A DNA stretch of 47,450 bases, taken from positions 1 to 47,450 of the forward strand of contig JAHJAM010000019.1 of NCBI GenBank assembly GCA_018814025.1. The letters run 5' to 3'. The notes below the pieces were generated by a model. It was given only the letters and a program-made list of their open reading frames with translations. It had not been told where the DNA came from and searched no databases. Source of the stretch: Patescibacteria group bacterium. GTDB taxonomy: Bacteria; Patescibacteriota; Patescibacteriia; UBA9934; GWF2-40-263. Within the stretch, counting starts at the first letter, position 1, and each line of letters begins with the position of its first letter. Position numbers and translations under genes: made by a program. Positions 1-47,450 of the stretch are shown piece after piece.

Positions 1-401
1 AATCGAAACATTCCGTTATATACCCAGATACCAGATCGTACTTTCTCGTATACTCTAACCAACTCAGGTTGCCTTACTCCTTTCTTGTATCCGACTGCTG
101 CCTCAAAAAATTTGCCATTTTGAGTTAGTCCACTTCCGTGTCTAAAAGGCTGATCGAAATCTTTCGGATTCTGTACTCCTTGAGTCATTGGCAAATCATG
201 TCCCTCATATATAAGTACTTTTCCGTCTTCCAATACCTGATCACGATAAGGTGCACCTGGACGCACACTCATTAACAAAACACTGTGTGTGGGCGAGTTC
301 CCAAAATGCATTCCCTTTTGTAGATTCTTGCCTTCTAAAGAAGACATCTGGTGATGTGATATCACATCACCGACCATAAGTGGAAATATTTGATTCTTCA
401 T
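1..401 (-). CDS. SRA/YDG-like domain protein, 3' end outside window
   Basis: Open frame of 133 codons from ATG at 401 to the window edge, with no stop. The N-terminus has GDVISHHQM, then a long variable part with HSVLLMSVRPGAPYRDQ and YEGHD, then DQP, GSGLTQNGKFFEAA, and VRVYEKVRSGIWVYNGMF just before the edge. This order (GDV start, Y-x-GH, DQ, G-x-N, VRV, then W-x-YNG-x-F) matches the SRA/YDG fold, which binds modified bases. In bacteria it is usually fused to an HNH or other nuclease in modification-dependent restriction enzymes. I infer a nuclease part beyond the edge but cannot see it. A TTGACA-17-TATTAA promoter lies upstream. No Shine-Dalgarno is visible. The alternative is another PUA-like fold protein. 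Confidence 0.68.
   Translation of the reverse strand, partial: MKNQIFPLMVGDVISHHQMSSLEGKNLQKGMHFGNSPTHSVLLMSVRPGAPYRDQVLEDGKVLIYEGHDLPMTQGVQNPKDFDQPFRHGSGLTQNGKFFEAAVGYKKGVRQPELVRVYEKVRSGIWVYNGMFR
350..371. repeat. Perfect 22-base palindrome in the SRA-like gene
   Basis: GGTGATGTGAT at 350-360 is followed directly by its exact reverse complement at 361-371. It lies 30 to 51 bases inside the coding sequence of the SRA-like gene, across the codons for GDVISHH. The site could be an operator for autoregulation or may simply reflect codon choice. Confidence 0.8.
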
Positions 402-436
402 AAATTCTTAAACCAGACCCCTGATATATGTCAAAA

Positions 437-465
437 TTAATATGTAAAATGGGCTATAGTGTCAA
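437..465 (-). promoter_or_regulatory. Promoter of the SRA-like gene
   Basis: On the minus strand TTGACA (465-460), 17 bases, then TATTAA (442-437). Predicted start is near 430, about 30 bases before the ATG at 401. A near-palindrome TGATATATGTCA (422-433) covers the start region and could be an operator; that part is inference. Confidence 0.6.
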
Positions 466-556
466 GTCTGACTTCGGACTTTTCAGGTATAACAAGATCA
501 CGAATGCCTTATAACCTTATTGAAAGTATATCTTTCCGTCCCCCATCCGACAAGTT

Positions 557-584
557 AAAAACCAGCCCGGCGGGGCTGGTTTTT
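557..584. terminator. Intrinsic terminator
   Basis: Stem AAAAACCAGCCC / GGGGCTGGTTTTT with a short loop and T-run, in the gap between the divergent genes at 401 and 635. No gene in the window obviously needs it. On the plus strand it would insulate the gene at 635 from reading through. Confidence 0.75.
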
Positions 585-604
585 GGTTGGTGATTCGGGA
601 CTTG

Positions 605-613
605 TGCTACAAT
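605..613 (+). promoter_or_regulatory. Extended -10 promoter of the gene at 635
   Basis: TGCTACAAT fits an extended -10 (TGnTACAAT). No good -35 is present, as is usual for this type. The predicted start near 619-620 lies downstream of the longer possible start codon at 587, so translation should begin at the ATG at 635. Confidence 0.6.
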
Positions 614-634
614 AGGGAAATAACCTTTCATCTT

Positions 635-1540
635 ATGAAACAACCAATCAAAAGGGAGCACATACTTCTTATTCTGTTAATCGTGGCTTTAATAGCGATA
701 GCGGTCTTATTGACCACATTGATGAAAACCAAAAAGAATGTTGACCAAGTTACCAGTCAACCAGAAGTTATTAAATGCGAAGAAGATCAGGGAATTCAAT
801 GGAGCAAACCGGTGGCTGACTGGACTAAATTCTACCCTGTTCAAAATGTTTGGCCGGAATATGTCCTAGAAAGCAGAGATTTTACCTTTGCGGGGAAGGC
901 GGGACAACTTCTTCAGGTATGCAGTTTCCCTCCGTTGGTGGTTTCGGAATCAAATGGTTTGAAGCTTTGTTTGGGTGAAAATAGTCTGGTGTTAGACATG
1001 GATGGGGAAAGGTATGTTCTCGATAAATTCATGATCGACAAACCAGATGAAATAAAACGTATTGCGCAAATTGCATTTCAGTTTGGCACAGATGCGGCAA
1101 AGCGCGAGAGTAACCGGCCTGATGATCGACTGGCAGTTTTCTTCACAAATGATATATGTATTATCAATGCTGATTGTCACTGGAGAAACGGATTATCGTA
1201 TCTGATATCAGTTGACGATCGAGAAGTTCAGAAACTATCGGGACAAATATTGCCATCGATAATACGCCCTGATGAACTTATGTGGAATGAATCGGGCACA
1301 AAGGCGTTTTGGACAGCTGGATGCGGTGAAGGAACTTGTCCTGATGAATATTTGTATGGATATGATCTGCAAACGGATACCACCACTCCGCTTCTAATGG
1401 CAGCTGATGTTGGTGTTGATATTGAAAACGGCTACTTAACTCAAATTAATATGGAGTGGCTTGATGACAACACTATCCAAATTGAGTGGTTTGATGACAA
1501 CAACAACCGAGTGTGGGAAAAAACAGTTATCTTTAAATAA
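635..1540 (+). CDS. Membrane-anchored hypothetical protein
   Basis: 301 residues. A single hydrophobic segment (about residues 10-28, ILLILLIVALIAIAVLL) follows a short basic N-terminus, so the rest should face outward. The exterior part is acidic and has six cysteines, two of them in CGEGTC near residue 225, and short repeated text (WLDDNTIQIEWFDDNNN) at the end. That fits a small beta-rich domain. I do not recognise a family. The ATG at 635 is preferred over the frame opening at 587 because the promoter lies between them. The gene is alone, closed by a terminator shared with parB. Confidence 0.75.
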   Translation: MKQPIKREHILLILLIVALIAIAVLLTTLMKTKKNVDQVTSQPEVIKCEEDQGIQWSKPVADWTKFYPVQNVWPEYVLESRDFTFAGKAGQLLQVCSFPPLVVSESNGLKLCLGENSLVLDMDGERYVLDKFMIDKPDEIKRIAQIAFQFGTDAAKRESNRPDDRLAVFFTNDICIINADCHWRNGLSYLISVDDREVQKLSGQILPSIIRPDELMWNESGTKAFWTAGCGEGTCPDEYLYGYDLQTDTTTPLLMAADVGVDIENGYLTQINMEWLDDNTIQIEWFDDNNNRVWEKTVIFK

Positions 1541-1547
1541 GAATTCC

Positions 1548-1583
1548 AAACCAAAAACCGCCCATTCGGGCGGTTTTTGGTTT
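1548..1583. terminator. Bidirectional terminator between convergent genes
   Basis: AAACCAAAAACCGCCC, loop ATTC, then GGGCGGTTTTTGGTTT. A long GC core flanked by A and T runs on both sides serves the plus gene ending at 1540 and parB ending at 1589. Confidence 0.88.
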
Positions 1584-1588
1584 GCGGT

Positions 1589-2443
1589 TTAACCAGTTAA
1601 CTGATCCAGCAAGTCCAGCAGTTCCTCCTTGCTGTAAAATTCGATGATGATTTTGCCTTTGCCTTTTTTCTCTTGAATCGTGACTTTGGTGCCGAGGATT
1701 TCGCGGAGTTTTTTCTCATGCGCGGCCAGATTGGGATCCTTGGCCGCGGACGCGTGCGGCTTGCCTTTGGGGCTCATAATGCGGGACTCGGCTTCACGCA
1801 CGGAAACATCGCCTTTGAGCATGGCGGCAAAAAGCGCGCGCTGTTTTTTTGGATCGGCTTCGGACAATAAAGTGCGGGCGTGGCTCTTGGTGATTTTACC
1901 CTCGCGCAGAGCCTGAATCATTTCCTCTGGCAATTCCAGCAAGCGCAAAATGTTGGCCACGGCCGAGCGGGACTTGCCCACTCGCTTAGCTGCATCTTCT
2001 TGAGTGAGGTTAAACTCATCTATCAAAGCGCGGTAAGCCAAAGCTTCTTCGTAAGCATTAAGATCTTGGCGTTGGATGTTTTCAATTAAAGCCAATTCGA
2101 GTTTTTCTTGATCCGAAGCCTTGCGCACAATCACCGGTACTTCTTTGAGACCGGCTTCTTTGGAGGCGCGCCAGCGGCGCTCGCCGGCAATCAATTCGAA
2201 TTTATCGCCGCTGATTTGGGTCACCACCAGCGGCTGGATGATGCCGTGCTCTTTGATGGAAGCGACTAAATCCTCCAGATCTTTAGCCGCAAAATCCCGG
2301 CGCGGCTGGCGCGGGTTTTCCATGATGTCATTGGGGTCGATTTCCAAAACCCGAGTACGCGCGGCCGGAATGACTTGTTCGGTGAGCGATTGTTTCTGCG
2401 GGATCAGGGAACCCAATCCCCGACCTAAAGCTGACTTGCTCAT
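1589..2443 (-). CDS. parB: Chromosome partitioning protein ParB
   Basis: 284 residues from the ATG at 2443 (MSKSALGRGLGSLIP, the classic ParB opening). ParB binds centromere-like parS sites, spreads as a CTP-dependent clamp and works with ParA to separate chromosomes. The CTP-binding motif GERRWRA is at residues 87-93 and ENIQRQDLN near 119. The parS-reading helix-turn-helix is around residues 143-168 (TQEDAAKRVGKSRSAVANIL), and the C-terminal dimer part ends in LLDLLDQLTG. The frame also opens 18 codons earlier at 2497, but the family start is at 2443. There is no Shine-Dalgarno. Its start codon abuts a 20-base inverted repeat shared with the parA side. Confidence 0.95.
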   Translation of the reverse strand: MSKSALGRGLGSLIPQKQSLTEQVIPAARTRVLEIDPNDIMENPRQPRRDFAAKDLEDLVASIKEHGIIQPLVVTQISGDKFELIAGERRWRASKEAGLKEVPVIVRKASDQEKLELALIENIQRQDLNAYEEALAYRALIDEFNLTQEDAAKRVGKSRSAVANILRLLELPEEMIQALREGKITKSHARTLLSEADPKKQRALFAAMLKGDVSVREAESRIMSPKGKPHASAAKDPNLAAHEKKLREILGTKVTIQEKKGKGKIIIEFYSKEELLDLLDQLTG

Positions 2444-2444
2444 A

Positions 2445-2595
2445 CCCAGTAGTACAACTTCGATCTTTTTACTTTCGTTTGGCAGATGAAGTTGCATTCA
2501 GATTAGACTGAATAAACTTATGGTTTAGTTTGACACATTTTATCTCATCCCAGTGTGTGTAAAAAGAGCAACTTCATCGAAGTTGTACTACTGGG
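2445..2595. repeat. 20-base inverted repeat and four CAACTTC heptamers, parA-parB gap
   Basis: CCCAGTAGTACAACTTCGAT at 2445-2464 has an exact inverted copy at 2576-2595. Within this stretch the heptamer CAACTTC or its complement GAAGTTG occurs four times: 2455-2461, 2488-2494, 2569-2575 and 2579-2585. The last two face each other across three bases. This may be a ParB operator or a diverged parS. The usual parS core (GTTTCACGTGAAAC) is not present. Confidence 0.8.
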
Positions 2596-2601
2596 CATAT
2601 T

Positions 2602-3375
2602 TTATAAACGGCCTTCTTCGCGCATTAAAAATTCAGTCGCCAAGCGTTCGTAGCTTCGAGCGGCTTTGGATGAAGGATCATAGCCTAAAATGGTTTTGCC
2701 GAAAGACGGGGCTTCAGCCAAGCGCACACTGCGCGGAATGACCGAACGGAAAATTTTATCCGGAAAATAGCGATAGAGCTCTTCAAGGATTTCACGCGAA
2801 AGCTTGGTGCGCGAATCGTACATAGTGATGACCGCGCCCATAATCTCCAAATCCGGCTTAATGTTTTCTTTGATCAGATTGATGGTGTTCATGAGCTGGC
2901 CCAAGCCCTCCAAAGCGAAATATTCGGCTTGGACGGGAATGAGAACGGAATCCGCGGCCACGAAGCCGTTCAAGGTGATGAGACCCAGAGAAGGCGGCAA
3001 ATCGATCAGAATGTAATCGTAATTATTGCGCACGCTCATTAAGGCCTTGCGCAGAAAATGCTCGCGCTCTTCAGCATTCACCAATTCAACCGCGGCGCCG
3101 GAAAGCGCGGCCGTGGCCGGCATAATACTTAAACCTTCATGAGCCGTGGAATAAGTCACCTGATGCGGTTCGTGAGTGCCGGAGAGAACTTCATAAATGC
3201 CGGCTGCCAAAGCCTCATGATCGATACCTAAACCGGAAGTGGCGTTGGCTTGCGGATCCATATCAACCAGCAACACAAACTTGCCGGCGGCCGCTAAGTA
3301 GGCGGCCAAATTTAAAGCCGTGGTGGTTTTCCCCACCCCGCCTTTTTGGTTAGCAACAGCAATAATATGCGCCAT
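2602..3375 (-). CDS. parA: Chromosome partitioning ATPase ParA (Soj)
   Basis: 257 residues. It is a deviant Walker A ATPase that forms ATP-bound dimers on DNA and is released by ParB, moving the parS complexes. The signature KGGVGKTTTALNLAAYL starts at residue 11. Walker A' DMDPQAN is near 38, and the Walker B-like DYILIDLPPSLG near 118. Length is normal for the chromosomal type, with no N-terminal helix-turn-helix as in plasmid ParA. It lies upstream of parB on the same strand with a 158-base gap holding repeated heptamers, a longer gap than most operons here, which suggests separate control of parB. Confidence 0.96.
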   Translation of the reverse strand: MAHIIAVANQKGGVGKTTTALNLAAYLAAAGKFVLLVDMDPQANATSGLGIDHEALAAGIYEVLSGTHEPHQVTYSTAHEGLSIMPATAALSGAAVELVNAEEREHFLRKALMSVRNNYDYILIDLPPSLGLITLNGFVAADSVLIPVQAEYFALEGLGQLMNTINLIKENIKPDLEIMGAVITMYDSRTKLSREILEELYRYFPDKIFRSVIPRSVRLAEAPSFGKTILGYDPSSKAARSYERLATEFLMREEGRL

Positions 3376-3447
3376 AATAACGGGTATAATTATACAGGAA
3401 AAATATCCGCCGCGGAAGTGGATGAAATATGAAATAGCGCCTGTCTA

Positions 3448-3476
3448 TTGCAAAAAATCCCAATTTGGGTTATGCT
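3448..3476 (+). promoter_or_regulatory. Promoter of the tRNA-Met pair
   Basis: TTGCAA (3448-3453), 17 bases, TATGCT (3471-3476). The predicted start is about 12 bases before the first tRNA. Confidence 0.7.
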
Positions 3477-3494
3477 CTCACCACAATTCAACAA

Positions 3495-3571
3495 GGCTGG
3501 GTAGCTCAGTTGGTTAGAGCGTGGGACTCATAAGCCCGAGGTCGTGGGTTCGAAACCCACCCCAGCTACCA
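3495..3571 (+). tRNA. tRNA with CAT anticodon, probably elongator Met
   Basis: Acceptor GGCTGGG pairs with CCCAGCT, with encoded CCA (3569-3571). D arm GCTC/GAGC, T arm GTGGG/CCCAC with TTCGAAA loop. Anticodon loop CTCATAA gives CAT at 3529-3531. The 31-39 pair of the anticodon stem is A-G, a mismatch. A CAT anticodon can also belong to tRNA-Ile2, where C34 becomes lysidine. The sequence alone does not settle this, but the neighbouring initiator makes elongator Met the likelier call. Confidence 0.85.
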
Positions 3572-3576
3572 CTCGA

Positions 3577-3653
3577 AGCGGGGTAGAGCAGCCAGGCAGC
3601 TCGTCGGGCTCATAACCCGAAGGTCGTGGGTTCAAATCCCACCCCCGCAACCA
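3577..3653 (+). tRNA. Initiator tRNA-fMet (CAT)
   Basis: Anticodon stem TCGGG/CCCGA with three consecutive G-C pairs next to loop CTCATAA, the initiator hallmark. Positions 1 and 72 are unpaired, here A and A rather than the usual C and A. CCA is encoded. It follows the previous tRNA after only five bases and shares its promoter and terminator. Confidence 0.93.
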
Positions 3654-3683
3654 AAAACATCCGTCGTCAGACGGATGTTTTTG
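3654..3683 (+). terminator. Terminator of the tRNA-Met pair
   Basis: AACATCCGTC, loop GTCA, GACGGATGTT, then TTTGTTT, starting directly after the CCA of tRNA-fMet. Confidence 0.88.
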
Positions 3684-3724
3684 TTTAAGAAACAAGCCGC
3701 CCGAGTAAAGGGGCGGCGAGAGAG

Positions 3725-3964
3725 TCATTCGGTTCTTGGTTGGCGGATGCGCTGGCGAATTCTTTCGCAGGTGCGAAGGTTGACTTGTTCTTTAAGATGC
3801 TTTGTAAGCAAAATAACGATTCGACCATTTGGCAGGCGCCAAATTTGATGGGAGGTTGAATTCTGACGAACGAAGATGCCACCGGCGGCTTTAACTTCTT
3901 TGATCAAATCACCCCAGTTAGGTCGTTTTTTATGTTCGGCCTGTTTCTTGCTAATGCGTTTCAT
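3725..3964 (-). CDS. HicA-like small protein (YcfA family), no partner seen
   Basis: 79 residues. The core GDLIKEVKAAGGIFVRQ, STSHQIWRLPNGRIVIL, then a Lys/Arg-rich helix resembles the double-stranded-RNA-binding fold of HicA toxins, which cut mRNA using a conserved His in a G-S-H motif (here S-H at about residue 42). A clear Shine-Dalgarno GGGAG sits 5 to 6 bases before the ATG at 3964, unusual in this window and strong support for a real gene. No HicB antitoxin gene lies next to it, as it is flanked by tRNA units. It may be a solitary remnant or a regulator. Confidence is moderate that it is expressed and lower that it is a toxin. Confidence 0.6.
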   Translation of the reverse strand: MKRISKKQAEHKKRPNWGDLIKEVKAAGGIFVRQNSTSHQIWRLPNGRIVILLTKHLKEQVNLRTCERIRQRIRQPRTE

Positions 3965-4054
3965 TTTTCTCCCATCGGACGGAAACGGTGCATAATTATT
4001 TAACAGATATTGTTATTTTCGTCAAGAGTTAGCCAAAAATATCATAATTAAAAC

Positions 4055-4083
4055 TTGACATACTCCGAATGTCCGGATACAAT
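4055..4083 (+). promoter_or_regulatory. Promoter of tRNA-Leu
   Basis: Consensus TTGACA (4055-4060), 17 bases, TACAAT (4078-4083). The predicted start is at about 4090, five bases before the tRNA. Confidence 0.88.
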
Positions 4084-4094
4084 TTTCCTACCTT

Positions 4095-4181
4095 GCCGGG
4101 ATGGCGGAATTGGTATACGCGATGGACTCAAAATCCATTGTTCGCAAGGACTTGAGGGTTCGAGTCCCTCTCCCGGCACCA
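4095..4181 (+). tRNA. tRNA-Leu (CAA)
   Basis: Class II tRNA with a long variable arm. Acceptor GCCGGGA/TCCCGGC, anticodon arm TGGA-CTCAAAA-TCCA giving anticodon CAA, T arm GAGGG/CCCTC with TTCGAGT loop, CCA encoded at 4179-4181. Confidence 0.95.
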
Positions 4182-4210
4182 AAAAACCTCAGGATGGCTG
4201 AGGTTTTTTG
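4181..4210 (+). terminator. Terminator of tRNA-Leu
   Basis: AAAAAACCTCA, loop GGATGGC, TGAGGTTTTTT. Its T-run also forms the -35 region of the next promoter. Confidence 0.88.
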
Positions 4211-4223
4211 ATACCAGATTTCG

Positions 4224-4232
4224 TGATATAAT
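4224..4232 (+). promoter_or_regulatory. Extended -10 promoter, nearly leaderless gene
   Basis: TGATATAAT is a perfect extended -10. The start should fall near 4239, only about four bases before the ATG at 4243. The upstream in-frame ATG at 4231 lies inside the -10 box and cannot be in the transcript. Confidence 0.75.
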
Positions 4233-4242
4233 GTTCAGGCTT

Positions 4243-4707
4243 ATGACCATAACGACACACGCGGCAATCGGGGCGGTGATTGGCCGAATTTCCGGAAACC
4301 CAATTCTAGCTTTTCTATTCGGGTTTTTTTCCCACTTTATTGTGGACATGATTCCGCATGGCGACACGGGATTATCCGACAACTTCCGAGTATTTAAACG
4401 AAAAAGGAAACAAGCCGTGGCCTATTCGGTGATTGATGGGGTTTTCGCTTTATTTTTCGTCTTGCTTTTAGCCAACATGAAAGACATCGGCAATATGCAA
4501 CTGTACACTTGGGGCATTATCGGTTCGGCTTTGCCGGATTTGCTGGTGGGATTTTATGTGGTCACGAAAGTGGGATGGCTCAAACACTTCAACGAAATCC
4601 ACTTCTTTTTTCATGATTATTTCGTAAAAAAACGCGGTGATGTGCCGCTGAAGTATGCATTGATCGCCCAGGTGGTGATAGTGGCTTATTTGCAGAGCAA
4701 GATGTAG
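4243..4707 (+). CDS. Small integral membrane protein, YdjM/DUF457-like
   Basis: 154 residues. The opening MTITTHAAIGAVIG, then GFFSHFIVDMIPHGD, then a segment with GSALPDLL and a late HFNEIHFFFHDYF resemble the membrane-bound metal-dependent hydrolase family (YdjM/DUF457). In these, His and Asp residues lie at membrane edges (H6, H and D in SHFIVDMIPH, PD, and H-x-x-H). There are three to four hydrophobic stretches. The substrate is unknown. The start at 4243 is set by the promoter, giving an almost leaderless message. The gene stands alone between tRNA-Leu and a terminator. Confidence 0.78.
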   Translation: MTITTHAAIGAVIGRISGNPILAFLFGFFSHFIVDMIPHGDTGLSDNFRVFKRKRKQAVAYSVIDGVFALFFVLLLANMKDIGNMQLYTWGIIGSALPDLLVGFYVVTKVGWLKHFNEIHFFFHDYFVKKRGDVPLKYALIAQVVIVAYLQSKM

Positions 4708-4752
4708 GAGCTAGAAGAGCTAAACAAGAGATATGAGAGCTAAAGGAGCTAT
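4705..4752. repeat. GGAGCTA-type repeat, copy A
   Basis: Built from GGAGCTA/AGAGCTA words and beginning at the stop codon of the preceding gene. A copy of about the same length and order (GGAGCTAGA, AGCTAA, ATATG, GAGCTA, GGAGCTAT) lies at 39823-39871. Confidence 0.7.
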
Positions 4753-4760
4753 CACATTAA

Positions 4761-4782
4761 CCGGCTTGAGCCGGATTTTTAT
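4761..4782 (+). terminator. Terminator after the membrane protein gene
   Basis: CCGGC, loop TTGA, GCCGG, then ATTTTTATTT. A short but GC-only stem. Confidence 0.7.
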
Positions 4783-5928
4783 TTAAAGTGAAGTGATAAT
4801 TTTCAAAGTTTGATCGGCGGCGCGGGCCCAAGTGAATTCTTTGGCGCGGTGCTGAGCCGCGATGACCATTTCATATAAACCTTGGGGGACGAGCAGAGTT
4901 TGGGCCAGAGTCAGGCTGAGCTTTTCCAAATCATCGGGATCAATGAGATAAACAGTGTCGCCGGCAATCTCGGGCAGCGAGCCGCGATCAGAAGCAATCA
5001 CCGGAATGCCCACGGCCATGGCTTCGAGCACGGGCAGGCCGAAACCTTCGTCCAGAGAAGGAAAAAACAGAACAGAAGCCTCTTGCAATAAGGCCCATTT
5101 TTCCTGCTCGGTGACATAACCCAGAGTTTGAACAATGCCGCCGGGGACTTGCTCGGCCCATTTGCGATTCAATTTTTCAATGGCTTCTAAAGTCTCTTGA
5201 GAATTCCAACCGATTTTTCCGGCCAAAAACAAACGAGTCATGGGCGCGCGATCCGGACGCATGTCCAAGAACTGATTGAAGGCCGTGAGGGTGGTGATGA
5301 GGTTCTTGCGCGGCTCAATCGTGCCCAAGAACAAAACAATGTCTTCGATCCCCTCGGCGACATTGGCATTCTCAATTTTAGCCGGCAGATTCACCCCTTC
5401 GTATACCACGGCGGTTTTGCTTTGAGAAAAAGGAAATTTTTTATGAAGTTGTTTTTGCGTGGCTTCGGACACGGCCATGATGCGGTCCGCGCACTTGATG
5501 GAATATGGAACAACAATCCGAGTGGCAAACCATTGCTGCTTGGTGTGATTAAACCATTCGGGATGATCGTAAATGGCCAGATCATGGATGGTGATGACGG
5601 AGCGTCCGCCCCAGCCCAAAGGCGCGGAACCGGTGGGCGAAAACAAGACCTTGATTTTGGAGAGCAGGCAGCGCAATGGTAATAACAAGTGCTGGGAAAC
5701 CAAAGGAACTCGGGGCAAGAAAGGCTTGACCAGACGCGCGTTATCCACCCCGGCTAATAAATCCTCGGCCAGACGAGCAGAAAATACTTTGGGGACAAAG
5801 ATGACAAATTCATGGTCCGGAGCTTGGCGCAGCAGGGAATAAATAATCGACCACGTATAGTGCTCGATGCCGGCCCCGCGCTTGCCCTCCGGGTCGCAGA
5901 TTGTCTGGGCATCAATCCCGATTCGCAT
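4783..5928 (-). CDS. Glycosyltransferase family 4 (GT-B fold)
   Basis: 381 residues, full length. The N-terminal half starts MRIGIDAQTICDPEGKRGAGIEHYTW, with the Gly-rich acceptor-side loop. The C-terminal half holds VLFLGTIEPRKNL and the nucleotide-sugar site with the EX7E motif (DEGFGLPVLEAMAVGIPVIA around residues 297-316). Such enzymes transfer sugars from nucleotide donors with retention, typically building surface glycans. Donor and acceptor cannot be told. It is the last gene of the scpA-to-here operon, one base after the upstream stop, so translation is likely coupled. No signal peptide or membrane segment. Confidence 0.9.
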   Translation of the reverse strand: MRIGIDAQTICDPEGKRGAGIEHYTWSIIYSLLRQAPDHEFVIFVPKVFSARLAEDLLAGVDNARLVKPFLPRVPLVSQHLLLPLRCLLSKIKVLFSPTGSAPLGWGGRSVITIHDLAIYDHPEWFNHTKQQWFATRIVVPYSIKCADRIMAVSEATQKQLHKKFPFSQSKTAVVYEGVNLPAKIENANVAEGIEDIVLFLGTIEPRKNLITTLTAFNQFLDMRPDRAPMTRLFLAGKIGWNSQETLEAIEKLNRKWAEQVPGGIVQTLGYVTEQEKWALLQEASVLFFPSLDEGFGLPVLEAMAVGIPVIASDRGSLPEIAGDTVYLIDPDDLEKLSLTLAQTLLVPQGLYEMVIAAQHRAKEFTWARAADQTLKIITSL

Positions 5929-5929
5929 A

Positions 5930-6439
5930 TTAAGTGGCTAACAGGAAATTAAGGGCGCCGAGCGTGCCTTGAGTGATCAGTAAAACAATCACACCGGCAA
6001 TGGCCAGGCCGACTAAAATCGCGGGGATGGCGTAAGATTTTTCAATGCCGAACAAGATGGATAAAATCGCGCCGGTCCAAACCCCGGAACCGGGAATGGG
6101 CACGGCCACAAATAACATGATTAAAATCCGGCCGTAACGGTCGTATTTTTCTTTGTGCTGGCGTTCCAGACTCAGAAAATAATCATCCATAACGTGCTTG
6201 AGCCAGGGCGAGTGGGTGGTGGCGAATTTCAGGAGCGAAGGCAGAAAGAGATAAACGATTATTAAAGGAATGGTGTTGCCGAGATAAGAATAAGCGAAAG
6301 CCGCGGCCGGGGACAAATCAAAAACCGTTAGAGCAATGGGCATGGAAAGGCGCAGCTCCCCCACCGGCAGCATGGCCAGCAAGACCGTGGCCATTTCCGG
6401 TGAAAGTCCGGAGACTAATGAAGTAATCCAAGCAACCAT
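5930..6439 (-). CDS. Small multidrug-export-like membrane protein (COG2426)
   Basis: 169 residues. Motifs LPVGELRLSMPIAL (re-entrant P-G-E-L-R start), YLGNTIPLIIVYLFLP, YDRYGRILIMLFVAVPIPGSGVWTGA and a final hydrophobic helix match the COG2426/Pfam Sm_multidrug_ex family. This is a DedA-like membrane protein whose transport role is suggested but poorly proven. The conserved P-x-P-G-S-G-x-W-T-G loop is intact. It starts one base after the dacA stop and ends one base before the glycosyltransferase start. Confidence 0.85.
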   Translation of the reverse strand: MVAWITSLVSGLSPEMATVLLAMLPVGELRLSMPIALTVFDLSPAAAFAYSYLGNTIPLIIVYLFLPSLLKFATTHSPWLKHVMDDYFLSLERQHKEKYDRYGRILIMLFVAVPIPGSGVWTGAILSILFGIEKSYAIPAILVGLAIAGVIVLLITQGTLGALNFLLAT

Positions 6440-6440
6440 A

Positions 6441-7442
6441 TTATAATTCTTGACTGGCTAATTCGTCCGGCCAATCAAAGGTTTTAAAGGTCCAAGCGGC
6501 TAAGGCCTTGGCGTCTTGGAAACGCCCGTCTTTCGTGTAAGAACCCAGGACGACCACGATAATTTCATGCACGTTGTTTTCGGAAATCAACGAACCGAAG
6601 CAGTAGCCGGCCTCGGGCAAAAAACCGGTTTTGCCGCCCACAATCTTGTACGGGTCTTGATTCAAGAAAGAGCCGAGAAGTTCATCGGTGCTGGCGATAT
6701 AATAGGCGCGGCCGGATGAGCCCGTGAACACGGCCGCGGGCAGCTGGGTGGCGGTGCGGATGATTTCGTTGGCCATGGCCCAATCAATGAGTTTGACGAT
6801 GTCGTGAACCACGGAACGGTTTTCCGAAGACAAGCCCGTGGAATCCACGAAAGTGGTGTTCTGCATGCCCAGGGCCGCGGCTTTTTCATTCATGCGAGCC
6901 ACAAAATCACCCAAGCTCAAGCCGGAAAGCCGAACCAGAGCCGCGGTAGCGGAGTTGTCAGAACCGATCAGGCTGGCGTGCAGCAAATCGCGAATCGTGA
7001 TCTCGTCAGCGACTTGAATATGCTGCGTGGCGCCGGAGCGGAGGTCTTCGGATTGAAGGCTGGCCCGGGCGGCCAAATCCGGATTGCCATCGAGAAATAC
7101 CAGCGCGGTCATGAGCTTAACCAGGCTGCCGATCGAACGCGGTTCCGCGGAATTTTTCTCAAACAGAATTTTGCCCGTGGCTCGATCCACCACGGTGGCG
7201 CTGACCGCGCTGGTCACTACGCCGATGCTATTGGGATCGAGTTTCACCGGCTCCAGAGCTGCGTCTTTGGATTCGGGAAAATCCCGACCCAATAAATCCA
7301 TGGCTTCAAACACGGCCGCGGTTTGCACCCGCTCCCCGGCTTCGGGCAAGGTGGCGGCCATTTCAATCAAAGCCGTGTCTGGCGGAAACATCTGCAAGAG
7401 GCTGGTGGCTAAAACTAATTGAGCGACTAAACGAAAAACCAT
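6441..7442 (-). CDS. dacA: D-alanyl-D-alanine carboxypeptidase (peptidase S11)
   Basis: 333 residues. All three penicillin-binding motifs are present: S106-x-x-K (SLVK), S161-D-N (SDN) and K271-T-G (KTG). It trims the terminal D-Ala of peptidoglycan stem peptides outside the membrane. The hydrophobic N-terminus (MVFRLVAQLVLATSLLQMF) is a signal peptide or anchor. About 50 residues of linker precede the catalytic domain, and there is no C-terminal PBP5-type beta domain or amphipathic anchor. Its start lies two bases after the scpB stop. Confidence 0.93.
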   Translation of the reverse strand: MVFRLVAQLVLATSLLQMFPPDTALIEMAATLPEAGERVQTAAVFEAMDLLGRDFPESKDAALEPVKLDPNSIGVVTSAVSATVVDRATGKILFEKNSAEPRSIGSLVKLMTALVFLDGNPDLAARASLQSEDLRSGATQHIQVADEITIRDLLHASLIGSDNSATAALVRLSGLSLGDFVARMNEKAAALGMQNTTFVDSTGLSSENRSVVHDIVKLIDWAMANEIIRTATQLPAAVFTGSSGRAYYIASTDELLGSFLNQDPYKIVGGKTGFLPEAGYCFGSLISENNVHEIIVVVLGSYTKDGRFQDAKALAAWTFKTFDWPDELASQEL

Positions 7443-7444
7443 AA

Positions 7445-7999
7445 TTATTCCTCGGCGTTTTTAGCGGCTAATTCTTGAATCATGGCCGTAATTTTTTCAT
7501 TGTCATGTAGGGTTTGATAATCAGGCAGCTGGCTGATATCGGTTAAGCCCAAATGGCGCAAAAGCCGGGTGGAAATGGTGTAAACCGGCTGAAGCTTGGC
7601 TTGATCTTCCCGTTCCTCCACCAAGGCGCGCATTAAAAGATTGCGAATGATAATAGAACAATTAATGCCGCGGATTTGTTCGATTTCCGGTTTGGTGATG
7701 GGACCGCGATAAGCGATGATGGTCAAGGTTTCCAATTGTGGACGAGTTAATTCGCCGGAGACTTCTTGTTTGAGAAAATTTGATAAGACTTCGCTTTGGT
7801 TGGGATTGGAAACAAATTGGAGTTTGCGATCATGCTCAACCAAATGAATGCCGGACTCTTCGGTATTAAAACGAGTTCGAATATCCGCCACGGCTTCCTG
7901 CAAAACTTCATCCGAAACATCCAGGGTCTTTTTGATTAAAGACAGAGGCGTGGGTTTGGCGGAAGCGAACAGCATTGATTCAATTGAGGTGGTGAGCAT
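7445..7999 (-). CDS. scpB: Segregation and condensation protein B
   Basis: 184 residues. Two winged-helix domains: the first from SIESMLFASAKPTPLSLIKKTL, the second carrying LTRPQLETLTIIAYRGPITKPEIEQIRGINC, the family signature. ScpB dimers bind ScpA, the kleisin that bridges the two SMC heads, so the product acts in chromosome condensation. The SMC gene is not in this window. It is separated from scpA by 80 bases that contain a three-unit tandem repeat, and coupled to dacA downstream. Confidence 0.95.
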   Translation of the reverse strand: MLTTSIESMLFASAKPTPLSLIKKTLDVSDEVLQEAVADIRTRFNTEESGIHLVEHDRKLQFVSNPNQSEVLSNFLKQEVSGELTRPQLETLTIIAYRGPITKPEIEQIRGINCSIIIRNLLMRALVEEREDQAKLQPVYTISTRLLRHLGLTDISQLPDYQTLHDNEKITAMIQELAAKNAEE

Positions 8000-8009
8000 A
8001 GGAAGTTAG

Positions 8010-8072
8010 AAACTTACGATACAGGTTGGAAACAATTTAATACAGGTGGTTAAACTGACGATGTGGGTGGTT
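8010..8072. repeat. Three-unit degenerate tandem repeat between scpA and scpB
   Basis: On the minus strand three adjoining units of 21, 22 and 20 bases (8072-8052, 8051-8030, 8029-8010). Each runs from an AACC-type start through a T/CATCGT- or TATTAA-like middle to an xGTTT end. Units 2 and 3 share CCTGTAT; units 1 and 3 share ATCGT-AGTTT. Confidence 0.7.
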
Positions 8073-8079
8073 GAGGGAA

Positions 8080-8781
8080 CTAATCGACATGCGTGATCTG
8101 AATATCAGAGAAACCGTCTTTTTGCACGGCTTTGACCAAGCGGCTTTTGACCAGTTCAAGCAGAGCCAGGAAACTGACCACCACTTCGATTTTTGATTTG
8201 CTGCCTTTGATCAAATCGGAAAAAGCTAAATTGGCTCGCTGTTGGATGACTTGGTGAATTTGATTGATGCGCTGTTGAACCGAGATCACCCGCCGCATGG
8301 ACTCCTGCTGAAGCAGGAAGAAGGGTTCGAGTCTTTTCAACAAACGACGGAAAGCATCGTGCAATTCTAAAGTGCCGGCGTTCTCGGGCGGGGCAAATTC
8401 CGTGCTGGGCTGGGCTTCGGCTTTCTCTCGAGCAAACAAATAGGTCGGGGCCGCGTAAAGTTCTTCCAAATGCTTGGTGGCGGCCACAAATTCCTGATAC
8501 ATTTTCAACTGATCAGCCAGCAGGGAAACTTCTTCATCTTCCTCTTGAGGCAAAGGCAAAATGGCTTTGGATTTGATATAGAGCAAACGCGTAGCGATGA
8601 TGAGAAAATCCGCCAGTTCTTCTGGAGGGACATCCTGCTTTTCCACGTAGGCCAAAAATTCTTCAGTGACTTGGGCCAGGGAGATTTCCGTGATCGGCAG
8701 CTCCTGCTTTTGGATCAGTTCTAAAAGCAAATGAAGAGGCCCGGAGAAGCGCTCTTGTTTGATCGCGAAGTCATTGGCCAT
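8080..8781 (-). CDS. scpA: Segregation and condensation protein A
   Basis: 233 residues from the ATG at 8781 (MANDFAIKQERFSGPLHLLLELIQ). ScpA is the kleisin of the SMC-ScpAB complex. The N-terminal helical domain holds FSGPLHLLLELI, ITEISLAQVTEEFLAYV and the LLYIKSKAILP signature. The C-terminal winged helix ends in FLALLELVKSRLV and DIQITH. The frame is open 13 codons further upstream, but that start lies inside the promoter. First gene of the operon scpA-scpB-dacA-exporter-glycosyltransferase. Confidence 0.95.
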   Translation of the reverse strand: MANDFAIKQERFSGPLHLLLELIQKQELPITEISLAQVTEEFLAYVEKQDVPPEELADFLIIATRLLYIKSKAILPLPQEEDEEVSLLADQLKMYQEFVAATKHLEELYAAPTYLFAREKAEAQPSTEFAPPENAGTLELHDAFRRLLKRLEPFFLLQQESMRRVISVQQRINQIHQVIQQRANLAFSDLIKGSKSKIEVVVSFLALLELVKSRLVKAVQKDGFSDIQITHVD

Positions 8782-8791
8782 AGATAAAGTT

Positions 8792-8820
8792 ATTGTACAA
8801 GAAATTGAGGACGCGGGCAA
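8792..8820 (-). promoter_or_regulatory. Promoter of the scpA operon
   Basis: Minus strand TTGCCC (8820-8815), 17 bases, TACAAT (8797-8792). The start is predicted near 8785, about four bases before the scpA ATG, so the message is close to leaderless. Confidence 0.72.
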
Positions 8821-8823
8821 TTT

Positions 8824-8854
8824 TAAAACCCCTGGCCTTTGGCCGGGGGTTTTT
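8824..8854 (-). terminator. Terminator of aspS
   Basis: Stem AAACCCCTGGCC, loop TTT, GGCCGGGGGTTT, followed on the minus strand by TTTTAAAA. It ends the aspS transcript and lies just upstream of the scpA promoter. Confidence 0.87.
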
Positions 8855-8867
8855 GGCTAAGTTGGGC

Positions 8868-10268
8868 TTATTTTTTCACTTGGATGTGAACGTCATTTAA
8901 TGCTTTGTCCGGAACCGGGCTGGGCGCGCCCATCATCAGGTCTCGGCCGTCTCCGGTTTTGGGAAAAGCGATGACTTCGCGAATATTCTTTTCTCCGCAC
9001 AAGATGGCCACCAACCGATCTAAGCCGAAAGCGATGCCGCCGTGGGGCGGAGCGCCGAAGGAAAAAGCTTCGAACATGTGCCCGAATTTTTCATTGATAT
9101 CATCTTCGGACAAACCCATGATTTCAAAGACGCGGCGCAAAGCCTCGGGCTCGTGGTTGCGGATTGAGCCGCCGCCGATTTCAAAACCGTTCAAGACAAT
9201 GTCGTATTGGGAAGTAAGGATTTCATCAATCCCCTCTTTGGCCATCAACTTGTCATGATGTTCGGGCACGGCGCGGGAAAATGGATTGTGCGTGAAAGTC
9301 CAACCGCCGTCTTGGGTCTTTTAAAAAAACGGGAAATCAATCACCCAACAGAAAGCGAGCACGTTGGGATCGTTGGGATCCTGGCGCAAATCCGGACGGT
9401 CCGTGCCGTATTTCTCCATGGCTTCCTTGTAGGACAGGCGCGGGAAAGGGGTTTCTTGAATGGTCTTGGCCGGAGCTAAAGTCTTGACCAGTTCGATCAG
9501 CAAAGCCTCAATCAGGGCCATCACATCCTCGCGCTCGACGAAGCTCATTTCCAAATCCATTTGCGTGAATTCGGGCTGGCGATCCCCTCTTTGATCCTCA
9601 TCGCGAAAACAGCGCGCGATTTGGAAATAGCGCTCCAGGCCGGCCACCATTAAAAGCTGTTTAAACTGCTGGGGGGATTGGGGTAGGACGTAGAATTTAC
9701 CTGCATGCAAACGAGACGGAACCAGGTACTCGCGCGCGCCTTCGGGCGTATCTTTAGTGAGACAAGGCGTTTCCACTTCCACGAAATCGCGGGTGCGCAA
9801 ATAGCCGCGCAAGAAAGCGACAATTTGGTCGCGGTAGCGAATGTTTTTTTGCACCCGATCGGAGCGCAAATCCAAATAGCGATATTTCAGGCGCAATTCC
9901 TCATTGATCGGACTGGTGTCTTTATCAACTTCAAACGGCGGGGTTTCTGAGCTGTTTAAGATGGTGAGCTTTTGGATGCCGACTTCGATTTCACCCGTGG
10001 CCATGTCCGGATTAACTTGCTTGGCGCCGCGTTTTTGCACCGCGCCTTCGATCTGAACCACATACTCAGGCTTGAGCGCATCCACGGCTTTGATGGTTTC
10101 TTCATCCAAGTCCGGCTTGTAACAGACCACCTGGACCACGCCGGTGCCGTCGCGCAGATCGATAAACACGAGCTTATCGCCCATGGTGCGGATGGTTTTG
10201 GCCCAGCCGTTCAAGCGAACCGTTTCGCCAGCTTTGTTAGGGGTTTCTTTAATCCAAGTTCTTTCCAT
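8868..10268 (-). pseudogene. aspS: Aspartyl-tRNA synthetase interrupted by one in-frame TAA
   Basis: Charges tRNA-Asp. The 5' part (10268 to the TAA at 9323-9321, 315 residues) has the OB-fold anticodon domain, YRYLDLRSD, QSPQQFKQLLM and motif 2 (FRDEDQRGDRQPEFTQ), and stops right after WVIDFPFF. The same frame goes on at once with KTQDGGWTFTHNPFS, then VLNGFEIGGGSIRNH and motif 3 (GIAFGLDRLVAIL), ending at 8868. Relatives usually have Glu after FPxF, so one change (GAA to TAA) explains the break. A GTG at 9269 could restart translation, but neither half has all motifs. The total of about 466 codons is short because the GAD insertion is missing. It could be a true nonsense mutation, a minority allele or an assembly error; the gene is normally essential. 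Confidence 0.9.
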
Positions 10269-10292
10269 AAAGATGAGGTTAATAGTGCGTAA

Positions 10293-10321
10293 ATCTTACT
10301 AAGAATTAGGGGTTTGCGCAA
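10293..10321 (-). promoter_or_regulatory. Promoter of aspS
   Basis: Minus strand TTGCGC (10321-10316), 17 bases, TAAGAT (10298-10293). The start is near 10286, giving an untranslated leader of about 17 bases. Confidence 0.6.
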
Positions 10322-10330
10322 TGAGACCCC

Positions 10331-10368
10331 CTTACGAGGTTTCTTACGATCGTACAAAACCTCGTAAG
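10331..10368. repeat. Nested palindrome upstream of aspS
   Basis: CTTACGAGGTTT (10331-10342) pairs with AAACCTCGTAAG (10357-10368). Its 14-base loop contains a second perfect palindrome, TACGATCGTA (10345-10354). There is no T-run, so it is not an ordinary terminator. It sits about 10 bases upstream of the aspS -35 box. Confidence 0.8.
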
Positions 10369-10480
10369 GCGAGCGTAATTGATAAATGATGATTTCATTG
10401 TGTTTTTTCATAATTTGTAAATATCCGCAAACGAGAAAATATCCGATCGTATGTTTTCCGTAAGGGCACTGCATATAAAT

Positions 10481-10508
10481 AAAAAGCCGCCTGGCAAAGC
10501 CGGGCGGC
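10481..10508 (-). terminator. Terminator of the first DUF5701-like gene
   Basis: Minus strand GCCGCCCGGC, loop TTT, GCCAGGCGGC, then TTTTTATTTAT. It closes a single-gene transcript. Confidence 0.9.
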
Positions 10509-10556
10509 GGAGAGAAGAGGGATCAAAAAGAGAAAAGGATCAAAGGGTTGAGGGGT

Positions 10557-11306
10557 TCACTCCCGGCAGGAAGCGGCACCGCAGAACGAGATGGCAACAT
10601 CGTCGTGGCGCCAGCAGAGCCCGGCCCGGCCGTCCCAGACCTCGAGGGAGGCACAGCCGTCACGGTACTCGGCGAGAACCGAACCTGGTAGATCCATAAC
10701 GTGCTCGTCCTCGCGCGCACAGTCCGGGAAGTGCAGGTAGCAACAGATGCCCGCGAGGTCCGTGCCCGAGAACTCGCCGTTCTTGAGTTCGTCGCGACAG
10801 GTGCTGGGTTTGCGCTTGTGGTTGCGGCGTCCGTCGTGCATGCGCACCCACTTGGGCGCCTGGGAAGTGGCGTGGCGCTCGTCGTAGGGCTCGAGGGTCT
10901 GATCGTCAGCGTTGAAAACCACGCCAATCAATCGGCAAGTCTTGACGATGCTCTGCAAGCGAGGCTCTGTGAGCACGAGCATAGGCTTGTCCGGATCGTC
11001 GGCCTTGAGGTGCTCGGGCACTTCGGGGATGGTGGCGAGGTAGTTCTCGAACTTCTCGTATCCGAGCTCGCGGCCGAAGCCCTTGTCCCAGAACCGCTTG
11101 GCCTGGATGACGCGGAGGTCGTCGGACTGGCCGGACTTCCGGGCGCCTTTCTTGCGAGCTGCCTTCTGGCCGGCCACTCCCCCGTCGGTCAGGCGGCGGA
11201 TCAGCTCTTCGACCTCGGAGCCGAGGCCGGGCTGGTTGCGCCTGAGGCGCGCTTTTTGAATCTCATGCAATTGCGCGATGTGGGCCACAGTGAAAAGATC
11301 GGACAT
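10557..11306 (-). CDS. DUF5701-like protein, copy 1
   Basis: 249 residues from the ATG at 11306, preceded by Shine-Dalgarno GGAGGAG at 5-base spacing; an ATG four codons earlier would put that motif inside the gene. Function unknown. The N-terminal third is basic and variable (RKKGARKSGQ). The conserved part begins RVIQAKRFWDKGFGRELGYEKF, then TIPEVPEHLKADDPDKP, LEPYDERHA, PKWVRMHDGRRNHKRKPSTC, CCYLHFPDC, HVMDLPGS and a final CGAASCRE. Cys and His residues recur, so metal binding is possible. The end has the order of DUF5701 (tail G-x-A-S-C), and from memory such proteins occur in several copies in Parcubacteria. Codons are richer in GAG and CTC than in neighbouring genes. A near twin lies at 32767-33483. 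Confidence 0.85.
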   Translation of the reverse strand: MSDLFTVAHIAQLHEIQKARLRRNQPGLGSEVEELIRRLTDGGVAGQKAARKKGARKSGQSDDLRVIQAKRFWDKGFGRELGYEKFENYLATIPEVPEHLKADDPDKPMLVLTEPRLQSIVKTCRLIGVVFNADDQTLEPYDERHATSQAPKWVRMHDGRRNHKRKPSTCRDELKNGEFSGTDLAGICCYLHFPDCAREDEHVMDLPGSVLAEYRDGCASLEVWDGRAGLCWRHDDVAISFCGAASCRE

Positions 11307-11418
11307 ATGCTCCTCCATCCCTTGGCGTCCTCACAACAGCTGGCGCCATTGCTTTGGCTACCCAAGGACAGATTCCGCGATTCCGTCGCGAACGGGTTCC
11401 GGCCGGGCTGGCCAGATA
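11307..11418 (-). promoter_or_regulatory. Structured 5' leader of DUF5701-like copy 1
   Basis: About 112-base leader between the predicted start and the ATG. CGCGA-CGGAA-TCGCG forms an upstream hairpin. CCTTGG (11367-11362) can pair with CCAAGG (11325-11320), closing three bases before the Shine-Dalgarno. TGGCG/CGCCA can pair as an alternative. The twin gene at 33483 has the same layout with changed but still pairing bases (ATCTTGG/CCAAGAT). This suggests a cis-acting RNA that controls access to the ribosome site. Confidence 0.55.
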
Positions 11419-11424
11419 ACGGTT

Positions 11425-11454
11425 TAGATAATCATGAAAATGAGTTTCTGTCAA
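11425..11454 (-). promoter_or_regulatory. Promoter of DUF5701-like copy 1
   Basis: Minus strand TTGACA (11454-11449), 18 bases, TATCTA (11430-11425), or TTATCT with 17 bases. The start is near 11418. Confidence 0.68.
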
Positions 11455-11486
11455 GATAATCGGGCGGTGTTGAGTCAAAAGAAATG

Positions 11487-11525
11487 AAAAACCGCCCGGT
11501 CGATAAACAACAGGACGGTTTTTCA
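11487..11525 (-). terminator. Terminator of the small membrane protein gene
   Basis: Minus strand AAAAACCGTCC, loop of about 15 bases, GGGCGGTTTTT. One G-T pair in the stem. Confidence 0.68.
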
Positions 11526-11574
11526 GGCGCTGTCCGGAAGAGGATCCGGCAGCGGATCGTCATCTTTCTTCATA

Positions 11575-11901
11575 TTATGAAGCTGGGTGGGAAACGGACT
11601 TGTCTTGAAGCCGCTTCGCGTGACGGAAATAAGCGGTACTGGCCATGGTGCCCAAAGCGCAACCGGCCGCGTACAGAGCTACAAAGCTGAGGTTGTGGAT
11701 TTGTTCGACCACATTTTCCAGCACGTAGTACCAGATCATGATGTTGATAACCGTCATGATCCCGCCAGCCACTATTTGGGTTTCGCTTACGAATTTGGTC
11801 CAGGTGGCAATCACCACCATTTCCAAGATCCCAACAAAAAAGATAAACATAATGGCTTCTTGAATTATGAATAGAGCGGGCGCGTTTTCGACTTTTACCA
11901 T
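11575..11901 (-). CDS. Small membrane protein, UPF0316/DUF5698-like
   Basis: 108 residues from the ATG at 11901. Three hydrophobic segments: ALFIIQEAIMFIFFVGILEMVVIA, IMTVINIMIWYYVLENVV and LSFVALYAAGCALGTMASTAY. The last, with a G-x-A-x-G-T pattern, and the E-x-x-I-W-Y-x-x-x-x-x-x-x-x start of the second helix resemble the membrane part of the UPF0316 (YebE/DUF2179) family, here without the soluble C-terminal domain. A TTG at 11937 would add 12 residues, but those codons form a stable hairpin, so the ATG is preferred. Own promoter and terminator. The role is unknown. Confidence 0.7.
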   Translation of the reverse strand: MVKVENAPALFIIQEAIMFIFFVGILEMVVIATWTKFVSETQIVAGGIMTVINIMIWYYVLENVVEQIHNLSFVALYAAGCALGTMASTAYFRHAKRLQDKSVSHPAS

Positions 11902-11967
11902 TTTTCCGCCAGACGCGTTCTGGGCGGAAAAAAGCAAAAAACGCCAGTTTTTGCCAACGCTTTTTGC
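11902..11967 (-). promoter_or_regulatory. Leader with two overlapping hairpins before the small membrane protein
   Basis: Hairpin 1: AGCAAAAA pairs with TTTTTGCT and is followed by TTTTTT, resembling a terminator. Hairpin 2: TTTTTCCGCC pairs with GGCGGAAAAA, with AGA/TCT inside, and ends directly before the ATG at 11901. The two share the T-run, so forming one would limit the other. This could work as attenuation or as a start-site lock. Confidence 0.5.
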
Positions 11968-11973
11968 TCTGAA

Positions 11974-12002
11974 AATATAACTGATTTTGAGGTTTTGGTC
12001 AA
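11974..12002 (-). promoter_or_regulatory. Promoter of the small membrane protein gene
   Basis: Minus strand TTGACC (12002-11997), 17 bases, TATATT (11979-11974). The -35 box overlaps the asnS stop codon. Confidence 0.7.
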
Positions 12003-13297
12003 GGGCTCTTGCGGTTGATCAGGCGCGGGAACGGGATGGTTTCGCGCACATGCTCCAAACCGCAGATCCAGGCCACTAAACGCTCTAAACCGTAGCCGAA
12101 GCCGGAATGCGGGACGCTGCCGTATCGGCGCAGGTCTAAATACCAGTCAAAATCCTTTGGATCTAAATGGTGTTCATTGATGCGCTTCAACAGTTCATCA
12201 TAATCATCTTCGCGCTGCGATCCGCCGATAATTTCGCCGTAGCCCTCGGGCGCTAACAGATCATTATTTAAAACCCGAGTCGGATCGGCCGGGTCGCGCT
12301 TCATGTAAAAAGCTTTGACCGCGGCCGGATATTTCTCAATAAAAATCGGTCGGTCGTACTGCTTGGTCAAAATAGTTTCATCATCCCCGCCCAAGTCGTC
12401 CAGATCGCCGATATCGCTGCCGAGTTCGCGTAATTTGGCGATGGCCTCGGCGTGGGTCATTCGGACAAACGGAGCTTGAATTTTTTCCAAAACAGAAACA
12501 TCGCGCTCCAAAATTTTCAGTTCGGATTGGTTTTGCTTCAGCACTTCGGACACGATGCGAACTACCAATTCCTCTTGGGTCTTAAGGTTATCTTCATGAG
12601 TGGCATAAGCGGCCTCGGCATCCATCATCCAAAACTCGGTGAGGTGGCGGCGGGTTTTGGATTTTTCCGCCCGAAAGACCGGCCCAAAATCAAAACACTT
12701 GCCCAGGCTCATGATGCCGGCTTCCAAATAAAGCTGGCCGGACTGGGTGAGATAAGCTTGGCCCAGATCAAAATAATCCATGGCAAACAATTCGGTGGTG
12801 CCTTCGCAAGCGCTCGGAGTCAAAATCGGCGAATCAAATTTGATGAAGCTATTTTCATGAAAATAATCGTAAGTGGCGCGGATGATGGTGTCGCGCACGC
12901 GCAAAATCGCCCATTGCTTTTCGGAGCGCAGCCAGAGGTGGCGATTATCCAAAAGAAAATCCGGACCGTGTTCTTTTTTGCCAATGGGATAATCCTCGGG
13001 CGCGACTTGTACGACTTCAATACCCTTGCCCTCTAATTCAAAACCGGAGGGGGCGCGAGTGTCGGCTTTCACCAAACCCGTGACTTTGACGGACGACTCA
13101 ATGCGCAGCGATTGCAAAGCTTCCCATTGCTCATCGGATAAATCAGCTTTAGAAAAAACCACTTGCACGCGGCCGGAGCCGTCGCGGAATTGTAAAAAGA
13201 AAATCTTGCCGCTTGAGCGGAAGTTGTAGCACCAGCCTTGGAGGGTGATTTCTTGGCCGGAGTGTTGGGAGATTTGGGAGACGGTGGTGGTTTCCAT
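11999..13297 (-). CDS. asnS: Asparaginyl-tRNA synthetase
   Basis: 432 residues. A class II enzyme that charges tRNA-Asn. OB-fold anticodon-binding part at residues 15-105 (TLQGWCYNFRSSGKIFFLQFRDGSG). Motif 1 at about 150 (FDSPILTPSACEGTTELF), motif 2 (GPVFRAEKSKTRRHLTEFWMMDAE) and motif 3 (SGFGYGLERLVAWICG) near the end. SACEGTTELF and GEIIGGSQRE separate AsnRS from AspRS. Length is normal. The start METTTVSQ at 13297 follows a repeat-rich spacer and has no Shine-Dalgarno. Confidence 0.95.
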   Translation of the reverse strand: METTTVSQISQHSGQEITLQGWCYNFRSSGKIFFLQFRDGSGRVQVVFSKADLSDEQWEALQSLRIESSVKVTGLVKADTRAPSGFELEGKGIEVVQVAPEDYPIGKKEHGPDFLLDNRHLWLRSEKQWAILRVRDTIIRATYDYFHENSFIKFDSPILTPSACEGTTELFAMDYFDLGQAYLTQSGQLYLEAGIMSLGKCFDFGPVFRAEKSKTRRHLTEFWMMDAEAAYATHEDNLKTQEELVVRIVSEVLKQNQSELKILERDVSVLEKIQAPFVRMTHAEAIAKLRELGSDIGDLDDLGGDDETILTKQYDRPIFIEKYPAAVKAFYMKRDPADPTRVLNNDLLAPEGYGEIIGGSQREDDYDELLKRINEHHLDPKDFDWYLDLRRYGSVPHSGFGYGLERLVAWICGLEHVRETIPFPRLINRKSP

Positions 13298-13344
13298 AGG
13301 AATGTGATTTATGGTAGAGAGTAGAATCGCTCGCTTTGCTCGCT

Positions 13345-13368
13345 GTAGAAAGTGAATTCACTTTCTAC
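13345..13368. repeat. Perfect 24-base palindrome upstream of asnS
   Basis: GTAGAAAGTGAA (13345-13356) joined directly to its reverse complement. The words GTAGAGAGTAGAA and TTCTACTCTCTA around it form a second, overlapping inverted pair (about 13313-13325 with 13363-13374). It lies in the 133-base spacer between recO and asnS. Confidence 0.85.
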
Positions 13369-13430
13369 TCTCTACTTTCTTCCTTTCTACTTTATCAATA
13401 TGAACCTTAGTTTAGCGAAAATATTCGTGT

Positions 13431-14207
13431 TTAGCAAACCAAACAAGCGCCGCGCAGGGAATTGGCCGGAATGGTGGGAAAATGGCTGACAATCAAGGAT
13501 TCCACGGCTTCGTGGAAAGCGGCCAGGGTTTGACCGGGAAGATGCGGCTTGAGCTGGTCCGGATAGGCCTCGGCCAGGGCAAAGCGAATCAGCTTCAAGG
13601 TGTCATCGTCCATGGGCCGGGAGGCAAACCATTGTTCTTCATCGGCTTGAACACATTTTTGGCACACCACTCCGCCTTTGAGCGCGTGCCACCGAAAAGA
13701 TTTGGATTCAACCGGCGCCTTGCAGGCCAGACAACGATTTAGTTCCGGACGATACCCGGTAATGGCGAGGAGCTTGAGGGCAAAAGAAGCCAGGAGAAAA
13801 CCTGACCGTTCCGGTGAGATGCTCGGGGCTTGATCCAAAAATTTCAGCCAATATAGAGTTGATTTGTAAAGAAACGGATCCGCCTCGAATTGTTTGGTGC
13901 CAATGTCTACCAGGTGCAAACCGTTTTTGGCCAAAAGCAGGCGCGACAAGTCCGTGCGGATGTTGGGGAAAGCACGCCGGCGTTCCACGCCGGCAATGGT
14001 GTGATAATGCCGGCCATCGACCAATAAAAAATCCGCCTCACAGAAACTTTCCAAATGAGGCGACAATTTGGCTAAAGGCTTGTGCGCGCCGCGGGCCAGG
14101 AATTCGATTTTCCCGCGCTCGCGCGTGAAAGCGCTATACCAACGATCCACTTCTTTATGGTCTCGGCGGGACAAAATGATCCCGGAGACCTGATGCAAGG
14201 AAGCCAT
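13431..14207 (-). CDS. recO: DNA repair protein RecO
   Basis: 258 residues. An N-terminal OB fold (VSGIILSRRDHKEVDRWYSAFTRERGKIEFLARGAHKP) is followed by a helical domain with a four-cysteine zinc site (CLAC around residue 160 and CQKC around 185). RecO displaces SSB and loads RecA with RecF/RecR in recombinational repair. The end is compact (ACLVC). It starts two bases after the ruvX stop, so it is the last gene of adk-map-ruvX-recO. No terminator is obvious; the palindromic spacer follows. Confidence 0.92.
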   Translation of the reverse strand: MASLHQVSGIILSRRDHKEVDRWYSAFTRERGKIEFLARGAHKPLAKLSPHLESFCEADFLLVDGRHYHTIAGVERRRAFPNIRTDLSRLLLAKNGLHLVDIGTKQFEADPFLYKSTLYWLKFLDQAPSISPERSGFLLASFALKLLAITGYRPELNRCLACKAPVESKSFRWHALKGGVVCQKCVQADEEQWFASRPMDDDTLKLIRFALAEAYPDQLKPHLPGQTLAAFHEAVESLIVSHFPTIPANSLRGACLVC

Positions 14208-14209
14208 AG

Positions 14210-14608
14210 CTACGGGCTCAGGCGATTGAGATAGGCTTGAGTGATTAACATGGCGGCTAAGGCGTCTTCAGCGGCCTCTGAGCCCTCTTCGCGCTGGAGA
14301 CGGAGACTTTCAGCCGTAGTAAATGATTCGTCTTCTTCCACCACGGGAATGGTTACCGCGGCCTCGAGTCGATTGATAAAAGCTTTGGTTTTTTCCAACT
14401 GTTCCGGACCATGATGGCCGCCGGTTTTGAGAGGTACGCCAACCACAATCAAATCAAGATCCTCGGCTTTAACCCGATCGGCAAAAGCTTGAATGGTCCG
14501 GTCGCCGGCATTTGGCACGACATCTAAAGGTACGGCCACTTTGGCCTCAGAATCACCGAAAGCCAAGCCGATTTTTTTATCACCATAGTCGATGCCGAGG
14601 ATACGCAT
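14210..14608 (-). CDS. ruvX: Putative pre-16S rRNA nuclease YqgF/RuvX
   Basis: 132 residues, RNase H-like fold. MRILGIDYGDKKIGLAFGD carries the first catalytic Asp (D6) and the family motif. LDLIVVGVPLKTGGHHGPEQLEKTKAF and VEEDESFTTAESLR hold the other acidic residues, and AEDALAAMLITQAYL ends the domain. The family was first called a Holliday junction resolvase and is now known to help mature the 16S rRNA 5' end. It sits between map and recO. Confidence 0.92.
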   Translation of the reverse strand: MRILGIDYGDKKIGLAFGDSEAKVAVPLDVVPNAGDRTIQAFADRVKAEDLDLIVVGVPLKTGGHHGPEQLEKTKAFINRLEAAVTIPVVEEDESFTTAESLRLQREEGSEAAEDALAAMLITQAYLNRLSP

Positions 14609-14612
14609 AGGA

Positions 14613-14642
14613 GGTAGGGGAAAAGTAGGTAGGGTAAAAGGG
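14613..14642. repeat. 15-base direct repeat between ruvX and map
   Basis: GGTAGGGGAAAAGTA (14613-14627) and GGTAGGGTAAAAGGG (14628-14642) are adjoining imperfect copies filling the spacer between the two genes. Confidence 0.7.
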
Positions 14643-15419
14643 TTAAACTGGCAATGGCGTAATTATTTCCGGGCCATTTTTTAAACAAGCAATGGTGACC
14701 TCAAAATGGGCGGATAAGCTGTCATCGGCCATAATCACGGCCCAGCCGTCATCGCCGGTTCTGACGCGATAATCGCCCAAAGCAAACATGGGTTCCAGGG
14801 CTAAAATCATACCGTCTTTGATTTCAATGTTGGGCTGGGAAGGATCGGTAAAATTCGGAACCGCCGGGGCCTCGTGAACGGCATGGCCAACTCCGTGTCC
14901 GGAAAGCGAGCGAATGATGCCGTAGCCTTGCTGATCGGCCGGTGCTTGAATCGCGGCGCTGATATCAGCGATGGTAGCGCCGACTTTGGCCGCGGCCACG
15001 CCTTCAAGCAAAGCTTGCTTGGTTACGTCCAGCAAGCGCCGAACCTCAGGAGCAATCGGGCCCACCGGAACAGTGACGGACATATCCGTGCACAGATCTT
15101 GATACCAGCAACCCACATCCAAACCGACAATATCCCCGGCTTTCAGTTGGCGATCGCGATTGCCCAGACCATGCACGATTTCTTCATTCACGGAGATACA
15201 AACGGTGCTGGGGAAAGGCGTGTCCTCGGGCGAGGTTTTAAATCCTTTAAAGGACGGCCGGCCGCCCCCGTCGATGATCACTTTTTCGGCGATGGCATTG
15301 AGTTTGGAAATTTTAACACCCGGCCGCACGGCCTCAACCGCGGCTTTGAGGGCTTGAGAGAGCAATTGACCGCCCGCTTTCAGCTTGATGATTTCTTCCG
15401 GTGTTTTTATGAGAGCCAT
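14643..15419 (-). CDS. map: Methionine aminopeptidase type I
   Basis: 258 residues. Removes the N-terminal Met from new proteins in the cytoplasm. The five metal ligands are present: D101 (GLDVG), D112 (CTDMSVT), H175 (SGHGVGH), E209 (LALEPMF) and E240 (HFEVTIA), plus H83 (EIVHG). There is no N-terminal zinc extension, so it is the short type Ia form. It follows adk by 18 bases, the usual spc-operon order secY-adk-map, but ruvX follows instead of infA. Confidence 0.96.
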   Translation of the reverse strand: MALIKTPEEIIKLKAGGQLLSQALKAAVEAVRPGVKISKLNAIAEKVIIDGGGRPSFKGFKTSPEDTPFPSTVCISVNEEIVHGLGNRDRQLKAGDIVGLDVGCWYQDLCTDMSVTVPVGPIAPEVRRLLDVTKQALLEGVAAAKVGATIADISAAIQAPADQQGYGIIRSLSGHGVGHAVHEAPAVPNFTDPSQPNIEIKDGMILALEPMFALGDYRVRTGDDGWAVIMADDSLSAHFEVTIACLKNGPEIITPLPV

Positions 15420-15437
15420 AGAATAAATGTAAGGATA

Positions 15438-16094
15438 TCAGATGGGACAGGCGGATGAACCAGGTCGAAGACCAAGCGCGGCAATGATGCGATCGTGGAC
15501 TTCTTGAACCGAACCCTGGGCGCTTACGCGATGTACAAGACCTTGTTTGTCATAACTTTCAATGATGGGCTTGGTCTTTTGGTGATAAATTTCTAAACGG
15601 CGGGAAATGGCCTCGGCTCGATCATCCTTGCGATGGATTAACCGGCCGCCGCAGGAACAAGCATCACCCTCTTGGCGGTCATCCATGCTGTAAATCTGGC
15701 CGCACTGGTTGCAAGTCAAGCGGCGGGACAGGCGTTCGGTCGCCGCGGCATCGGAAAGCTCAAGCACGACAACATGGGTGGGTACCATAAACTGGAAGGC
15801 ATCGTACTGTTCTTGATTGCGGGGGAAGCCGTCGAGGATAAAACCGTTCTGGGCGTCGGATGCGGACAAGCGGCTGCGTAGAACTTCCACAGCCAAAGAC
15901 GCGGGCACCAATTCGCCAGCATTCAACAAGGGCGCGACTTGCTGGCCAATCGGGCTCTGGCGGGCAACCTCATCGCGCAAGAGTTGGCCCATGCTGAAGG
16001 AAGGGATATGCAAAGTACGGGAAACACATTGCGCTTGAGTGCCTTTGCCTGAGCCTTGCGGGCCCATGAATATTAGCCGGTAAGGCTGATCCAT
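15438..16094 (-). CDS. adk: Adenylate kinase
   Basis: 218 residues. Interconverts ATP + AMP and 2 ADP. P-loop GPQGSGKGTQ at residues 11-20, NMP-binding part SMGQLLRDEV, FILDGFPRNQEQ and a long LID domain. The LID has a zinc site (CNQC at about 129-132 and CSC at about 150), as in many Gram-positive relatives. The C-terminal tail GLRPGSSACPI is somewhat long. A strong terminator lies between secY and this gene, so adk may depend on read-through or a weak promoter within the hairpin region. Confidence 0.95.
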   Translation of the reverse strand: MDQPYRLIFMGPQGSGKGTQAQCVSRTLHIPSFSMGQLLRDEVARQSPIGQQVAPLLNAGELVPASLAVEVLRSRLSASDAQNGFILDGFPRNQEQYDAFQFMVPTHVVVLELSDAAATERLSRRLTCNQCGQIYSMDDRQEGDACSCGGRLIHRKDDRAEAISRRLEIYHQKTKPIIESYDKQGLVHRVSAQGSVQEVHDRIIAALGLRPGSSACPI

Positions 16095-16095
16095 A

Positions 16096-16135
16096 GAAAA
16101 TAAAAAGTGGTTGAGTTGAATTACTCAGCCACTTT
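16096..16135 (-). terminator. Terminator at the end of the ribosomal protein operon
   Basis: Minus strand AAAGTGG, C, TGAGT, loop AATTCA, ACTCA, A, CCACTTT, then TTATTTTC. It lies between secY (ends 16165) and adk (starts 16094) and marks the end of the long cluster. Confidence 0.83.
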
Positions 16136-16164
16136 ATCATTGTAATAATCTTTATTCAAACGAT

Positions 16165-17436
16165 TTATAATTCGTATTCGCGCATGGTTAATTGAGCTTC
16201 AATTTGCTTGACGGTTTCCACGGCCACTGAGACTACGATCAACAATGAAGTGCCACCGATCACCAAACTGGCGTTGCCGGTCATCTGTTGAACTATGAGT
16301 GGCAAAACCGCGATGATAGCCAAGAAAGAAGCGCCGGCGAAAAGCAAACGGTTGGTCACCCAGCCCAAGTAATCAGCGGTATTCGCGCCGGGACGAATTC
16401 CCGGGATAAAGCCGCCTTGCTTTTGCAGGTTTTCAGCCACCCGATCCGGATGAAAAACCACGGCCGTGTAGAAATAAGCAAAGACAAACACTAAGACAAA
16501 ATAAATAATTCCGTAAAAGGCTTGATTTTGAAATAAGGCGATAGTTTTCTCCGCGGCAATGCGCAAAAAGTCGGTTCGCGCGCTGAGGAAAAATTGAGCC
16601 AGCATGCTGGGCACCAATATAATTGAGATAGCGAAGATGATCGGAATCACGCCGCCCATGTTTAAGCGCAACGGGATGTGCGAGCTGACCGCGCCGGTTA
16701 AGCGCGAACCGCGCACTTGGCGGGCGTATTGGACGGGAATATTCCGCTGAGCTTCGTTCATTACGACCACAGCCACGATGGTCACCAAAATAAATATTAC
16801 AAACAAGACTACGGCAATTATTTGAGTTTGATCAACAATGGAAAGCGAACGACCTAAGAAAGTTGGCAAACCGGAAATAATGCCGGCGAAAATTAAAATG
16901 GAGATCCCATTACCAATATTCTTTTCGGAAATCAGTTCGCCCAGCCACATCAAGAAAACCGTGCCCGCGACCATGCTAATGATGGCAATCGCTAAAGTAG
17001 CGGCGGAGTTGTTGGAAAATAAGCTGGCGGAACCGCCTTGCTGCTGGAGAATCACGATTAGACCATAAGCCTGTAAAACCGCCAAAGGCACGCACAACAT
17101 GCGGGTCCATTGGTTAATTCTTTGACGGCCGGATTCTTCTTTTTGCATTTCCTCGAGCTGGGGCACGATCATGCCGAGCAACTGGAAAATGATGGATGCG
17201 GTAATATAAGGTGCCACACCCAAGGCCACGATGGAAAAATTCTCCAACGTGCCGCCGGAGAAAATATTCATTAATCCAAAGAGTTGATTGCCTTCAAAAA
17301 TCGAACTTAAGGCACTGGTATCAATGCCCGGGACAGGAATGTGAGCGGCCGCGCGGAAAACAACCAGCATGAGCAAAACGAAAATAAGGCTATTGCGAAC
17401 TTCTTTGGTTTTCCAAACGCGACGCAAAGAGAACAT
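16165..17436 (-). CDS. secY: Preprotein translocase subunit SecY
   Basis: 423 residues, ten predicted membrane helices. Forms the channel for protein export and membrane insertion with SecE and SecG. The plug region IFEGNQLFGLMNIFSGGTLENFSIVALGVAPYITASII, the ribosome-facing loops (NEAQRNIPVQYARQVRG) and the late IPGIRPG loop are as expected. Length is typical. It follows rplO by 20 bases in the normal spc order. Confidence 0.97.
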   Translation of the reverse strand: MFSLRRVWKTKEVRNSLIFVLLMLVVFRAAAHIPVPGIDTSALSSIFEGNQLFGLMNIFSGGTLENFSIVALGVAPYITASIIFQLLGMIVPQLEEMQKEESGRQRINQWTRMLCVPLAVLQAYGLIVILQQQGGSASLFSNNSAATLAIAIISMVAGTVFLMWLGELISEKNIGNGISILIFAGIISGLPTFLGRSLSIVDQTQIIAVVLFVIFILVTIVAVVVMNEAQRNIPVQYARQVRGSRLTGAVSSHIPLRLNMGGVIPIIFAISIILVPSMLAQFFLSARTDFLRIAAEKTIALFQNQAFYGIIYFVLVFVFAYFYTAVVFHPDRVAENLQKQGGFIPGIRPGANTADYLGWVTNRLLFAGASFLAIIAVLPLIVQQMTGNASLVIGGTSLLIVVSVAVETVKQIEAQLTMREYEL

Positions 17437-17457
17437 AAATTATTGATGATGAAATGA

Positions 17458-17943
17458 TTATTTCTTGGCTTGGGACTTGGCGGTTTTGGTCTTGGTGGCC
17501 GGTTCTTCGATAATAGTGCCGCCGGCCTTTTCAATTAGGGCTCGGGCCGGTTGAGACATTTGACAGCCTTCGATCACGACTTTAATGCTGATCGGACCTT
17601 TGCCTAAAATCTTGACTCCATGAGCCATGGTTGGGATTAGTTCTTTATCCAATAAATGCTTGGGGGTGATTTTCGACCCCTCTTTGAAAACCTTATTTAA
17701 GACAGCCAAACTCACGGTTTCGGGCTTGGGTTTTTGGCTCTTAAAACCGCGTTCCTTGGGGATGGACAACATGATCTTGCGCAGACCCTTGAGCTGCAAA
17801 CCGGAACGACCGCCAGAGCGGGCGCGCTGGCCTTTTACCCCGCGACCGGAATAACTACCGGTGCTACCCAAACCACGGCCGATGCGTTTGCGCGACTTTT
17901 TAGATCCAGCTTTGGGTTTGATGGTATGCAAGGTAAGAGACAT
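17458..17943 (-). CDS. rplO: Ribosomal protein L15 (uL15)
   Basis: 161 residues. Starts MSLTLHTIKPKAGSKKSRKRIGRGLGSTGSYSGRGVKGQ, the Gly/Arg-rich rRNA-binding tail of L15, followed by the globular part with GFKSQKP and ISIKV. The last 15 residues are Lys/Thr-rich and extend past the usual end. In most bacteria rpmD (L30) lies between S5 and this gene. Here only five bases separate them, so L30 is absent. Confidence 0.95.
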   Translation of the reverse strand: MSLTLHTIKPKAGSKKSRKRIGRGLGSTGSYSGRGVKGQRARSGGRSGLQLKGLRKIMLSIPKERGFKSQKPKPETVSLAVLNKVFKEGSKITPKHLLDKELIPTMAHGVKILGKGPISIKVVIEGCQMSQPARALIEKAGGTIIEEPATKTKTAKSQAKK

Positions 17944-17948
17944 AAATA

Positions 17949-18581
17949 TTATTTGGCCGAGACGGCTTGGGTTTTATCACTTTCAATTTTATCATCTTTT
18001 TTAACAACTGGCTTGGCCACGGGCTCGGCAGGCAGCCGCAACATTTCAATCGCTTTCAAAGTGGCTTTGGCGATATTCAACTTGTTGGATGAATTTAAAA
18101 TTTTGGAAACAGCGTTGGGCAAACCGCCGAGTTCCAGAATAACCCGCACGGCCCCGCCGGATTTGAGACCGGTTCCTTTGGGAGCGGGCTTGAGCAAAAC
18201 TTGAGCTGAACCGAACTTTACGAGAACAGGATGAGGGATTGTCTGGTGAACCATGGGGATGGTGATCAGATGCTTTTTCGCCTTGCGAAATGCTTTCTCA
18301 ATGGAAATTTGAACATCGGCGCCCTTGGCCACACCTAAAGCCACGCGGCCTTTTTTGTCGCCAATCACTAAAGCACAGCGGAAAGACATGCGTTTACCGC
18401 CGGCAGTCACGCGAGTCACGCGAGCCAAATCAAGAATCTTCTGCTCATATTCGCGAGCCTCCTGCGGTGGCCGTTTACCGCCGCGGCGAGCGCCGCGCTT
18501 ACCCTTAAACTCTCTCTTGGGCTTTTCGTTATTGGTTGAGTCCGGGGCTGCGGGTTGAGTTGTTTTCGGTTCGTCTGACAT
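17949..18581 (-). CDS. rpsE: Ribosomal protein S5 (uS5)
   Basis: 210 residues. The core starts at about residue 45 (REYEQKILDLARVTRVTAGGKRMSFRCALVIGDKKGRV) and continues to KATLKAIEMLR. A 40-residue charged N-terminal extension (PKREFKGKRGARRGGKR) and a 30-residue Lys/Ala/Val tail are longer than in model bacteria. S5 helps decoding fidelity and mRNA entry. Between rplR and rplO, minus strand. Confidence 0.95.
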   Translation of the reverse strand: MSDEPKTTQPAAPDSTNNEKPKREFKGKRGARRGGKRPPQEAREYEQKILDLARVTRVTAGGKRMSFRCALVIGDKKGRVALGVAKGADVQISIEKAFRKAKKHLITIPMVHQTIPHPVLVKFGSAQVLLKPAPKGTGLKSGGAVRVILELGGLPNAVSKILNSSNKLNIAKATLKAIEMLRLPAEPVAKPVVKKDDKIESDKTQAVSAK

Positions 18582-18585
18582 ATGT

Positions 18586-18948
18586 TTAGAATTCTAATCC
18601 GCCTTCGCGGGCACTGTCGGCCAAGGCCTTAAGACGGCCATGATAACGATAAGCACCGCGATCAAAAACCACTTTCTTAATATTTGATTTTTGCGCTTTA
18701 GCCGCCACAATCGCACCTACCTCAGCGGCTACAGCCATGGGCTTTTGACCTTTTTGATCTTTGACTTCGAGATCTGAGGCGGAAACTAAAGTGACTCCGG
18801 TGTCATCATTGATAATTTGCACGGAAATGTGTTTCAGAGAACGGAAAACCGAAAACCGCGGCTTCTCAGCAGTGCCGTGAAGTCTGGCGCGTACCCGATG
18901 GGCGCGACGCTGACGCAATTTGTTCTTATGTTTAGTTGAAATTGACAT
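18586..18948 (-). CDS. rplR: Ribosomal protein L18 (uL18)
   Basis: 120 residues. Arg/Lys-rich start (KHKNKLRQRRAHRVRARLHGT), then RFSVFRSLKHISVQIINDDTGVTLVSAS and the end VVFDRGAYRYHGRLKALADSAREGGLEF. It binds 5S rRNA. Normal length, and in the usual place between L6 and S5. Confidence 0.96.
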   Translation of the reverse strand: MSISTKHKNKLRQRRAHRVRARLHGTAEKPRFSVFRSLKHISVQIINDDTGVTLVSASDLEVKDQKGQKPMAVAAEVGAIVAAKAQKSNIKKVVFDRGAYRYHGRLKALADSAREGGLEF

Positions 18949-18953
18949 AAAAT

Positions 18954-19514
18954 TTATTCAGAAGCTTTAGCGGCTTTTCCGGCCTTGCGGCGGATAACTT
19001 CTTCGATGTATTTAATACCTTTCCCTTTGTATGGTTCGGGTTTTCGGATTTTTCGAAGTCCAGAAGCCACTTCGCCCAAGACTTGTTTATCGACGCCGGT
19101 CAAGGTAATGACATTGCCTTCAACCACCGCTTCCATACTGGCAGGCAATTCATATTTCACTTCATGCGAATAGCCGACGTTTAAAACGATAGTTCGACCG
19201 GCAACATTGACTCGATAACCAACACCGTTCAATTCCAATTTTCTGGTAAAACCTTCGCTCACACCGGTAATGACATTAGCTAAATTCGCCCGAGCCGTCC
19301 CCCACTGGGCACGCTCATTTTTATCATCCGAGTTCTTAATCGTAAGTTCTAGAATTTGCGCATTATCCTCGGCAGTAACTTGGGCAACCGCAACCAAAGG
19401 ATTAACTTGATATTTCAATTCTCCTTTAGGTCCTTTGGCGGTGATTAACTGTTTTTGAATGGTTATTTCAACACCAGCGGGAATAACAATAGGTTTTCGA
19501 CCGATACGTGACAT
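18954..19514 (-). CDS. rplF: Ribosomal protein L6 (uL6)
   Basis: 186 residues. MSRIGRKPIVIPAGVEI opens the first of two related domains. The second carries the signature PEPYKGKGIKYIEEVIRRKAGKA near the end. It contacts the sarcin-ricin loop region. Normal length and order (S8-L6-L18). Confidence 0.96.
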   Translation of the reverse strand: MSRIGRKPIVIPAGVEITIQKQLITAKGPKGELKYQVNPLVAVAQVTAEDNAQILELTIKNSDDKNERAQWGTARANLANVITGVSEGFTRKLELNGVGYRVNVAGRTIVLNVGYSHEVKYELPASMEAVVEGNVITLTGVDKQVLGEVASGLRKIRKPEPYKGKGIKYIEEVIRRKAGKAAKASE

Positions 19515-19515
19515 A

Positions 19516-19908
19516 TTAGTAAATTTCGCAGATTATTTCACCGCCCAAATGACGGGCGCGAGCTTCTTTGTTGGTCATCAAACCGTTGGGGGTTGAGATG
19601 ATGGCGATGCCTAAATCGGACAAGATTTTTGGCAATTCAATTGACTTAGTATAGACCCGTTGTCCAGGCGTACTAACTCGACGCAGGTTTTGAATAACAG
19701 GGGAACGATCCCGATACTTCAAGCCAATTCGCAAGGCTGGGAATTTACCTTCTTCCACCCGCCGAACATCTTGCACGAAGCCTTCCTTTTCCAAAATTTT
19801 GGCAATCGCAAATTTGACCTTGGAATAAGGCATGACAACTTCGCGCTTTTGAACAGCTTGCGCGTTACGAATTCGAGTTAACATGTCTGAAATGGGGTCT
19901 GTGATCAT
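19516..19908 (-). CDS. rpsH: Ribosomal protein S8 (uS8)
   Basis: 130 residues. MITDPISDMLTRIRNAQAV is the classic start, and VPSTPNGLMTNKEARARHLGGEIICEIY-type ending is present (here IISTPNGLMTNKEAR). It binds 16S rRNA helix 21 and in E. coli represses the spc operon. Eighteen bases after rpsN. Confidence 0.96.
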   Translation of the reverse strand: MITDPISDMLTRIRNAQAVQKREVVMPYSKVKFAIAKILEKEGFVQDVRRVEEGKFPALRIGLKYRDRSPVIQNLRRVSTPGQRVYTKSIELPKILSDLGIAIISTPNGLMTNKEARARHLGGEIICEIY

Positions 19909-19926
19909 ATTATTTCAACTTGAATC

Positions 19927-20112
19927 TTACCAACTGGCTTTTTTAACACCGGGCAGCTCACCGCGATTGGCCAGCTCTCGGAAACAAATCCGACAAAGTT
20001 CAAACTGACGCATGTAACCGTGACGACGACCACAACGCCAGCAACGATTCATGTGACGAACGGCGTACTTTGGTTGGCGATTAGATTTAGCTTTCTGGTT
20101 TTCGGTAGACAT
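19927..20112 (-). CDS. rpsN: Ribosomal protein S14, zinc type (uS14)
   Basis: 61 residues, the short zinc-binding form. [23 protein letters not shown] holds the four cysteines of the zinc ribbon (CxxC ... CxxC). It starts one base after the rplE stop. Confidence 0.96.
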
Positions 20113-20113
20113 A

Positions 20114-20653
20114 TTATGCTTTCTTGAAAGGGAAACCTAAGTGAGTTAGAAGGCTCTTGGCTTGTTCAGAATTTTTCGCCGTGGTTTCGATATTAACCTG
20201 CAGGCCGTGAATCACTTCAATTTCATCACTTCGGATTTCCGGAAAAGCAATGTGCTCGCTGAAACCAACTGAATAATTACCCTGAGCATCAAAACTCTTG
20301 GGTGATAAACCGCGGAAATCTCGGATGCGGGCAAAAGTGACATTAATCAATTTATCTAAAAAGTCCCACATGCGCGGTCCGCGCAAAGTGACTTTCATAC
20401 CAACAACGTTACCCTGACGAATTTTAAAATTCGCAATTGATTTGCGAGCCTTGGTTTTAACAGGTTGCTGACCGGTGATACGGCGCAAAGTATTTTCAGC
20501 GGTTTCCAAATATTTGGCTTCTTTCAAACCAATACCCAGTCCGACATTGACGGTAATTTGCTTGATGGCAGGAACCGCGTTGATATTCTTGATATCAAAC
20601 TCTTTTTGCAGTTCCGGCGCAATCTTCTTTTTGTAGGTTTCTTGCAAACTCAT
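20114..20653 (-). CDS. rplE: Ribosomal protein L5 (uL5)
   Basis: 179 residues. Starts [19 protein letters not shown] and has [23 protein letters not shown] and [18 protein letters not shown], the family signatures. It binds 5S rRNA and the P-site tRNA elbow. Normal length. Confidence 0.97.
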
Positions 20654-20658
20654 ATGTT

Positions 20659-20985
20659 TTATTCAACGTCTTCGGACTTACCTTTTGAGCGAAGGGTTCG
20701 GATTTTAGTTTTTTGGTTATCCCGGGTGATAGTTTTATAACCCACCCGACCGGTTTGGCCGGATTTGACCGAGATCAATTTTAGGTTGGAGATATGAATC
20801 GGGGCTGGAAATTCAACTATCTGTCCTTTTTGTCCACGTCCCTGTGAACGCAGATGCCGTTTATTCAAATTCACCTTTTCGACTACCACGCGCTCTAATT
20901 TTGGGAAAACCTGAAGAACGTTTCCTTCTTTACCTTTATCTTTGCCCGCAATGACGCGGACTTTGTCGCCGGTTTTTATCTTCAT
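20659..20985 (-). CDS. rplX: Ribosomal protein L24 (uL24)
   Basis: 108 residues. The KOW motif [28 protein letters not shown] opens the protein, with [12 protein letters not shown] next. It is an assembly initiator of the large subunit. The start overlaps the rplN stop (ATGA), so translation is coupled. Confidence 0.97.
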
Positions 20986-21353
20986 AGGACTTCGGGGGCC
21001 AAAGAAATGATCTTATTAAAACCTAAAGGGCGCAATTCGCGAGCGACCGGTCCAAAAATACGGGTGCCTTTGGGTTCTTTGTTGGCTTTATCAATAATGA
21101 CACCAGCATTTTCATCAAAACGAATATATGTTCCATCCGGACGGCGAATTTCCTTTTTGGTGCGAACTAAAACAACACTGACGATATCGCTCTTTTTGAC
21201 TGTGCCATGAGGTACAGCTTCCTTGACAACGGCAGTTACCACATCACCAAGCATGGCATATCTTTTTTGATAACCACCCAAGACACGAATGACCATAAGT
21301 TTTTTCGCGCCAGTGTTGTCGGCAACTTTTAGCATTGATTGAGCTTGAACCAT
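20982..21353 (-). CDS. rplN: Ribosomal protein L14 (uL14)
   Basis: 123 residues. [27 protein letters not shown] and the signature [32 protein letters not shown] are intact. It sits at the subunit interface and binds the silencing factor RsfS. Overlaps rplX by four bases. Confidence 0.97.
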
Positions 21354-21357
21354 ATAT

Positions 21358-21606
21358 TTATTTTACTAAACGCCAGCGTTTCTTAGAGGAAAGCGGGCGG
21401 GTTTCAACAAAAACGACCTGATCACCAATCTTAGAAGTGTTGCCCGTATCCTGAACATGGTATTTTTTGGAACGTTGATAACGCTTACCATACTTGGGAT
21501 GAACAACGGTGCGATCAACTCGAACCACGACTGTCTGATCAGTCTTATCGGATACTACCACCCCGGTGAGGGTTCGTCGGTTTTTGGTCTGATCTGATTG
21601 AGTCAT
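21358..21606 (-). CDS. rpsQ: Ribosomal protein S17 (uS17)
   Basis: 82 residues. [23 protein letters not shown] and [18 protein letters not shown] are the family core, with the end [17 protein letters not shown]. It binds 16S rRNA early in assembly. One base after rpmC. Confidence 0.96.
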
Positions 21607-21607
21607 A

Positions 21608-21802
21608 TTATTTTTGAGTTGACTGCTCTTTAAGAATGGTCAGAATTTGAGCGATCGCCTGCTTAGTTTCGCGAATCTCCCGAACATCTTTTAACTGATT
21701 AGCTGAAACTTTGAAACGCAATTCATGAAGATGGCTGCGAGCCTCTTGCAGATTGCGCTTCAGAGCTTCTGACGGTTGCTTTCTCAAGTTCTTGATGTCC
21801 AT
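21608..21802 (-). CDS. rpmC: Ribosomal protein L29 (uL29)
   Basis: 64 residues, two helices: MDIKNLRKQPSEALKRNLQEARSHLHELRF and LKDVREIRETKQAIAQILTILKEQ. It lies next to L23 at the exit tunnel. One base after rplP. Confidence 0.94.
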   Translation of the reverse strand: MDIKNLRKQPSEALKRNLQEARSHLHELRFKVSANQLKDVREIRETKQAIAQILTILKEQSTQK

Positions 21803-21803
21803 A

Positions 21804-22220
21804 TTAGTCTTGGCGATAAATTATCTTGCACTTCACTGGCAGTTTATGGGCCGCCAATGTCAGAGCTTCCTTGGCCAAATCGGCAGTAACCCCATCCATT
21901 TCAAACATCATGGTGCCGGGACGAACCGGAGCCACATAATGATCGACTGCACCTTTACCTTTACCCATGGGCATTTCCGAACCTTTAGAGGTTACTGGCT
22001 TGTCTGGGAAAATCCTGATCCAAACCTTGCCGCCGCGTTTAATCGAACGGGTCATCGCACGACGAGCAGCCTCAATCTGACGGGAAGTAATCCAGCAATC
22101 AGTCATGGCTTTGAGACCGACTGAACCGAAAGCAAGCTGAGTTTTGCTAGTCGCAATCCGCTTGCCGCGGGCGCGGCCTTTATGCCATTTTCGATGTTTG
22201 ACTTTCTTGGGCATCAACAT
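21804..22220 (-). CDS. rplP: Ribosomal protein L16 (uL16)
   Basis: 138 residues. [32 protein letters not shown] and [40 protein letters not shown] are the family signatures. It organises the A-site tRNA region. One base after rpsC. Confidence 0.97.
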
Positions 22221-22221
22221 A

Positions 22222-22881
22222 TTATTCCGAAAGTTTATCTACTTTTTCGAAAACTTCACCTCGATTAATCCAGACTCTGACACCAATAGTGCCATAGGTG
22301 GTCCAGGCTCGAAGCGCAACAAAATCGATATCAGCCCGCAGATTGTGAAGCGGAATTTTTCCTTGGGCAATAGTTTCCGAACGAGCAATTTCTGCGCCAT
22401 TAAGGCGACCCTTGACCGTAACCTTGACTCCTTCAGCGTTGGCTTTCAGGACTCGCTCAATAGCCATTTTCATGACTCGGCGAAAAGGCATACGTTTCTC
22501 AAGATCGAAGGCAATTTGCTGAGCCACAATTCTGGCAGACAGTGAAGGCTTTTGCACTTCTTTAACATTGATATTGAGATTCACCCGACGTCCACGGTAG
22601 AACTTCTTTTTCAGTTCTTTATTCAATTCTTCAATGCCAGCGCCGGCACGTCCGATGATGATACCGGGCTTGGCAGAGTGAATGGAAACCGTGACATTGC
22701 CGCGTGAACGCTCAATTTCAATACGATCAACTAAAGCCTCTTTCAATTTATTTAGTAAAAATTCTCGGATTTGGACATCTTCTTTCAACTGACTGGCGTA
22801 GTTGCTTTTAGCAAACCAAATACCGTCCCAAGATCGGGTCACACCAAGACGAAATGATTTTGGATGTACTTTGTGTCCCAT
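22222..22881 (-). CDS. rpsC: Ribosomal protein S3 (uS3)
   Basis: 219 residues. [24 protein letters not shown], a KH domain with [19 protein letters not shown] (GxxG motif), and the C-terminal part with [18 protein letters not shown] (here [19 protein letters not shown]). It forms the mRNA entry channel. Normal length. Confidence 0.97.
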
Positions 22882-22886
22882 ATGAT

Positions 22887-23348
22887 TTACTTATCAGTTT
22901 TAGTTGAAGCCTTTTTAGTTGAAGCAGCCTTGGGCTTGGCCGTCTTGGTGGCCGGAGCTTTTGGGGCCTTAGACTTGATTGGTTTAGCAACGGGAGCTGG
23001 TTGAACTGATTTTGTCGCTATCTCATCTAAGATTAAGTTGATGTGGCTGGTACGCTTTCGAATAGCTCCGGCTCGGCCAAAAGCACGAGGGCGCCAGCGA
23101 TGAACAATCGGACCACCGTCCACGGAAATCTTTTTGATGAACAGACTTTCGGTTTTCAAATTAAAATTGTGCTCGGCATTGGCCATGGCAGATTCGAGCA
23201 ATTTGCGCACAGGTAAAGCCGCGGCCTTGTTCGTAAACTGAAGTTGAGTTTGAGCCTGTAAAACCGGCAAACCACGAATAAGATCAACCACCAAGCGGAT
23301 CTTTCGCGGCGACATGCGGATGAATCTAACTTTTGCTTTGACTTCCAT
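22887..23348 (-). CDS. rplV: Ribosomal protein L22 (uL22) with long basic tail
   Basis: 153 residues. The L22 core runs to about residue 110 (VRFIRMSPRKIRLVVDLIRGLPV, then VDGGPIVHRWRPRAFGRAGAIRKRTSHI). A tail of roughly 45 residues follows, made of Lys, Ala, Pro and Thr (KSKAPKAPATKTAKPKAAST). The core's loop lines the exit tunnel. The tail is low-complexity and probably disordered or rRNA-bound. Usual order S19-L22-S3. Confidence 0.95.
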   Translation of the reverse strand: MEVKAKVRFIRMSPRKIRLVVDLIRGLPVLQAQTQLQFTNKAAALPVRKLLESAMANAEHNFNLKTESLFIKKISVDGGPIVHRWRPRAFGRAGAIRKRTSHINLILDEIATKSVQPAPVAKPIKSKAPKAPATKTAKPKAASTKKASTKTDK

Positions 23349-23356
23349 ATTGATGG

Positions 23357-23653
23357 TTAACTAGTTACCGGCTTGCTAACTTCAACTTCTTTTTGGAGCT
23401 TGCCGCCGTGACGCACAAATTTACGGGTCGGTGAAAATTCACCCAGCTTATGACCAACCATATTTTCCACAACGCGCACGACAATATGTTCTCGACCGTT
23501 GTGCACACCAAAGCTAAATCCAACCATTTCCGGTGAGATCGTTGAAGCTCGAGCCCAAGTTTTGATGACGGTTTTGTCACCAACCTTGAGTTTACCGACC
23601 TTCTTCATTAATTTGGCGTCCACGTAAGGACCTTTTTTTGAACTTCGTGACAT
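23357..23653 (-). CDS. rpsS: Ribosomal protein S19 (uS19)
   Basis: 98 residues. [19 protein letters not shown], [25 protein letters not shown] and [19 protein letters not shown] are the classic motifs. It sits in the head of the small subunit. Two bases after rplB. Confidence 0.96.
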
Positions 23654-23655
23654 AT

Positions 23656-24507
23656 TTATTTGCCGCCACCGACAAAGCGTCCTTTCTTTCGGCGTTGAAG
23701 AATTAATTTGTCCGAGGCTTGTTTGCGACGGGTTTTCACTCCGAGAGCCGGCTTACCAGTAGGCGTCTTGGGTCGCTTCAAACCAATCGGGTTAGAACCT
23801 TCACCACCACCATGCGGGTGATCGCAAGGATTCATTGCTTTTCCACGTACGGTGGGCTTAATACCGCGATGTCGCGAACGACCAGCCTTGCCCCAGCGGA
23901 TCAAACGATAATCCGGGTTGGAGACATGGCCGATGGTGGCATAACATTGCTTTGGTACTTGGCGAATTTCACCGGAAGGTAGCTTCAGAGTGGCAAAAGA
24001 ACCTTCGACAGCCATGATTTGAACAGAAGCACCAGCGCCGCGGGCCATCTGACCACCTTTGCCAGGCTGCAATTCAATATCATGAACCGGAATGCCGATC
24101 GGAATGAACTCTAAAGGATAACGGTTGCCAGCTTTGATTTCACCGCGCTTGGGTGAGCTGATCACTTGGGATCCAACTTTCAAACCTTGCGGGGCCAACA
24201 TATAGCGCTTGTCGCCATCTGCGTAATGCAGAAGAGCAAGACGAGCACCGCGGTTTGGATCGTATTCAATCGTAGCGACTTTGGCCGGGACGTCAAACTT
24301 GGTTCGTTTGGAATCAACCAAACGAATACGTCGACGAGCACCACCACCACGATGGCGAACGGTAATTTTCCCGTTGGTTCGACCAGCCCATTGTTTTCGA
24401 AACTTAGTAAGTTTCTTGGCTGGAGTAGACTGGGTGATATCAGCAAAAGCATCCACACTGGAGATGCGTCGACCGGGAGTAGTGGGATTGTACTTTCGAA
24501 CTGGCAT
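23656..24507 (-). CDS. rplB: Ribosomal protein L2 (uL2)
   Basis: 283 residues. [21 protein letters not shown] start, [15 protein letters not shown], and the C-terminal signature [21 protein letters not shown] with the conserved His needed for peptidyl transferase. Separated from rplW by an 85-base spacer that folds into a long hairpin, unlike the other gaps in the cluster. Confidence 0.97.
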
Positions 24508-24525
24508 AATTAGTATAAGGCTTTA

Positions 24526-24576
24526 GGCCTTAGGCGTTAGGTAATAGTTGTTGACTATCTCCTATGGCTTAAGGCC
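24526..24576. repeat. Long imperfect hairpin in the rplW-rplB spacer
   Basis: GGCCTTA (24526-24532) pairs with TAAGGCC (24570-24576), and inside them AGG/CCT and ATAGT/ACTAT can pair around a CAACA loop. Flanking words CTTTAGGCCTTAGGCGTTAGG are TTAGGC-like repeats. There is no T-run, so a terminator is unlikely. Confidence 0.6.
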
Positions 24577-24592
24577 CAAATCTTGAAATGAT

Positions 24593-25078
24593 TTAAGCTC
24601 CTTCGTAAACGTCGATGGTTTTTCCTTCCGGTAGAGTAACAAAGGCTTTTTTCCAGGAATTGCGTTGCCCGCCCAGACGGCCAAAACGGACTTTTTTACC
24701 ACGAACGTTTTGAATATTCACATTGACCGGAGTAATACCGTACAAGGCCCTAACCGCATCACGTACCTGAATCCGATTTGCTTTGGTTGAAACCACAAAA
24801 GCATATGTACCCTGGGAAGCAAGGATAGCGGCTTTTTCAGTTACCAAAGGATGCAATATCACATGTCCCAGAGCTTCAGGCAAGATTTTAGTTTTTTTAG
24901 CAATCTCTTTTTTGCTTGATTTATCTGAAACTTTTTTAGGTTTGGTTGACCCTTGCTTTTTCAGCTCTTCAATAGCCGGTTGTTCTTTTGCCACGTTTTC
25001 TTTCGTTGTACCTTTAACCAAGCTCTTGTCTTTGAGTTCTTTTTCTCGGTCAGATTTGAAGCGATCTAGGAATCCCAT
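24593..25078 (-). CDS. rplW: Ribosomal protein L23 (uL23) with N-terminal extension
   Basis: 161 residues against about 95-100 for model L23. The core begins at about residue 66 (LPEALGHVILHPLVTEKAAILASQGTYAFVV) and ends RNSWKKAFVTLPEGKTIDVYEGA. The extra 65 residues start with MGFLDRFKSDREKELK, a possible short amphipathic helix, followed by a Lys/Glu/Ser-rich linker. L23 is the docking site for trigger factor, SRP and SecY at the tunnel exit, so the extension would project there. Usual order L4-L23-L2. Confidence 0.95.
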   Translation of the reverse strand: MGFLDRFKSDREKELKDKSLVKGTTKENVAKEQPAIEELKKQGSTKPKKVSDKSSKKEIAKKTKILPEALGHVILHPLVTEKAAILASQGTYAFVVSTKANRIQVRDAVRALYGITPVNVNIQNVRGKKVRFGRLGGQRNSWKKAFVTLPEGKTIDVYEGA

Positions 25079-25080
25079 AT

Positions 25081-25713
25081 TTATCTTTGATAAGTTTCGG
25101 TGATAGTAGCGATACTCTGTTTACCGGCCAGCAAATAATCATAATTGATTAAATCTACAACATTCAAACTTTTGCTGGAAATGGTTTCCACATTGGGAAT
25201 ATTGCGAGCGGCACGAGCTACAGGAATATTATCGGCTTCCAAAACAATCAAAGTTTTTTTACCATTGACTGGCAATTTGGTTAAAGTTTGAGTCAAAATT
25301 TTTGTCTTAGCTTCAGTCAGGATTAGATCTTCGACAACCACCAATCGATCGTTGGCGACTTTATCAGACAAAACCATGGCGAGTGCCTTGCGACGAGCTG
25401 GCTTGTTTAACTTTTTGAAGAAATTACGAATATTGCGAGGACCGAAAGTCACTCCCCCGCCTTTCCAAATTGGCGATTTCTTGGTTCCGTGACGAGCCCG
25501 GCCAGTCCCTTTTTGTTTCCAAGGCTTTTTACCAGAACCGACAACATCGCTGCGGTCTTTGGTGTGAGCAATGGCAACCCGAGAATTTGCTTCTTGAGCA
25601 ACCACGGCTTCATGCACTAAAGCCCGATTGACTTCCACGCCAAAAAGCGAGTCAACGAGAGATAAATCGCCGACGGCTTGGCCTTCCAAATTGTAGACTT
25701 TTACATTTGCCAT
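25081..25713 (-). CDS. rplD: Ribosomal protein L4 (uL4)
   Basis: 210 residues. Includes GSGKKPWKQKGTGRARHGTKKSPIWKGGGVTFGP, the extended tunnel loop of L4. In E. coli L4 also represses the S10 operon. It overlaps the end of rplC by 13 bases, so translation is likely coupled. Confidence 0.96.
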   Translation of the reverse strand: MANVKVYNLEGQAVGDLSLVDSLFGVEVNRALVHEAVVAQEANSRVAIAHTKDRSDVVGSGKKPWKQKGTGRARHGTKKSPIWKGGGVTFGPRNIRNFFKKLNKPARRKALAMVLSDKVANDRLVVVEDLILTEAKTKILTQTLTKLPVNGKKTLIVLEADNIPVARAARNIPNVETISSKSLNVVDLINYDYLLAGKQSIATITETYQR

Positions 25714-26330
25714 ATCTTCTTTCCTTCGCGGGAAACAATAGTGACTAAACTGCCACGGGCACCAGGTACGGCGCCTTTGATCGCAATAACGTGTTGTTCG
25801 GGATTGACGGCCGCGATTTTCAGATTTTTAACCGTCACACGGGCATCACCCATATGTCCGCCCATGCGTTTACCTTTGGCAACCGGGGCCTGCATACGAG
25901 AACCAAGGGAACCGGGCATGCGCAACTGGTCTTTGTGACCATGTGAGGCTGGCGATCCATGAAAACCATGTCGTTTAACCACACCAGCAAACCCTCTTCC
26001 TTTGGAGGTGCCGACAACATCAACTTGCATGCCCGGTTCAAAAATCATCACATCGATGGTTTGACCGCGTTCCAGTTCTGTAGAATCTACCCGAAATTCG
26101 CGCAGCGTGCGGCAAGCGGCTAAATCTTTAAGATGGCCGATTTGCGCTTGAGGCATGGTCTTTTTGGTTATGTCAGTACCCAACTGAACCCCAACGAAAC
26201 CTTGAGGTTCATAATGACGAACCTGGGTAACAACGTTGGGTTCAACTTTAACCAAGGTTACAGGCACGACTCGTCCATCCTCCTGAAAGACTTGGGTCAT
26301 TTCAATTTTTCTTCCGATGATAAATGGCAT
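25701..26330 (-). CDS. rplC: Ribosomal protein L3 (uL3)
   Basis: 209 residues. MPFIIGRKIEMTQVFQEDGRVVPVTLV start, then GTSKGRGFAGVVKRHGFHGSPASHGHK and GSLGSRMQAPVAKGKRMGGHMGD, the family signatures around the modified Gln loop. It is preceded by a 305-base structured spacer after rpsJ, unlike the short gaps in the rest of the cluster. Confidence 0.97.
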   Translation of the reverse strand: MPFIIGRKIEMTQVFQEDGRVVPVTLVKVEPNVVTQVRHYEPQGFVGVQLGTDITKKTMPQAQIGHLKDLAACRTLREFRVDSTELERGQTIDVMIFEPGMQVDVVGTSKGRGFAGVVKRHGFHGSPASHGHKDQLRMPGSLGSRMQAPVAKGKRMGGHMGDARVTVKNLKIAAVNPEQHVIAIKGAVPGARGSLVTIVSREGKKIWQM

Positions 26331-26635
26331 ATTCGCATTGGTCCGAATAGGACTTACTCCGGCTAACAGAAAAGCCAGAAGTCGAAATTCATCATAAAGT
26401 GATCAATGTCGGCTTCTGACCTTCTTGAAAACTTTGTCGAAAACAAAGCGGGAAGGTTTTACTGATTATTTTTTTGAATAACTATCTCCTGATTCGATTC
26501 GCTGAAAGCGGTTGGAAGGTTTTCCCGAATAGGCTTCTGAGTTCAGGGGATCTTTCTTCCAAGTTCCATGATCGAGGATCACGGAGGCGCAGAGCTGCGA
26601 ACTGGATTCGCAAGTCTGCGCCTCCGTGGAATAAT
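26331..26635 (-). promoter_or_regulatory. 305-base structured spacer between rpsJ and rplC
   Basis: No gene is visible. Directly after rpsJ a long hairpin, CACGGAGGCGCAGA with TCTGCGCCTCCGTG and an inner TGCGAA/TTCGCA, has no T-run. Further on come CTTTGT-TTTCG-ACAAAG followed by TTTT, then CAGAAG with CTTCTG and inner CGA/TCG. GTCC-TATTC-GGAC lies just before the rplC ATG. Words recur: AAAACCTTCC twice, TCAGAAGCC twice and CCTATTCGG twice. It looks like a ribosomal protein leader. Confidence 0.6.
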
Positions 26636-26971
26636 TTAGGTTTTGATTTCGACATCCACGCCGGCCGGCAAGTTCAAACTCATTAATGAGTCGATGGTTC
26701 GTTCGGAGGGTTCAGTGATATCGATTAAGCGCTTATGAACGCGCATTTCGTACTGTTCGCGAGAATCTTTATGTACGAAGGTTGATCGATTGACGGTGTA
26801 CTTTCTTTTTTCGGTAGGAAGTGGCACCGGGCCCAACACTTTGGCGCCGGTCCGCTCAGCCGTCTTGATGATGGTTTGAGTGGCCTGGTCAATGATTTTG
26901 TGGTCGTAAGCCCGAATCTTGATGCGAATTCGCGGCTTGGCTTCTTCGGTTGTGATATTGGCTTTAGGCAC
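26636..26971 (-). CDS. rpsJ: Ribosomal protein S10 (uS10)
   Basis: 111 residues from a GTG at 26971. [70 protein letters not shown] is S10 throughout. About ten residues longer at the N-terminus than in E. coli. It joins the ribosome head and also the NusB antitermination complex. Follows tuf, with a palindrome in the gap. Confidence 0.96.
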
Positions 26972-26993
26972 AAGCGTAGAGAAAGAACGGAAA

Positions 26994-27017
26994 GTAGGGG
27001 CAATTGCTTGCCCCTAC
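26994..27017. repeat. GTAGGGGCAA palindrome between tuf and rpsJ
   Basis: GTAGGGGCAA, TTGC, then TTGCCCCTAC: ten-base arms with perfect pairing around a four-base loop. Only a weak T-rich tract (CTACTTTCCGTTC) follows on the minus strand, so it is at best a partial terminator. It resembles REP-like units. Confidence 0.8.
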
Positions 27018-27023
27018 CCTTAA

Positions 27024-28220
27024 TTACTTAATGATTTTTGTCACAATACCAGCGCCGACAGTTCGACCGCCTTCGCGAATGGCGAATTTACTCTTTTCTT
27101 CCAAAGCAACTGGCATAATGAGGGTGATCTTCATACCGTTGATGGTGTCGCCTTGCATGACCATTTCTGTACCTTCAGGTAATTCAACCGCACCGGTAAC
27201 GTCAGTGGTTCGGATATAGAACTGTGGTTTGTAGCCTTTGAAGAAAGGCTTATGACGTCCACCTTCTTCCTTGGTCAAAGCGTAAACTTCAGCTTCGATT
27301 TCAGTGTGAGGAGTGATGGAACCAGGAGCAGCCAAAACCATACCGCGCTCAACATCTTCTTTCTTGGTTCCGCGAAGCAAAACACCGGCGTTATCACCAG
27401 CTCGGCCTTCATCCAACTGCTTGTTGAACATTTCAATACCGGTAACAACGGTTTTGGAGGTTTCTTCACGCATACCAACAATTTCAACATCTTGGTTGAC
27501 CTTGATGATACCGCGCTCAATGCGTCCAGTTACCACAGTACCGCGTCCTTCAATTGAAAAGACGTCTTCAATCGGCATCAGGAAAGGCTTTTCGGTATCG
27601 CGAACCGGCTCTGGAATGTAGCTATCCAAAGTTTCAATCAAATCCATGATTGGTTTGGAAACAGCCTCATCGGAGGGGTTTTCAAGAGCTTTCAATGCAG
27701 AACCGCGAATGATTGGAGTTTCATCACCCGGGTAATTATACTGCTTCAAGAGATCGCGAACTTCTTCTTCAACCAAATCGATAAGTTCCGGATCATCAAC
27801 TTGATCGACTTTGTTTAAGAAAACCACGATCGCCGGAACACCGATTTGATGCGCGAGCAAGATGTGCTCACGAGTTTGAGGCATTGGACCATCAGCGGCG
27901 GAAACCACCAAAATAGCACCATCCATTTGGGCGGCACCAGTGATCATGTTCTTAATATAGTCGGCGTGCCCAGGACAGTCGACGTGCGCATAGTGACGCT
28001 TGTCAGACTCATACTCACAGTGAGCGGTGGCAATAGTAATACCGCGCTCCTTGGATTCAGGAGCTTTATCGAGGTCATCGACCCCTTTGGATTGGGCAAT
28101 CATGCCCTTGGCACTCAAAACCGCAAGGATAGCTGCTGTTAGCGTAGTTTTGCCATGGTCGACGTGACCAATGGTACCCACGTTAACGTGCGGTTTGTTG
28201 CGTTGGAAAGCTTCAGCCAT
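27024..28220 (-). CDS. tuf: Elongation factor Tu
   Basis: 398 residues. GTPase that brings aminoacyl-tRNA to the ribosome. G1 motif GHVDHGKT at residues 18-25, switch region [26 protein letters not shown] (G3), NKVD (G4), then the two beta-barrel domains ending in [15 protein letters not shown]. It has its own strong promoter with a 99-base leader, rather than being read only from fusA. No Shine-Dalgarno before the ATG. Confidence 0.98.
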
Positions 28221-28325
28221 ATTCTCAAAGAAAGATTGACGCTCAATGCCCCCTTTTGATCGGAGGAGAAGCGCAATACTTAGCTAAAATTAGATTAAAT
28301 TAAGTGATATTTTAGGATGATGCGA

Positions 28326-28354
28326 AGTATATCAGAACCCAATAAAATCTGCAA
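28326..28354 (-). promoter_or_regulatory. Promoter of tuf
   Basis: Minus strand TTGCAG (28354-28349), 17 bases, TATACT (28331-28326), preceded by TGA as an extended -10. The start near 28319 gives a leader of about 99 bases that contains TTCTCCTCC, similar to the anti-Shine-Dalgarno of 16S rRNA. Confidence 0.78.
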
Positions 28355-28377
28355 GTGCAAGCCTGGGGGTAATTTTG

Positions 28378-28881
28378 CTAGTCAATGGGCTCTAAATAGA
28401 ACTGATCTTCGCCAAATTCTTCATCATTGACTGCTTTTTTAGATGGATCAGGAGAAATTGGTGGATTTGTTACTTGTTCTTGATAGGTTTTATACTGATT
28501 TTCCAGTTCCTGATGGGTTTGAGAATCCATCCTACTGATATCCCATGTCTCGGCTGCACTCTGGGCTGGCTTCATAGCTTGCCAGATATTGCTGGGCGAT
28601 TCATGAGAATGATCCTTCGGTGGCATCATGTCGATCTTTTCCGTATGAAAGTCTGGTTCGGAATCAAGAGAGATTGCTTCCTCATCAGGAAATAAACCCG
28701 AATTATCAGTAGAATAGGCTGATAACTCATCTTCAAAATAATCACTCTCAAGATCGATTAAACTTTCATACTGATCAAGATCCATGACCACGTAAGCATT
28801 ATGCCCGTCGGGATCAGTGACGATCAGACGGTCGCCAGTGCGGCGGACCAGGTCGAGAACCCTCTTAAATTGATGGTCCAT
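28378..28881 (-). CDS. Acidic hypothetical protein with Phd-like N-terminus
   Basis: 167 residues, not recognised as a named family. The first 45 residues (VLDLVRRTGDRLIVTDPDGHNAYVVMDLDQYESLIDL) resemble Phd/YefM antitoxin folds, in which a strand pair is followed by a helix starting at a D-x-x-Y-E-S-L motif. The rest is acidic, Ser/Pro/Gln-rich and probably disordered. There is no toxin gene beside it. It has its own promoter and lies between fusA and tuf, inside the otherwise conserved translation cluster. Confidence 0.75.
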   Translation of the reverse strand: MDHQFKRVLDLVRRTGDRLIVTDPDGHNAYVVMDLDQYESLIDLESDYFEDELSAYSTDNSGLFPDEEAISLDSEPDFHTEKIDMMPPKDHSHESPSNIWQAMKPAQSAAETWDISRMDSQTHQELENQYKTYQEQVTNPPISPDPSKKAVNDEEFGEDQFYLEPID

Positions 28882-28926
28882 ATTAATAAAAGTGGCTTTA
28901 AGTGTTAGGGGGTTTCAAGTGCTGGC

Positions 28927-28954
28927 ATTTTAACTCAACACGGTAAAGTGTCAA
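28927..28954 (-). promoter_or_regulatory. Promoter of the acidic hypothetical gene
   Basis: Minus strand TTGACA (28954-28949), 16 bases, TAAAAT (28932-28927). The start is near 28920, about 39 bases before the ATG at 28881. Confidence 0.7.
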
Positions 28955-29287
28955 ATCAATGACGAAACGGAAAAATGCTATGCGATCGAAAACAGTCGTG
29001 TTATTAGTTATGAGATTCGGCCGAACTTGTTCAAGAAATCGCTCCGACGTTCAAAAGAGCTGGGTTGGAGTGATCAAGCAGAATTTCTTGCCGGCTCTGG
29101 CAGCCGAGCAGACCTGTCTGGCGTGAAAGCGGTATTCATGTTCCAACTCCCCTACACCATGCGGTTCATACAGAAAAACATGCGTCGAGAATTACCAAAA
29201 GAAGCGCGATTAGTATCAAATTGTTTTGAATTCCCTGATTGGGAGCCGGAAGCAAGAGAAGATTCGGTTTTCGTTTATCGAGGATAA
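28934..29287 (+). pseudogene. N-terminally truncated class I methyltransferase remnant
   Basis: The plus-strand frame open from after the TAA at 28931 to the stop at 29285-29287. It reads AIENSRVISYEIRPNLFKKS, then RSKELGWSDQAEFLAG, ADLSGVKAVFMFQLPYTMRFIQ, ELPKEARLVSNCFEFPDWEPE. This matches the middle and end of class I SAM-dependent methyltransferases: the acidic end of strand 2, then LP-x-x-M and A-R-x-V-S. The glycine-rich SAM loop that should come first is missing, and no good start codon exists (a TTG at 29027). This looks like a decayed or moved fragment. It is the only plus-strand coding text in the cluster and overlaps the promoter of the gene at 28881. Confidence 0.65.
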
Positions 29288-29293
29288 AATCAA

Positions 29294-29321
29294 AAACCAC
29301 CCCGGACGGGGTGGTTTTTTA
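29294..29321 (-). terminator. Terminator of the rpsL-rpsG-fusA operon
   Basis: AAAACCACCCC, loop GGAC, GGGGTGGTTTTTT, with A and T runs on both sides. It also serves the plus-strand remnant ending at 29287. Confidence 0.88.
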
Positions 29322-29333
29322 ACTAACGATACA

Positions 29334-31430
<2,097 letters not shown>

Positions 31431-31465
31431 AAGAGTCAAGGTTCAAATTTTCAAATAATAATAAT

Positions 31466-31933
31466 TTAGCGGGCGAAGTGGGCAAAAGCGCGATTGGCTT
31501 CGGCCATCTTTTGCACGTCTTGTCGCTTGCGAACAGATTCACCTTCACCTTGGGCAGCGGCCATGAGTTCGGCCGAGAGTTTTTGAGCCATGGGCTTGCC
31601 TTTTTTGGCGCGCGAGGCGGCAATGATCCAGCGGAAAGCCAAAACATAGCGACGGTCGCCGCGCACGGGCATTGGAACTTGATAGTTGGCTCCGCCGACC
31701 CGCTTACTTTTAATTTCTAAAGACGGCATGACGTTTTTCAAAGCTTTATCAAAAATCTCCAAAGCGTCTTGTTTGGTGGTTTCGCTAATAATATCAAAAG
31801 CGTCGTAAACCACTTTTTGAGCGGTAGTTTTTTTGCCGTCTTGCATTATATAATTAATAAATTTGGCAACATGGATATTGCCAAATTTAGGATCCGGCAG
31901 AATCTGCCGTTTCGGGGCTCTTTTTCCACGCAT
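31466..31933 (-). CDS. rpsG: Ribosomal protein S7 (uS7)
   Basis: 155 residues. MRGKRAPKRQILPDPKFGNIHVAKFINYIMQDGKK start and VGGANYQVPMPVRGDRRYVLAFRWII signature. It starts assembly of the small-subunit head. In E. coli S7 represses this operon by binding the rpsL-rpsG gap, and here that 78-base gap also folds. Confidence 0.97.
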   Translation of the reverse strand: MRGKRAPKRQILPDPKFGNIHVAKFINYIMQDGKKTTAQKVVYDAFDIISETTKQDALEIFDKALKNVMPSLEIKSKRVGGANYQVPMPVRGDRRYVLAFRWIIAASRAKKGKPMAQKLSAELMAAAQGEGESVRKRQDVQKMAEANRAFAHFAR

Positions 31934-32011
31934 ATTTTATGAGTTATTTCTGTGGTTTCCCTTCCCCCTGCGTCTTGGGGTACTCCAGCAGAAATTAATT
32001 AATTGGATTGA
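31934..32011 (-). promoter_or_regulatory. Foldable rpsL-rpsG spacer, possible S7 control site
   Basis: Minus strand TTTCTG and CAGAAA enclose CCCC-AAGACGCA-GGGG, giving a two-part stem between the S12 and S7 genes. The position matches the known S7-binding intercistronic site of the E. coli str operon; the structure itself is my inference. Confidence 0.45.
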
Positions 32012-32437
32012 TTACTTTTTTGCTTTCGGCCGTTTGGTGCCGTATTTGGAACGGCTGCGCTTGCGGCCATCCACACCCTGGGTATCGTAAACACCGCGGA
32101 CGATGTGATAGCGGACACCTGGCAAATCTTTTACCCGGCCGCCGCGAATCATCACGATGGAGTGCTCTTGCAAGTTATGACCTTCACCCGGAATGTAAGC
32201 GGTAACTTCAGTACCATTGCTCAAACGAACACGAGCAATTTTTCGAATAGCTGAGTTCGGTTTTTTCGGAGTGGCGGTGGTCACTTTAACACAAACACCG
32301 CGCTTGAAAGCGCTGCCTTTTTGCAACTCGGTTCGCTGGCGGTGCAGAGAGTCGTGAGTGTACTGCATGGCCGGCGACTTGCTCTTGGTGGTCTTGAAAG
32401 TTCGTCCTTTACGGACCAATTGATTGACTGTAGGCAT
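32012..32437 (-). CDS. rpsL: Ribosomal protein S12 (uS12)
   Basis: 141 residues. [24 protein letters not shown] start. [58 protein letters not shown] is the decoding-centre core, with Lys at the positions linked to streptomycin sensitivity (first K of KKPNS and K of RVKDLPG). Slightly long at both ends. First gene of rpsL-rpsG-fusA. Confidence 0.97.
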
Positions 32438-32455
32438 AAATGTTTTTGTGTCGAA

Positions 32456-32484
32456 AGACTATCACGGGGCTTTTTTTTCGTCAA
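32456..32484 (-). promoter_or_regulatory. Promoter of the rpsL operon
   Basis: Minus strand TTGACG (32484-32479), 17 bases, TAGTCT (32461-32456). The start near 32449 gives a leader of about 12 bases. Confidence 0.72.
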
Positions 32485-32690
32485 CCCAGCGGTTTGCGGA
32501 CAAATGAATGATTGATTTTTCAAGCTGGCGTGCGGAACAATGTTCAAGCAAACCAAGGAGTGTCCCGTTGGATCGCGCTCTTTGGTTGGATAATCCAACT
32601 AAAATCTGGCGATAGCCCTTTTGGGGATTTCGGGGACGGCAAACCTTGGTCGGCCGCACATTACCCTACTCTCACTTTCATTATAACGGA

Positions 32691-32719
32691 AAAGCGGCCA
32701 GTCGTAGACTGGCCGCTTA
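32691..32719 (-). terminator. Terminator of DUF5701-like copy 2
   Basis: Minus strand AAGCGGCCAGTC, loop TAC, GACTGGCCGCTT, then TTCCGTT. Twelve paired bases. Confidence 0.85.
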
Positions 32720-32766
32720 AAGGTAGAGGGGAATAAAGAGGGAAAAAGGGCAGAGGGTTGAGGAGT

Positions 32767-33483
32767 TCACTCCCGGCAGGAGGAAGCGCCACAGTCCGGG
32801 TAGGAACTGACGCCGAAGAACGAGCTGAGTTTGGCCTGGCCGTCCCACACCCCGAGGCAGGCAGAGTCGCCGCGGTACAGGGCGCCGACCGAACCTGGCA
32901 GATCCATAACATGCTCGCCCTCGCGCACGCAATCCGGATAGTGCAAGTAGCAACAGACGCCCACGAGATCCGTGCCCGAGAACTCGCCGTTCTTGAGTTC
33001 ATCGCGACAGGTACTGGGCTTACGCAGGTGGTTATGGCGCCCGTCGTGCATGCGCACCCACTTGGGCGCCTGGGGAGCGGCGTGGCGCTCGTCGTATGGC
33101 TCGAGGGTCTGGTCATCGTAGACAAACTTGATGCCGATGAGCCGGCAGGTTTTGACGATGCTGTTCAGACGTGGCTCGAGGAGAACCAACAGGGGCTTGT
33201 CCGGATCGTCGGCCTTGAGGTGCTCGGGCACTTCGGGAATGGTCGCGAGGTAGCCTTCAAACTTGTCGAAGCCGAGCTCGCGGCCGAAGCCCTTGTCGAA
33301 GAACCGTTTGGCCTGAATAGTCCGGATGTCATCCTCGACTCCGCCGGCCACACCACCGGACTTGAGTCGGTTGATGAGCTCCTGCAGCTCATCGCGGTAA
33401 CCGTTTCCGCCGTTCTTGACATTGGCCCGCTCGAGCTCGCGCAGGGACACCATCTGGTCGAAAGTAATGAGCTTCTTGGTCAT
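32767..33483 (-). CDS. DUF5701-like protein, copy 2
   Basis: 238 residues from the ATG at 33483, chosen for its Shine-Dalgarno GGAGGA; the frame is open 27 codons further back, into the leader. From about residue 60 on it is nearly the same as copy 1 at 10557: IQAKRFFDKGFGRELGFDKF, TIPEVPEHLKADDPDKP, LEPYDERHA, PKWVRMHDGRHNHLRKPSTC, FSGTDLVGVCCYLHYPDC, HVMDLPGS. The tail is YPDCGASSCRE. The first 50 residues differ. At least six cysteines and several histidines are shared. The function is unknown and there are no membrane segments. Single-gene unit with its own promoter, long leader and terminator. The 3' flanks of the two copies are also similar (GGTTGAGG-GTTCACTCCCGG), pointing to a duplication that included flanking DNA. 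Confidence 0.85.
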   Translation of the reverse strand: MTKKLITFDQMVSLRELERANVKNGGNGYRDELQELINRLKSGGVAGGVEDDIRTIQAKRFFDKGFGRELGFDKFEGYLATIPEVPEHLKADDPDKPLLVLLEPRLNSIVKTCRLIGIKFVYDDQTLEPYDERHAAPQAPKWVRMHDGRHNHLRKPSTCRDELKNGEFSGTDLVGVCCYLHYPDCVREGEHVMDLPGSVGALYRGDSACLGVWDGQAKLSSFFGVSSYPDCGASSCRE

Positions 33484-33599
33484 CGAATCCTCCGAATCTT
33501 GGTATTTTGGCGGCGACTTTTCGGCGCCAAATTGCCCAAGATACAGTACGTATGGGTCCGCCATACACGGGTTTCCGTCGCCAAATCGCGACGAAATAA
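33484..33599 (-). promoter_or_regulatory. Structured 5' leader of DUF5701-like copy 2
   Basis: About 116-base leader with three predicted hairpins: CGTCGC-GATTTG-GCGACG; GTATGG-CGGA-CCCATAC; then ATCTTGG...CCAAGAT enclosing TTTGGCG...CGCCAAA, which closes two bases before GGAGGA. Copy 1 shows the same plan at the same distance from its promoter. Confidence 0.6.
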
Positions 33600-33605
33600 C
33601 GCTTA

Positions 33606-33633
33606 TTTATACCACATTTTCGCGGTTTGTCAA
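33606..33633 (-). promoter_or_regulatory. Promoter of DUF5701-like copy 2
   Basis: Minus strand TTGACA (33633-33628), 16 bases, TATAAA (33611-33606). The start is near 33599. Confidence 0.78.
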
Positions 33634-33668
33634 CCCTCTTTGGCTAAAATTAGCAAAAATACTAACCC

Positions 33669-33692
33669 AAAACCGACCCCGGAAGGTCGGTT
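33669..33692 (-). terminator. Terminator of the murA operon
   Basis: Minus strand AAACCGACC, loop TTCCGG, GGTCGGTTT, then TGGG. It lies after the M50 protease gene; the T-run is short. Confidence 0.7.
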
Positions 33693-33712
33693 TGGTCCCG
33701 AATCCTAGGTTT

Positions 33713-34396
33713 TTAGATCAACGAAAAAATCAGGCTAAAAAAGTTCAGGCAGGAGCCGCCAAGTATGGTGTCGCAGACAAAGAATGAAGGGGCAGTGACG
33801 AAAAAGAAAACATTAAAAGGTGTTAGGAAGGAAATGACGATCAGGAGCAATAAGATTTGCGGGCCGCGCAAGGCCACGAAGTTACGAAGCTCCGCATATT
33901 TAGGGTGGTCAAACAGAGCGAAGAAGAGTTTGGAGCCGTCCAAGGGGTGAATGGGAATGATGTTGAAGAAGAGCAGGAAAAGATTCAACAAGATCATTAA
34001 GAAAAGGAAAATAGCGAGGAGATTCAAGCCATCGATAACGCCGTTGCCAAGCAAAAGCCGCAAAGCCAGACCGCAGGCGCTGGCCATAATTAGGTTCGAC
34101 GCCGGACCGGCCAAAGCGATCTTCACACTGTCCCACTTTGGGTCTTTGAGATTGTAGGGATTGTAAGGCACTGGTTTGGCCCAGCCAAAGCCCACGACAA
34201 ATAACATAATCAGACCAACCGGGTCGATATGAGCCAGAGGATTTAAGGTTAAGCGTCCTTCCCTTTCCGCGGTTCGGTCCCCGCGCCATTTGGCAACCAA
34301 AGCATGGCTGAACTCGTGAACGGTCAGCGAAAAGAAAATGGCTAAAGCCCAAGCCAGGGCCATGGCGGGTGAAGCAAGAAGGAGTTGAATAAACAT
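33713..34396 (-). CDS. Membrane metalloprotease, M50 (site-2 protease) family
   Basis: 227 residues from the ATG at 34396. Zinc motif HEFSH at residues 27-31 within the first membrane helix. The second motif NIIPIHPLDGSKL, carrying the third ligand Asp, lies at about residue 155. Three or four further helices follow. There is no PDZ domain, so this is the short YwhC/Rip3-like form. Such enzymes cut transmembrane segments; the substrate is unknown. It starts two bases after the stop of the preceding gene and is the last gene of the murA operon. Confidence 0.88.
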   Translation of the reverse strand: MFIQLLLASPAMALAWALAIFFSLTVHEFSHALVAKWRGDRTAEREGRLTLNPLAHIDPVGLIMLFVVGFGWAKPVPYNPYNLKDPKWDSVKIALAGPASNLIMASACGLALRLLLGNGVIDGLNLLAIFLFLMILLNLFLLFFNIIPIHPLDGSKLFFALFDHPKYAELRNFVALRGPQILLLLIVISFLTPFNVFFFVTAPSFFVCDTILGGSCLNFFSLIFSLI

Positions 34397-34398
34397 AG

Positions 34399-36270
34399 TT
34401 AACGCAGGACGCCGCCCCATTCGATCACACTAAAGCCATGGTGCTTGGGGGTCGGCGGCAAGATTGGCGGGTTAGCTGGTTCCGGAGCATCTAGCTCTTG
34501 GTAATCCATGAGGATGCGCAGGGTCATATCGGGTTTGACGGACAGCGACAGGGGCGCGATTTGATCCATGACGTGCGTGCCGTGGAAGCCGATGCGATAA
34601 TAAGGCGCGGCCTGCATGCGCGGATACCAGAATTCCATAAAGTCCGCGGTTTCTTTTTGATTCAAACCGAGGACGGCGAGTTTTTCGTTTAAGAAACTCT
34701 CAACATCATTCTTGGCTACAACCCAATTCTGTTCAGGTGAAGAATAAAGTCCGCCGATCCCCTCCCAAAATAGATAGGGATATTCTTGACCATCAACTTT
34801 GTTAAACAAAGTGCCGTCGGGATGAGCAATTACCTGCCAACCATCGTAATATTCAGGTTCGGTGATGGAGAATCCACCTTGAGGTTCAAGCTCGACAGAA
34901 ATTTCCGTGGTTTCTTCCGGATACAAATAGATAACCGGCTTGCCGCATTCGGCCATGGGTCGAGCGTCGGTGCTGTGAGATAGAATGAGTCGGCCTTGGG
35001 AATCACGCCAGATGAACGCCGGGTGTGTTTGAGCAAACTCTTCAATAGTTTTATCTTCACCGTGGACATACTGCCAGGACTGAAAATAATAGGTGAAATA
35101 CTCTGAACCATAATCAACCGGCTCGTAAATATTTATCAGATTGCCATTGGAGTCATGAAATTCACCGGTGATTGTAATCGGGCCAATTTCTTCTGTGGTC
35201 ACAACCTCATCATATCTCATTAAGCCGCAACCACCGAGCTGGCCTCGCAAGTATGACTGGGTGTTTAAAATTGTATTTTTCTGATCATCAATATACCAAT
35301 AAATTGATGGGGTGACTTCGGAAGAAACACCGATGAAGAAAGGCGATTCAGCAAGATACCAAATTCGTCGTCCGTCCTCACGAATAAGAAAATACTGTTC
35401 TGTTGAATCAACGAAATATATCTGTTGATTGTCTGGGGCCAAACCGGCCTTTTGGTATTCGCCCAAGTCGAGAGGTTCAAGATACGAGCCGATGTAAAGG
35501 CCCCGACCTAATAAATTCAAATTTGGCCAAGGAGCCTGATTTTGAGAAAGTTGAACCTGGTCTTCCAATTCAGGGATGACGAACTTGGTATTTCGGATAA
35601 TAACTTCCGGGTTGATAAATCCTGACTCAAATAACTCATCACCCAATTTTGGAGGTTCATTGGTATAGCTCGTAAAAAAACTGAAGACTGTCTCGCTGTA
35701 ACGATCCAGGAAAACTGCTGGCAGAGTTGGGTCGCCGGATGGGGCTTCAAGAAGATAATTATAATAATGGGAACTCCCCATTTCAGATAACGTAAATATG
35801 TGTAAATTCAACAAGTAACCTTTGTATTCACCATCGCGGACGACACCCAAAGTACGGGCTTCGAAACTGATATAATCGTTATTTTCGACATAATGATCTT
35901 TGACCCATTCATACATGTCAAAATATGTATTTTTGAGTTCTTGGTTGAAGGCAACTGATGCCGGCTTTAAAGAATTTTGCCAGTCAACATGAAGCGTCTG
36001 ATAATTCGTGGGTAAATCTGCTGACTGAGATTCTTTGGGTTCATCCGGGATAATCTCTGGTACAGAAGATGAATCTAAAACTGGTTCAGGAGTAACTGGT
36101 GTCACTGCGACTTGTTGATCTTGATCAGAGCTAAACAACGAAGATAAATATGGCCACTGGCGCCCGATGATGAATGACAAGAAAGCCACTAAAACCAAAA
36201 TGGCGGCGCCGATGATGATGGTGTTGCGGTCTTTAAAATTGAAGCCGGGCTTCTTGGGTTGGGTGCTCAT
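34399..36270 (-). CDS. Large membrane-anchored protein with KPVIYLYPE motif
   Basis: 623 residues, function unknown. One helix near the N-terminus (IIIGAAILVLVAFLSFIIG, about residues 18-36), then a Pro/Glu/Asp-rich linker and a long exterior region. The C-terminal 190 residues hold AECGKPVIYLYPEETTEISVEL, GWQVIAHPDGTLFNK, YPYLFWEGIGG, and FMEFWYP. I recall this as a conserved exterior module of unknown role in several CPR proteins, but could not check. No protease or transferase motif is seen. It overlaps the preceding gene by 38 bases and ends two bases before the M50 gene. Confidence 0.82.
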   Translation of the reverse strand: MSTQPKKPGFNFKDRNTIIIGAAILVLVAFLSFIIGRQWPYLSSLFSSDQDQQVAVTPVTPEPVLDSSSVPEIIPDEPKESQSADLPTNYQTLHVDWQNSLKPASVAFNQELKNTYFDMYEWVKDHYVENNDYISFEARTLGVVRDGEYKGYLLNLHIFTLSEMGSSHYYNYLLEAPSGDPTLPAVFLDRYSETVFSFFTSYTNEPPKLGDELFESGFINPEVIIRNTKFVIPELEDQVQLSQNQAPWPNLNLLGRGLYIGSYLEPLDLGEYQKAGLAPDNQQIYFVDSTEQYFLIREDGRRIWYLAESPFFIGVSSEVTPSIYWYIDDQKNTILNTQSYLRGQLGGCGLMRYDEVVTTEEIGPITITGEFHDSNGNLINIYEPVDYGSEYFTYYFQSWQYVHGEDKTIEEFAQTHPAFIWRDSQGRLILSHSTDARPMAECGKPVIYLYPEETTEISVELEPQGGFSITEPEYYDGWQVIAHPDGTLFNKVDGQEYPYLFWEGIGGLYSSPEQNWVVAKNDVESFLNEKLAVLGLNQKETADFMEFWYPRMQAAPYYRIGFHGTHVMDQIAPLSLSVKPDMTLRILMDYQELDAPEPANPPILPPTPKHHGFSVIEWGGVLR

Positions 36271-38083
36271 AAGGAATGGTGATTAGGCCTTGTTGAATTT
36301 GTTGAGTTAAATCGGACGAAGAATTGGCAATTTGATTGAGAAGGGTTCGACTCTCCAGTCGATTCAGAGGAATCGGTTGCCCGTTTTTCGTATTGATAGG
36401 AATTAAGTAAATCTTAACAGCTTCGGGACTGATTGTCAGGCCAGCGGTGAGCGCGGGCCAGGTCGCGGGTAGGTTTTGGTCAAAAATAAAATTGCCCAAG
36501 GAGTAAATGACGATGCGATTGTTGATGATCTCGATGTTCTGGGCCACGTGCGGATGTGTGCCAATAATGGCGTCCGCGCCGGCCTCAATTAATTTTTGGG
36601 CCAGCGCGCGCTGGCCGGAAGTGGCCGCGGTTTGGTATTCCTCACCCCAGTGCGGCAAGGCGATGACAAAACAGTTATCGGCGTGAGCACGAACGGTGTC
36701 GAGGATGGCGGATTGGCTGGTGGTGAAACTGTTGAAACCGATGAGGCAAATGTTCTGTCCGTTGATGTTTTGTTTCCAAACTTGAGCGGGATCGTGCGGG
36801 TCGCCAAAATAAGGCAAACCGATTTCATTTAAATATTGATGGGTTTGGTTGAGGCCAGCGGTGCCGAAATCAAAAGCGTGGTTGTTGCCAAGGCTGACCA
36901 GATCCACGTATTGAGCCAGGGCAGACACGGCTTCTGGCGCGAAACGGAATTGGAATGGAGGTTCGATACTTCTGGCAATGCTGGGTTGATCCGTGACTGA
37001 TCCTTCAAGGTTACCAATAACTAAATCGGCGCCAGAGAGAAATCGTTCCATATTTTTCCATGGGTACTGATAATCATCCCCCATCCACTGGCGCACGCCG
37101 CGGTCGAGCATAATATCGCCGACAAAATGCAAGGAGACAAGGGAATCGGTTTGGGAATCGCCTTGTGTGAAATAGCCGATGATGTGGCTGGTGTTGTCTT
37201 CATTTTTCAATCCACCCATCATCGTTAAAGAGTTTCCGTGATGAGTTTGGTGCCAGACTCCATCCCCTCGCTGGCGATTGACGGCCAGCAAAATTTGCAT
37301 GACCGCATTGGAATCGATTTCCAGATCAAGGTCGGCTTGGCCGGCGGTCAAGGCGGATAAAGTGGTGGCATCGTGAAACTCGGACGCGGACGCGGGCAAA
37401 TAATGGGACATGTCCATGCTGCCGATGATTAAGGCGTTGGGAAATTGATCAGCAATAGTGTCGGCGATGGAATTAATTTGTTCATCGGTGAGTGACTCAG
37501 CCAAGACAAGTGGAATGAGTTTCGCCGTGGGAAAAGATTTTTTGATAAACGGCGTGAGCGCGCCGATGCCATGCTCGCGTTCAAAAGCGATTTCTTCGAT
37601 GCGGATTAAGGGCAAAGTGCGGTTGAGCTCCCGCACGGCTGATTCCTCTGTTTCTAAGATTCCATATGGAGTCTCCCAAACTCCATCGCTGATTTGGGCC
37701 GGCGAAAGGCCCATGGAAAAATGATTGGGCGAGAGAATGATGACTTGTTTGGCAGAATCGTTACCAATCGATGAAAACAGAGCGGCGATTTTGTCCGCGA
37801 CCAAAAGATGATGGGCGGAAATGGCGGATTGAGCGGAGACGGATTTTACTTGGCCGGCTTTAGCATAGGCGCGATCAAAAAAAGCTTGATCATCAGCGCC
37901 GCTGGAGAAGACGGCCCGATCCGGATCAATCGTGTCTTGAGTGGCGACAGCGATGACCTGATCAACCAGAGCCCTCACGGCCGGAGCGGGTTGGGTGCTG
38001 AATAATCGGCCAAGATAAAAAGCACCCGAGATGAGCAGGGTGGCAAATAATAAAAACAGAATTGTTAGACGGGAAATTGGCAC
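36233..38083 (-). CDS. Memo-like (AmmeMemoRadiSam B) and CapA phosphatase-like fusion
   Basis: 616 residues from a GTG at 38083. One N-terminal helix (LTILFLLFATLLISGAFYLG). Domain 1, about residues 85-310, is Memo-like: VIILSPNHF (H121), FEREHGIG (H171), GSMDMSHY (D224, H227) and HHGNSLTMMGG. Domain 2, about 317-600, is CapA/PgsA-like: SLHFVGDIMLDRGV, VIGNLEGSVT, LGNNHAFDFG, IGFNSF, LPHWGEEYQ, DAIIGTHPHV, YSLGNFIFDQ, with the metallophosphatase-type Asp, Asn and His ligands. CapA relatives act in poly-gamma-glutamate or cell-wall-linked polymer handling; Memo's chemistry is unclear. It lies six bases after murA, suggesting an envelope role. Confidence 0.9.
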   Translation of the reverse strand: MPISRLTILFLLFATLLISGAFYLGRLFSTQPAPAVRALVDQVIAVATQDTIDPDRAVFSSGADDQAFFDRAYAKAGQVKSVSAQSAISAHHLLVADKIAALFSSIGNDSAKQVIILSPNHFSMGLSPAQISDGVWETPYGILETEESAVRELNRTLPLIRIEEIAFEREHGIGALTPFIKKSFPTAKLIPLVLAESLTDEQINSIADTIADQFPNALIIGSMDMSHYLPASASEFHDATTLSALTAGQADLDLEIDSNAVMQILLAVNRQRGDGVWHQTHHGNSLTMMGGLKNEDNTSHIIGYFTQGDSQTDSLVSLHFVGDIMLDRGVRQWMGDDYQYPWKNMERFLSGADLVIGNLEGSVTDQPSIARSIEPPFQFRFAPEAVSALAQYVDLVSLGNNHAFDFGTAGLNQTHQYLNEIGLPYFGDPHDPAQVWKQNINGQNICLIGFNSFTTSQSAILDTVRAHADNCFVIALPHWGEEYQTAATSGQRALAQKLIEAGADAIIGTHPHVAQNIEIINNRIVIYSLGNFIFDQNLPATWPALTAGLTISPEAVKIYLIPINTKNGQPIPLNRLESRTLLNQIANSSSDLTQQIQQGLITIPYEHPTQEARLQF

Positions 38084-38089
38084 AGGCCT

Positions 38090-39412
38090 TTATTTTTTCG
38101 GCGGGTCCGGAACTTGAATTTTCTCAATTTGCGCGCCCACGTATTTCAATTTGGCTTCCAGATTTTCGTAGCCGCGAGCCAAGTGCTCGATGCCGGTCAG
38201 GGTGGAAGTGCCCTTGGCGGTTAAAGCGGCCACCACCAAGGCCAGGCCGGCCCGAATATCGGGAACCACCATATCGATGGCTTTGAGCGGCGTGGGCCCG
38301 TTGATCACGGCCGAGTGTTTGTAGTTATGGCCTTTGAAGCGGCAATCCACTTCACCCAGACAGTTGCTGAACAGGGCAATTTCCGCGCCCATTTGCATCA
38401 ACTCTTTGGCGTAGCCGAAACGGCCTTCGTAAACGGTTTCATGAACCACGGAAGTACCCACGGCTTGAGTCAGCAAAACTACGAACGGCTGCTGCCAGTC
38501 CGTGGCGAAACCGGGATGGGCGTCGGTTTCCAATTCAATGCCTTGAAAACCATTGGGCGCCCAGACGCGAATCCCGTCTTCTTTGACCTCGTATTCCCCA
38601 CCGATGCGGCGCACCATGTTGAGGAAAGTCATCAAGTGCCGATGTTCGGCATTTTTAATGAAGATATCGCCCTTGGTGCCCAAGGCCATGCAAGCGAAGG
38701 AAGCGGCTTCAATGCGATCGGGCATGACCGTGGCTTCGCAGCCGCGAAGTTTGGACACGCCGATAATTTCGTAAGAGCGGCCGGAATTGATTTGAATGAT
38801 GGCGCCCATTTTTTGCAGAAGCATGATGAGCTCCATGATTTCCGGCTCACTGGCCGCGTTTCTGATGACCGTGCGGCCGTCGGCCAAGACCGACGATAAA
38901 ATCGCGGATTCGGTCGCGCCCACGGAAGGATAAGGCAATTCAATGAGCGCGCCTTTGAGGCGGCCGTCCACACTGGCTTGGTAGCCATCGGCATTCTCTT
39001 TGACTCTGGCACCCATTTTTTTCAAAACCATCAAGTGCCAATTGACCGGCCGCGGGCCGATCTGATCGCCGCCGACCGAAGGCATAAAAGCCTGGCCGGC
39101 GCGGTGCAAAAGCGGAGGCAGGGTCAAAATACTGATGCGATTCTTGCGGGACTGCTTTTTGACTTGCGTCTGAGCAATGGTGGGGGTATGGATCTTGAGC
39201 GTGTGGGCATCGAGCCATTCAATTTTGGCGCCTACATTCTCGGCAATCTCGCAGGTAATTTCAGTTTCGCGCTGGCGCGGGACATTTTTAAGAATAACCG
39301 GCTCATCGGTTAAAAGACTGGCAATGATCATCTTCGAAGCCGCGTTTTTGGCTCCGGAAAGCACAACAGTGCCGTGTAAAGGCACTCCACCGGTGATGCG
39401 AAAGGCATCCAT
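38090..39412 (-). CDS. murA: UDP-GlcNAc 1-carboxyvinyltransferase, Asp in place of catalytic Cys
   Basis: 440 residues. First committed step of peptidoglycan synthesis: transfers enolpyruvate from PEP to UDP-GlcNAc. Catalytic Lys-Asn at K22-N23 (LSGAKNAASK), then LLHRAGQAFMPSVGGDQIGPRPV. The residue that is Cys115 in E. coli is Asp here (D116). Known Asp forms remain active and resist fosfomycin. The C-terminal part with ATDWQQPFVVLLTQA and RAGLALVVAAL is normal. First gene of an operon with the Memo-CapA fusion, the KPVIYLYPE protein and an M50 protease. Confidence 0.95.
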   Translation of the reverse strand: MDAFRITGGVPLHGTVVLSGAKNAASKMIIASLLTDEPVILKNVPRQRETEITCEIAENVGAKIEWLDAHTLKIHTPTIAQTQVKKQSRKNRISILTLPPLLHRAGQAFMPSVGGDQIGPRPVNWHLMVLKKMGARVKENADGYQASVDGRLKGALIELPYPSVGATESAILSSVLADGRTVIRNAASEPEIMELIMLLQKMGAIIQINSGRSYEIIGVSKLRGCEATVMPDRIEAASFACMALGTKGDIFIKNAEHRHLMTFLNMVRRIGGEYEVKEDGIRVWAPNGFQGIELETDAHPGFATDWQQPFVVLLTQAVGTSVVHETVYEGRFGYAKELMQMGAEIALFSNCLGEVDCRFKGHNYKHSAVINGPTPLKAIDMVVPDIRAGLALVVAALTAKGTSTLTGIEHLARGYENLEAKLKYVGAQIEKIQVPDPPKK

Positions 39413-39446
39413 ACGCTTTAGGTGAAGAATAAATTGAATCGCAGGT

Positions 39447-39474
39447 AGTCTAGCAAAAAGAACGGCTTTGTCAA
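39447..39474 (-). promoter_or_regulatory. Promoter of the murA operon
   Basis: Minus strand TTGACA (39474-39469), 16 bases, TAGACT (39452-39447). The start is near 39440, about 28 bases before the ATG. Confidence 0.72.
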
Positions 39475-39478
39475 TCCG

Positions 39479-39823
39479 TTAGCGGTTGTCGCCATCACCC
39501 TGAATTTTGCCGCGCTCCAGACGAGAAAAGAGTTTATCAAGATTGGTTTGAGCGACATCATCCATGGACAAGTCCAGGTCAGTGCAAAGTTGAGCGGTAT
39601 ACCAAAGCACATCGCCAATCTCCTTGATAAGCAAATCTTTGCGCTCTTGATCGATGACGCCGTTGTTATCGCGAATAATTTTTTTCATCTTTTCCGCCAC
39701 TTCCCCGGCTTCGCCCACCAGGCCCAAGACCGGATAAATCGGCAAACCTTTAAAATTGGCGGCTTCACCTTCGGTGTACTTAGCGGTTTTGCGGGATTCG
39801 GTTTGGTATTCGTTGAAGTCCAT
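39479..39823 (-). CDS. MazG-like nucleotide pyrophosphohydrolase
   Basis: 114 residues. One all-alpha NTP pyrophosphatase domain: YPVLGLVGEAGEVAEKMKKIIRD carries the E-x-x-E metal motif, and LLIKEIGDVLWYTAQLCTDLDL the E-x-x-D half. Members hydrolyse (d)NTPs to NMP and pyrophosphate, often as house-cleaning. The single-domain size fits the MazG-like rather than the two-domain MazG group. It begins at a GGAGCTA-type repeat and ends five bases before the murA -35 box. Confidence 0.88.
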   Translation of the reverse strand: MDFNEYQTESRKTAKYTEGEAANFKGLPIYPVLGLVGEAGEVAEKMKKIIRDNNGVIDQERKDLLIKEIGDVLWYTAQLCTDLDLSMDDVAQTNLDKLFSRLERGKIQGDGDNR

Positions 39824-39871
39824 AGGAGCTAGAGGAGCTAATACTTATGATATGGGAGCTAGAGGAGCTAT
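39823..39871. repeat. GGAGCTA-type repeat, copy B
   Basis: Starts at the start codon of the MazG-like gene. It has the same order of words as the copy at 4705-4752, with about nine differences over 48 bases by eye. Confidence 0.7.
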
Positions 39872-39891
39872 TCCAACTACTCAAGCCTAGC

Positions 39892-39922
39892 AATAATCAG
39901 CTGTCTCGACCAGCTGATTATT
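39892..39922 (-). terminator. Terminator overlapping the end of the oxidoreductase gene
   Basis: AATAATCAGCTG and CAGCTGATTATT, 12-base arms around a seven-base loop. The arm includes the TAA stop at 39920-39918. AT-rich arms stand in for the T-run. Confidence 0.62.
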
Positions 39923-40490
39923 TCCCAGCACTATTGATGACTTTATCAAGAAAGGCCTGTTCGCTTTGGTGGGTGGCTTCCTCTCGGTTACCGCAAATTA
40001 ATTTTTGCACGGTCTTGATACCACAGAATTGTAATGCGGCAGTCAGGTCTTTGGCCAGAGGTTCAATCTTTATCAGATACATCCAGGCCGGGCCGCCGGC
40101 CGTGACGAAGATTTTTGCGGTTTTACCCTTGAGCAAACCGTGCGGGCGGCCGTGCTGATCATAATAATAGGCGAAATGAGCGGTCAGGTTAACGTCCAGA
40201 AAATTTTTGAGGATGGCGGGCGCGCCAAACCACCAGACCGGAAAACAAAATACCAATTCGTCAGCGGCTTTGATTTTGGCTTGAAAATTTTCTAGAGTTT
40301 TAGTCTTTGGCCAATCAGAAAAATGCGCGTGGTCCTGGAAAGACAAAAACGGCTGCTGCCATTTTTTTGAATAGAGATTAATGATGTCCGCGGTTCCTCC
40401 GGTTTGCCCCTTGGCCTTTTTATAAGCCCGGGCGATTTGATGAGTGAACCCCTCGGCACTGGGGTGAGCAGTGATGATGAGAGATTTCAT
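39918..40490 (-). CDS. Flavodoxin-fold NAD(P)H:quinone oxidoreductase-like protein
   Basis: 190 residues from the ATG at 40490. MKSLIITAHPSAEGFTHQIA is the FMN-phosphate loop start. ADELVFCFPVWWFGAPAILKNFLDVNLT and KIFVTAGGPAWMY are the other flavin-contact loops of the MdaB/KefF/NQO family. It would reduce quinones or similar acceptors with NAD(P)H in the cytoplasm. Normal length. The frame opens further upstream into the tRNA-Pro gene, but an extended -10 (TGATAAAAT, 40509-40501) sets the start at about 40494, so the message is nearly leaderless. Confidence 0.88.
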   Translation of the reverse strand: MKSLIITAHPSAEGFTHQIARAYKKAKGQTGGTADIINLYSKKWQQPFLSFQDHAHFSDWPKTKTLENFQAKIKAADELVFCFPVWWFGAPAILKNFLDVNLTAHFAYYYDQHGRPHGLLKGKTAKIFVTAGGPAWMYLIKIEPLAKDLTAALQFCGIKTVQKLICGNREEATHQSEQAFLDKVINSAGK

Positions 40491-40508
40491 AAGTGCGTAT
40501 ATTTTATC

Positions 40509-40538
40509 AAAAATCCGCTGGTTGAACCAGCGGATTTT
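40509..40538 (-). terminator. Terminator of tRNA-Pro
   Basis: AAAAATCCGCTGGTT, loop GA, ACCAGCGGATTTTT. Directly after the CCA of tRNA-Pro on the minus strand. Its T-run runs into the extended -10 of the next gene. Confidence 0.9.
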
Positions 40539-40614
40539 TGGTCGGGCTGACAGGGCTCGAACCTGCGGCCTCATGACCCCCAGCCATGCGCTCTACCTAC
40601 TGAGCTACAGCCCG
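40539..40614 (-). tRNA. tRNA-Pro (GGG)
   Basis: Minus strand acceptor CGGGCTG/CAGCCCG with C1-G72 as in tRNA-Pro, D arm GCTC/GAGC, anticodon arm CATGG-CTGGGGG-TCATG giving anticodon GGG, T arm GCAGG/CCTGT with TTCGAGC loop, CCA encoded. Confidence 0.93.
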
Positions 40615-40623
40615 ATTGATGGC

Positions 40624-40652
40624 ATGCTAGCATATGAAGAAGCGCTTTTCAA
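40624..40652 (-). promoter_or_regulatory. Promoter of tRNA-Pro
   Basis: Minus strand TTGAAA (40652-40647), 17 bases, TAGCAT (40629-40624). The start is just before the tRNA. Confidence 0.66.
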
Positions 40653-40665
40653 GATATCGCTAACA

Positions 40666-40694
40666 AAAAACGACCGAGGAACGGTCGTTTTTTG
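40666..40694 (-). terminator. Terminator, upstream unit unclear
   Basis: AAAAAACGACC, loop GAGGAAC, GGTCGTTTTTT, with T-run on the minus strand. Another terminator already closes the gene ending at 40966, so this one may serve a transcript between them. Confidence 0.85.
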
Positions 40695-40932
40695 GTCAAA
40701 GTCGCGGACACCGTGGACATGACACTGTGAACATGTCGAAACGCGGATCGGTCGGTGGCGATGATGAGTGCTTGTCGGACCCACCAGGCCAGTGCCAAAA
40801 AGCGTAAAGATTGATACCCGATACTATGACTCTCATAGCCTATCACGCGGAGCCATTAAAACAAAGCGTTGGATCGGCTTAATGTCCCCGTTTGATGCAC
40901 ATGTTTTTCCACAGCTTATACACTGACTCAAC
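40695..40932. other. Stretch between two terminators, no gene recognised
   Basis: 238 bases bounded by terminators at 40666-40694 and 40933-40957. Short minus-strand frames exist, including one of 47 codons that starts at ATG near 40841 and ends just before the terminator, but none resembles a known protein. CACCGTGGACATG and CACTGTGAACATG form a direct repeat near 40710-40735. A small RNA is possible. Confidence 0.35.
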
Positions 40933-40957
40933 AAAAAGTCCCGCCAGACGGCAGGAC
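40933..40957 (-). terminator. Terminator of the RelA/SpoT-like gene
   Basis: Minus strand GTCC, T, GCC, loop GTCT, GGC, G, GGAC, then TTTTTG. One opposed mismatch inside the stem. Confidence 0.78.
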
Positions 40958-40965
40958 AGAGACGC

Positions 40966-42144
40966 TTACTTTTTGACGGACCAACCCAGTTGCTGGGTCT
41001 TGGCGCGAAACAGCGGCTCGCGCACTTTATGGTTGCGCCAATTGATTCCGTAAATCCGCAAAGGAAAGAGCAAGGGAAAGAAGACTTCAATGCATTGGCG
41101 CAGCTTATAGAGGTCGTGGTTTTCCTCGTTCAAGGCAAAGCGCGAGGAAAAGTAGTCGAGGAAAGGAACGATTTGGATTTCGTAATGGCGGCGGTAAGAG
41201 TGCGGCCCCCAGACGACTTGGGACTTGATGGCCCGGAAAAACGGCGAGGACAGCTTGTTGCCGTTGTCCATGCGCCCGTTGCCGGAAAGATTGCCTTGGA
41301 AAGGCCCGACTTCGGCGCCAATCCGGGCCCCGATTTCTTGAATCCGTTCAGCCAAGGCATGGGCATCGGACTTGCTGGGCACCACGAACTTGATGCCGCA
41401 ACGATCCCCGACCAGAAACGGGTCCGATTGATTCTCAACCAGCTGCCGCTGGATCTTGCGCCAGGTATCGAAACTGTATTTGCTTCGTTCGTGGACCAGG
41501 ACCAAGCCGCCAGTGTTGAGCTGGCGGCAGGTAATTCCGTTGCGCCGCACATTCTGCTGGCTGCCGGTAAAGCCCACGTCAATGGCGGAGACCTCCTTGA
41601 CGCGGTAGTGGTCAGCCGGGTCGTGCCGGGTCCAGACCGTGACGGTTCGGCTTTCCGAAGCGAAAAGATGGGCATCAAGCAGCTCGAGCAAGCGATTGAG
41701 ATCCCGACCCACATTCTTATTGCTGTCGTCCTGGTCAATCGCCAACATGAAAGTGGCGATATCCAGCATGCTCACGGCTTCAAAGCGGCGGCGGCCGTCA
41801 AAATGCGAATCGCTGCCTGAGTTGATTAATTCAATCAGCTTGCTGATGCTCAAAGTGCTCTGAACTTCAGCGCGCAGCTCCAACACATCGAGATGGCCGG
41901 TGGCGTACTCCTTAATTAACGCTTGCCGGTGCAGCTGGAGGAAATTTAAAGAGGTTGAAAATTTCGTGCGGTCTTCCGGGCTCATTTCCTCGGACATGAC
42001 CAAGCGCCGGCTCAAGGCTTCAGCCGACAAACGAAATGCCGGCTCCCCTTCCCGCAGGCGCTGCTGAAAGTCCGGGCCCGACCAGTCCTGTTGAAAATTA
42101 ACAAAACGCGACCAAAGATGGATCGTGCGCAAGGCAGCCTCCAT
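40966..42144 (-). CDS. Uncharacterised protein, weakly RelA/SpoT-like in its C-terminal half
   Basis: 392 residues. The N-terminal 170 residues are helical with SLNFLQLHRQALIKEYATGHLDVLELRAEV. The later part has SFDTWRKIQRQLVENQSDPFLVGDRCGIKFVVPSKSDAHALAERI, and RRHYEIQIVPFLDYFSS. The order 'K-x-x-R ... D-x-V-G-x-R ... V-x-x ... E-I-Q' resembles the (p)ppGpp synthetase nucleotidyltransferase fold, where the E-x-Q motif follows the metal site. The usual catalytic H-D hydrolase part is absent. This is a weak, motif-level resemblance. It has its own promoter, inside the ndk terminator, and its own terminator. Confidence 0.7.
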   Translation of the reverse strand: MEAALRTIHLWSRFVNFQQDWSGPDFQQRLREGEPAFRLSAEALSRRLVMSEEMSPEDRTKFSTSLNFLQLHRQALIKEYATGHLDVLELRAEVQSTLSISKLIELINSGSDSHFDGRRRFEAVSMLDIATFMLAIDQDDSNKNVGRDLNRLLELLDAHLFASESRTVTVWTRHDPADHYRVKEVSAIDVGFTGSQQNVRRNGITCRQLNTGGLVLVHERSKYSFDTWRKIQRQLVENQSDPFLVGDRCGIKFVVPSKSDAHALAERIQEIGARIGAEVGPFQGNLSGNGRMDNGNKLSSPFFRAIKSQVVWGPHSYRRHYEIQIVPFLDYFSSRFALNEENHDLYKLRQCIEVFFPLLFPLRIYGINWRNHKVREPLFRAKTQQLGWSVKK

Positions 42145-42168
42145 GGTTTAGGCAAAGAGCAGGCCGGT

Positions 42169-42197
42169 AATGTATCAAAAACAAAAAACAGGGTCAA
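42169..42197 (-). promoter_or_regulatory. Promoter within the ndk terminator
   Basis: Minus strand TTGACC (42197-42192), 17 bases, TACATT (42174-42169). The -35 box lies in the loop of the ndk terminator hairpin. The start near 42162 leaves about 18 bases before the ATG at 42144. Confidence 0.72.
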
Positions 42198-42212
42198 GGA
42201 ACCCTGTTTTCT
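42181..42212 (-). terminator. Terminator of ndk
   Basis: Minus strand AAAACAGGGT, loop TCCTTG, ACCCTGTTTT, then TTGTTTTTG. Confidence 0.87.
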
Positions 42213-42220
42213 TTTATCGC

Positions 42221-42688
42221 CTAAACCCCTTCGCCGAAAATATAGCGGTCCGTGATTTTTTCGTAACTGTAGATTTCATCATCCTGGAAGAAGCGTTTGA
42301 TTTCAATGGCGGCATTCTCGGGCGAGTCGGAAGCATGCACGATATTGGAGGGCATGTTCATGGAAAGGTCAGCGCGGATAGTGCCGGCATCGGCCGCGCG
42401 CGGATTGGTGGAGCCAACGAGCTTGCGAACCTCATCGATACAATCCCAGCCTTCCAAAACCATGGCCGCCACCGGAGTTTGCTGCATGAACTTTTTCAAA
42501 TCCGCAAAAAATGGTTTTTCCGTTAAGTGGGCGTAGTGCTCTTCGAGCAAGGCATCGGTCAAGTGGATGAATTTCAAACCGACAATTTTTAACCCTTTGC
42601 GCTCAAAACGGCCAAGCACTTCGCCGAGCAAATCGCGCTGCATGGCATCAGGTTTGATTAAGACAAGCGTTTTTTGGACTTCAGACAT
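42221..42688 (-). CDS. ndk: Nucleoside diphosphate kinase
   Basis: 155 residues. Transfers the gamma phosphate between nucleotides through a phospho-His. TLVLIKPDAMQRDLLGEVLGRFERKGLKIV start and NIVHASDSPENA with catalytic H118. About 12 residues longer than the E. coli enzyme, in the insert FEDL-type region and C-terminus. Single-gene unit ahead of the RelA/SpoT-like gene. Confidence 0.96.
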   Translation of the reverse strand: MSEVQKTLVLIKPDAMQRDLLGEVLGRFERKGLKIVGLKFIHLTDALLEEHYAHLTEKPFFADLKKFMQQTPVAAMVLEGWDCIDEVRKLVGSTNPRAADAGTIRADLSMNMPSNIVHASDSPENAAIEIKRFFQDDEIYSYEKITDRYIFGEGV

Positions 42689-42735
42689 AGATGTGTTTTA
42701 TTCCTTATAGCTGATTGGAAACTACCAGTTTTTTC

Positions 42736-43656
42736 CTAAAATGGCAATGGGGCCGGGAAAACTTCGGGTTCGCCCCCGCGGGAGATGAGGAGAATATCCC
42801 CGTCTTGATCCGTGCGGAACACGGTAATCCCCCGCTGGTTCAGGCGCTCAAGCACAGCCGGATGCGGATGGCCGTAACGATTATCGACGCCGACCGAGAT
42901 GATGGCGATTTCCGGCGTCACGGCATTTAACAGGGCAACGCCGGTGGACGTCAGACTGCCGTGGTGGCCGACTTTAAGCACGTCCACGTCGCCGGCCAAC
43001 GGCCCATAGTCAGGTTCTTGATCCGCGGTCGCGTCCCCGGCCAGAAGAATTGAGGTGTCTTTGAAGATTAACTCGCAGACCACGGAAGCGGCGTTGGTGT
43101 CTTTGATCATTTGACCGTCAAAGCCGGGCGCGGGCGAGAGCACACGAATCGTGAGTCCGTCAATTTGGAAAGTCTGGGGCGCGGCAATTATCTCATGCGC
43201 CGCGCCCTCGGCCACGATCGCGGCTTCTAAAGTCTGCATGGTCTGGGTCGGGCCATCCAAGCCGGTTTCGTAAATGGCCGCGACCTCATATCTTTCTAAA
43301 ACCGGAATCAGGCCCGTGATATGGTCCGCGTCCGGATGAGTGAAAAAGATGGCGTCGATTGATTTATCCCAGGGCAACATGACCCCGCCCAGTTTTGACA
43401 GGACGCTTGAGCCCGGCCCGCCATCAATTAAGATTTGCTGATGATTGGGGGTCTCAATGAAAATGGCGTCCCCTTGCCCGACATCAAAAAACCAAACTTT
43501 GAGTTCGCGGCTCTGGCCCAAAGACTGATAGGACTCGAGAAAAAATATCGTAAAAGCCAAGGACAGCAAAGCCAAAGCCAAGACCGCTGGCTGGAGGGAC
43601 GGCCGCGCTTTGGTTAAGCGCGACTTTTTTTGCTGCCGAGAAGTTTGGAGAGCCAT
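42736..43656 (-). CDS. ComEC-type metallo-beta-lactamase domain protein, separate gene
   Basis: 306 residues from the ATG at 43656. One N-terminal helix (SLQPAVLALALLSLAFTIFFLE, about 25-46), then a metallo-beta-lactamase fold: VWFFDVGQGDAIFIETPNHQQILIDGGPG, FFTHPDADHITGL (HxDxDH), SILLAGDATADQEP, LKVGHHGSLTSTG and YGHPHPAVLERL. In ComEC this domain follows the channel part and may degrade the non-transported strand. Here it is its own gene overlapping the channel gene by 43 bases. An anchored exterior nuclease partner is the likely role. Confidence 0.9.
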   Translation of the reverse strand: MALQTSRQQKKSRLTKARPSLQPAVLALALLSLAFTIFFLESYQSLGQSRELKVWFFDVGQGDAIFIETPNHQQILIDGGPGSSVLSKLGGVMLPWDKSIDAIFFTHPDADHITGLIPVLERYEVAAIYETGLDGPTQTMQTLEAAIVAEGAAHEIIAAPQTFQIDGLTIRVLSPAPGFDGQMIKDTNAASVVCELIFKDTSILLAGDATADQEPDYGPLAGDVDVLKVGHHGSLTSTGVALLNAVTPEIAIISVGVDNRYGHPHPAVLERLNQRGITVFRTDQDGDILLISRGGEPEVFPAPLPF

Positions 43657-45107
43657 AAGAAATAAGCGATGAAAGCGGCCGCGGCCGCGGCGAAGAAAGA
43701 AGAAGCTAGAGGATGCAAGCTGGCGTAGGGCAAGGCGCCGTACCAGACGATGAGATGGAGGATCAGGGACGAAATGATCCAAGCCGGCACGCTGATGATG
43801 ATCGCCAGGTTAAGGTGGATGAAACTGGCGATAATGGCAGCTAGGGTCAAGGCCATTAGATACGGGAGGGCGGGTAAGATCAGGAAATTGACTAAGGGCG
43901 CGACTAAAGAAACGGCACCGAAGTGCCACAAGACGATGGGCAAGGTCAGGGTGATGGCGGCCAAGCTGGCCACGAAACTGTCGCGCAAGCCGAAGCGCTC
44001 GGGCAGGAAAGTAAAATACGGCTGCCATTTGGGCGTCAGGGCCAGGATGGCGAACGTGGCCACGAAGGAAAGTTGAAAACCGGGGTCGGATAAGAGGATT
44101 TTCGGGTTGGCCATGAGCAGCACGGCCAACACGAGCAAAAACATATTGGGCAAATATGGTTTCCGGCGAATACCCAGGCTGACTAAGACCAGGCCGGCCA
44201 TCAGGGCGGCGCGCAGGACGGCCGGGGTGGCGCCGGCCATGATGACATAAACGCCAATGAGCAGGGCGGTCAGGATCAGGCTTTTGCGCCGGCCCAAACG
44301 CGTGGTCAAAATCCAAGACAGGAAGACAAAGGAGATGAGCGACACGTTAAAACCCGAGGCGGCCAGGATGTGAGAGGTGCCGGTGCGAGAAAAATCCTCC
44401 TGCAGGTCTCGTGATAATGATGAGCTGCCGCCGAATAGTAAGCCGGACAAGAAAGAAGCGTGCGGCTCGGCAATAATCAAATGCAGACGGCCAATCAAAT
44501 ATTGTTTAACGGAGAGAATGCCGGCCACCAGGCTAAAAGCCGGATCCGGTCGGCGTTCGATGGACTCGGGATAGTAGCAAATGGCCAAGATATCTTTGCT
44601 GGCCAGATAGCGATCGTAGCGAAAAGACTGGATGGGTTCGGGTTTGGCCAAACGGCAGCTGAAAGTCAGCCGGTCGGTCGGGTGATATTCCGGATACTGG
44701 GGCAAATAGACTAAGACGCGGCCGTATTTGGGCTGGTCGGCTAAGGAGACGTCTTTGAGCACGGCGCGCTGGCCGGATGAACGCGGTTCAACTTCCCCGC
44801 TGACCGTGCCGGTCACGCGAATCGCTCGATCCGGCTGTTCGATCACGGTTGGCATGTCCGGCGGCGGCGCGGTTTGGGTGAAACGAAAGATGCCAAAGAC
44901 CAGAGCCAGCAAGATCAAAAAAATGACTCGATCATGACGGGTTTGAGAGAGGCAAACCGCGCCGGCCAGAATGATTATGGCAACTAATAAGTAATGCCAG
45001 GGTAGGGATAAAAAAAGCGGGCCAAGGAGAATTCCGAAACAAAAAGCGCCGGCCAGGGCGGCGAAGGTTTTAGAGGGCGAGGCGGTGAGGACGCGCCGGG
45101 AAATCAT
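43614..45107 (-). CDS. comEC: DNA uptake channel protein ComEC (N-terminal and competence domains)
   Basis: 497 residues from the ATG at 45107, which overlaps the ugd stop as ATGA. Two helices, then an exterior OB-like part (AIRVTGTVSGEVEPRSSGQRAVLKDV and YGRVLVYLP), then the competence domain with SFLSGLLFGGSSSLSRDLQEDFSRTGTSHILAASGFNVSLI and several helices, ending SKLLGSKKSRA. In most bacteria the metallo-beta-lactamase domain continues in the same chain; here it is the next gene. It imports single-stranded DNA across the membrane during natural transformation. Confidence 0.92.
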   Translation of the reverse strand: MISRRVLTASPSKTFAALAGAFCFGILLGPLFLSLPWHYLLVAIIILAGAVCLSQTRHDRVIFLILLALVFGIFRFTQTAPPPDMPTVIEQPDRAIRVTGTVSGEVEPRSSGQRAVLKDVSLADQPKYGRVLVYLPQYPEYHPTDRLTFSCRLAKPEPIQSFRYDRYLASKDILAICYYPESIERRPDPAFSLVAGILSVKQYLIGRLHLIIAEPHASFLSGLLFGGSSSLSRDLQEDFSRTGTSHILAASGFNVSLISFVFLSWILTTRLGRRKSLILTALLIGVYVIMAGATPAVLRAALMAGLVLVSLGIRRKPYLPNMFLLVLAVLLMANPKILLSDPGFQLSFVATFAILALTPKWQPYFTFLPERFGLRDSFVASLAAITLTLPIVLWHFGAVSLVAPLVNFLILPALPYLMALTLAAIIASFIHLNLAIIISVPAWIISSLILHLIVWYGALPYASLHPLASSFFAAAAAAFIAYFLWLSKLLGSKKSRA

Positions 45108-46414
45108 ATCCCCACGCCGTGATACTCGAATCCCCACTTGGCCAAATCTAAATCAGCCAACAAATTCCGGCCGTCGAATATTTTAGGCTCAACCATGGAA
45201 TCCAAAAGCGTGGGCCATGAAACTCCGCGGAACTCGGGCCACTCGGTTAAAATCAACAAAGCTTCAGCGCCCCGAGCCGCATCAATGGGCGTGGCCACAA
45301 ATTCGATGCCGTCAGGCAAAACTCGGCGAGCGTTAGCCATGGCCTCGGGATCGTAGACGACTAACTCGGCGCCGCGCGCATATAACCTTTGGACTAAATC
45401 AATGGCCGCGGAGTCGCGAATGTCGTCGGTGTTGTTTTTAAAAGCTAAACCCCAAACCGCGAGTTTGCGCCCTTTAAGATTTACTAGGTTAGACTCAACT
45501 TTTTTAAAAAAGTTTTCTCGTTGACGATTGTTGGCTTCGATCACGGCTGAAAGCAGTTTAAAATCATAACCTTTGACCCCGGCCAATTGGCGCAGCGCGG
45601 AAACGTCTTTGGGAAAACAAGAACCACCATAACCCAGACCAGCTTTTAGAAAATGTGGACCAATGCGTTTGTCCAAGCCAATTGATTTGGCGACATCTAA
45701 AACATTGCCGCCGGTGCGCTCGGCAATGTTGGCGATTTCGTTGATGAAAGAAATTTTGGTGGCCAGAAAAGCATTGGCCGCGTATTTGCTCAGTTCCGCG
45801 GATTCGACGGACATCATCAAGCGCGGGCCATTAATGCCGTCGTGCAAACGATCGAGAATCATGAAGATGATCTCATCGTCACAGCCAATAACCACCCGGT
45901 CCGGGTTCATAAAATCCTGGAGCGCACTGCCTTCGCGCAAAAACTCGGGCACGGAAGCGATTTGCACCAGCGGCGATAAATCATCGCGGCCTCGCTCTTT
46001 CATGACCGAACGGATACGATCAATCACTTGGCGGTTGGTGCCCACGGGCACGGTGCTTTTGACCACCACGATGGCCTCGTGCTCCAAATTTTGACCGATG
46101 GATTCCGCGGCCGTGAACAGATAGGACAAGTCGGCTTCGCCATTCCGGCCCGGCGGCGTGCCCACGGCCAGGATGATGATTTCCGCGTCCGCTAAAACCT
46201 CGGCGATATTTGACGTAAAAACAACATGGCCGGTGTTCTGCATGTCATGCAGCAACTCGGACAGGCCGGGTTCGAAAAAAGGCGGCTCGCCCATGTCCAG
46301 GCGCTGGATTTTTGATTCGTCCGTGTCCACGCAAGCCACGCGGTGGCCGAGCTTGGCCAAGCCCAGGCCGCTGACCAGACCGACGTAGCCGGTGCCGATG
46401 ATAACGATATTCAT
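45104..46414 (-). CDS. ugd: UDP-glucose 6-dehydrogenase
   Basis: 436 residues. Oxidises UDP-glucose to UDP-glucuronate with two NAD+, feeding surface polysaccharide synthesis. NAD-binding start MNIVIIGTGYVGLVSGLGLAKLGH, VVVKSTVPVGT, central helix with SAELSKYAANAFLATKISFINEIAN, catalytic Cys in LGYGGSCFPKDVSAL (about residue 267), and the C-terminal domain with WGLAFKNNTDDIRDS. Full length. First gene of ugd-comEC-MBL; the link to DNA uptake genes is by operon only. Confidence 0.95.
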   Translation of the reverse strand: MNIVIIGTGYVGLVSGLGLAKLGHRVACVDTDESKIQRLDMGEPPFFEPGLSELLHDMQNTGHVVFTSNIAEVLADAEIIILAVGTPPGRNGEADLSYLFTAAESIGQNLEHEAIVVVKSTVPVGTNRQVIDRIRSVMKERGRDDLSPLVQIASVPEFLREGSALQDFMNPDRVVIGCDDEIIFMILDRLHDGINGPRLMMSVESAELSKYAANAFLATKISFINEIANIAERTGGNVLDVAKSIGLDKRIGPHFLKAGLGYGGSCFPKDVSALRQLAGVKGYDFKLLSAVIEANNRQRENFFKKVESNLVNLKGRKLAVWGLAFKNNTDDIRDSAAIDLVQRLYARGAELVVYDPEAMANARRVLPDGIEFVATPIDAARGAEALLILTEWPEFRGVSWPTLLDSMVEPKIFDGRNLLADLDLAKWGFEYHGVGI

Positions 46415-46423
46415 AGTGATTCG

Positions 46424-46452
46424 ACCTTAGCAAAAATGGGCGAAAAAAACAA
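46424..46452 (-). promoter_or_regulatory. Probable promoter of ugd
   Basis: Minus strand TTGTTT (46452-46447), 17 bases, TAAGGT (46429-46424). The -35 box lies in the T-run of the upstream terminator. The predicted start is only a few bases before the ATG at 46414. Confidence 0.5.
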
Positions 46453-46480
46453 AAAGTCCCGGGCGAGAGCCAGGGACTTG
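46450..46480 (-). terminator. Terminator of DUF5701-like copy 3
   Basis: Minus strand AAGTCCC, loop TGGCTCTCGCCC, GGGACTT, then TTTGTTTTTTTC. Confidence 0.8.
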
Positions 46481-46495
46481 GAGGAGAGTGGAAAG

Positions 46496-47383
46496 CTACT
46501 TTACAGTCTTGATCAACCCGCCACGAGTCGCCACCGCGGCGAATTGTTTCTTTTCGTGAGTGGTAAAATCAGTGTGCATTATGACCTGTCGACTATCTCT
46601 AGCATCGAACCATACAAGAACAGGAACTTGAGCTGTAAAGTCGTTGTCCAAATATCTGTCCGCATCCGGACCAGTAAAAACATGGCCTCCAGCACTCTCT
46701 CTGTTTCCAGAGAATATATGAGTACCAGCCAAAATCATGGCTCGAAGATGCTCTGAACCCTTCCGAAATTGGGGTTGGGGTGAATACTGCACGACGAGAT
46801 GCAGTCCTTCCAGAGCAGTGAGGCCAACTTCATCATCTGGCATACCTGACTGTACCTGCCTGACAGTTTGGCTCAAATAACGCTGACCGTCTTGGAAATA
46901 GACAACGTATCTCTTGGGAATATCTTTGGAAAGATTTGTGTAAGGGGGAGAAACAAAATCCTTCAACCATTCCTGATTACATCCGCCACGACGCTGAAAG
47001 GCGAAACAAAGCCGTTCTTCCCCTTTGACTTTAGCGGATATGAGATAATAATCGGTTTCAGTGGACTTGTTGAGTAGGCCCTTGGTAAGAGCAAGAAGTC
47101 TGTGCAGATCGATCGTCCGATCGACTAGCAACACGCTGTCGAAACGGCCTGCATACTCGGACGGCTGTTCGACAGTTTCGCCCCAGATGGCTCGATACTC
47201 CTGGGCCGACATCCCTTGGCCGTGATCGGTCACCTGATGGTATCCGGCCTCGATCATGGCCTGGACTTGGCCGGTGATGTCGATGACACGGCTAGATGAC
47301 TCCGGGACATCCGATGACTGGCTTCGGGATGGGGTTGGTATGAAGATGAAAAGAGCCATGAGAAGCGCGTACAGCTTGTTCAT
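46496..47383 (-). CDS. Exported DUF5701-like protein, copy 3 (divergent)
   Basis: 295 residues from the ATG at 47383, with Shine-Dalgarno GGAAGGAG; the frame is open 20 codons more. A clear signal peptide (MNKLYALLMALFIFIPTPSRSQ). The N-terminal part VQAMIEAGYHQVTDHGQGMSAQEYRAIWG and FDSVLLVDRTIDLHRLL follows the DUF5701 pattern (Q-x-L-x-x-x-GY, then FVLVV). The C-terminal part KRYVVYFQDGQRYLSQTVRQ, EVGLTALEGLHLVVQYSP and VPVLVWFDARDSRQ aligns in order with copies 1 and 2 (PKWVRMHDGR, then the GTDL-x-G-x-CCYLH-x-P segment and L-x-VWDG). Cysteines are fewer. The relationship is motif-level and needs a profile search. Function unknown; it acts outside the membrane. Confidence 0.8.
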   Translation of the reverse strand: MNKLYALLMALFIFIPTPSRSQSSDVPESSSRVIDITGQVQAMIEAGYHQVTDHGQGMSAQEYRAIWGETVEQPSEYAGRFDSVLLVDRTIDLHRLLALTKGLLNKSTETDYYLISAKVKGEERLCFAFQRRGGCNQEWLKDFVSPPYTNLSKDIPKRYVVYFQDGQRYLSQTVRQVQSGMPDDEVGLTALEGLHLVVQYSPQPQFRKGSEHLRAMILAGTHIFSGNRESAGGHVFTGPDADRYLDNDFTAQVPVLVWFDARDSRQVIMHTDFTTHEKKQFAAVATRGGLIKTVK

Positions 47384-47416
47384 TGGACACTCCTTCCTGC
47401 GTCTTGCAGGCAGGCA

Positions 47417-47443
47417 ACTGTACCAAAAAAAACGGCTTGTCAA
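47417..47443 (-). promoter_or_regulatory. Promoter of DUF5701-like copy 3
   Basis: Minus strand TTGACA (47443-47438), 15 bases, TACAGT (47422-47417). The spacing is short. The roughly 26-base leader holds CCTGC-AAGAC-GCAGG next to the Shine-Dalgarno. Confidence 0.5.
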
Positions 47444-47450
47444 GGGCCGG

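Follow-up and report, generated by a model that had tools for sequence, protein, structure and literature searches.

Two near-twin genes of a Patescibacteria group bacterium, here called copies 1 and 2, are very probably target genes of a diversity-generating retroelement (DGR). DGR cassettes with homologous genes are present in five relatives, one template in a relative fits a second gene in trans, and the 3′ ends of copies 1 and 2 have diverged from each other in an adenine-linked manner. We infer that the two genes were diversified by the DGR mechanism.

The stretch of 47,450 nucleotides that was analysed (the window) is the entire contig C16 of a 978-kb genome, whose assembly has 62 contigs and a completeness of 98.85%. 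Its closest named relatives are for the most part Candidatus Uhrbacteria MAGs. An earlier sequence-only reading had described three DUF5701-like genes spread among core genes, and the genes adjoining the three are core genes. A genome search gave two genes of the copy-1/2 type and a single one of the copy-3 type, all on the window contig (Table 1). Copy 1 had been drawn too long, to 11454, as its open frame ends just past 11318. The same reading gave each gene its own promoter and terminator; inverted repeats followed by T-runs, seen by eye 3′ of copies 1 and 2, agree with the terminators, but a sigma-70 promoter is not above chance for either gene. An early idea of a palindrome after the stop codons of copies 1 and 2 was ruled out on reading the DNA.

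Table 1 Features of the three window genes, and of the DGR on contig C25 of the same genome
Feature	Coordinates	Strand	Evidence
Copy 1, probable DUF5701-like DGR target gene, 253 aa, without signal peptide	10557..11318	-	ORF; copy-2 identity; profile match to DGR-linked relatives
Copy 1 VR region, last 44 codons	10557..10688	-	Codon-position shift; differences at relatives' TR-A columns
Copy 1 GCCGGGAGTGA motif, IMH-like, VR 3′ end, overlaps stop codon	10557..10567	-	Motif and TR/VR homology end in relatives
Inverted repeat and T-run 3′ of copy 1, terminator-like	10481..10509	-	By eye; absent from consensus scan list
Copy 2, probable DUF5701-like DGR target gene, 265 aa, without signal peptide	32767..33564	-	ORF; copy-1 identity; profile; structure model
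Copy 2 VR region, last 44 codons	32767..32898	-	Codon-position shift; TR-A columns
Copy 2 GCCGGGAGTGA motif, IMH-like	32767..32777	-	Motif and TR/VR homology end in relatives
Inverted repeat and T-run 3′ of copy 2, terminator-like	32689..32718	-	By eye; absent from consensus scan list
Copy 3, distant exported superfamily member (predicted), 295 aa	46496..47383	-	Profile E = 7.6e-6; hhalign P = 1e-13
Copy 3 signal-peptide-like N-terminus, residues 1-21	47321..47383	-	Sequence inspection
Complete C25 DGR (G000), with 205-aa target ending IPESWKGK...PAAVSAS; outside window	L060:6175-8741		
C25 DGR VR; outside window	L060:~6659-6791		
C25 DGR TR; outside window	L060:~7128-7260		
C25 DGR RT, in-frame G9 tract at 7666; outside window	L060:7644-8741		

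Near copy 1, a class II (D/K/N) aminoacyl-tRNA synthetase is broken into two ORFs on the minus strand, 8868-9269 (PF00152 profile positions 201-307) and 9321-10268 (positions 1-199). Either a frameshift or a sequencing error accounts for the break in this essential-type gene. Another PF00152 gene occupies 11999-13297.

Divergence of copies 1 and 2 at their 3′ ends

Copies 1 and 2 are near twins, as the sequence-only reading had it, with 66% identity over 246 residues (E = 1e-119). Over 142 upstream codons, they differ 17, 14, and 42 times at codon positions 1, 2, and 3, respectively. In the last 44 codons, the numbers become 12, 17, and 9 (Fisher p = 0.001 versus upstream). The shift is limited to these last codons, as a DGR variable repeat (VR) would be expected to show. 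The C-terminal region can be aligned to the templates (TRs) of relatives, and the two copies differ at 20 of the 33 columns where most of those TRs have A, compared with 19 of 103 columns elsewhere (p = 9e-6). This divergence over the last ~44 codons is an apparent signature of adenine mutagenesis. Both genes end in GCCGGGAGTGA, so the IMH-like 3′ boundary of the VR is retained. The ordered C-terminal core shared by the three genes had been seen rightly before, but the hypervariable VR in it went unrecognised.

No TR for copies 1 and 2 was found in the 978-kb assembly with two patterns and a 129-position profile; the profile detected the two VRs only, scoring 84 and 82 bits. Thus, copies 1 and 2 are orphan targets here. 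No RT was found on the window contig. The single RVT_1 gene of the genome resides on contig C25, in a complete DGR with VR, TR, and intact RT that serves an unrelated target; the TR of this DGR has no match in copies 1 and 2. Either the two genes were diversified in the past and are now frozen, or their TR falls in an assembly gap.

Copies 1 and 2 could be active targets now, if their TR, perhaps along with a second RT, is missing from the draft assembly. With 62 contigs there is room for such a loss, several targets of relatives (L106, L113, and L115) are close to or at the end of a contig, where VR/TR repeats that break assemblies would leave them, and the intact C25 RT could act in trans. 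Present activity is nonetheless unlikely, if not very much so, given the high completeness and the sensitivity of the profile search that returned the two VRs only. In addition, third-position differences inside the VRs exceed those from recent homing off one TR, favouring frozen products over a TR in a gap.

The copy 2 structure model has a pLDDT of 82 overall, with a core pLDDT of 95 and a pTM of 0.91, and places the C-terminal VR in the last predicted beta strands. When the model was searched with Foldseek, no match was significant, C-type lectin folds included; the top PDB match was the C-type-lectin-like rhodocetin and the DGR protein TaqVP came 6th, all with E > 1. A C-type lectin fold of the variable domain is therefore unproven on the model. 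The variable end may serve as a ligand-binding surface on a soluble protein, with phage, host-cell, or self ligands as candidates.

DGR cassettes in relatives

When relatives were searched for RTs, these were found directly downstream of copy-1/2 homologues in three genomes (G006, G031, and G072). Scanning for repeats whose mismatches are confined to the adenines of one copy then gave VR/TR pairs at five loci, namely L089 (G006), L090 (G031), L092 (G072), L097 (G010), and L107 of the named Uhrbacteria bin.153. In all five, a family gene ending in the VR is followed by the TR downstream and, where the contig continues, by a DGR-type RT. The VR-TR spacing is 440-451 bp. The RT lies 3′ of the TR in L089, L090, L092, and L107, while the contig of L097/L106 (G010:C45) stops soon after the TR. 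Counting mismatches at TR adenines against those at all other bases gives 15:0 in L089, 21:2 in L090, 21:0 in L092, 16:0 in L097, and 15:0 in L107, an adenine bias with binomial p between 4e-10 and 3e-13 over the five pairs. In L107, which has an intact 346-aa RT after the TR, the TR translated in the VR frame reads NCAYLKVWNGQAKLNLNRNADIANPNYGSLRVR and the gene itself has DCAYLGVWDGQAKLNLDGLAGLANPYCGSLRVR. At motif 4, the RTs read IGNLTSQ, as expected for DGR RTs.

TR/VR homology ends at GCCGGRAGTG, and most pairs have a one-base difference between VR and TR there, comparable to the IMH and IMH* at the repeat ends of known DGRs (PMC3240598). Family members carry GGRAGTG near the gene end, and between them they have it in each of the three reading frames (offsets -8/-11, -18/-24, and -31). 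Protein constraint cannot account for a motif kept in three frames, which points to a DNA element.

A target in trans was found in FW215_bin.11 (G010). There, a lone copy on contig C77 (L112) shares 68 identities with the L106 TR on contig C45, and all 12 mismatches are at TR adenines with none elsewhere. One template thus serves separate genes. For most family members in the named set, no TR was found in the DNA examined, and DUF5701 genes are present in several RT-less genomes. Targets are dispersed over the genome, and copies persist where no template is detectable. More DGR VR/TR pairs in relatives, with targets not assigned to this family, were seen at L091, L093, L096, and L101.

Duplication of ordinary paralogs followed by C-terminal divergence under relaxed or positive selection, with no retroelement involved, would agree with the lack of both a TR and a linked RT for copies 1 and 2 in their genome, and the plentiful synonymous differences upstream do indicate an old duplication. 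Such an origin is improbable, however, as the divergence tracks the adenine columns of relatives' TRs, homologues elsewhere sit in complete DGR cassettes, and the IMH-like motif is kept.

For copies 1 and 2 as DGR targets, each made of a conserved body without a signal peptide and a terminal hypervariable domain, the mechanism would run as follows. A DGR RT would copy the TR into cDNA, placing random bases opposite adenines, and the mutated cDNA would replace the matching VR in which the gene ends, as far as the conserved GCCGGRAGTGA boundary. The codons changed would be mostly of AAC type, so that chosen positions vary and the fold is kept. A single TR could serve several copies in trans, which would help explain the small gene families.

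These loci resemble the clade 2 DGRs of Patescibacteria/CPR in having a TR, a C-terminal VR, and adenine-specific mismatches, as well as an RT just downstream and a CPR host (Roux et al. 2021, PMC8144416). In their targets, too, no transmembrane domain or other conserved domain can be recognised, in line with what is reported for clade 2 (Roux et al. 2021, PMC8144416). The target family is identified here, as the DUF5701 superfamily; the RTs are compared by features rather than tree position. CPR DGRs would thereby gain an identified target family, and the nameless DUF5701 and its relatives a mechanism, at least part of the family being retroelement-written. Further differences from clade 2 are that one TR here serves a second gene on another contig, that there are orphan copies, and that RT genes carry poly-G or GA tracts.

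With the Bordetella phage BPP-1 DGR (Mtd target, brt RT), the loci share TR-to-VR copying, adenine mutagenesis, and a 3′ IMH boundary, but they differ in being cellular and in having a target that is not a tail fibre. A hairpin after the VR is best documented in phage DGRs. Here, a hairpin or cruciform after the VR was not significant, with z from -1.29 to 1.08 across six members, of which four have a TR, unlike in BPP-1, where the hairpin is a required feature (PMC3240598). One degenerate pattern, a weak test, detected no family relative in viral contigs, and a phage origin is not supported.

Copy 3 and the wider family

Copy 3 has no pairwise BLAST match to copies 1 and 2, and only profiles detect its homology. 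Profile AD, built from the copy-1/2 family and three DUF5701 proteins with copy 3 left out, matched copy 3 at E = 7.6e-6, compared with 4.9 for the best of ~860 shuffled decoys. Profile-profile comparison (hhalign) yielded P = 1e-13 over 174 columns. A chance alignment of copy 3, the objection to which the sequence-only reading lay open, is at odds with both values. On profile evidence, the three genes are one protein superfamily, with copy 3 a real but distant homologue.

No Pfam, NCBIfam, or PHROG model matched copies 1-3 above its cut-off; a weak match to Phage_gene29 (E = 0.036) was dismissed as chance. PF18959 (DUF5701) has no match anywhere in the window genome, and the three genes stay below the Pfam gathering cut-off. 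On the other hand, PF18959 and the copy-1/2 profile match the same proteins, two in G192 and one in G172, which have the same ordered core and a variable C-terminus, and a profile of eight PF18959-matched proteins detects copy 1 at 3.8e-5 and copy 2 at 0.0017. The DUF5701 label is thus right at the superfamily level, via these intermediates, but not as Pfam membership. We found no mention of DUF5701 in the literature searched.

Of 60 genomes searched, the window genome among them, 12 hold relatives of copies 1 and 2, commonly with 2 or 3 each and at times close together. Across the class, 12 of 240 genomes have them. The pattern is patchy and multi-copy, bearing out the earlier statement that CPR genomes hold several such genes.

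The N-terminus of copy 3, MNKLYALLMALFIFIPTPSRSQ, looks by eye like a Sec-type signal peptide, as had been noted before. From the mix of cytoplasmic and exported forms, a system was proposed rather than a paralog accident. There is more than accidental duplication here, but the system would be a DGR target family and not a cytoplasmic/exported pair. That the soluble copies work together with an exported copy 3 is highly improbable, even with the homology of copy 3 and its signal-peptide-like start, as the copies share no operon and relatives of copies 1/2 (12 of 60 genomes) and of copy 3 (5 of 60) are found together only in the window genome and G006, which suggests that the two types occur independently. 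Copy 3 has neither a match in the C25 DGR locus nor an IMH-like motif; it appears to be a remote, exported relative that shows no trace of diversification, and nothing ties it to the DGR mechanism.

In G192, four DUF5701 genes (L051, L056, L057, and L058) have varied C-termini, and the genome has no RVT_1 match; these are apparent targets without a mutator. In a 729-aa open frame of another genome (L012, G055:C65), a DUF5701-like domain was seen by eye at the C-terminus of an apparent MFS transporter.

Repeat tracts in RT genes as a candidate switch

The RT matches of five genes in relatives are split over two frames at one and the same place, just 5′ of the GxPIGNLTSQ motif. The frame breaks coincide with a G9 tract in G006:C27, G10 tracts in the two genes of G031 and in G010:C41, and (GA)7 in G072.

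Such tracts are common among DGR-type RT loci. Counting runs on the coding strand in the RT gene or at its start, 15 of 21 loci have at least 9 G, 3 have G7, and 2 have GA repeats, reaching (GA)18 in L131. Poly-G (9-11) or GA tracts are thus found in 17 of the 21 DGR RT genes, or in 20 of 21 when G7 is counted; the one remaining locus is at a contig edge and its tract status is ambiguous. The count leaves out the RTs of G015 and G017, which match RVT_1 but not the DGR RT profile. Tracts are located mid-RT in L089, L090, L091, L095, and L092, and at the 5′ end of the RT in L060, L093, L096, L101, and L126-L134. By reading, 8 loci are in frame and 12 out of frame, although at 5′-end tracts translation from a later start codon could restore the frame, so that only the five mid-gene breaks are firm. 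Homopolymer assembly errors can mimic a frame state, but not the presence of a tract.

Poly-G tracts are known from phase-variable contingency loci in Neisseria and Campylobacter. The RT loci resemble these in having a homopolymer or dinucleotide tract in the frame or at its start, and in being assembled both in and out of frame. They differ in that the gene concerned is a DGR RT, itself a mutator. We lean slightly towards the DGR RT of Uhrbacteria-type genomes being a contingency locus, turned on and off by poly-G or GA slippage. Bursts of targeted hypermutation over the dispersed DUF5701-like genes would then be confined to a random fraction of the population, and favourable variants would be locked in when the RT is off. 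Programmed frameshifting or transcript slippage at the tracts, instead of slippage switching, are live alternatives. If the tract does act as a switch, chance turns targeted hypermutation itself on and off, which would give bacteria whose genomes are very small a diversification strategy with two layers.

The literature searched gave no report of a phase-variable DGR RT or of an RT tract. The DiGReF survey, in the portion consulted, reports frameshifted RTs and no such RT tract (PMC3521204).

The RT-less genomes G014 and G055 have no G9 runs. The 978-kb window genome has only two, one at its RT, in frame with an upstream ATG, and the other intergenic (L118:2351, G000:C29), after a putative membrane protein gene.
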